From Deltaproteobacteria bacterium (GTDB lineage Bacteria > Desulfobacterota > DSM-4660 > Desulfatiglandales > HGW-15), in contig JAFGFM010000045.1 of the NCBI GenBank assembly GCA_016931115.1, positions 1 through 32,493 on the forward strand: DNA of 32,493 nucleotides. The letters are read 5' to 3'. Positions 1-32,493 of this stretch are shown here, in pieces; position 1 is the first letter of the stretch; every line of letters begins with the position of its first letter. The notes under the pieces are model-generated. The model ran no database searches and had not been told where the DNA came from. It worked only from the letters and a program-made list of their open reading frames with translations. A program made the translations under genes and the position numbers.

Positions 1-572
1 ACCGAACGACTCACACGAAGCGTACACAGGGAACACTATAGGCCGCAGGGAGGACGTACCCTCCTTAAGCAATTCAGCCCCGTTAGTAGCATAGAGCAGT
101 TGGCAACGGTCTTAACGAACCGGAAGCCGGAACGATTGAATCGATAAAGGCGAGATTCATGAGGGGCAGCCGGGGTCAGAGAGCGTGGCATGTAGTGAGA
201 GAAGCATCAGGAACTTGGGAGACCCTTAAGCCTCCTTCTATTGAGAGGTAGGGAGTCACAACCAAAAGGAGGACAACCGAAGGGCTTAAAGGGAGTCAGA
301 TCATCCCATAGTACTCTGAGACGGTAGGGCCGATCACAGGTGCCTGTAACAACAGGCCGGGGAAGGGGATGACGGTATTGTGCAGCCTGCAAAGGAAACA
401 AGTACGGATTAGAAAAGGCCGATAACGCTTGCCAACCTCACTGCGGGGAATAGCAAAGAGGATATTTATGATATTCTTGTACGAAGCGAACAATATTGAG
501 GAGCCTTGTGCGGGAAAACCGCATGCAGGGATCTGCGAGGGGGCTACCGGGTAACCGGTAGTTCTACCTTAA
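1..572 (+). mobile_element. Group II intron remnant lacking its reverse transcriptase
   Basis: The stretch has the look of a bacterial group II intron RNA: a domain-I-like region with the phrase GGAACTTGGGAGACCC (211-226), a domain V hairpin at 501-534 and a domain VI hairpin up to about 570. Around 437-456 the plus strand still encodes the phrase PTSLRGIAKR, which is typical of the start of intron reverse transcriptases. About 45 bases later it reads IEEPCAGKPHAGIC, the usual read-through of domain V. The roughly 1.2-1.8 kb of reverse transcriptase/maturase that normally lies between them is gone. The 5' end of the intron is not visible, so it may begin before the window. A homing-competent element is very unlikely; splicing in trans by another maturase cannot be excluded. 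Confidence 0.75.
501..570 (+). ncRNA. Group II intron domains V and VI
   Basis: Domain V begins GAGCC, with the catalytic AGC at 502-504. It has a GCGG/CCGC upper stem closed by an A-rich loop (514-518), a two-base bulge (523-524) and a descending strand ending in GATC. The base opposite the G of the triad is A (531), where a U making the usual G-U wobble is expected, so the catalytic helix may be damaged. Domain VI follows as a stem built on CTACCGG/CCGGTAG with a GTAA loop. The exact 3' splice site was not fixed; about 570-573 is likely. Confidence 0.7.
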
Positions 573-709
573 TTTCGAGAATCGCGAAAAATAAGGTGCC
601 CATTGCATAGGAAGCGGATTTTCTATTACTTAAATCAGGGTGTCTTTCAGTGAACAGTCTATGAAAAATTTTTGCCAATAATATGTATTGGCAGAAAAAA
701 TGATTTAAG
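573..709. other. Intron 3' flank with a small palindrome
   Basis: AT-rich DNA without a convincing gene. It holds a perfect hairpin TGCCAATA (673-680) and TATTGGCA (686-693) with a five-base loop. No clean U-tract follows on either strand, so a terminator role is uncertain. Confidence 0.4.
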
Positions 710-982
710 ATGGGCATGAAAAGTACACTGAAATATATCAAGGCACTTCTTGAACCTGTTCGTTCTTCTGCAACAAAGAAAAATGCTATATGGAATCCAA
801 CAGATTGGAAATGGGTAGAATTACTATTATGGTTTACAGCTTTGTTAAATCTCCCGCCGGGTCTTGAAATATACCGAGAGTGTTTTTTTAGAGATAGTCA
901 TCCAGCCGAAAATATATTTTTAACCGACGTTGGCATGAAGAAATTAATTCGTGAAAAAGCATTATACTCGGGCGAACTGTGA
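710..982 (+). CDS. Hypothetical protein, possibly a gene fragment
   Basis: A 90-residue open frame that I do not recognise. The product is rich in Trp and hydrophobic residues in its middle (around residues 25-50, DWKWVELLLWFTALLNLPPG) and ends with a short charged tail. There is no clear ribosome binding site before the ATG, and it sits in debris between an intron remnant and an orphan antitoxin. Its last third contains DSHPAENIF, which resembles DSIPTENIF in the short open frame at 1663-1791. The two could be remnants of related genes. It may equally be the end of a larger lost gene. Confidence 0.3.
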   Translation: MGMKSTLKYIKALLEPVRSSATKKNAIWNPTDWKWVELLLWFTALLNLPPGLEIYRECFFRDSHPAENIFLTDVGMKKLIREKALYSGEL

Positions 983-1020
983 ACAGTGTCGGCCTGATAC
1001 TGGTGACTTGCTGTTTACTG

Positions 1021-1641
1021 TCAAATGGTTACCTCCAGATAAGGCATCATGATCTTTTTTACTCTACAGACCTCTGCGTATTCAAACAGCTTTTCAAGGT
1101 TGATTTTTTTGCTGGATTTGTAGAGCTTAAGGGCTTCTATTGCAACATCCATCCCGATTTTGTTTCGAAATTTAAAACAATCGGCAAGGGTTTTCTCAGG
1201 GGTATAAATTTTTATGGATACACCATCAATGACATGTTTTTCAATCCCAACGTTGTAGGTTTCATTTGAGAAACGATATGCCTGAACAGGAGGATATTCA
1301 AGTACCGGGACTCTTGATTCCCTTGGAACGGCAATGGTAACAATATGCGGAATCTGGGTTGTAATATTATGGTAAGCCAGGGCTGATATGAGGCAGACAA
1401 CTGAATTTGGAAACCTGAGACTCACTGTTACAAGATCAGGATTAGATATAGGCGGAAGCTCAGTAAGGCGATATACACCTCTCGTAATCTGTTCAATTAT
1501 GCCCTTATCCCGAAGCGAGTATAGCGTGTAACGAGTAATACCGTTTGCTAGCGCCTCACTCATCCGGAGCTGACCACCCTGTTTGTTAAATATTTTTTGC
1601 GGAGATTTTCTCATTCTCATATTCGAACAAAATGATGCCAT
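1021..1641 (-). CDS. AbiEi-family antitoxin (type IV toxin-antitoxin), partner missing
   Basis: The product is 206 residues with a winged-helix N-terminus (about residues 18-60, ending in a GVYRL turn) followed by the conserved AbiEi core: LVTVSLRFPNSVVCLISALA, a TIAVPRESRVP-like strand and the TPEKTLADCFKFRNKIG motif. In this family the antitoxin is a transcriptional repressor of its operon and opposes the AbiEii nucleotidyltransferase toxin, which normally follows directly. No such gene lies downstream on the minus strand; the space is taken by unrelated debris and the intron remnant. The first ATG was kept, but two more Met codons at residues 8 and 10 are equally possible because no strong ribosome binding site is seen. 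The family call is firm; activity as a solitary regulator is inference. Confidence 0.8.
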   Translation of the reverse strand: MASFCSNMRMRKSPQKIFNKQGGQLRMSEALANGITRYTLYSLRDKGIIEQITRGVYRLTELPPISNPDLVTVSLRFPNSVVCLISALAYHNITTQIPHIVTIAVPRESRVPVLEYPPVQAYRFSNETYNVGIEKHVIDGVSIKIYTPEKTLADCFKFRNKIGMDVAIEALKLYKSSKKINLEKLFEYAEVCRVKKIMMPYLEVTI

Positions 1642-1662
1642 TTAATTATAAGTGGTAACATT

Positions 1663-1791
1663 TTGTCTGATTTTCAGGAGAAAATCAAGGATATTTTTGC
1701 AGATAGCATTCCGACCGAAAACATTTTTACTCTTGCTAATTTTTCAGAACTGTTTAATATCCTTCACCGAATCATAAAAATTATCACATAA
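1663..1791 (+). pseudogene. Short open frame, possible gene remnant
   Basis: A 42-codon frame beginning at a TTG reads like protein-coding sequence: SDFQEKIKDIFADSIPTENI, then a hydrophobic C-terminus. It lies in the promoter region of the divergent AbiEi gene and has no good start or ribosome binding site. The DSxPxENIF string is shared with the tail of the 710-982 frame. It may be the C-terminal scrap of a deleted gene, or chance. Confidence 0.2.
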
Positions 1792-1838
1792 AAATTACAG
1801 TCCGATCTGTTTTACTCATAAAAAAATTAATAAGAAAT

Positions 1839-2612
1839 ATGGACAAGATAAGACAAGAGATTGAATCAAGATTGATGAAAATTGAAGTGGAGGAGGAAGT
1901 CAGCATTCTTTATGCATGTGAGTCAGGCAGCAGGGCATGGGGATTTCCTTCTGCAGACAGTGATTATGATGTGCGTTTTATATACATTCATCCTCAGGAT
2001 TGGTATCTCTCGATTGATGATAAGCGGGATGTAATTGAACGCAACATCAGTGATCTAATAGACATAAGTGGCTGGGATATTCGAAAAGCGCTTAAACTCC
2101 TGCAAAAATCAAATCCACCATTGCTGGAATGGCTTAATTCGCCTATAATCTATCAACAAAAGTCAGGCATCGCAGAAAAGATAAGGCTTTTAATACCAGA
2201 ATATTATTCGCCCAAATCTTGTCTGTACCATTATCTTCACATGGCAGAGGGAAATTTTAGAGAATATCTCAAGGGTGAAACTGTCTGGGTAAAAAAATAT
2301 TTTTATGTCTTGAGGCCAATATTGGCGTGTAAGTGGATAGTATCGGGATATGGAGTTGTGCCAATGGAGTTTGAACAGCTTATTAACAAGCTTTTAGAAG
2401 ATGGGGAGTTAAAAACTGCTATTGGCGAATTGTTAAGACGTAAGAAAGAAGGTCAGGAGCTGGATGGCGAGCCCAAAATACCTGTTATCAGCGATTTTAT
2501 TGAGGCTGAGATAGAGAAAATAAAAATATCAAATTTTGCTGATAATAAAATAAGCTCTAACACTGAAAAGCTTAATGATATATTTCGATCGATACTGGCA
2601 GATGCATGGTAA
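1839..2612 (+). CDS. RlaP/YcgL-type predicted nucleotidyltransferase
   Basis: A 257-residue protein with the DNA polymerase beta-like nucleotidyltransferase signature GSRAWG (residues 30-35) followed by DSDYD (40-44). The two Asp of the latter should bind catalytic metal. The rest fits the RlaP/YcgL family (COG3541): PPLLEWLNSPIIY, a central SCLYHYLHMAEGNFREYL helix and a KKYFYVLRPILACKW segment. Family members are predicted to add nucleotides in RNA repair or to act as toxin-like transferases; the substrate is unknown. The gene stands alone between an AbiEi gene on the other strand and an orphan antitoxin. The start ATG has only a weak ribosome binding site. Confidence 0.8.
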   Translation: MDKIRQEIESRLMKIEVEEEVSILYACESGSRAWGFPSADSDYDVRFIYIHPQDWYLSIDDKRDVIERNISDLIDISGWDIRKALKLLQKSNPPLLEWLNSPIIYQQKSGIAEKIRLLIPEYYSPKSCLYHYLHMAEGNFREYLKGETVWVKKYFYVLRPILACKWIVSGYGVVPMEFEQLINKLLEDGELKTAIGELLRRKKEGQELDGEPKIPVISDFIEAEIEKIKISNFADNKISSNTEKLNDIFRSILADAW

Positions 2613-2897
2613 AAAACATTCCAGATGATTCAACTCAGATGAAAATCTGGGTTTCAGTCTTTTTTTAATCCTGTTTGCATCCACCTGTTTTAATGCTTAT
2701 AAATATTGCGACTGATGTATCAATGTGTTAATTTGGGGTAAATAGATCAAAGTAATAATCTCTTGATATTTGTGGAATGCTGAAAAAATAAAATATTCTT
2801 TATTTTGATTAGAAACACAAGTCTTTGAATCTTATGTGATTTTGACTTATTAATTATCAAGGTTATTTTTATAGTAAAAATATTGGGAGTTCATATC
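2613..2897. other. AT-rich intergenic space with a weak terminator
   Basis: After the nucleotidyltransferase gene a small hairpin CAGAT-GAAA-ATCTG (2636-2649) is followed by a T run (2659-2666), which may end its transcript, although the stem is short and the T run is displaced. The rest is AT-rich without a recognisable gene. Confidence 0.35.
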
Positions 2898-3116
2898 ATG
2901 CAAAATACATTCGAAATTGGGCATCTTTCCAGAGAAGATAAGGTTAGGGTAATGGAAGCTATTTGGGAAGATTTATCAAAGGAAGATGAAGAGATTGAGT
3001 CCCCCAAATGGCATCAGAAAGCCCTTATAGAGACAGAAAAACGACTGGAACTTGGAGAAGAAAAAATAGTCGACTGGTCTGTAGCAAAAAAGGAACTAAG
3101 GAAGCGATTTAATTAA
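2898..3116 (+). CDS. Addiction-module antitoxin component, orphan
   Basis: A 72-residue protein with the features of the addiction-module component family (TIGR02574): LSREDKVRVMEAIWEDL at the N-terminus, PKWHQKALIETEKRLE in the middle and a DWSVAKKELRKRF end. These small helical proteins usually precede and neutralise a ParE/RelE-type ribonuclease or gyrase toxin. Here no toxin follows: dnaJ begins 37 bases after the stop. The ATG at 2898 was chosen over an upstream TTG (2883) because GGGAG at 2885-2889 sits at the correct distance. It may counter a toxin elsewhere or be a decaying remnant. Confidence 0.75.
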   Translation: MQNTFEIGHLSREDKVRVMEAIWEDLSKEDEEIESPKWHQKALIETEKRLELGEEKIVDWSVAKKELRKRFN

Positions 3117-3153
3117 AAACATCATTTATTCTATTCAGCAAAAATAGTAAAAC

Positions 3154-4320
3154 ATGGCAAAAGATTTTTATGAAATACTTGGCGTCAAAAAGGACTCTTC
3201 CCAGGAAGAGATAAAAAAGGCATACAGGAAGCTTGCCCGAAAGTGGCACCCTGATATCAACCCCGGCAACAAGGATGCTGAGCAGAAGTTCAAGGACATC
3301 TCGGCTGCATATGACTGCCTGGGGAATGCGGAAAAGCGAAAGCTCTATGATGAATTCGGGGCAGACAGCCTCAATTCCGGGTTTGATGCTGAAAAGGCGC
3401 GTGAATATAAAAAATGGGGCGCTTATGAGCAGCAAGGAGCCTCAAGCCGTGCTTCATATGGAGGGCGGTCAGAGCAGGATTTCGGTAAATACCAGAGTTA
3501 TGAAGACCTGTTTGGTGATCTATTCAGCTCAAGAAGTAGGGCAGGCGGGGCAGGATATGATTACAGAGGCAGCATGGCCTCAAAGGGAAGGGATATGGAG
3601 CATGAGATGACCATTGACCTTATCTCCGCACTTAAGGGTTTTGAGACAGAGCTTGCCATGCAGAAGATGAAACCCTGCGATCTGTGCAGCGGTTCGGGTA
3701 TGGACCCCAAATCAAGCATGACCAAATGCAGTACATGTAAAGGCTCAGGCAGGCTGAATGTGGCAGATGGCCCGATCAATTTTACAAGAGAGTGCCCCAA
3801 ATGTCACGGTCATGGCAGTACTGGTAAACCCTGCCCGCGCTGTTCAGGCGAGGGACAGGTTTATGATACAGAAAGAATAAGGGTTACGATCCCAAAAGGG
3901 GTTAAAGAGGGAAGCAGGGTGAGGGTTGCAGGTAAAGGGGAACCTGGCTTTAATGGAGGTGAACCGGGTGACCTGTTTTTGCTTGTACATATAAAACCCC
4001 ATGATGCTTTAAGGCGTGAAGATGATGACCTGTTTCTAGAGGTGCCGGTAACCGTGAATGAGGCCATCTCTGGAGCGTCAATCCCAGTGCCAACCATTGA
4101 TGGTATCGTAAACCTGAAGATCCCGGCGGCTAGCCAGAGTGGCCAGAGTTTAAGGCTTAAAGGTAAGGGGGCCATAAACCTTAAGACAGGTGCAAGGGGA
4201 GATATGATGGTTAAGCTTGTTGTAAAGGTCCCTAAATCAGACAACGAAGAGGCCAAAAAGGCGGCAAGAGCGCTTGAATCGTATTACAGAGAGGATGTAA
4301 GAAAAAATCTAAAGCTGTAA
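3154..4320 (+). CDS. dnaJ: DnaJ-type co-chaperone (Hsp40, type I)
   Basis: A 388-residue co-chaperone that stimulates the ATPase of DnaK and delivers unfolded substrates. The J domain spans about residues 4-68, with HPD at 32-34. A linker poorer in Gly/Phe than usual follows. The zinc-binding region has four CxxCxGxG-like repeats, with Cys pairs at 175/178, 192/195, 214/217 and 227/230, so both zinc sites look intact. Two C-terminal beta-domains complete it. The gene is not next to dnaK or grpE, and a CbpM-like modulator faces it, so it may be a second, CbpA-like Hsp40 rather than the main DnaJ. The stop lies three bases from the convergent gene's stop. Confidence 0.9.
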
Positions 4321-4323
4321 AAA

Positions 4324-4632
4324 CTACTTCATGCTCTCTTTTACCTGACCGGCCAGATCCTCCAGGATAGCATCAAACTGCCTGCGCATCTGGATCATAT
4401 TCTCACGCATCCTTAGAATAACCTCCACACCCGGAAGATTTACATCCATATCTTCCATGAGGACCTTAATCAGGCGCAGCTTTTCCAGCTCAATTGAAGA
4501 AAAGCGCTTGGCAGGTTGTTCATCAAAGCATTCGGGGCAGACTATCTCTTCCTCCTCAAGGTATGAGATAGTCCCTTCATCCATCTGAAAGATTTCTATT
4601 ACCTCAGAGAGTGTCCAGTATTCTTTGGCCAT
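4324..4632 (-). CDS. CbpM-like chaperone modulator / MerR-type helix-turn-helix protein
   Basis: A 102-residue protein: YWTLSEVIEIFQMDEGTISYLEEEEIV is a MerR-like recognition region, FSSIELEKLRLIKVLMEDMDVNLPGVEVIL is the dimer/partner region, and a C-terminal helix (MRRQFDAILEDLAGQVKESM) is likely coiled. CbpM proteins bind the J domain of CbpA-type co-chaperones and restrain them; some homologues bind DNA. In most known loci cbpM follows cbpA on the same strand. Here it converges tail to tail on dnaJ with three bases between the stops. It lies 67 bases downstream of the universal stress gene on the same strand and could be cotranscribed with it. Modulation of the facing DnaJ is inference. 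Confidence 0.75.
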   Translation of the reverse strand: MAKEYWTLSEVIEIFQMDEGTISYLEEEEIVCPECFDEQPAKRFSSIELEKLRLIKVLMEDMDVNLPGVEVILRMRENMIQMRRQFDAILEDLAGQVKESMK

Positions 4633-4699
4633 ATATACCTGTTTGAGTTTTATTTATTTTTCAACGATGATATGAAATTATTAAAAATAAATCAATCTC

Positions 4700-5629
4700 T
4701 TATGGTACAAGCCATACAGCGCAATTTTTTGCATTGGCGATAACATATCTTGACACACTGCCCATAAAGTAGGCGTCGTTTACCCCTCTCCTCCCAACAA
4801 TAAGGGTCGTGCAGCCATGTTTTTTTGCATTTTTTACAATGGCTCTGCCTATGCTTATCCTGCTTCCCACCTCAAGTATATGTATCTGGCTTTTTCTTAT
4901 CCCTGCATCAGTTAATATCTTTTGTGCGCGGGCATAAAAATTGTCAATACACATTTTATCGCCATGTGCAATAATCTCTTCCATCAGGTCAGCATCCTTT
5001 TTAAAATCAATAGCGCAGTAATCCCTGAGCCTGGGGGTAACATGCATGAGAGTAATATCAATGGATGTATTTCCTGAAAACATGAATGAGGCATGATCAA
5101 CAGCAACAAGCGATGACTCAGAGCCATCCACTGCCAGCATCACCTTGTGTGAATTAATGCCACCGCCAACTGCCCACACAGGTATTGTGTCGGTATACTC
5201 AATAATATTGTTTGCGATGCTGCCTCTAAATGCCTCGGCAAACTTTGTTGTTCCCCTGTTTCCCACAACAACAGCATCACATATGGTCTGCTTTGCATAA
5301 TCAAGGATCTCCTTTGAGGTGCCTTTGAGAGCAGGGAGGGAGACTTTCTCTATGAGTTTTTTATTTATCCCGAGCTTGATCATTGTATCCATTGATTCGT
5401 CCAGGATCTTCATGGAATGCCTGTGGTTTTTATCAGCTATCTCCTTGAGCCCTGCCTTTGCTTGCGGGTCTATGTGGGATTCGTGGATAAGAAAGTCCGA
5501 AATTTTGGGCTGGATATTGATAAGGACATAGTGCATACCCTTTATGATTGAACATATGTCAATACAGTATTCAATGGCCTTTCTTGAATGTATGCTTCCA
5601 TCTACTGCAATAAGTATCTTTTTTTCCAT
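4700..5629 (-). CDS. Tandem-domain universal stress protein
   Basis: A 309-residue cytoplasmic protein with two UspA domains. The first starts KKILIAVDGSIHSRKAI and ends with GNRGTTKFAEAFRGSIAN (about residues 122-140). The second starts HKVMLAVDGSESSLVAVDHA (about 162-180) and ends GRRGVNDAYFMGSVSRYVI. Both C-terminal motifs match the ATP-binding GxxGx(9)G(S/T) pattern, so nucleotide binding is likely in each half. Such proteins support survival under starvation, oxidative or respiratory stress; the exact target is unknown. A good ribosome binding site (GAGGAGC) precedes the ATG. It is on the same strand as the CbpM-like gene and glucokinase. Confidence 0.9.
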   Translation of the reverse strand: MEKKILIAVDGSIHSRKAIEYCIDICSIIKGMHYVLINIQPKISDFLIHESHIDPQAKAGLKEIADKNHRHSMKILDESMDTMIKLGINKKLIEKVSLPALKGTSKEILDYAKQTICDAVVVGNRGTTKFAEAFRGSIANNIIEYTDTIPVWAVGGGINSHKVMLAVDGSESSLVAVDHASFMFSGNTSIDITLMHVTPRLRDYCAIDFKKDADLMEEIIAHGDKMCIDNFYARAQKILTDAGIRKSQIHILEVGSRISIGRAIVKNAKKHGCTTLIVGRRGVNDAYFMGSVSRYVIANAKNCAVWLVP

Positions 5630-5756
5630 GACTGCTCCTCTCTGGCTTACTTCAAATTTACCCTATGGATTCGGGCCTCTCATGCGATGAATGGGTTTAA
5701 AGGATATAGGAAATGGTACTATTGGTCAACACAAAATGGCTGAAAGGCAGGGGCTG

Positions 5757-6755
5757 TCAGCCTTTGAATCCTGTAATGGCCGCACCAAGAAGGCCGGCAT
5801 TATTATTGAGGATCAGGTTAACAGGTATTTTCTCCATTATCCCTTTGAATCTGCCCTTGCCTGTGAATGCATTCATAAAAGCATCCTCTTTTATCCTCCA
5901 GAGGAGCTTTGGAGGTATGCCCCCGCCGATATATACCCCTCCCTTGGTAAGACCAGTAAGTGCAAGGTTTCCTGCGGCTGCACCCAGGATAGATAGAAAA
6001 AGATCTATTGTTTTCAGGCACAGCTTCTGTGCCTTTTCACGGGCCAGCTCATTTATTACCTTTGCCGGGTCATCACCTTTTATTCTTACTGAGAGCCGGC
6101 GGGGCTCACTGTACTTACCTGTGGATTTAAGAAAATCATAGATATTGAGTATCCCCATTCCTGAGATTATCCTCTCAATGCTGACATGGTCATGCTGACG
6201 CCAGAGAAATCTTAAAAGCCCTGCTTCAAGCGCATTGTTCGGGGCAAAATCCACATGCCCGCCCTCTGATGGCACAGGTATATAGGCCTTTTCACTGTAG
6301 ATCAGAAGCGCCTGTCCAAGGCCTGTACCGGGGGCAATAATGGAGATGTTGCCATTTTTTTCAGGCCTGGCATGATTGATAACATGAAGTTCCGATCCTG
6401 TAAGGTATGGGACAGCGGCTGCCATTGCGCTAAGGTCATTGATCAGCCTTACATCTTCCATCACGAATATCTTTTTTATCTTTGATGCATTCACAGTCCA
6501 CGGAAAATTGGTGGTTTTGCATATGCCCTTGTTAACAGGGCCTGCAACACCGAAACATGCCTTTTTTACCAAGTAGCGGTTTTGAGAAAGAAAGGTCTTA
6601 ATTATTTCTTCAAGACCCCTGTATTCCCTGCTCGAATAACTTTTAAAGGCCTTCATCAGGGGCCGCCTTTTACCCATGCTAAAGATACCCAGGCTGGTTT
6701 TGGTCCCGCCTATATCACCGGCAAGGATGTATTCGTCTGCTGTTTTTCCCATCAT
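5757..6755 (-). CDS. glk: Glucokinase
   Basis: A 332-residue sugar kinase that phosphorylates glucose to glucose 6-phosphate with ATP at the head of glycolysis. The N-terminal phosphate loop is AGDIGGTKTSLGIF. A second glycine-rich motif IAPGTGLGQALL and the substrate-site string SEGGHVDFAP follow, and GGVYIGGGIPPKLL lies near the C-terminus. These and the length fit the bacterial Glk family rather than ROK kinases. I chose the ATG pair at 6755/6752 because an AGGGGGAA ribosome binding site lies just upstream and the longer frame adds residues that do not fit the family. Transcription is toward the universal stress gene, 127 bases away. Confidence 0.88.
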   Translation of the reverse strand: MMGKTADEYILAGDIGGTKTSLGIFSMGKRRPLMKAFKSYSSREYRGLEEIIKTFLSQNRYLVKKACFGVAGPVNKGICKTTNFPWTVNASKIKKIFVMEDVRLINDLSAMAAAVPYLTGSELHVINHARPEKNGNISIIAPGTGLGQALLIYSEKAYIPVPSEGGHVDFAPNNALEAGLLRFLWRQHDHVSIERIISGMGILNIYDFLKSTGKYSEPRRLSVRIKGDDPAKVINELAREKAQKLCLKTIDLFLSILGAAAGNLALTGLTKGGVYIGGGIPPKLLWRIKEDAFMNAFTGKGRFKGIMEKIPVNLILNNNAGLLGAAITGFKG

Positions 6756-6892
6756 TTCCCCCTGCGCCCTTTGCCATAATATACGCATCTCCTTTACTCT
6801 GTTTATCTTATTTAAACAGTGATGCGGAAATTCATGATAAATATATAGATAAATCATGTTAAATCAACAGAAAGATATTGTTGCACATAAGT

Positions 6893-6921
6893 TTGACATT
6901 TAACACTATAGTATCTATGTT
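6893..6921 (+). promoter_or_regulatory. Sigma-70-like promoter for the SlyD gene
   Basis: TTGACA (6893-6898) and TATGTT (6916-6921) are separated by 17 bases, upstream of the SlyD ATG in the divergent glk/slyD space. The -35 box is a perfect consensus match and the -10 box a fair one. Confidence 0.5.
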
Positions 6922-6982
6922 GGCAGGGCTATTTGTACCGATTATTCCGGTATTAGCGGTTATTAATAAAAAAGGAGTTATT

Positions 6983-7525
6983 ATGAATATCAGTGATAAG
7001 GTTTATGTGGCATTTGATTACAGGCTTACCCTTGATTCAGGGGAAGAGGTGGATAAATCCCAGGCAGGGAGACCCCTTGGTTTTATTACCGGGGCAGGGC
7101 AGATCATCCCGGGGCTTGAAAAAGAAATGATGGGCATGGCCGTGGGTGAGAAGGCAAAGATAAGTGTAGAACCTCAAAATGCATACGGGCTTATCAATCC
7201 CGAATTGTATCAGGATATAAGGAGAGACCAGTTTCCCGATGATATCGATATCAAGGCCGGCATGACATTTCAGAGCCACGGGCCGCAGGGGCCAATGATT
7301 ATAAAGGTTAAAGAGATAAAGGATAAAGATACAGTGGTAATAGACCTCAATCATCCACTTGCGGGTGAAAGGCTGCACTTTGATATAAATATCGCTGAGG
7401 TACGTCACCTTACTCCTGAAGAGAGAGACGGTCTTTTTTCATCATGCGGAAGTTGCTGCGGATCTGGTGAATCAGATGGATGCGGCTCTGGCGGATGCGG
7501 ATCAGAGGGTTCATGCTGCCATTGA
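6983..7525 (+). CDS. slyD: SlyD-type FKBP peptidyl-prolyl isomerase with Cys-rich metal tail
   Basis: A 180-residue cytoplasmic prolyl isomerase and chaperone. The FKBP half begins VYVAFDYRLTLDSGEEVDKS and continues LGFITGAGQIIPGLEKEMMG. The inserted flap (IF) domain covers about residues 68-125, and DLNHPLAGERLHFDI returns to the FKBP fold. The tail holds seven Cys and a final His interspersed with Gly/Ser (GSCCGSGESDGCGSGGCG), resembling the nickel- and zinc-binding tail of E. coli SlyD, which supplies nickel for hydrogenase maturation. That role here is inference; no hydrogenase gene is nearby. The ATG at 6983 follows AAAGGAG; longer frames add unrelated residues. Confidence 0.9.
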   Translation: MNISDKVYVAFDYRLTLDSGEEVDKSQAGRPLGFITGAGQIIPGLEKEMMGMAVGEKAKISVEPQNAYGLINPELYQDIRRDQFPDDIDIKAGMTFQSHGPQGPMIIKVKEIKDKDTVVIDLNHPLAGERLHFDINIAEVRHLTPEERDGLFSSCGSCCGSGESDGCGSGGCGSEGSCCH

Positions 7526-7580
7526 TCCCTTTATATGCATGCTCGTTTAACAAATCTCAAGTGAAAAAGACTCCTCTCTT

Positions 7581-9479
7581 ATGGCCGTTTTAAGCCTGCT
7601 TGATGTAAGCATAAGTTTTGGCGGTGCCCCGCTTCTTGACAGGATCAATCTTCAGGTTGAAAAGGGTGAAAGGGTCTGTATCCTTGGCAGAAATGGTGAA
7701 GGTAAAAGCACCCTTTTAAAACTCATAAGCGGACACATAAGGCCTGACAGCGGAACCATCTCAACTCAGAAAGGTATATCTATCTCAGGCCTTTCACAGG
7801 AGCTGCCACAGGGCCTTAATGGCACAGTGCATGAGGTTGTTTCTGGAGGTTTGGCCGGAGTGGGAGGCCTTCTTGAAGAGTATCACCGGCTTTCAAAAAA
7901 AATTTCAAAGAATCATGATGATGCAATACTGAAAAAGATCACGGATATCCATGAAAAGCTGGATAGACTCAATGGTTGGGAGGCAGGTCGACTGGCTGAT
8001 GAGGTGATTACCAGGCTGTCACTTGACCCTGATGAACCCTTTTCTTCTCTGTCTGTTGGTTTTAAGCGCAGGGCGCTTCTTGCAAGGGCCCTTGTCAATA
8101 AACCTGATCTCCTCCTGCTTGATGAACCCACCAATCACCTTGATGTTGCCTCCATAACATGGATGGAGGAATTTCTAGAAAAATACTCGGGCACCATCAT
8201 CATTGTTACCCATGACAGGATGTTCTTACAGAAACTGGCCACACGTATAATAGAGATTGACAGGGGTAATATCCTGAACTGGGCATGCGGGTACAGCGAA
8301 TTTCTGAAAAGGCGTGAGGAGGTGCTGGAGACAGAGGAGCTTCACAGAAATGAGTTCAGACGAAAACTGGCGCAGGAAGAGGATTGGATCAGAAAAGGGG
8401 TAAAGGCAAGGCGCACAAGAAACGAGGGGCGGGTCCGCGCGTTGATAAAGATGCGTGAAGAGCAGAGAAACTGGAGGATGAAATCCGGGGTCTCAAGGAT
8501 CACATTACAGGATACTGCTAAATCCGGTAAACTTGTTATTGAGGCTGTTGGTGTAAGTCATGGTTTTCACGACAGACCTGTCATTAAAAATTTATCAACC
8601 GTGATAATACGTGGTGACAGGATAGGTGTTATAGGCCCAAATGGCGCAGGCAAGACCACTCTGCTTAAGATCCTGCTTGGGAAGCTAGTGCCTGACATGG
8701 GCCAGATTAAACATGGAACAAAGTTGGAGATCACCTATTTTGACCAGCTCAGGGAGGAACTTGATGAGGATGCCACTGTGGAGGCCAGTGTGGCTGATGG
8801 AAAGGATACTGTTATTATCAATGATACCCCGAGGCATATTATAGGCTATCTTAAGGACTTCCTTTTTACACCGGATAGGGCAAAGAGCCCTGTCCGCATA
8901 CTTTCAGGAGGGGAGCGTAACAGACTTTTAATTGCAAGGCTTTTTGTCAGGCCTTCAAACCTACTGGTGCTTGATGAACCGACAAATGACCTTGATATGG
9001 AGACCCTTGAACTGCTGGAAGAGAGGCTTATGGATTATAAGGGCACCATTATCCTTGTAAGCCATGACCGCGCCTTTTTAAATAATGTGGTGACAAGCAC
9101 CATTGTATTTGATGAAAATGGTAAGATAGCGGAATACCCCGGTGGTTATGATGACTGGATAGCCCAGAGACCTGCCCGGCTATCTGTGAAGGAGTCACAA
9201 AAAACAGCTGCACTGGTAAAACAACAGGTAAAAAAGGAGCAGCCGCGAAGGCTCAGTTTCAAAGAGACAAAGGAGCTTGAAGGGTTGCCCCCTGTTATAG
9301 AAAAGCTGGAACAGGAACAGCGCTCTCTTTATGAGCAGATGGCAGACCCTGAATTTTACAAAAAGAATGGTGAACAGATATCAGGGGTAAAGACCAGGAT
9401 GGAACAAATCAAGAAAGAACTGGATGAAGGCTACAGGCGGTGGGAAGAGCTTGAAGGGATAAAAGAGGCATCTTCGTAA
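7581..9479 (+). CDS. uup: ABC-F ATPase, Uup-like
   Basis: A 632-residue soluble protein with two fused ABC ATPase domains and no membrane segments. Walker A motifs are GRNGEGKST (first domain) and GPNGAGKTT (second); Walker B regions are LLLLDEPTNHLD and LLVLDEPTNDLD. The second signature is canonical (LSGGERNRL), but the first reads LSVGFKRRA, with Val in place of the usual Gly. A charged inter-domain linker (around residues 245-305) and a C-terminal coiled-coil extension (about 545-632) match Uup rather than EttA or the resistance ABC-F proteins. The family acts at ribosomes and, for Uup, also affects replication and precise transposon excision. It converges on hemW across a palindromic repeat. 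Confidence 0.88.
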   Translation: MAVLSLLDVSISFGGAPLLDRINLQVEKGERVCILGRNGEGKSTLLKLISGHIRPDSGTISTQKGISISGLSQELPQGLNGTVHEVVSGGLAGVGGLLEEYHRLSKKISKNHDDAILKKITDIHEKLDRLNGWEAGRLADEVITRLSLDPDEPFSSLSVGFKRRALLARALVNKPDLLLLDEPTNHLDVASITWMEEFLEKYSGTIIIVTHDRMFLQKLATRIIEIDRGNILNWACGYSEFLKRREEVLETEELHRNEFRRKLAQEEDWIRKGVKARRTRNEGRVRALIKMREEQRNWRMKSGVSRITLQDTAKSGKLVIEAVGVSHGFHDRPVIKNLSTVIIRGDRIGVIGPNGAGKTTLLKILLGKLVPDMGQIKHGTKLEITYFDQLREELDEDATVEASVADGKDTVIINDTPRHIIGYLKDFLFTPDRAKSPVRILSGGERNRLLIARLFVRPSNLLVLDEPTNDLDMETLELLEERLMDYKGTIILVSHDRAFLNNVVTSTIVFDENGKIAEYPGGYDDWIAQRPARLSVKESQKTAALVKQQVKKEQPRRLSFKETKELEGLPPVIEKLEQEQRSLYEQMADPEFYKKNGEQISGVKTRMEQIKKELDEGYRRWEELEGIKEASS

Positions 9480-9524
9480 CTGCAATATTGCCACCTTTAT
9501 CATTCTATAATCTGCCTGCATGGG

Positions 9525-9606
9525 TGTAGGGGCAGGCCTGAGTACCTGCCCTGCGATGCTGGTTTAAACCCCAAATGCCGGGCGGACACGCAGGTCCGCC
9601 CCTACA
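9525..9606. repeat. Nested palindromic intergenic repeat
   Basis: Outer arms TGTAGGGGC (9525-9533) and GCCCCTACA (9598-9606) are perfect inverted repeats. Inside are two hairpins: GGGCAGG/CCTGCCC (9530-9536, 9545-9551) and GGGCGGAC/GTCCGCCC (9580-9587, 9594-9601). It lies between the convergent uup and hemW genes, so it could also end transcription from both sides. It resembles REP/BIME-like repeats. Confidence 0.75.
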
Positions 9607-9653
9607 GTATTAACACACAATAGTTATAATCTAATCCTTTCCGCATGTTATTT

Positions 9654-10811
9654 TCAGTTATACTGATACAAAAGGATAAGTGGCAACCTGTCAGCAACCA
9701 GTAGCCCCTTTTTTGTCGGGGTAATACAATTACCTGTAATCTCTACATGCCCTGTTAATTCAAGTTTTTTTGCGGCCACCATTGCACCGGGGATATCTTT
9801 AATAACATCAATTTCTATGCCTTCCATAGTCCTTAGGCCTAAAGATATCTTTTCGAGAAGCTCCTGTTCAATCGTCAAATCCTCTGAATCCTCAACAGGC
9901 AGGCATCCATTTTCAATGTCAGTGCAATATTTTTTAACAGAGCTGAAATTCCACCACCTTTTTTTACCATCAAATGAATGGGCAGATGGACCAAGACCAA
10001 GGTATGGTATGTGTTTCCAGTATTTCATATTATGCCTTGACTGGTATTCACGGTCTTTAGCGAAGTTTGAGACCTCATAATGCAGGTACCCCATTTTTTC
10101 AAGAAACGCTGATGTTTCAAGAAAGAATCTGCTTGCAGCATCCTCGCCGAGTTCATTGAGCTCACCCTTTTTCTTCATCGCATTAAAAACTGTCATACCC
10201 TCTATTGTAAGCTGGTAGCATGATATATGTTCCGGGCCAAAGGTGATTGCCCTTTCAAGATTCTTTAGCCATTCATCAATGGATTGATCCTTTAAGCCAT
10301 AGATAAGGTCTATCCCCACGTTATTAAAGCCTGCATCCCTTAAACTGTGAAAGACCCTTTCAGAATCTGCTGCACTGTGCCTTCTGCCAAGAAATTTAAG
10401 GTCATTATCATTGAATGACTGAACCCCGAGGTTTACACGGTTAAAGCCTGCCTTTTTTATACCTGTGATTTTTTCACTGGTCATATCACCAGGGTTTGTC
10501 TCAATGGTGATCTCCGCCCCTTCAGCAATTTCAAAATGGGTCTTTAATGAATCAATGATTCCGGCAATCACCTCTGTATCAAGCAGAGAGGGAGTGCCCC
10601 CGCCAATGTAGAGTGTGTCAAAGGAGGTAAATGTCTTTTGATAGATCTCCATTTCCATTTTCAGTGATTCAATGAACCTGCTGACAAGGGAGGTTGATGC
10701 AATAGAGTAAAAGTCACAGTATGGGCACTTTGATTTGCAAAAGGGGGTGTGAATATAGAGGCCGGCGGGCGACGCCAAAGCTTTTTCGTGAGATTGTTCC
10801 TGCTCGGGCAT
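9654..10811 (-). CDS. hemW: Radical SAM heme chaperone HemW
   Basis: A 385-residue protein of the HemW branch of the HemN family. The radical SAM cluster motif is CKSKCPYC (Cys 25, 29, 32), with the extra Cys-Asp-Phe typical of the group. It is followed by TLYIGGGTPSLLD, ITIETNPGDMT, FNRVNLGVQSFND and LIYGLKDQ. The absence of the HemN N-terminal extension argues against coproporphyrinogen III dehydrogenase and for heme binding and transfer. HemW is thought to insert heme into respiratory proteins. It is downstream of lepA on the same strand, the two separated by a hairpin-rich spacer; lepA and hemW are neighbours in many bacteria. Confidence 0.9.
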   Translation of the reverse strand: MPEQEQSHEKALASPAGLYIHTPFCKSKCPYCDFYSIASTSLVSRFIESLKMEMEIYQKTFTSFDTLYIGGGTPSLLDTEVIAGIIDSLKTHFEIAEGAEITIETNPGDMTSEKITGIKKAGFNRVNLGVQSFNDNDLKFLGRRHSAADSERVFHSLRDAGFNNVGIDLIYGLKDQSIDEWLKNLERAITFGPEHISCYQLTIEGMTVFNAMKKKGELNELGEDAASRFFLETSAFLEKMGYLHYEVSNFAKDREYQSRHNMKYWKHIPYLGLGPSAHSFDGKKRWWNFSSVKKYCTDIENGCLPVEDSEDLTIEQELLEKISLGLRTMEGIEIDVIKDIPGAMVAAKKLELTGHVEITGNCITPTKKGLLVADRLPLILLYQYN

Positions 10812-10828
10812 AGGTGATTAAACGAAAT

Positions 10829-10900
10829 GGCGCAGGGCGCAGGGTGCAGGGCGCAAGGGAAAGGCATTTACCCTGTGCCTTGCGCCTTGTGCCTTGAGCC
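10829..10900. repeat. Low-complexity inverted repeat upstream of hemW
   Basis: A GGCGCAGGGCGCAGG-type run (10829-10858) is followed after a short spacer by its imperfect inverse, built from CCTTGCGCC and CCTTGTGCC units (10871-10900). GGCGCAAGG at 10850-10858 can pair with CCTTGCGCC. It sits between lepA and hemW and would form a long hairpin in the transcript. Confidence 0.65.
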
Positions 10901-10965
10901 TGATGTTAAATGCACTATTTTCCATTTTGCCTCTTCAGCTTCAGTAAATGAAAAAGGTGGCCTGG

Positions 10966-12762
10966 CTAATCATTATCCGACTTAAACACCGCTACAAATG
11001 CGCTCTGGGGAATAGCGACAGAGCCTATCATCTTCATGCGTTTTTTACCCTTTTTCTGTTTTTCAAGGAGTTTACGTTTACGTGAGATATCACCACCATA
11101 ACACTTTGCTGTAACATCCTTTCTGAAGGCATTTACTGTGCTGCGCGCTATTATGGTCCCGCCGATGGCGCCCTGTATGGCTATTTTAAACATATGCCTT
11201 GGAATCTCTTCCTTGAGTTTTTCACATGCATGCAAGGCCCTTTCCCTTGCCCTGTCACGATGCACCACCTGGGATAGGGCATCCACCTTTTCGGAATTTA
11301 CCAGTATGTCGAGCTTTACAAGGTCATTCTTCCTGTAGTCAAGCAAATCATAGTCAAATGAGCCATACCCCTGTGTTATGGTCTTAAGCCTGTCGTAAAA
11401 ATCATATAGTATCTCAGCCAGCGGCATATCAAAATTGATCTCAACCCTGCCCTGCGTTGGGTAATTGAACCTGGCATTTTCACCTCTTCGCTCAAGACAG
11501 AGGTCCATTACAGCCCCCATATACCTTTCAGGTATCAGGATGCTTGTCTTTATGTAGGGTTCAAGAGCGGTTTCAATGGTTGCAGGGTCAGGGTAATAGA
11601 GTGGGTTATCAACGCTGACCTTGGTGCCATTGGTCAATTCAAAGTGATACTCAACCGATGGCACGGTCATTATGATAGACTGGTCATACTCGCGCTCAAG
11701 CCTTTCCTGCACTATATCAAGGTGCAGGAGTCCTAAGAAACCGCACCTGAAGCCCAGACCAAGGGCGGCTGATGAGTCTTTCTGGTAAACAAATGCCGCA
11801 TCATTGAGCTTGTATTTTTCAAGCGAATCGAAAAGTGAGCCATAATCATCCGAACTGATCGGATATATTGAGGAGAACACCACCGGTTTTGCCTGTTTGA
11901 ATCCATCAAGCGGCTCCGGGGAAGGGTTATTATCAAGGGTAATGGTATCACCTATACTGGTATCGCTTACGGTCTTGATCCCTGCAATCATGTAACCAAC
12001 ATCACCGGCTAATAAAGATTTGACAGTCTCTTTTTTAAAACCGAACCTGCCTACCTCTTCAACCCTGTAGGTTGAATTATTGGACATAAACCGGATTATA
12101 TCACGGGCCTCGAGTTTACCTGAAAAGAGCCTGATGCTTACGATCGTGCCTCTGAATGGGTCATACTGTGCATCAAAGATAAGGGCCTTAAGCGGGCCGT
12201 CCGGGTCGCCCTTTGGGGCAGGGACATATTTTGTTACCGCCTCCAGTACATCGTCGATTCCTATGCCCTCTTTTGCGGAACAGAGTATTGCCATATCTGA
12301 GTCAAGCCCAAGGTCTACCTCAATCTGCTCCTTTACCCTTTCCACATCCGCAGATGGGAGGTCTATCTTGTTAATTACCGGTATTATCTCAAGGTTCTGT
12401 TCAATGGCTGCATACATGTTAGCGAGTGTCTGCGCCTCAACCCCCTGTGATGCATCTACAAGAAGCAGGGCTCCCTCGCATGAGGCAAGGGCACGTGACA
12501 CCTCATATGAAAAGTCTACATGGCCGGGGGTATCAATGAGGTTAAGTTCATACTTTTCGCCGTTTTTTGCTGTATAGGGAAGGGTGATGGCCTGACTTTT
12601 TATAGTGATGCCCCTTTCCCTTTCTATGTCCATATTGTCCAGTAACTGATCCCTGAACTGACGGTCACTCACCTGTCCGGTCTGCTGGATTAATCTATCC
12701 GCAAGTGTTGACTTGCCGTGGTCAATATGTGCTATTATGCTGAAATTTCTTGTGTTTTTCAT
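10966..12762 (-). CDS. lepA: Elongation factor 4 (LepA)
   Basis: A 598-residue translational GTPase. The G motifs are present in order: AHIDHGKST (residues 11-19), RERGITIKSQ, DTPGHVDF, NKIDLPSAD and CSAKEG. The LepA-specific C-terminus with KMIGSVAIPQSAFVAVFK confirms the family over EF-G. LepA acts on stalled ribosomes or in 30S assembly. I placed the start at the ATG giving MKNTRNFSIIAHIDHGK, as in known LepA proteins; an upstream GTG would add 14 residues with no family support. The gene lies downstream of the glycosyltransferase gene and upstream of hemW, all on the minus strand. Confidence 0.95.
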   Translation of the reverse strand: MKNTRNFSIIAHIDHGKSTLADRLIQQTGQVSDRQFRDQLLDNMDIERERGITIKSQAITLPYTAKNGEKYELNLIDTPGHVDFSYEVSRALASCEGALLLVDASQGVEAQTLANMYAAIEQNLEIIPVINKIDLPSADVERVKEQIEVDLGLDSDMAILCSAKEGIGIDDVLEAVTKYVPAPKGDPDGPLKALIFDAQYDPFRGTIVSIRLFSGKLEARDIIRFMSNNSTYRVEEVGRFGFKKETVKSLLAGDVGYMIAGIKTVSDTSIGDTITLDNNPSPEPLDGFKQAKPVVFSSIYPISSDDYGSLFDSLEKYKLNDAAFVYQKDSSAALGLGFRCGFLGLLHLDIVQERLEREYDQSIIMTVPSVEYHFELTNGTKVSVDNPLYYPDPATIETALEPYIKTSILIPERYMGAVMDLCLERRGENARFNYPTQGRVEINFDMPLAEILYDFYDRLKTITQGYGSFDYDLLDYRKNDLVKLDILVNSEKVDALSQVVHRDRARERALHACEKLKEEIPRHMFKIAIQGAIGGTIIARSTVNAFRKDVTAKCYGGDISRKRKLLEKQKKGKKRMKMIGSVAIPQSAFVAVFKSDND

Positions 12763-12921
12763 GTTTGATCTTTCATTCTTTTTAATTTTATCTGATACTT
12801 CCACACCTTAAAAGGCAGATAAGTATATGGGAAAACATCTTCAGCGTCGAGAAAAAAGATAAACAGGTATAGTTTTAAGAATAGTATTCTTCATCAGGGC
12901 TATATTATTGACCTTTTTCTT

Positions 12922-14010
12922 TTATTCCTCAGCCCCTGTGCGTCTAAGATGAAAATCATGAGCCAGTGTACAATTGTTTTCAAGCAGTTCCTTTAATTTA
13001 TTCTTGATCAGGCTGTTATCCCATGATGGAAATGTGATGAGCTTTTCCTTGTATTCAGGCACATGGTATAAAAAGGCGCTGATTGCCTCTTCTTTCATAT
13101 CCCTCATGTTCATTCCAAAGCCAGCCAGTTCAAGCATGATGCCGTTTAACTCCTGTTCAAACTGGCCGCGCATGGGGAGTGCCAGGTATGGCTTTTTAAG
13201 GTAGATCGCCTCTGTCAAAAGTGTAAACCCTGCGGTTGCAATAACTGCCCTGCACCCGGCAAGGTCTTTTAAGAAATCATCTTTACTGAAGGGCTTATAG
13301 GTTATATTCCCATCGTTCAGGCTTTTATCGTAACCGTAGACAATAAACTTTTCTCTCTTAAAACCCTTAAGAATATCTATAAAAGACTCAAACCCGCTGG
13401 TAAGATAAACAAGAAAATAACCCTGTTCCGATGTGGAAAGATCAAGTACCTGTTTTCTTAAGATAGGCGGAAACAGAAATGTCCGGTCGTTTGTAGTTTT
13501 ACCAAAATAAAAAGTGGTAACAAGTGATACATCAGGTTTTGGTACCATAGAGCGGATAATGGTTTCGGTTATGAGCTGATCTTTTTTCAGAGAAAGCGGG
13601 CAGTCATAATCCATGTACCGGATGCGGTGCTGGTTATCTACTGTAATAAGGGGCAGGTTGTAATGGTTAGCGAGGTACGCGGTCATGGGCTCAAAATCGG
13701 TTATCACACAGTCCGGTTCAAACTCCCTGAACAGGGTTTTCTTTAAGAGCTGTAAAGCCCTGTGCCCGTCAGGTAACCTCATAAGGTTATCGGTAAATGT
13801 CTTTACGATTGAGACCTTGTTATCTACACTTGCAATATGCAGCCCCTCTGTCTCAAACACATCAAATGCATCCTTGAGGTTCTTGTATCCCCTGTCATAT
13901 GAAACAACCTTGACCTGATGCCCAAGCCCCTCTAAAAAGGGGATAATCTCTGCTGCCCGTGATGAATGCCCTGAACCTTCGCCAGATACGCCGTATACGA
14001 TTTTTGCCAT
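12922..14010 (-). CDS. MJ1255-like family 1 glycosyltransferase
   Basis: A 362-residue protein resembling the MJ1255/VC2487 group of glycosyltransferases (GT-B fold, related to UDP-GlcNAc transferase MurG). The N-terminal loop GVSGEGSGHSSRAAE (residues 8-22), the CVITDFEPMTAYLANHYNLPLITVDNQHR segment of domain 1 and the C-terminal ATAGFTLLTEAIYLKKPYLALPMRGQFEQELNG donor-site region are diagnostic. It probably transfers a sugar from a nucleotide donor to a lipid or envelope glycan on the cytoplasmic side; no acceptor can be named. No signal peptide is visible. It is divergent from the START-like gene. Confidence 0.85.
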   Translation of the reverse strand: MAKIVYGVSGEGSGHSSRAAEIIPFLEGLGHQVKVVSYDRGYKNLKDAFDVFETEGLHIASVDNKVSIVKTFTDNLMRLPDGHRALQLLKKTLFREFEPDCVITDFEPMTAYLANHYNLPLITVDNQHRIRYMDYDCPLSLKKDQLITETIIRSMVPKPDVSLVTTFYFGKTTNDRTFLFPPILRKQVLDLSTSEQGYFLVYLTSGFESFIDILKGFKREKFIVYGYDKSLNDGNITYKPFSKDDFLKDLAGCRAVIATAGFTLLTEAIYLKKPYLALPMRGQFEQELNGIMLELAGFGMNMRDMKEEAISAFLYHVPEYKEKLITFPSWDNSLIKNKLKELLENNCTLAHDFHLRRTGAEE

Positions 14011-14080
14011 TGAGTTACCTTTGGTTGGAGGTTATAGTGTAAAACTTCTATAACATATTAATAACCGTTTTTACAATGTG

Positions 14081-14698
14081 ATGAATATGAAAAATTATCT
14101 TTTCATGAGTTTCCTGTTTCTTCTTGTTTCTTGCATCTGTGCTGGCACAGAAGCCGCAGGGCCAGATTTTACTGATAACCTTGGCAAGGTGGTGAAACAG
14201 GGTGATAACTATAAAATCAGGCTTTTAGATAGCGGGGGAGAAGGTGTTAAAACAGCAGAGGCGGTGTTCCTTATCAAGGCCAGGCCTGAGACTGTATTCA
14301 TAGCTGTGACCGACTTTGACCATTACCCGGAGTTCATGCCTAATATTGTTAAAGCCATCCCTGTAAGCAGCAACAATGAAAATAAAAAATACAGCTTCAC
14401 CCTTAAGGTTGCCTTGTGGGATATTGAATATACCCTGCTTTTAAAGCCCGGCAACAAAGGTGATTCCTATTCCCTTGACTGGACGTTTGTGGAGGGCGAT
14501 ATAAAGGATACAACAGGGTCATGGAGGATCAGACCTTATGAGGAAGATAATCGTTACTCACTTATTTATTACAGGGTTAAAACCGATCCGGGTCGTTTTG
14601 TACCTGATTGGGTGGCTGACAGGCTAAGCACGAAATCTATCCCTGACATGATAGAGGCAGTCAGTAAAAGAAGTGTTGAGGTCAGAAAGATTCCATGA
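14081..14698 (+). CDS. Exported SRPBCC/START-like lipid-binding protein
   Basis: A protein of about 205 residues. A Lys-containing N-terminus followed by YLFMSFLFLLVSCICAGTEAAG is a signal peptide, and the Cys before AG could alternatively be a lipoprotein site. The mature part matches the polyketide cyclase/COQ10-type START fold: a KARPETVFIAVTDFDHYPEFMPNIVKA helix-strand segment, alternating strands, and a SIPDMIEAVSKRSVE C-terminal helix that would close the hydrophobic pocket. Such proteins bind lipids or quinones; the ligand is unknown. Three possible starts lie close together (GTG 14078, ATG 14081, ATG 14087). The last codons overlap the rlmM ATG. Confidence 0.75.
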   Translation: MNMKNYLFMSFLFLLVSCICAGTEAAGPDFTDNLGKVVKQGDNYKIRLLDSGGEGVKTAEAVFLIKARPETVFIAVTDFDHYPEFMPNIVKAIPVSSNNENKKYSFTLKVALWDIEYTLLLKPGNKGDSYSLDWTFVEGDIKDTTGSWRIRPYEEDNRYSLIYYRVKTDPGRFVPDWVADRLSTKSIPDMIEAVSKRSVEVRKIP

Positions 14699-15762
14699 AG
14701 CATCTTATACTATATTGCAGGGCAGGTTTTGAAAAGGAGTGCGCAGCTGAAATATCGGCAGCGGCTGCTTCAGCCGGCCTTAACGGGTATGTAAAGGCCA
14801 AACCTGAAAGCGGTCATGTGATTTTTACACTTAATGAAAAAGGGGGGCTATCTCCATCATTTGGTATTTCCTTTTCAAGTCTTATCTTCTGCAGGCAGAT
14901 ATTTGCCGCATTTGATGAGGTGACCGATCTCCCGCCCCATGACAGAGTAAGCCCCTGCATTAAGGCATTAAAACCTCATGGCATATCTGTTGATGAGGTT
15001 GTTGTTGAAACAGCGGATACAGATGAGTCCAAACAGATACTTCCCTTCTGCCGTTCCTTTGGCCATCATTTTCAAAAGGCAATGGTGAAAGAGGGGATGT
15101 TAATCCCTGAAAAGGGCAAGAGAAAAACTGGACTCAGGCTTCATCTCTTTTTCCTGAACTCAGACCGTGTATATATGGGAATTTCTGAGATAGATAATTC
15201 ATCTCCATTTTATATGGGTATACCGCGGCTTAAGTTTCCAAAAGAGGCACCCAGCCGATCAACGCTAAAGCTGGAAGAGGCATTCTTTGTATTTTTATCA
15301 CAGCATGAACGTGATAAATATCTTAAGCAGGGCATGACAGCTGTTGACCTCGGCGCATCACCGGGCGGGTGGTCATATCAGTTTGTGCGGCGCAATATCT
15401 ATGTTACAGCCATAGATAACGGGCCAATGGATAATAGCCTTATACAGTCAGGACTAATAAACCATATTAAAACAGATGGGTTCTCCTATGTTCCAAAAGG
15501 CCTTTCAGACTGGATGGTATGTGACATTGTGGAGCAGCCCATAAGGATTGCACGGCTTGTCGGCAAATGGATAAATGAAGGGTGGTGCCGCCATACGATT
15601 TTCAACCTGAAACTCCCCATGAAAAAGAGATACCAGGAGGTTAAAGCGTGCGAAGGGGCTATTCGTAAAATGCTGGATGGTTCCGGGAAACGGTATTCGC
15701 TTTCCATAAAACAGCTTTACCATGACCGTGAAGAGGTGACAGGGTTTATAACTACGGGGTGA
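14695..15762 (+). CDS. rlmM: 23S rRNA 2'-O-ribose methyltransferase RlmM
   Basis: A 355-residue SAM-dependent enzyme that methylates C2498 of 23S rRNA in E. coli. The N-terminal THUMP-like part begins with ILYCRAGFEKECAAEI, almost as in the E. coli protein. SPFYMGIPRLKFPKEAPSRSTLKLEEAF leads into the methyltransferase domain, whose SAM loop is DLGASPGGW (residues 218-226), followed by IDNGPM and WMVCDIVE. The conserved FNLKLPMKKRYQEV and LYHDREEVTGF are also present. All expected regions are intact. Its ATG overlaps the stop of the START-like gene by four bases, indicating translational coupling. Confidence 0.95.
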   Translation: MKHLILYCRAGFEKECAAEISAAAASAGLNGYVKAKPESGHVIFTLNEKGGLSPSFGISFSSLIFCRQIFAAFDEVTDLPPHDRVSPCIKALKPHGISVDEVVVETADTDESKQILPFCRSFGHHFQKAMVKEGMLIPEKGKRKTGLRLHLFFLNSDRVYMGISEIDNSSPFYMGIPRLKFPKEAPSRSTLKLEEAFFVFLSQHERDKYLKQGMTAVDLGASPGGWSYQFVRRNIYVTAIDNGPMDNSLIQSGLINHIKTDGFSYVPKGLSDWMVCDIVEQPIRIARLVGKWINEGWCRHTIFNLKLPMKKRYQEVKACEGAIRKMLDGSGKRYSLSIKQLYHDREEVTGFITTG

Positions 15763-15796
15763 GTGGCCAGGTGTAAATATAAAAATAAATATTTTC

Positions 15797-15875
15797 ACCA
15801 CGGAGAGCACAGAGAACACGGAGAACAACAAATAGATAATTTAAATATCTCCGTGACCTCCGTGTCCTCCGTGGT
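15797..15875. repeat. Inverted repeat of ACCACGGAG type
   Basis: ACCACGGAG (15797-15805) pairs with CTCCGTGGT (15867-15875), and inside each arm degenerate GAGAGCAC/GAGAACACGGAG units pair with CTCCGTGACCTCCGTGTC. It lies between rlmM and the phosphatase gene and would form one long hairpin. Similar sequences are scattered in many environmental bacterial genomes. Confidence 0.7.
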
Positions 15876-15911
15876 TAGTAAAAATTATTAATGAACAAGG
15901 AAGGAATCTAT

Positions 15912-16490
15912 ATGCAGTCTATTAAATCAAAAGTAATAATCAGCATAATAGTTTTGTTATCCATCGGTTTTACAGTCGCGGGAGAAGCCCCTTCTGTTCA
16001 ACGACCGGATATCTGGGCGCAGCCTGTGAGTATGAACGGAGTACCAAACCTTCACAAGGTCTCTGAAACCCTTTATCGGAGTGCGCAGCCTTCTGAAGAA
16101 GGCATGAAAAAACTGAAGGCGTTTGGCATTAAAACAATCGTCAATCTAAGGTCATTCAATTCCGATCGAAAGGAAATAGGTGACACGGGCCTTGGTTATG
16201 AGCATGTCTTTATGAAGGCATGGCACCCTGAGGTTAAAGAGGCTGTAAGGTTCCTGAAGATCGTCACAGACGAAAAACGTGTACCGGTGCTTGTACACTG
16301 CCAGCATGGTGCAGACCGCACAGGTATCATGTGCGCCATATATCGTGTTGCAGTACAGGGCTGGACAAAGGAGGAGGCACTCAAGGAGTTGAAAGAGGGC
16401 GGGTTTGGATTTCATGAGATATGGAAGAACCTGCCTTCCTGGTTTGAAAAACTGGATATAGAGGCCATTAAAAAGCAGGCATTGGAATAA
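15912..16490 (+). CDS. Exported dual-specificity/tyrosine phosphatase-like protein
   Basis: A 192-residue protein. An N-terminal signal peptide (KSKVIISIIVLLSIGFTVAG) indicates export. The active-site loop is HCQHGADRTG with the nucleophilic Cys at residue 130, matching HCxxGxxRTG of the Cys-based phosphatases. LYRSAQPSEEGMKKLKAFGIKTIVNLRS is typical of the bacterial branch related to plant and fungal DSPs, and a candidate general-acid Asp may lie in the EIGDTGLGYEHV segment. Substrates may be phosphoproteins, inositol phosphates or lipid phosphates. The start at 15912 was chosen because AAGGAAGGA (15897-15905) precedes it at the correct distance. It converges on the DUF4419 gene. Confidence 0.85.
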   Translation: MQSIKSKVIISIIVLLSIGFTVAGEAPSVQRPDIWAQPVSMNGVPNLHKVSETLYRSAQPSEEGMKKLKAFGIKTIVNLRSFNSDRKEIGDTGLGYEHVFMKAWHPEVKEAVRFLKIVTDEKRVPVLVHCQHGADRTGIMCAIYRVAVQGWTKEEALKELKEGGFGFHEIWKNLPSWFEKLDIEAIKKQALE

Positions 16491-16597
16491 CGTAGGTATC
16501 CATAATTCCTGTACAAGTAGACCTGACGCCTGGCCCGACATAACCTTAACGATGGCGGCTGTCTCCCCGATTTTAATATATACCTGATTACTTACTA

Positions 16598-17713
16598 TCA
16601 ATCTTGATCATCATCTGGTTCCAGCCAATTTTTTCTAATAACCCATCCTATTTCGGGTTTTATGCTCCTTGTCTGTTTATCCTGTGAAATGCCTATAAAG
16701 CCCGCAATGAATTCCATATTGAAATGTTTATCATAATAATGCCACTTAAAAGGCGCCTTTGATAAACCTCCGGGGACATCACCCATTGTTATATGGATTT
16801 CCTCACCTTCCTCTGGTTTGAAAAGAGGGTTCATTTCACTTGCTATTTTTGTATAACCTGTAAGATAAGGGAAAAATTTTACAACCCATCCTGTTATATA
16901 AGGCCCTTCGCCACTTTTCTCATCCAATTTATAAATAGAAGTCCAGAATTTCTTATTGATTATTCCTTTTGAGGCATCTACGAACTCTTTCAATATTGGG
17001 ATCAGCTCATCTGTCCACCACTGAAGGTCGTATTTTTCAAGCTGTTTGGTTCGATTGAGGATATCTTCCCAGTCCTCAGGATTGCCCTCCAGTGTGATTG
17101 AAGGAATCCCACATATTGTAAATAAATCATATGAAAAATAATGCTGCATCATATCCATCAGAGTTATCTGAAACGCCGTTTTATCAAGTATAGATGAAGT
17201 AGAAAAACCTCTGGATATAAGGGCTTCATTCTCCTTACCGATATGCTCACCAATCTGCCTGCAGAATTCGGGAAATACTTCCTCCCAGGGATTACTCTTA
17301 TTTCCTTTGGTAAAATCGTCTCTGCGAACTACTATTGCAATTTTACCTTTATGCTTTACAAATTTACTGCGTAAAGTCTCTGCGTTATTGTTTACATGAG
17401 CCGCAAGACCTTGAACTATAAGCAGCCAAATATGATCAGGGGTTATCGTTAGTGGCCTGTGCGTGGCAAAGGAATGGTGCACAGCTTCTACAAAAGGGTG
17501 CCCCTGGGACATTACTATTTTATCAATTGATTGAGAATAGGCTTCGACATTTCCAAAATTTGTTTTAATGACATCCCCAATCGATTTTTCAGGGAGTGCA
17601 TCTTTTGCTATCTCTATTTCATTTAAAATAAAGGATGTACTGCTATTGGCAATTGAATGATGATCAAAAATAAAAATAATTACAAAAATCAGAAGTGGTT
17701 GTAATATTTTCAT
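16598..17713 (-). CDS. Exported DUF4419 protein
   Basis: A 371-residue protein with a signal peptide (MKILQPLLIFVIIFIFDHHS, cleavage near SIANS) and one DUF4419 domain over most of the mature chain. Family-like strings are the region around HPFVEAVHHSFATHRPLTITPDHIWLLIVQGLAAHVN, a later TSIYKLDEKSGEGPYITGWVVKFFPYL, and a C-terminal HYYDKHFNMEFIAGFIGI. The domain is known from fungi, slime moulds and scattered bacteria, and its function is unknown. The ATG at 17713 follows a strong GGAGG ribosome binding site; a longer frame upstream lacks one. Its neighbours are a convergent exported phosphatase and an upstream Phd-like antitoxin. Confidence 0.8.
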   Translation of the reverse strand: MKILQPLLIFVIIFIFDHHSIANSSTSFILNEIEIAKDALPEKSIGDVIKTNFGNVEAYSQSIDKIVMSQGHPFVEAVHHSFATHRPLTITPDHIWLLIVQGLAAHVNNNAETLRSKFVKHKGKIAIVVRRDDFTKGNKSNPWEEVFPEFCRQIGEHIGKENEALISRGFSTSSILDKTAFQITLMDMMQHYFSYDLFTICGIPSITLEGNPEDWEDILNRTKQLEKYDLQWWTDELIPILKEFVDASKGIINKKFWTSIYKLDEKSGEGPYITGWVVKFFPYLTGYTKIASEMNPLFKPEEGEEIHITMGDVPGGLSKAPFKWHYYDKHFNMEFIAGFIGISQDKQTRSIKPEIGWVIRKNWLEPDDDQD

Positions 17714-17788
17714 TATTCCTCCAATTATTTTTTTTAATATAAACTTCCTGATTTTCAAAAAGTTGGTTCGTTTTCCAGCCTATGTATT

Positions 17789-18022
17789 TTATTGGATTGA
17801 CTCCCTTTCATCCAGGATGGTTGAAGAAAGGTCACTTCCATTCAGCTTCAGACGTATCACTGGTTTTTTCCAGGCCGGGATTTTATCCGGCTTACCCGAA
17901 AAAGGGCTGACTTCTCCGACAGGTTTTCTACGACGTAACAGTAATACTGTTTCGCCATGTTCTACTTCATCTATAAAGCTCGATATGTTTTTACGAAATT
18001 CGGTTAAGCTAACTCTCTTCAT
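17789..18022 (-). CDS. Phd/YefM-like antitoxin, orphan
   Basis: A 77-residue protein whose N-terminal half matches the Phd/YefM DNA-binding antitoxin fold: MKRVSLTEFRKNISSFIDEVEHGETVLLLRRRKPVGEVSP. The C-terminal tail is basic and Ser-rich and would be the toxin-binding part. A PIN or Doc/RelE toxin normally follows within a few bases, but on this strand only 75 bases separate it from the DUF4419 start and no toxin frame exists. I used the second Met (18022); the upstream extension does not fit the family. It may regulate itself or pair with a distant toxin. Confidence 0.75.
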   Translation of the reverse strand: MKRVSLTEFRKNISSFIDEVEHGETVLLLRRRKPVGEVSPFSGKPDKIPAWKKPVIRLKLNGSDLSSTILDERESIQ

Positions 18023-18094
18023 GTCGTTTTTGCCTATGTGTCTAGGTTGAAAATTAAGTGTGTATATGGATTGTGGTTTTGTCAAGAATTTTGC

Positions 18095-19426
18095 TCACTG
18101 ATAATCAAACAGGTGTGTCAATCTGAATACCCCAACCACGTCCGGGTAATCCTTTCCGAGCAGGCTCATGCTCTCTGTATGATATCCTATTGTCCATATG
18201 TTTATCAGCCTGAAATTCCCTGAGTCGCCTTTCTCGGTATCAACAATGCCGATATGATCAAAAGCTGTTCCATTCTGTATGCCAGTATCAAGTATAACAA
18301 TATCACCTGGCTTAAGGGCTGCCATATCAGGCTTACCACTTCCATCAAAAATATTAATGGCATTGTGTTTCAGATAAATCTGAAGGTTTCTTGTCCTTCT
18401 ATGGTCAATATTATAATCCGGCTTCTGGATGTTTGTATACTGCTCCGGGTATGATAAAACGTGTTCATGAACAAGCGCCTGCAGGTCAATGCCTGCGTGC
18501 CTTAGCGCCCTGATAATGATATCAGTACATACAGCCTCTTTTTGAGAGATGTCACCCATGGGGTAAGAAATTTTTAGTAACCCGGTTGCATTAGTCGTAT
18601 AGAGCGCCGGGTTTTTCAATTGTGTCTTTGCGCCTTCCAGAATCTTATTATTCAGAAAGTCAGGATTGTTTATCTGTGCATCCTGCTTTTTATTTCTGTA
18701 TATTTCCACTCGTGTTCCAACAGACGTCATGCCAAAGAGTTCAATGATATCTTTATCATCCAGAGCAACACATCCGAGGGTCCAGTCATTGCTGTTTCCA
18801 CCACCATGTATTCTTATTGAACCACCAAGGGCTGAGTTCTGTTGAGGCATTTTCCCGACCTGGATATCCTTTAGTATTGTTCTGTATGTGTCATAATCAA
18901 TCAGTTTTTCTGTTAAACCCCTTCTTGCATCCTCGATATTCGGGTAGCTCAGCCTCATTGATCTGGCCCCATACCTTTCTCTTGCAGGGTTATCCAGCAT
19001 CTCACAGATATAAAACCGGCCTTCAGGTGTGCCGCTGTCCCCCTGCCTTACCTTATCCTTGTAAGGATTAGAAGGGGAGAGCGCAACCCTGAAACTTTTT
19101 AATGGGGCCTCCCCTTTCATAACTGTTAATAAACGTTCTTCTTTATATATCCTTATCCATGTATCAGATACCATATCCTGATTAACAAAACCCTCCAGTC
19201 CGGTCAGGGTCCTGACCCTGATCCATTGCCCGCTCTTTTCTTTTTCAGTTAATGTCTGATTATGCCTCAGTTTTTTAAGTATCCTGGAATCCTGATCCGG
19301 GCCTTCACGTAAAGTCACCTCCGGCTTGATTGTATAAAGAAGTGCATCGGCTTTTGTTGTGTGAAGCAGGGAGCATAAAAAAAGGAATGTAAAAATGACC
19401 CTTGCTGCAGGTTTAAAGAACGGCAT
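18095..19426 (-). CDS. L,D-transpeptidase fused to SH3 and DUF1287 domains
   Basis: A 443-residue exported protein. Residues 1-27 form a signal peptide; about 30-88 an SH3b domain (VTLREGPDQDSRIL, GLEGFVNQDMV); about 90-245 a YkuD L,D-transpeptidase with HGGGNSNDWTLGC (His 207, Cys 219). About 285-443 is a DUF1287 domain with a conserved Cys-Thr-Asp (300-302), HRRTRNLQIYLKHN, PGDIVILDTG and FDHIGIVDT. YkuD enzymes cross-link peptidoglycan or attach proteins to it. DUF1287 resembles cysteine-peptidase/amidase folds, so the protein may both join and cut cell-wall peptides; that is inference. These domains usually occur in separate proteins. A good ribosome binding site (AGAGGATA) precedes the ATG. 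Confidence 0.85.
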   Translation of the reverse strand: MPFFKPAARVIFTFLFLCSLLHTTKADALLYTIKPEVTLREGPDQDSRILKKLRHNQTLTEKEKSGQWIRVRTLTGLEGFVNQDMVSDTWIRIYKEERLLTVMKGEAPLKSFRVALSPSNPYKDKVRQGDSGTPEGRFYICEMLDNPARERYGARSMRLSYPNIEDARRGLTEKLIDYDTYRTILKDIQVGKMPQQNSALGGSIRIHGGGNSNDWTLGCVALDDKDIIELFGMTSVGTRVEIYRNKKQDAQINNPDFLNNKILEGAKTQLKNPALYTTNATGLLKISYPMGDISQKEAVCTDIIIRALRHAGIDLQALVHEHVLSYPEQYTNIQKPDYNIDHRRTRNLQIYLKHNAINIFDGSGKPDMAALKPGDIVILDTGIQNGTAFDHIGIVDTEKGDSGNFRLINIWTIGYHTESMSLLGKDYPDVVGVFRLTHLFDYQ

Positions 19427-19459
19427 GAGATATCCTCTTTGTATGAAGATGTAATACTT

Positions 19460-19837
19460 TTATACACTAAAAAATCTTTCCCATAGTATAAGCATCCATA
19501 CAATTGCAGCAATGCAGATACTTAAAAACACAGAGGCAGAGCCAATGTCCTTTGCCCTGCCTGAAAGCTCATTCCTTTCCATACCAAACCTGTCTACTGT
19601 GGCCTCAATGGCAGAGTTTAATAGCTCTACAAGAGGAATGATAAGATAGCTGCCAATAAGGATTGCCTTCTGAGAGCCAGTCTTCCCTATGAAAAAACCG
19701 GCAGGGACAAATATGATACCTGCAATAATCTCCTGCCTGAAGGCCGCCTCATTCTTCCATGCGGCCTTAAATCCTGCCATACTGTAGAAAAAGGCATTTA
19801 CAACCCTTTTAAATCCTCTATTTGATCCGTCACCCAT
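19460..19837 (-). CDS. dgkA: Diacylglycerol kinase (DgkA family)
   Basis: A 125-residue membrane enzyme with three predicted transmembrane helices. The hallmark string is LVELLNSAIEATVDRFG followed by KDIGSASVFLS, with the N-terminal AFFYSMAGFKAAWKNEAAFRQE amphipathic part. It phosphorylates diacylglycerol to phosphatidic acid in the inner membrane, or undecaprenol in Gram-positive relatives, recycling lipid released when periplasmic glucans are made. The start lies six bases after the metallophosphoesterase stop, so the two are probably one operon and may share a role in lipid or lipid-carrier phosphate turnover. Confidence 0.9.
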   Translation of the reverse strand: MGDGSNRGFKRVVNAFFYSMAGFKAAWKNEAAFRQEIIAGIIFVPAGFFIGKTGSQKAILIGSYLIIPLVELLNSAIEATVDRFGMERNELSGRAKDIGSASVFLSICIAAIVWMLILWERFFSV

Positions 19838-19843
19838 ATACCC

Positions 19844-21016
19844 TCAATTTATTTGTCGTGGCTGCTCATGTACAAAATCTATAACAGTTATTTCAGGGGG
19901 TGCGAGAAACCTGATTGGCGGCCCCCATGTGCCTGTGCCACTGCTTACATACAGATATGAATTGCTGCCAAGGTTATACAGGCCATCCATGTGTTTAAAC
20001 ATCATGCCCACAAAAATAGAAAATGGAAATATCTGTCCCCTGTGTGTATGGCCTGAAAGCTGCAAATCAAACTTATTGATACTCTCTTTTTCAATACGGG
20101 GTTGATGCTTGAGAAAGATGTTTATTTTATCGGGAGAAAAACCTTTGATCACACCCGCTTCATCAATCTTATGCACAAAACCGCCCCTGTTTACAGCGGG
20201 GTCATCAATACCTGCAATGTTTATAAAATCGTTAACAGAGATACTCTCGTTCCTTAACAACCTGAAACCACAATCCTCAGTAAATTTACCGGTAATCTGG
20301 ATGCCCGCAAAAAATTCATGGTTCCCTGTTGCAGCATATTTGCCATATTTTGAATTAATATCCCTGAACAACCTCTTAACCTTATCCTGCTCCTTGAGCC
20401 CATCATCAATAAGATCGCCGGTTGAAACCAGCAGGTCAGGGTTAAGGCCTGATATCATGCCGGTTATTTTTTCAGCGAGTCTTATTCCATTTATTCGGCT
20501 GAAGTGGATATCCGATATCTGCACAACCCTTAGTCTTTCAACATTAGCAGGGAGTTTGGTTGTCTCAAGTGTAACCATTTCAGCCCTGATATCCCATGCC
20601 TCATATACCCCATAAAGGTTTATAAAGGCAGTCACAAGGATGACGCAGATAAGCGCTACCCGCCTGTCAGGCATAAGCTTTAACAGGTTTATGTTAAAAA
20701 TGTGTGAGGATAAATAAATAAAAAATCTGTAGATATCAACCGCCAGATTCAGGGCAAAGAGCAGAAAAATAATTCCCATCCACAAATAGCCTGCATATGT
20801 GACAGCGGTTGATAATGCCTCTGGCCCTTTCCCCTCTATCAACCGCATAATAATGGGTGAGAGCAGTAGAAGAAAGAGGATTATTATAAATATGATATTC
20901 TGCGATAAGGTGAGGTGAAAGGCCTTTGTTACCTTTCGGTAAAAATATAAATGCAGAAGCGCATACAGTGAGAGGAAAACACCTATAAACATGATAAACG
21001 CATAATTGAATCTCAT
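19844..21016 (-). CDS. Membrane-anchored calcineurin-like metallophosphoesterase
   Basis: A 390-residue protein. Four hydrophobic segments occupy about residues 1-150. The metal-binding phosphoesterase domain follows with the family motifs in order: VQISDIHFSR, VSTGDLIDDG, AATGNHEFF and LSGHTHRGQ, all metal ligands present. Architecture and length resemble the YkuE/YaeI group, some of which hydrolyse UDP-diacylglucosamine or other membrane phosphate esters. Active-site sidedness cannot be judged. A GGAG ribosome binding site is five bases before the ATG. It is directly upstream of dgkA. Confidence 0.87.
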   Translation of the reverse strand: MRFNYAFIMFIGVFLSLYALLHLYFYRKVTKAFHLTLSQNIIFIIILFLLLLSPIIMRLIEGKGPEALSTAVTYAGYLWMGIIFLLFALNLAVDIYRFFIYLSSHIFNINLLKLMPDRRVALICVILVTAFINLYGVYEAWDIRAEMVTLETTKLPANVERLRVVQISDIHFSRINGIRLAEKITGMISGLNPDLLVSTGDLIDDGLKEQDKVKRLFRDINSKYGKYAATGNHEFFAGIQITGKFTEDCGFRLLRNESISVNDFINIAGIDDPAVNRGGFVHKIDEAGVIKGFSPDKINIFLKHQPRIEKESINKFDLQLSGHTHRGQIFPFSIFVGMMFKHMDGLYNLGSNSYLYVSSGTGTWGPPIRFLAPPEITVIDFVHEQPRQIN

Positions 21017-21082
21017 GTAATCTCCGGGTATATTAATAACAATGGCTATATATTAAGCATGCACACGTGTCAACCGGGGCCA

Positions 21083-22198
21083 TCAGCTCTCTAATTTCTC
21101 TTCCTCTTTACAGGTTTCCCTATTGTCTACAGGCGTAAGCATCTTTACTTCCGGTAATATCTCACTAAACTCGGTTGCAAAGATTTCCCACAGGGTCACA
21201 AAGAGCCCGGCGATAATCGGGCCTATGATAATACCTACCATGCCGAACATGATAATGCCGCCAAGTGTTCCGAAAAGGATCATGAGTTCATGCATCTGTG
21301 TGTCTTTTCCTACGAGCCTGGGACGCAGGAGGTTATCAAGGCTGCCCACTACAAGACCGCAGAATATAATAAGGATAAGAGCCTTTACAATATGTCCGGT
21401 AAAGATGAGGATAATGGCTGCTGGTACCCATACTATTGCAGAACCAACACTGGGTATAACAGATAACACTGCCATAATTGTTCCCCAGAAAACGGAACTT
21501 GGAATACCAAGAATAGCGAATGAGATCCCGGCAAGCGCCCCCTGCAAAATGCCTATCACAACGGTTCCCTTGAGGGTCGCGCGGGTTATGGAGGTAAATT
21601 TATCAAGCATCCGGCGTTCAAACTGATCCTCAAGGGGAAGGTAATAGAGTATCTTGTTTAAAATATGCTCTCCTTCCAGAAGGAAAAAGAACATGCAATA
21701 GAGCATAATAAAAAGGTCAAGTATAATATTTATAGTCCCAATAGTAGCTGAAGTGAGTTTATTAATAACAAAACCGCTAAGGCTCCTGGCCAGCTCTCCA
21801 GCCTTTGAAATAATCTGATCCCTGTATGTCTCTATGGTCTCGTAAAATGGCAAAGACTCAATAAGTCTTAAAAATGAACCGGGTGCAGAAAACTGCTGTT
21901 CTATCCAGGGCCTGGCAATTGTACTTATCTTTACGGCCTGGGCGGTAACAATTCCCAACAGTCCGGTTAATGGCACAATGATTATGCATATAATCAGGAT
22001 GACTGTAACAGCGCTGGCCGCAACACGGCGGCCCTTAAACCATTTTTCAAATTTGTGGAATACAGGTAAAGAAAGCGCAGAGAAGATACCCGCAAGAAAG
22101 ATGGGCATAAGAAACTGGCGTATCATCACAAGAAACAGGAGGGAAATAAGTAATACCATAACGATCAATATCCAGTTGTTAACGGCCTTTTTGTTCAT
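21083..22198 (-). CDS. AI-2E family transporter
   Basis: About 371 residues with the profile of the AI-2E/PerM family. Two hydrophobic helices form the start (WILIVMVLLISLLFLVMI, PIFLAGIFSALSLPVFHKFE), then a third, an extracytoplasmic loop, and a block of helices ending MFGMVGIIIGPIIAGLFVTLWEIF. The family includes exporters of autoinducer-2 and sodium/proton antiporters; the substrate here cannot be named. The ATG at 22198 was preferred over a GTG three codons earlier. The ATPase gene ends 28 bases upstream of this frame. Confidence 0.85.
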   Translation of the reverse strand: MNKKAVNNWILIVMVLLISLLFLVMIRQFLMPIFLAGIFSALSLPVFHKFEKWFKGRRVAASAVTVILIICIIIVPLTGLLGIVTAQAVKISTIARPWIEQQFSAPGSFLRLIESLPFYETIETYRDQIISKAGELARSLSGFVINKLTSATIGTINIILDLFIMLYCMFFFLLEGEHILNKILYYLPLEDQFERRMLDKFTSITRATLKGTVVIGILQGALAGISFAILGIPSSVFWGTIMAVLSVIPSVGSAIVWVPAAIILIFTGHIVKALILIIFCGLVVGSLDNLLRPRLVGKDTQMHELMILFGTLGGIIMFGMVGIIIGPIIAGLFVTLWEIFATEFSEILPEVKMLTPVDNRETCKEEEKLES

Positions 22199-22234
22199 TT
22201 TAAGCACCCGTGTATAAAATGATAATTTATCTCA

Positions 22235-23419
22235 TTAAAAGAATTCACCGGCATAAAGCGACTTAATGAATTCCTCTACCGGCATAACCTTTACGCCATC
22301 AAATAAATATTTTTTTGTCCCGCAATATACTCCTATCATATGGTCAACTACTACACCTCTGTTTTCAGCTAGATTGCGCATGGGTTTTTCCCATGCCCTG
22401 TTCCATTTTTCAGCCAGCTTTACCTCAATAACAATTATATTTGGCGGTTTATTACGATGTCCCTTCGAGGTTTCTATTACAAAATCTATTTCTACTCCGG
22501 CAGGGGTTCGATAATAGGATATCATTCTATGTTTTCCACTTATCTCATTGTATACACGCAGCTCATGAAATATAAGGGTTTCTAATGCGGTTCCCTCCCA
22601 GAAACGGTCTGTCTGATCATCCAGCATACCTGCTGCCGCTCTTGCTACTCCCGGATCAAACCAATAGAATTTTGGTTGAGCTGTTTCCCTTACTTTAAAG
22701 CCTGGTCTCCAGGCTGGAAGGATATGCCCAACAAGTGTATCAGTGAGGATGGAAAAGTATGTGTCTACAGTGCTGCGTGCTACAGATGCCTCCCTCGAAA
22801 TATTTTTACTATTTATAGCTTGCCCGTTTATCTGGCCCGCCAGTGACAAAAATCTTAAAAAAGGAGGAACATTGCGGATCAGCCCTTCAGCCTGCAATTC
22901 TTCTTTGAGATATGTATTTACATATGTTCTCAGTATGTCGACAGCATATTCGGGTTCATTGTGCACCATCGGCAGCGTCCCAAAGTTGATTGCCCTTGAC
23001 AGGTTAAACTCCTTGCGGATTTCATCCGCTGAAAATCCTTCCATTGAGATCGTCATAGCCCGTCCTGCAAGCAGGTTTGCACCGCCACGTTTAAGTTTTC
23101 TTGCAGAAGAACCGCAAAGTGCAAACAACCATCGCTTTGACTCCATTAAACGGTGTACTTCATCCAGGAGGGGTGGGATCTTTTGGATCTCATCGAGTAT
23201 TATCCATGAACCCTCAGGTTTGTTCCCAACTATAGCTTCAAGAAGGTGAGGGTCACGTGATAGTTCGAGAAATAGAGATGTATCAAGGAAATCCAGCTTG
23301 AAGGTGTCAGGCATAACCTGTTTTAACCAAGTGCTTTTTCCTGTTCCTCTAGGTCCGAAAAGGAAAAAGGAACGAGATGGCTTTTTGAGGGTGCGTGCTA
23401 TATTTGTTATATTATACAT
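22235..23419 (-). CDS. AAA ATPase with DUF4143 domain
   Basis: About 394 residues. The N-terminal AAA domain has Walker A GPRGTGKST (about residues 22-30) and Walker B SWIILDEIQKIPPLLDEVH, then a CGSSARKLKRGGANLLAGRA sensor region. The C-terminal DUF4143 part begins near KNISREASVARSTVDTYFSIL (a winged helix) and ends with a restriction-endonuclease-like strand set, including GVEIDFVIE and IVIEVKLAEKW, which keeps a D...E-x-K-like signature. The function of this common accessory family is unknown; several are linked to toxin-antitoxin or defence islands. The start lies next to a strong palindrome (23428-23474) that is probably its operator. The Met at 23431 falls inside that palindrome. Confidence 0.85.
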   Translation of the reverse strand: MYNITNIARTLKKPSRSFFLFGPRGTGKSTWLKQVMPDTFKLDFLDTSLFLELSRDPHLLEAIVGNKPEGSWIILDEIQKIPPLLDEVHRLMESKRWLFALCGSSARKLKRGGANLLAGRAMTISMEGFSADEIRKEFNLSRAINFGTLPMVHNEPEYAVDILRTYVNTYLKEELQAEGLIRNVPPFLRFLSLAGQINGQAINSKNISREASVARSTVDTYFSILTDTLVGHILPAWRPGFKVRETAQPKFYWFDPGVARAAAGMLDDQTDRFWEGTALETLIFHELRVYNEISGKHRMISYYRTPAGVEIDFVIETSKGHRNKPPNIIVIEVKLAEKWNRAWEKPMRNLAENRGVVVDHMIGVYCGTKKYLFDGVKVMPVEEFIKSLYAGEFF

Positions 23420-23427
23420 AGGGAAAT

Positions 23428-23474
23428 GCATACCATACTGTAAAATTGCATTGTAAATTTACAATATGGTATGC
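23428..23474. promoter_or_regulatory. Long palindrome at the ATPase start
   Basis: GCATACCATA (23428-23437) pairs with TATGGTATGC (23465-23474), and after one mismatch TGTAAA pairs with TTTACA. Near the right side is a perfect 14-base palindrome TTGTAAATTTACAA (23451-23464). It overlaps an alternative ATG of the ATPase gene and lies 17 bases after the dismutase stop. An operator of the ATPase gene is most likely; a read-through hairpin is an alternative, although no T-tract follows. Confidence 0.6.
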
Positions 23475-23491
23475 AAATTGTCAATAAAGAC

Positions 23492-24157
23492 CTATTTCAG
23501 TGCTTCATTATACAGCCCGTTGACTGTCTCCCAGTTTATTACATTCCATATAGACTCAAGGTAATCTCCCCTTTTGTTCTGGTACTTAAGGTAATATGCA
23601 TGCTCCCATACATCTATACCAAGAATGGGTGCGCCCTTTACCTGTGCAATATCCATGAGCGGGTTATCCTGATTCGGGGTGGAACAGATAGTAAGCTTTT
23701 TTTCAGGTGTAACAACAAGCCATACCCAGCCTGAACCAAACCTGGCCATTGCCTCGCTGTTCATCTTCTTCTTAAACTGATCCATATCACCAAATGTTTT
23801 TTCTATATCCTTTTTCAGCGCCTCAGAAGGTTCGCTCTTTTTGGCTGATAGAAGTGCCCAGAAAAGCCTGTGGTTGTAATGGCCGCCTCCATTGTTGCGT
23901 ACCACATCACCAAGGGTTGAAATATTTTTCATGATCTCTTCAAGGCTTTTATTCTCAAAGGCAGTTCCCTTTATGGCCTTGTTCAGGTTATTCACGTATG
24001 CGGCATGGTGTTTTGAATGGTGAATCTCCATGGTCTGGGCATCTATGTATGGCTCAAGGGCATTATAGGCATAATCAAGGGGGTCAAGCTTAAACTCGGC
24101 ATACAGGTTACCTGTAAATAAAAATATAGAAATCAGGGTTAATATAGATGACTTCAT
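23492..24157 (-). CDS. sodA: Exported superoxide dismutase, Mn-type residues
   Basis: A 221-residue protein with a signal peptide (MKSSILTLISIFLFTGNLYA), so the enzyme should work in the periplasm. Metal ligands are His 46 (MEIHHSKHH), His 96 (NHRLFW), Asp 182 and His 186 (DVWEHAYYLKYQNKR). Gln 163 in NQDNPLMDI and the GGGHYNH context resemble manganese or cambialistic enzymes rather than classic FeSOD, which carries its Gln elsewhere. It converts superoxide to hydrogen peroxide and oxygen, useful to an anaerobe meeting air. A strong AGGAGG ribosome binding site precedes the ATG. It is divergent from a ferric-reductase-like gene across a shared operator-like palindrome. Confidence 0.9.
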   Translation of the reverse strand: MKSSILTLISIFLFTGNLYAEFKLDPLDYAYNALEPYIDAQTMEIHHSKHHAAYVNNLNKAIKGTAFENKSLEEIMKNISTLGDVVRNNGGGHYNHRLFWALLSAKKSEPSEALKKDIEKTFGDMDQFKKKMNSEAMARFGSGWVWLVVTPEKKLTICSTPNQDNPLMDIAQVKGAPILGIDVWEHAYYLKYQNKRGDYLESIWNVINWETVNGLYNEALK

Positions 24158-24218
24158 TTTTGCCTCCTTTTTAAATGGGTTTGATTGTTTAATGCGTAAT
24201 GCTTTAGTTAAATTTAAA

Positions 24219-24248
24219 ATAATATAAATACTAAAATTTGGTTGTAAA
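24219..24248 (-). promoter_or_regulatory. Candidate promoter of the dismutase gene
   Basis: On the minus strand TTTACA (24248-24243) and TATTAT (24224-24219) are separated by 18 bases, upstream of the dismutase start. The -35 box is part of the TTGTAAA palindrome, so a regulator bound there would block the polymerase. Confidence 0.4.
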
Positions 24249-24258
24249 CTTTTTACAA
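24242..24258. promoter_or_regulatory. TTGTAAA palindrome, candidate operator
   Basis: TTGTAAA and TTTACAA separated by CTT form a perfect 17-base palindrome in the 179-base space between the divergent dismutase and ferric-reductase-like genes. On the plus strand it is followed by TATAAT (24268-24273), a consensus -10 box. It resembles Rex-type boxes (TTGTGAA with inverted partner) but has A for G and a shorter centre, so the regulator is not named. Confidence 0.5.
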
Positions 24259-24336
24259 TTTTTTGTTTATAATAGCCCGCATTGTATTAATCCCTTCACA
24301 AAAAAGAAAAATATAAAGACTGAGAGATAACTAAAA

Positions 24337-25701
24337 ATGGAAAATAACCATGTCAGAATAAATCAGTTAAGCAGAAAAGCAAGAATTATATGGGGTATAT
24401 GCCTTGCTGCTGTTGCTGCACTGTTTTTTGCAGGGGCAATATGCGTACCCTTTTTTTTTGAGTCACAGACCCTGAGATACCAGTTGGGGACAGCTAGGAG
24501 TATGCTGCTCACAGGGCATATTATGGGCACTGCTGCCGGCCTCCTGCTGCTGGTCCAGATGATACTTGTGTGCAGATCCAGGTTTCTTGACAGGGTATTT
24601 GCTATAAACCGCCTTTTACTTTTCCACAGGATAAATGCCATTATTATCCTTGTGCTGGCAGTTGCTCATATGCTCCTTATCCTGAACACCCTTGGGAGCC
24701 AGATCCTTTCATTTGAATTCAGTCAATGGCCTGAATATACTGGCCTTATATTACTTGTAATGGTTGCAGGCATAGTCTTTTCCGGCCTGTCCCGGGGTCT
24801 GATAGGTATTAAATTTCAATTCTGGATATCATTACACAGGGTATTTACACCTGTAGCAATCCTTTTATTATGTATCCATCTCTATTGTGTTAGTAATACA
24901 TTCCGTTATGACAGCGCCTATATCCTTATCATCTGCTTTTTTGCGGCCTGTTTGCTTGCCTATTTTATACTCCGTCTCAAAAAGCTTTCTGTGTTCAGAC
25001 CTGCTTTCAGGGTAGGTAAGATTTTTGAGGCAGGAAAGAATATTTACTCCCTTGAGCTTGCACCTGAAAAGGACAAGGCTGTTGTATACGCACCCGGCCA
25101 GTTTGCATTTTTAAAGATCAGGTCATCCGCAATTTCTCCTGAAGAGCATCCCTTTACCATCTCATCATCCCCTACCAGGCAGCCATTGCTTCAGTTCACC
25201 ATTAAAGACTCTGGCGACTGGACAAACAGGGTAAAGGAGATAAAGGCCGGAGACAAGGCCTGTATCCACGGCCCATTCGGCATTTTCGGGCATATTAATT
25301 TTGAATCCAGGGATGAGATAATCATGATTGCAGGAGGGATTGGCATTACCCCCATACTGAGCATACTCAGATACCTTCATGATATTAAATCGGGCCGCAA
25401 AATAACACTTCTTTGGAGCAACAGGACACAGAAAGAGGTTGTCTATGCGGATGAATTGAATAATATAGAAAAGTCGATGACTGGCCTTTCCATTAAATAT
25501 GCGTTCACAAGGGAAGAGGGTCAGAATAAAAACCGTGCAAGGCTTAACAGGGATGGTCTTGAAATGCTCCTTTCCGGTTGCAGCAGGGGATCAATCATCC
25601 TTTTATGCGGGCCTCCGGCCATGATGACACAGGTCAGAAAAGATCTTATTTTAATCGGGTTTTCAGGCAGATCCATCATTGAGGAGAGATTCAGCCTTTG
25701 A
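24337..25701 (+). CDS. Ferric-reductase-like membrane flavoprotein
   Basis: A 454-residue protein. The N-terminal half (about residues 18-225) has six hydrophobic helices with His residues placed to bind heme (HIMGTAAGLLLL, HRINAIIILVLAVAHML, HRVFTPVAILLLCIHLY). The C-terminal half is a ferredoxin-reductase-type module: FAD motif HPFTISSSP, NAD(P) motif GGIGITPILSIL and a CGPPAMM end. Such proteins pass electrons from NAD(P)H through FAD and heme to ferric iron, oxygen or a periplasmic partner. With the divergent exported dismutase and the downstream YceI gene, a redox or quinone-related role is plausible but inferred. The ribosome binding site is weak. Confidence 0.85.
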   Translation: MENNHVRINQLSRKARIIWGICLAAVAALFFAGAICVPFFFESQTLRYQLGTARSMLLTGHIMGTAAGLLLLVQMILVCRSRFLDRVFAINRLLLFHRINAIIILVLAVAHMLLILNTLGSQILSFEFSQWPEYTGLILLVMVAGIVFSGLSRGLIGIKFQFWISLHRVFTPVAILLLCIHLYCVSNTFRYDSAYILIICFFAACLLAYFILRLKKLSVFRPAFRVGKIFEAGKNIYSLELAPEKDKAVVYAPGQFAFLKIRSSAISPEEHPFTISSSPTRQPLLQFTIKDSGDWTNRVKEIKAGDKACIHGPFGIFGHINFESRDEIIMIAGGIGITPILSILRYLHDIKSGRKITLLWSNRTQKEVVYADELNNIEKSMTGLSIKYAFTREEGQNKNRARLNRDGLEMLLSGCSRGSIILLCGPPAMMTQVRKDLILIGFSGRSIIEERFSL

Positions 25702-25780
25702 TAGATTGACATAAAATGTTTGATTATTACATTCGAAAAAACCAGAGATATAAAACCGTTTAAGAAAAGGAGATGACCCA

Positions 25781-26377
25781 ATGAAACAAGTGATTAAGAG
25801 CATGATTTTTCTTGTGGCAGCAATATTGTTTTCCGGTATTACCCAGGCAGCGCCTGTTGAGTGGAACATAGACAAGGCGCACTCTAATTTTTATTTTGAT
25901 ATCAGGCACATCTTTTCAACCATCAGGGGCGGTTTTGACGGCTTTACCGGCAAGATAAATATTGACTCTGAGAAACCAGAGGCGAGCAGTGTGACATTTG
26001 ATGTTGAGGTGAAAAGCGTTAACACCGGCATCAACCAGAGGGATAATCACCTGCGCACAATGGATTTTTTTGATGCAGGGGAATATCCCCTTATGAAGTT
26101 CAAATCCACCTCTGTAAAAAAGGTTGAGGGTAATAAATACGTCATGACAGGGGACTTTACAATAAAGGATGTCAAAAAAACCATAGAGGTCCCATTTACA
26201 TATCTTGGTGTAAAGGATAATCCATCAAAACAGGGTGAACTTGTCGCAGGTTTTGATGCCCTATTCACAATAGACAGGCTGGCATACAATGTGGGCGATG
26301 GCAAATTCTATAAAATGGGCCTGATAGATAAGGATGTGAAGATTTTTATATCGTTGGAGTTAACAAAGAAGAAATAG
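25781..26377 (+). CDS. YceI-family periplasmic lipid-binding protein
   Basis: A 198-residue protein with a signal peptide (KQVIKSMIFLVAAILFSGIT ending QAAP) and a full YceI lipocalin-like beta barrel: VEWNIDKAHSNFYFDIRHIFSTIRGGF, VTFDVEVKSVNTGINQRDNHLRTMDFFDAGEYPLMKFKS, VMTGDFTIKDVKKTIEVPF and a VGDGKF-containing end. Members bind polyprenoid quinone-like lipids in the periplasm, and cytochrome-b561 partners are common. AAAAGGAG lies nine bases before the ATG. It is 79 bases downstream of the ferric-reductase-like gene on the same strand, so the two may be cotranscribed and work with quinones. Confidence 0.92.
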   Translation: MKQVIKSMIFLVAAILFSGITQAAPVEWNIDKAHSNFYFDIRHIFSTIRGGFDGFTGKINIDSEKPEASSVTFDVEVKSVNTGINQRDNHLRTMDFFDAGEYPLMKFKSTSVKKVEGNKYVMTGDFTIKDVKKTIEVPFTYLGVKDNPSKQGELVAGFDALFTIDRLAYNVGDGKFYKMGLIDKDVKIFISLELTKKK

Positions 26378-26401
26378 CGGAATAATTTCATCTTCTTCGT
26401 C

Positions 26402-26421
26402 ATTCCAGCGAAGGCGGGAAT
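26402..26421. repeat. ATTCC...GGAAT hairpin repeat
   Basis: A hairpin of the form ATTCC(A)GC, GAAG loop, GC(G)GGAAT just after yceI. It is the same type as the widespread ATTCCC(N8)GGGAAT repeats (dRS3-like in Neisseria). It may also stabilise or end the yceI transcript. Confidence 0.5.
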
Positions 26422-26545
26422 CCATTTTAGGGTATTAAAAAAGGCTCCTCCCAAGAATTTGTGGTTACAAAGACTGATAAGCAGTAACACCAAAGAGGAA
26501 CTATTGTTTTTTCTACTAAATGGAATATTATTTCTAAATTATGGG

Positions 26546-26804
26546 ACAATTGGTTAAATGCCGCCCCTAAGGGGCTTTGTTTTTTTAGATAATGTGTGTT
26601 CTATTAACATATCACCCCTTCGGGGCTAAAAACCATATGCTGCTCCTTTTGTAATAACAACAACACAGATGTGAAATGTTAGCCACCATTTTTGTGCCGC
26701 CTCTATAGCTAAACAGTATCAGCACCATAGGTGCGGCACATTAATAGCACGGTGTGTACGTTTTTTACAAGCCCCATCGGGGCGACATGTTAAACGCCAA
26801 TTGT
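26546..26804. repeat. Structured non-coding element with terminal inverted repeats
   Basis: The ends are ACAATTGG (26546-26553) and CCAATTGT (26797-26804). Beyond them the similarity continues imperfectly (TTAAATGCCGCCCC against the inverse of GGGGCGACATGTTAA). Inside are four hairpins with three-base loops: GCCCC-TAA-GGGGC (26563-26575), CCCC-TTC-GGGG (26615-26625), GCACC-ATA-GGTGC (26722-26734, enclosed by TGTGCCGC/GCGGCACA) and GCCCC-ATC-GGGGC (26771-26783). No protein frame is apparent. The element ends one base before the stop codon of the neighbouring membrane-protein gene. A MITE-like or REP-derived element is likely. Confidence 0.6.
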
Positions 26805-27143
26805 TTATCCTACCCACCACATAATAATTGTATAAATGATACCTGTAATATAGAGAGTTCCGAATATCTCCTTATTGTACTTTGCGAGCCAGAGAGGCAG
26901 ATAAATATCAAAATTATTCTTCCGGTCTGAAGTATACCTTGCGGCAATTCCTGTCAAAGGGCATTTGAATTTATTTAATGCAAGGATTAATACTTCAAAT
27001 AAAACAACGCAGATCAAGGTAAAGGATACAGCAAATTTTGAAAGAAAAGCGTAGACTGGTGTTGCGATTATAGAGCCTGCAAACAGTGCCCATACAAATG
27101 TGTGGGCTGTTTTTACAATTATCAGCTTTTCCTTTTTCTCCAT
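26805..27143 (-). CDS. Uncharacterised small integral membrane protein
   Basis: A 112-residue protein of unknown function with three predicted transmembrane helices: about residues 8-30 (AHTFVWALFAGSIIATPVYAF), 34-55 (AVSFTLICVVLFEVLILALN) and the C-terminal IFGTLYITGIIYTIIMWWVG. Between the second and third is a probable cytoplasmic or periplasmic loop, KCPLTGIAARYTSDRKNNFDIYLPLWLAKYN, which looks conserved in character and carries a single Cys. I do not recognise a named family; the loop style recalls DUF2784-like proteins. The Met at 27143 is preferred over one nine codons earlier. It is downstream of lhgO on the same strand. Confidence 0.6.
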   Translation of the reverse strand: MEKKEKLIIVKTAHTFVWALFAGSIIATPVYAFLSKFAVSFTLICVVLFEVLILALNKFKCPLTGIAARYTSDRKNNFDIYLPLWLAKYNKEIFGTLYITGIIYTIIMWWVG

Positions 27144-27176
27144 ATCGCAGCCCAATACTATGAGGGTCAAACATGT

Positions 27177-27205
27177 GTAGAGACGGGTTTAAAACCCGTC
27201 TCTAC
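27177..27205. repeat. Perfect 14-base palindrome
   Basis: GTAGAGACGGGTTT and its exact inverse AAACCCGTCTCTAC flank a single central A. It lies between lhgO and the downstream membrane-protein gene. Such near-loopless palindromes recur in many genomes and are probably REP-like; extrusion as a cruciform or a transcript hairpin is possible. Confidence 0.75.
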
Positions 27206-27214
27206 TGTGAAATT

Positions 27215-28423
27215 TCACAATGTTTTTTCAGCCACCCTTTTACATATATATTCCCCAATCGGTATCGCCGATGTAGCCGCAGGAGAAGGAGCATTACACA
27301 CATGAAGGCTCCGCTTGCTTTCGGCAAACAGAAAGTCATGCACCATTGTGCCATCCTTTAATATGGCCTGTGCGCGAATACCTGCGGGGTATGGACGTAA
27401 ATCAGCAAGTTTTACTTTTGGGCAATATTTTTGTACCAGTTTCAAATACCCCGGGGGCCACAGGGAGTCTTTCAGTTCAAGAAGCCCGGTCTTATAGTAG
27501 CGTTTAAAAAAGGCCCAGAATCCGGGAAATGTAAGGGTGTCACGCGCATCCTTTATATCAATATTAATCCTGTCATAACCTTCACGCTTCCATCCGAGCA
27601 CTGCGTTTGGCCCTATGGTAACAGAGCCGTCAATCATCCTCGTAAGGTGTACCCCCAGAAATGGGAGGTCAGGGTCAGGTATGGGGTATATCAGGTGTTT
27701 TATTATATTATCGTTGTCAGAAGATAACTCATAGTACTCGCCCCGGAACGGAATAATCTGAAACCCTGTCGGTATATTCAGCATCCTCACAATCCTGTCC
27801 GATTGCAGACCAGCGCATGTGATCAGGAAACGTCCCTTAAAGAGATTCTTTTCCCCGCAGCAGGTTGTATAAACCCTGATATCGGTATCCGATTCCCTGA
27901 TGTCAGTCACCTCATGTTCAAGCAGGGCATTACCGTCTAAGGCGAAAAACCTGTCTGCCATCCTTTTTGTCACACGCTTGTAATCAACAATTCCGGTTGT
28001 CTTAACAAGTATCCCGCCAAGACCTGTAATATTGGGTTCCTCGCGCCTTAGCTGCTTACTGTCCAGGATCTCAATATCGAGCATGTTCTGTTTGCAGCGC
28101 TCTATCAGCGCCTGCATCAGCTCCATTTCATGTGCGTTTGTTGCAACAAGCAGCTTTCCGCATTGCATGTAAGGGATATTATTTTGATCGCAAAAGGTTT
28201 TTGTGGCTGATGCACCCCTCCTGCAGAACTCCGCCTTCATGCTCCCTGGCTGGTAATAAACTCCGGCATGGATCACCCCGCTGTTATGTCCTGTCTGGTG
28301 CTTTGCAAAGTCAGGCGCCTTTTCAAGCAGCAGTATCTTTTTTTTGGGATAAAGCTGCTGCATTTGCCATGCAGTAGAAGCACCTACTATGCCGCCTCCT
28401 ATTATAATGTAATCGTATATCAT
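27215..28423 (-). CDS. lhgO: L-2-hydroxyglutarate oxidase/dehydrogenase
   Basis: A 402-residue FAD enzyme of the DAO family that oxidises L-2-hydroxyglutarate to 2-oxoglutarate and feeds electrons to the quinone pool at the membrane. The N-terminal dinucleotide motif is IIIGGGIVGASTA with ILLLEKA. Family-specific strings are HQTGHNSGVIHAGVYYQPGSMKAEFCRRG, GILVKTTGIVDYKRVT, FRGEYYEL and GPNAVLGWKREGY, with PAGIRAQ near the end. Length and motifs agree throughout with the LhgO/YgaF group. It may repair 2-hydroxyglutarate formed by promiscuous dehydrogenases. Confidence 0.93.
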   Translation of the reverse strand: MIYDYIIIGGGIVGASTAWQMQQLYPKKKILLLEKAPDFAKHQTGHNSGVIHAGVYYQPGSMKAEFCRRGASATKTFCDQNNIPYMQCGKLLVATNAHEMELMQALIERCKQNMLDIEILDSKQLRREEPNITGLGGILVKTTGIVDYKRVTKRMADRFFALDGNALLEHEVTDIRESDTDIRVYTTCCGEKNLFKGRFLITCAGLQSDRIVRMLNIPTGFQIIPFRGEYYELSSDNDNIIKHLIYPIPDPDLPFLGVHLTRMIDGSVTIGPNAVLGWKREGYDRINIDIKDARDTLTFPGFWAFFKRYYKTGLLELKDSLWPPGYLKLVQKYCPKVKLADLRPYPAGIRAQAILKDGTMVHDFLFAESKRSLHVCNAPSPAATSAIPIGEYICKRVAEKTL

Positions 28424-28595
28424 GTTGAATAAATCACCTTTTATATCAGGTTATATCGCCATCCAGTGGTGTACTGATTATGCAGCTTATAGCTCAATGA
28501 TTCCTTTTAATAAAACAGAATTTTATCCGGCATTTCATTTTTTCATAAAAAAGCTACTTCTTGACTGAGTTAACATGAAATGTTAATGAGACTTT

Positions 28596-29060
28596 ATGGA
28601 TTCCAGTTATTATGAACTGTTGATGGAACGGGCTCTTTTAGAGGCGAAAAAGGGTTATGATGAGGGCGAGGTCCCTGTGGGGGCGGTTATTGCAGATACT
28701 GAGGGTAACATAATCTCATGCACCCACAATCAGCCTATAGGCCTTAATGACCCGACTGCTCATGCGGAAATCCTGGCCATGAGAAGGGCAGGGGAGGCCT
28801 TAAGAAATTATCGCCTAACCGGTTTGACGCTGTTTGTTACTGTTGAGCCATGCCTCATGTGTATAGGAGCAGCCATTCACAGCAGGATATCAACACTGGT
28901 ATTTGGCGCTAATGATCCGAAAGGAGGCGCTGCCGGGTCATTATATAACCCGGCGATTGATACCCGCCTTAATCATCGTATTGAGATAATCTCCGGGGTC
29001 AGGGAAAAAGAGTGCGGTGATTTACTAAGGGATTTCTTTAAGGCGAGGAGAAATCTTTAA
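28596..29060 (+). CDS. tadA: tRNA-specific adenosine deaminase
   Basis: A 154-residue zinc deaminase that converts A34 to inosine in tRNA-Arg(ACG). The active site is TAHAEIL (His 56, Glu 58) with PCLMC (Cys 86, Cys 89). VPVGAVIAD and FGANDPKGGAAGSLYN are further TadA signatures. Length and motifs are full. The gene is directly upstream of tRNA-Ser on the same strand, an arrangement seen in other bacteria. The ribosome binding site is weak. Confidence 0.93.
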   Translation: MDSSYYELLMERALLEAKKGYDEGEVPVGAVIADTEGNIISCTHNQPIGLNDPTAHAEILAMRRAGEALRNYRLTGLTLFVTVEPCLMCIGAAIHSRISTLVFGANDPKGGAAGSLYNPAIDTRLNHRIEIISGVREKECGDLLRDFFKARRNL

Positions 29061-29071
29061 AAAGCTTTGAT

Positions 29072-29167
29072 GGAGAGGTACCGAAGTGGCCGTAACGGGG
29101 TCGACTCGAAATCGATTTGTCTTGTGAATAGCAGGGCACGTGGGTTCGAATCCCACCCTCTCCGCCA
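29072..29167 (+). tRNA. tRNA-Ser (anticodon CGA)
   Basis: The acceptor stem is GGAGAGG pairing with CCTCTCC, and the CCA end is encoded (29165-29167). The anticodon loop CTCGAAA gives CGA, reading UCG. A long variable arm typical of class II tRNA (GTCTTG pairing with CAGGGC) and a T arm GTGGG-TTCGAAT-CCCAC follow. It is placed 11 bases after tadA. Confidence 0.95.
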
Positions 29168-29310
29168 GCCTTCGCCAATAGCAGTCGTTTACACTCTTGC
29201 TATTAAACGGCTACGGCTGGCAGGCCAGGAAATAAATTTAAGGGCAAAGGCTGCTGCCCGCCATAGCTGCCTGACCGCCAAAGCTTAAGCGACGGCGGTT
29301 AGCGAAGGAG
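29164..29310. repeat. Palindromic spacer after tRNA-Ser
   Basis: GCCAGCC (29164-29170), which starts inside the tRNA CCA end, pairs with GGCTGGC (29215-29221). A second stem ACCGCC (29274-29279)/GGCGGT (29294-29299) follows, and GCCTTCGCC near the start is echoed inversely by GCGAAGG near 29302. Together these form a nested, imperfect palindrome leading to the GIY-YIG gene. It may process or terminate the tRNA transcript, or be part of a mobile unit. Confidence 0.5.
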
Positions 29311-29393
29311 GGCGAATTAGTAGGAGTCCTGAAAAACAACTAATTGATAGAAGTTAAACAGTTTATTTCATTCTTTATCCTTGGAGAAAAATT

Positions 29394-29726
29394 ATGAAAT
29401 ATGTTTACCTTATTCAAAGTATTCTATTCCTGAAACAGAAATATACTGGCATCACCACCGATGTGTTTAAACGGCTTGAAGAACACAACTCAGGAAAATC
29501 GATTCATACATCAAAATATAAACCCTGGAAACTTGTAACATATATAGCCTTCACAAATGAAGAAAAAGCTATGGAATTTGAACGATATCTTAAGTCCGGT
29601 TCAGGGAGGGCATTTGCTGAAAATCATTTCCGGGATGATGCCTTAAAATGCTCTTGCGAATTAATAAAATTGGGTATAAAGATTTCTGAAAAATGCCTTA
29701 AAGAATTAAAATCTAATTTTTCATGA
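29394..29726 (+). CDS. GIY-YIG nuclease-domain protein
   Basis: A 110-residue single-domain GIY-YIG protein (UvrC/Slx1-like fold). The two strand motifs are present as YVYLIQS and YTGITTDVFKRLEEHN, with the helix Arg in VFKRLEEHNSGKSIHTSKYKPWKLV and the GSGRAFAENHF region typical of the subgroup. A metal-binding Glu is probably in AMEFERYLKSGSG. These small proteins are often found as scattered copies next to tRNA genes and are suspected selfish or repair nucleases; activity is unproven. GGAG lies in the correct place before the ATG. Confidence 0.88.
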   Translation: MKYVYLIQSILFLKQKYTGITTDVFKRLEEHNSGKSIHTSKYKPWKLVTYIAFTNEEKAMEFERYLKSGSGRAFAENHFRDDALKCSCELIKLGIKISEKCLKELKSNFS

Positions 29727-29877
29727 ATTGGGGTTTGAATAAAAAGGGCGATTTATCTCGATTATTTTATGAAGTTCATTTGATTTTCTAACCACTTAAC
29801 TTACTTAATTTTTTATCGGTTTTTTGGTTCCTTGGGCTTAAAAAGTCAGCACATCTTCTTTAAGGGAGAAGATCACA

Positions 29878-30369
29878 ATGAATCAATCGATAGTTAATAA
29901 TTATGCCTTTATTGATAGCCAGAATTTAAATCTTTCTGTACATGATCAAGGGTGGAATCTTGATTGGAAAAAATTCAGAATTTATTTAAGACATAAACAT
30001 AAAGTATCCAAAGCATTTTTGTTTATTGGTTATATATCAACTAATGAAAGGCTTTATACATCATTGCAAAATATCGGCTATATCCTTGTGTTTAAGCCAA
30101 CCATGATCTTACCTTCTGGGGAACCAAAAGGAAATGTCGATACAGAATTAGTTTTACACGTAATGCTGGAGTTATCTAATTATGATAAGGCTGTTATAGT
30201 GGCTGGGGATGGAGATTATTATTGTCTTATTAATCACTTAAGAAAAATAAATAAATTGGAAAGATTGATAATTCCTAACAGACATAAATATTCTTCTTAA
30301 TTGAGAAGTTTTTCACCATATATGAGTTTTATAACAGACCTAAAACATAAATTGGAATACATCAAATAA
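29878..30369 (+). pseudogene. NYN-domain (PIN-like) ribonuclease gene with an in-frame stop
   Basis: The first 140 codons encode an NYN fold: AFIDSQNLN at the N-terminus (catalytic Asp 13), GNVDTELVLHVMLEL and VIVAGDGDYYCLI, the acidic residues of a PIN-like RNase. A TAA stop (30298-30300) follows KYSS, but the same frame then continues LRSFSPYMSFITDLKHKLEYIK to a second TAA at 30367-30369, exactly like a missing C-terminus. One base change (TTA to TAA) would explain it. If the T at 30367 is an insertion, the reading continues KRHYLRTEPFG, similar to the tails I recall for relatives. The truncated form may still fold but probably lacks the last helix. GGGAG precedes the ATG. Confidence 0.75.
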
Positions 30370-30370
30370 A

Positions 30371-30412
30371 AAGAGGCATTACCTCAGGACGGAACCTTTT
30401 GGCTAGCCTCTT
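30371..30412. repeat. Inverted repeat at the NYN gene end
   Basis: AAGAGGC (30371-30377) pairs with GCCTCTT (30406-30412). It could be a transcript end or the right border of a mobile NYN unit. Confidence 0.4.
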
Positions 30413-30491
30413 ATCGTGATTTCGATGTTATTATCGGCAGAAAAAATTACTTTGTCAACTTTTTTAACCATTAAAAAGTATTAATTCTACG

Positions 30492-30506
30492 CTACTCGAT
30501 GAGTAG
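30492..30506. repeat. Small REP-like palindrome
   Basis: CTACTC-GAT-GAGTAG is a perfect 6-base-arm palindrome directly upstream of the RAYT fragment. Since RAYT transposases act on REP hairpins, it may be a residual REP half. Confidence 0.3.
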
Positions 30507-30532
30507 AAGGATAGCTTAACATGGAAATATGA

Positions 30533-30850
30533 TCAGCAAATATAGAAGACCTTGACTTGTTAATGGGCATTACCCAACGATGCATTAAAAATCTTGATGC
30601 TCAGGGCATATATCAGTGGGATGAGATAGACCCGGCAAAGAAGGATTTCCAGGATTATATAACAGGAAAAGGCAGGCATGCGGACAGGGTAAAAGCCAGG
30701 GATCGGATGTGTTACTGGTGCAATAATAAAATAGGCATCTCGATGGCAGAATTATCGAGGAGGCTTGATATAACGATGGCTGCTGTGAGTTATGCTGTAA
30801 GTCGTGGAGAGAAGGTAGCTAAAGAAGGCAAATACACAATGGAGATTTGA
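30533..30850 (+). pseudogene. C-terminal fragment of a REP-associated (RAYT) transposase
   Basis: About 105 codons are open after a TGA (30530-30532). The product contains GRHADRVKARDRMCYWCNNKIGISMAELSRRLDITMAAVSYAVSRGEKVAKE, the DnaA-like helix-turn-helix tail of long Y1 REP-associated tyrosine transposases. The catalytic HUH domain (about 200 residues with HUH and Tyr) is missing upstream, so this is a remnant without activity. There is no ribosome binding site at a suitable start codon. Confidence 0.75.
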
Positions 30851-30924
30851 GTTCTTGTAATATTTAAGGATTGTCCCCTATTATAATGATGTTTTCAATT
30901 TAGAAGGTCAACTCTGACAAGCTA

Positions 30925-31410
30925 TTATTCGTCTACTCGTTTTAGTGCTTCATCAAGTATCTGTCTGGATAAATAAAGCCCGGTATTTATTAGTTCTTCG
31001 ATTACAGGTCTCGCTTTGGGTATTAAGCCCCTTTTTTTGGCAACCAATATCATGCCCAGTGTACCGCGCACTGGAATACCTAAAAGTGTAGCACATCTCC
31101 GCCCGTTTAGATCGTCAATGATGGCTTCTATTCCAGGGTTCATTTAAGCATATGCAAGTACAGACGATTCACCGGGGCCAAGCGCCCACTCAGAAATGAT
31201 TTCAGGAGTTGGCGGAGGAGTTATGATTTCAATCCCTGAAGTGTTTTTAAGGGTTTTTGTTGTTATATCTTTAGGTCCTCGCATCCTGATCTCATTGGCT
31301 ACAGGTTCAGGAACAAGGATATGACCTGCTAACTGGTGTAGCAGTTCCATCTTTTGCCCACGGCTGAAAAATATAAGTGGAGAGGCGTTTATAATATATT
31401 GATTATCCAC
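30925..31410 (-). pseudogene. DUF3368 toxin (PIN-like) split by an in-frame stop
   Basis: The first part (31410-31144) encodes YIINASPLIFFSRGQKMELLHQLAGHILVPEPVANEIR and GPGESSVLAYA, typical of DUF3368/VapC-like proteins with the first catalytic Asp position occupied by Asn. A TAA (31146-31144) then interrupts, and directly after it an ATG opens the rest in the same frame: IEAIIDDLNGRRCATLLGIPVRGTLGMILVAKKRGLIP. The two parts together make one full-length DUF3368 protein. Either the toxin has been inactivated by one substitution, or the TAAATG allows stop-restart with two subunits. The GTG start at 31410 overlaps the antitoxin stop (GTGGATAA). Confidence 0.8.
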
Positions 31411-31654
31411 GGGCAAGCTCTTTGTCCAGATCATCAAAGTCTATTTGAAAAGAATTCTTGCCCATTTTTGCTAATGACAGCAGAAAGTCGGTACGAGACA
31501 AACCGGCTATTCGCGCTGCAACCTCCTGGCTTACCTTCCCTTGTTCATACCATGAAGCTGCGGCCGCAAGTCGCATCTCCCGTGTAAACTCATCCGGGCC
31601 TATCCGCAAAGCAGAAAACACCTTATCAGGTACATCCATGTTCAATGTCGGCAT
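31403..31654 (-). CDS. UPF0175-family antitoxin
   Basis: An 83-residue small helix-turn-helix protein: REMRLAAAASWYEQGKVSQEVAARIAGLSRTDFLLSLAKM is the UPF0175 core. This family partners DUF3368 PIN-like toxins and likely represses the operon. AAGGAG is seven bases before the ATG. It is intact, while the overlapping downstream toxin frame is broken, a pattern expected when a toxin is lost first and the antitoxin remains. Confidence 0.85.
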   Translation of the reverse strand: MPTLNMDVPDKVFSALRIGPDEFTREMRLAAAASWYEQGKVSQEVAARIAGLSRTDFLLSLAKMGKNSFQIDFDDLDKELARG

Positions 31655-31774
31655 AACTATACTCCTTACTTATTTGGTTATATTAGCAGAAATGATAATA
31701 AATGGACAAGAATTTAACATAAATAATTACACGGGATATTCTCTTAACCTGTTTTCAGGCAAAGTATTTTCTAA

Positions 31775-32149
31775 AAGGATTTCCAGGATGACATCGCAGC
31801 ACAGAGCCTGTATGTTGTTACTTTGAACTCAGGAGAAAACATTTCAGGGTGCATATGCATTAACGAAACAGGATATCCCGGTTACGAGAAGGCAAACTGG
31901 GCGGGTTCAAAATATTTTGTCATACATAAGATAATGGTTGACCCGGTATTTGAAAATCAGGGCATTGGAAAAGCAGCAATGCATTTTGCAGAGGAATTAG
32001 TCCGTTCAAAAAGAAAAGACTCTATACGGTTAGATTGCTTTCAGAAGAATCTAAGGGCAAACCGGTTTTATGTACACCTTGGATATATCGTAAAGGGTGA
32101 TACAACTTTCAGAAAAGGTATGTTCAATTTATATAAAAAAATGATTTAA
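31775..32149 (+). pseudogene. GNAT acetyltransferase lacking its N-terminus
   Basis: The frame is open from after a TAA (31772-31774). It reads DFQDDIAAQSLYVVTLNSGE, then a GNAT core: ISGCICINETGYPGYEKANW, KYFVIHKIMVDPVFENQGIGKAAMHFAEELV with the acetyl-CoA loop QGIGKAA, and SIRLDCFQKNLRANRFYVHLGYIVKG. Typical members have another 35-40 residues before the first visible strand, which are missing. No good start exists; a TTG at 31823 would give a still shorter protein. It is most likely a truncated gene, although a weak product is possible. Confidence 0.65.
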
Positions 32150-32265
32150 TCACTTCATAGCACCCGTTTAACTGATGGTTCTGATGATTGGTAAAAATAG
32201 GATGATGATAGTAGGAAAGGGTCAATATTTGGGTAATAAAATTAACTTGATTAAACTTTTTACCT

Positions 32266-32295
32266 ACATCCCCTAGTTTCACATCCCCTAGTTTC
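32266..32295. repeat. Perfect 15-base tandem duplication
   Basis: ACATCCCCTAGTTTC occurs twice head to tail (32266-32280, 32281-32295) in otherwise featureless AT-rich DNA following the GNAT remnant, directly before a small open frame. Confidence 0.9.
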
Positions 32296-32298
32296 ATT

Positions 32299-32412
32299 AT
32301 GAGAGAAGAGGAAAAGCCCAATTGCAAAATTGAATTTGAGGTTGAGGCGCCAAAAAGAAAGTATTGGGCAACGACTAAAATAATCCGGGATGCTTTTGAA
32401 CTGTCAGTGTAA
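32299..32412 (+). CDS. Small hypothetical open frame
   Basis: A 37-codon frame with coding-like composition: MREEEKPNCKIEFEVEAPKR followed by KYWATTKIIRDAFELSV. I do not recognise it. There is no ribosome binding site, since the tandem duplication sits where one would be. It may be a remnant or a short hypothetical gene. A longer minus-strand frame over the same DNA looks less protein-like. Confidence 0.25.
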   Translation: MREEEKPNCKIEFEVEAPKRKYWATTKIIRDAFELSV

Positions 32413-32493
32413 CCCGGAATATAAATCAGTGCCAATTCCAAGGATATAATTCAGGGCATAAGGAGGTGTTAGAATAAGGCCACCCAATAATTC

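Follow-up and report, generated by a model that had tools for sequence, protein, structure and literature searches.

Repeats of the REP/BIME/REPIN type, known with RAYT (TnpA_REP) transposases, are short palindromic units that lie in inverted pairs and in multiple intergenic copies, and adjoin genes of Y1 HUH transposases. ISL3-family MITEs are multi-copy elements without an ORF, bounded by terminal inverted repeats (TIRs) beginning with GGCTC and flanked by an 8-bp target duplication, and an insertion sequence (IS) with the same ends encodes a PF01610 transposase. Another, little-studied branch of Y1 transposases, TnpA_Y1 subclass 1.2, is reported to be mostly restricted to Cyanobacteria and Bacteroidetes and to lack, in general, typical secondary structures at its ends (PMC6006769). 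The element described here resembles both repeat types in these features, both TIRs and a probable target duplication being seen in one copy and the neighborhood of Y1 HUH genes in relatives. It differs from REP/BIME/REPIN in that the 5' foot of its hairpins lacks a GTAG/GTGG tag and a conserved tail follows the stem on the 3' side, and from RAYT-linked REP in that the gene associated with the units belongs to subclass 1.2, not 2.x. It differs from ISL3-family MITEs in its body of Y1-type hairpin units, which none of the other six short ISL3-ended elements examined contains.

The window, that is, the whole analyzed stretch of 32,493 nucleotides, belongs to a deltaproteobacterial draft genome (G000; 5.18 Mb in 240 contigs). 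With a probability of about 0.7, we interpret its interval 26546-26804 as the core part of one truncated copy of an element that is dispersed and non-autonomous, and in which an ISL3-ended MITE frame is combined with REP-like units whose Y1 system is orphaned. The class, a truncated MITE, is ordinary, and the body is uncommon.

The window copy and its hairpin units

Four perfect hairpins with 3-nt loops are present in the interval at the places given by the preliminary description. Under a criterion of a perfect stem of at least 4 bp with 3 or more G/C and a 3-nt loop, the count of four compares with a mean of 0.26 in dinucleotide shuffles (0 of 2000 shuffles reach four) and is the highest among 259-nt stretches sampled along the window. 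The folding energy of the interval is also lower than in shuffles, with a z-score of -4.15. A within-region repeat finder with default settings reported zero repeats. As also stated previously, the interval is non-coding; it lies between convergent genes, and its right edge adjoins a stop codon, that of the ORF 26805-27170 on the minus strand.

Each hairpin belongs to a unit in which a stem of 5 bp encloses a loop of 3 nt and is followed by the tail RRCATRTTAATAG, with neighboring units spaced about 50 bp apart; the body of an element contains four outward-facing units arranged as two inverted pairs. Comparison with other copies defines 26546-26804, to which no strand is assigned, as the element core with four units in the order - - + +, lacking the right outer part and the right TIR. 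Unit L1 (26550-26576, minus strand; copy comparison and hairpin count) contains the hairpin GCCCC TAA GGGGC at 26563-26575 and a degenerate tail, and unit L2 (26601-26626, minus strand) contains CCCC TTC GGGG at 26615-26625 and the tail GATATGTTAATAG. On the plus strand, unit R1 (26721-26747) contains GCACC ATA GGTGC at 26722-26734 and the tail GGCACATTAATAG, and unit R2 (26770-26796) contains GCCCC ATC GGGGC at 26771-26783 and the tail GACATGTTAAACG. The hairpin noticed earlier as enclosed in a second stem is that of R1, with the outer stem GTGCCGC/GCGGCAC.

The boundaries first assigned to the element had to be changed, since homology in other copies extends about 100 bp to the left and about 80 bp to the right, up to different inverted repeats. 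In the window, the left outer part occupies 26466-26545 (plus strand; homologous in C144 and C91 by inspection) and is preceded by the left outer TIR GGCTCCTCCCAAGAATTTGTGGT at 26443-26465 (plus strand), an ISL3-type end at which other copies also stop, and which further terminates MITE-sized elements of related genomes as well as an element of 1.34 kb that encodes an ISL3 transposase. The window copy is truncated, having lost the right outer part and the right TIR. The pair ACAATTGG/CCAATTGT, previously taken for terminal inverted repeats, does not represent the element ends: the copies disagree at the right end, which in other copies reads NCCATTTAT, and CCAATTGT in the window is the junction of the element with the stop codon of the neighboring gene (ORF 26805-27170). 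The CAATTG of the left end recurs in several copies.

In the covariation check that had been suggested, the stems strongly covary. In 47 distinct units, 98.7% of stem cells are paired, a percentage inflated by the choice of units with at least 4 of 5 stem pairs; changes on both sides of a stem number 30, compared with 7.7 for shuffles and no more than 5 for slid controls, which retain the relatedness of the units yet fall far short. The units do not belong to the GTAG class of REP, which has GT[AG]G at the foot of the stem on its 5' side, the base before the stem always being A and GTAG preceding none of the units listed. A search for the unit pattern in 395 genomes of the phylum gave 19 matches in G000, six in a genome of the same genus (G001) and one in each of seven others. 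The number of units varies between copies.

Dispersed copies and ISL3-type ends

A BLAST search at the DNA level, also proposed in the preliminary description, found the element at 16 places in G000, at nine places in G001 and at two weakly similar places in G015, a member of a related genus; the search gave no match in the other 38 relatives. Because a single copy is in some cases split over two places, we estimate the number of copies in G000 at about 15. The outcome named at the outset as speaking against a mobile or structured element, no other copies and no covariation, was thus not observed.

Core-length copies are found in contigs C144, C91, C20 and C155, and copies in C20, C94, C101 and C114 extend about 80 bp further right, up to a TIR. 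The right outer part, which ends in the inverted repeat ...AAATTCTTATGAGGAGCC, is 88-91% identical to a hand-made consensus in four copies, TIR included, and lies at a constant distance from R2. Copies in C180, C159, C76 and C81 consist of some units only, without a TIR. Both TIRs are retained in one G000 copy only (C94:13151-13424), which is flanked on either side by the T-rich TTTTCTTT, a probable 8-bp target duplication; all others, including that of the window, have one TIR or none. The partial copies resemble truncated derivatives of a single parent. The complete element would be about 0.45 kb long, with TIRs of about 23 bp, GGCTCCTCAYAAGAATTTRTGGG, and an 8-bp target duplication. As in MITEs, the copies are dispersed, without coding capacity and shorter than about 600 bp. 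Two orthologous copies, L047 (C114 of G000) and L064 (C34 of G001), have the same extra stretch of about 0.5 kb between the left and right pairs of units.

The outer TIR GGCTCCTCACAAGAATTTGTGGG (26443-26465 in the window) also bounds elements of 1.3-1.4 kb in related genomes and, with up to two mismatches, is present in 23 of the 61 genomes searched. One such element, of 1344 bp (G041:C45:1254-2597), encodes an ISL3 transposase (PF01610, 1.8e-86) and is flanked by the 8-bp duplication AGATAAAG. Other genomes contain short elements of 290-438 bp with the same TIR, and one of them, a MITE-sized element in G007, has a clear 8-bp duplication, AAGAATGA. Six short ISL3-ended elements of 290-438 bp (L070, L076, L128, L129, L130 and L132) from several other genera of the order have no hairpin units, and thus the ISL3 ends and the units are joined only in this genus.

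The ISL3-type TIRs and the 8-bp duplication suggest that the element was most likely moved by an ISL3-family transposase, which would mobilize it in trans. A search of the G000 assembly with PF01610 gave no match, and thus no assembled ISL3 transposase; contig C238 of this genome begins inside an IS end, its first 86 bp being 89% identical to the IS end of G041. Nine contigs of G001 start or stop at a distance of about 100 bp outside the same TIR, the pattern expected if a multi-copy IS breaks the assembly. The window copy is probably inactive at present.

Hairpin units and Y1 transposases of subclass 1.2

Units adjoin a Y1 transposase gene in G015, G305 and Bernardetia. In G015, an array of 13 units starts 38 bp from an IS200-like Y1 gene (PF01797), and the arrays of this genome occur without ISL3 ends; the sole unit match of G305 lies 68 bp from its Y1 transposase gene; and the tnpA gene of a Bernardetia plasmid is preceded by two units and followed by another two in inverted orientation, spaced about 50 bp. 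When this exact unit sequence is considered, one array, that of G015, supports the connection with a Y1 gene, and the rest is a shared layout. The Y1 proteins encoded next to the hairpins are about 150 aa long and have DHVH-like, WQ and Y---Q--HH motifs. Judging by these motifs, they carry the TnpA subclass 1.2 signature; the signatures are the same as in PMC6006769, but the subclass was published as generally without typical terminal structures, whereas hairpins adjoin the genes here.

The association extends to other loci of this subclass. In 12 of the 14 genes with the subclass 1.2 signature and both flanks testable, GC hairpins in the flanks exceed those in shuffles, their number being reached by no more than 4 of 100 shuffles; L166 and Bernardetia are the two exceptions, the stems of the latter being below the G+C threshold of the hairpin count. 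Over the 14 loci, GC hairpins have a density of 11.4 per kb up to 150 bp from the gene and of 0.8 per kb beyond 1 kb, although part of this gradient may reflect the comparison of mostly intergenic sequence with sequence that is more coding; the shuffles serve as a composition control for the flank density. Relatives of subclass 1.2 were absent from the viral contigs and phages searched.

We lean towards the view that subclass 1.2 has its own REP-like class of repeats, in which short GC hairpins are followed 3' by a tail that often ends in ATAG or TAGC and inverted arrays flank the gene on either side, with units about 50 bp apart, and that in this genus an ISL3-ended MITE captured such repeats, which then spread in the absence of their own transposase. 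By its association with such units, an IS200-like Y1 (HUH) transposase of TnpA subclass 1.2 most likely recognizes them as single-stranded DNA hairpins, and the MITE would have captured these units. A protein-query search revealed no Y1 gene of the subclass 1.2 type in the draft assembly of G000 or in G001, and therefore the units are probably passengers spread by ISL3 ends and now decaying. In the literature searched, with most subscription journals outside its coverage, there was no prior description of this combination, nor of the wider point that hairpin repeats accompany subclass 1.2 transposases. The units are candidates for the DNA substrate of a HUH transposase branch to which none has been assigned, and the element illustrates how the ends of one transposon may carry the recognition hairpins of another across a genome.

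Alternative explanations and orthologous loci

Several points weigh against the preferred interpretation: both TIRs occur together in a single G000 copy, whose duplication is T-rich; the G000 assembly yielded no ISL3 transposase; ISL3-ended MITEs of other genera are devoid of these units; the lack of a Y1 gene comes from a protein query of a draft assembly; and one array, in G015, connects this exact unit sequence with a Y1 gene. The units might instead have been dispersed as in pure REP/BIME spread, by a Y1 transposase that was lost or not assembled, the ISL3-type ends being secondary or irrelevant. The four copies with some units but no TIR and the G015 arrays without ISL3 ends agree with this explanation, which we nevertheless consider unlikely: the outer sequence and TIR are similar in four copies and keep the same distance from R2, the partial copies seem derived by truncation from one parent, and no subclass 1.2 Y1 gene was found in either genome by protein query. 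An accidental grouping of short hairpins and terminal repeats has a practically negligible probability; the exact ends first named were indeed coincidental, but the dispersed copies at 16 genomic places already refute this explanation, and the shuffles, none of which reaches four hairpins, also speak against it.

The low folding energy, the covarying stems and the location between convergent genes would also suit a structured non-coding RNA, or a transcription-terminating or mRNA-protecting element selected for its RNA fold. This possibility seems very improbable, since covariation is equally expected for DNA hairpins, the number of units varies, copies are truncated, and an Rfam search found no RNA family matching the element. 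Four copies of G000 have orthologs among those of G001, and in the three collinear pairs the identity of the element (88.4, 91.5 and 80.1%) is not consistently above that of the flanks (78-94%), hence there is no consistent sign of constraint. In the fourth pair, C155 of G000 (L052) and C2 of G001 (L017), the element is inverted in place between the two species, with 84.4% identity when flipped and with breakpoints in or beside the terminal hairpin units. An RNA function is therefore unsupported. From the initial proposal of a MITE, a REP-derived element or a structured RNA, the last is not supported, whereas the first two each hold in part, the MITE in the ISL3-type ends and probable target duplication, and the REP-derived element in the body of REP-like hairpins of the Y1-transposase type.

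In G001, the intergenic sites orthologous to those of the C94 and C133 copies lack the element, although the flanks there are too diverged to define an empty site to the exact base. The locus of G001 that is orthologous to that of the window copy was considered as a clean empty site and rejected, as the indel spans the two downstream genes too.

Other repeats are present in the window. A CGTCATTCCAGCGAAGGCGGGAATCC-type palindrome at 26398-26429, with many repeats in related genomes, resembles the CGTC-tagged REP class of PMC3733652. The palindrome GTAGAGACGGGTTTAAAACCCGTCTCTAC at 27176-27205 has many copies in G001, where a relative is found in the orthologous spacer after yceI (L114). Finally, positions 1-185 and 499-573, at the contig edge, match Group II introns in Rfam.
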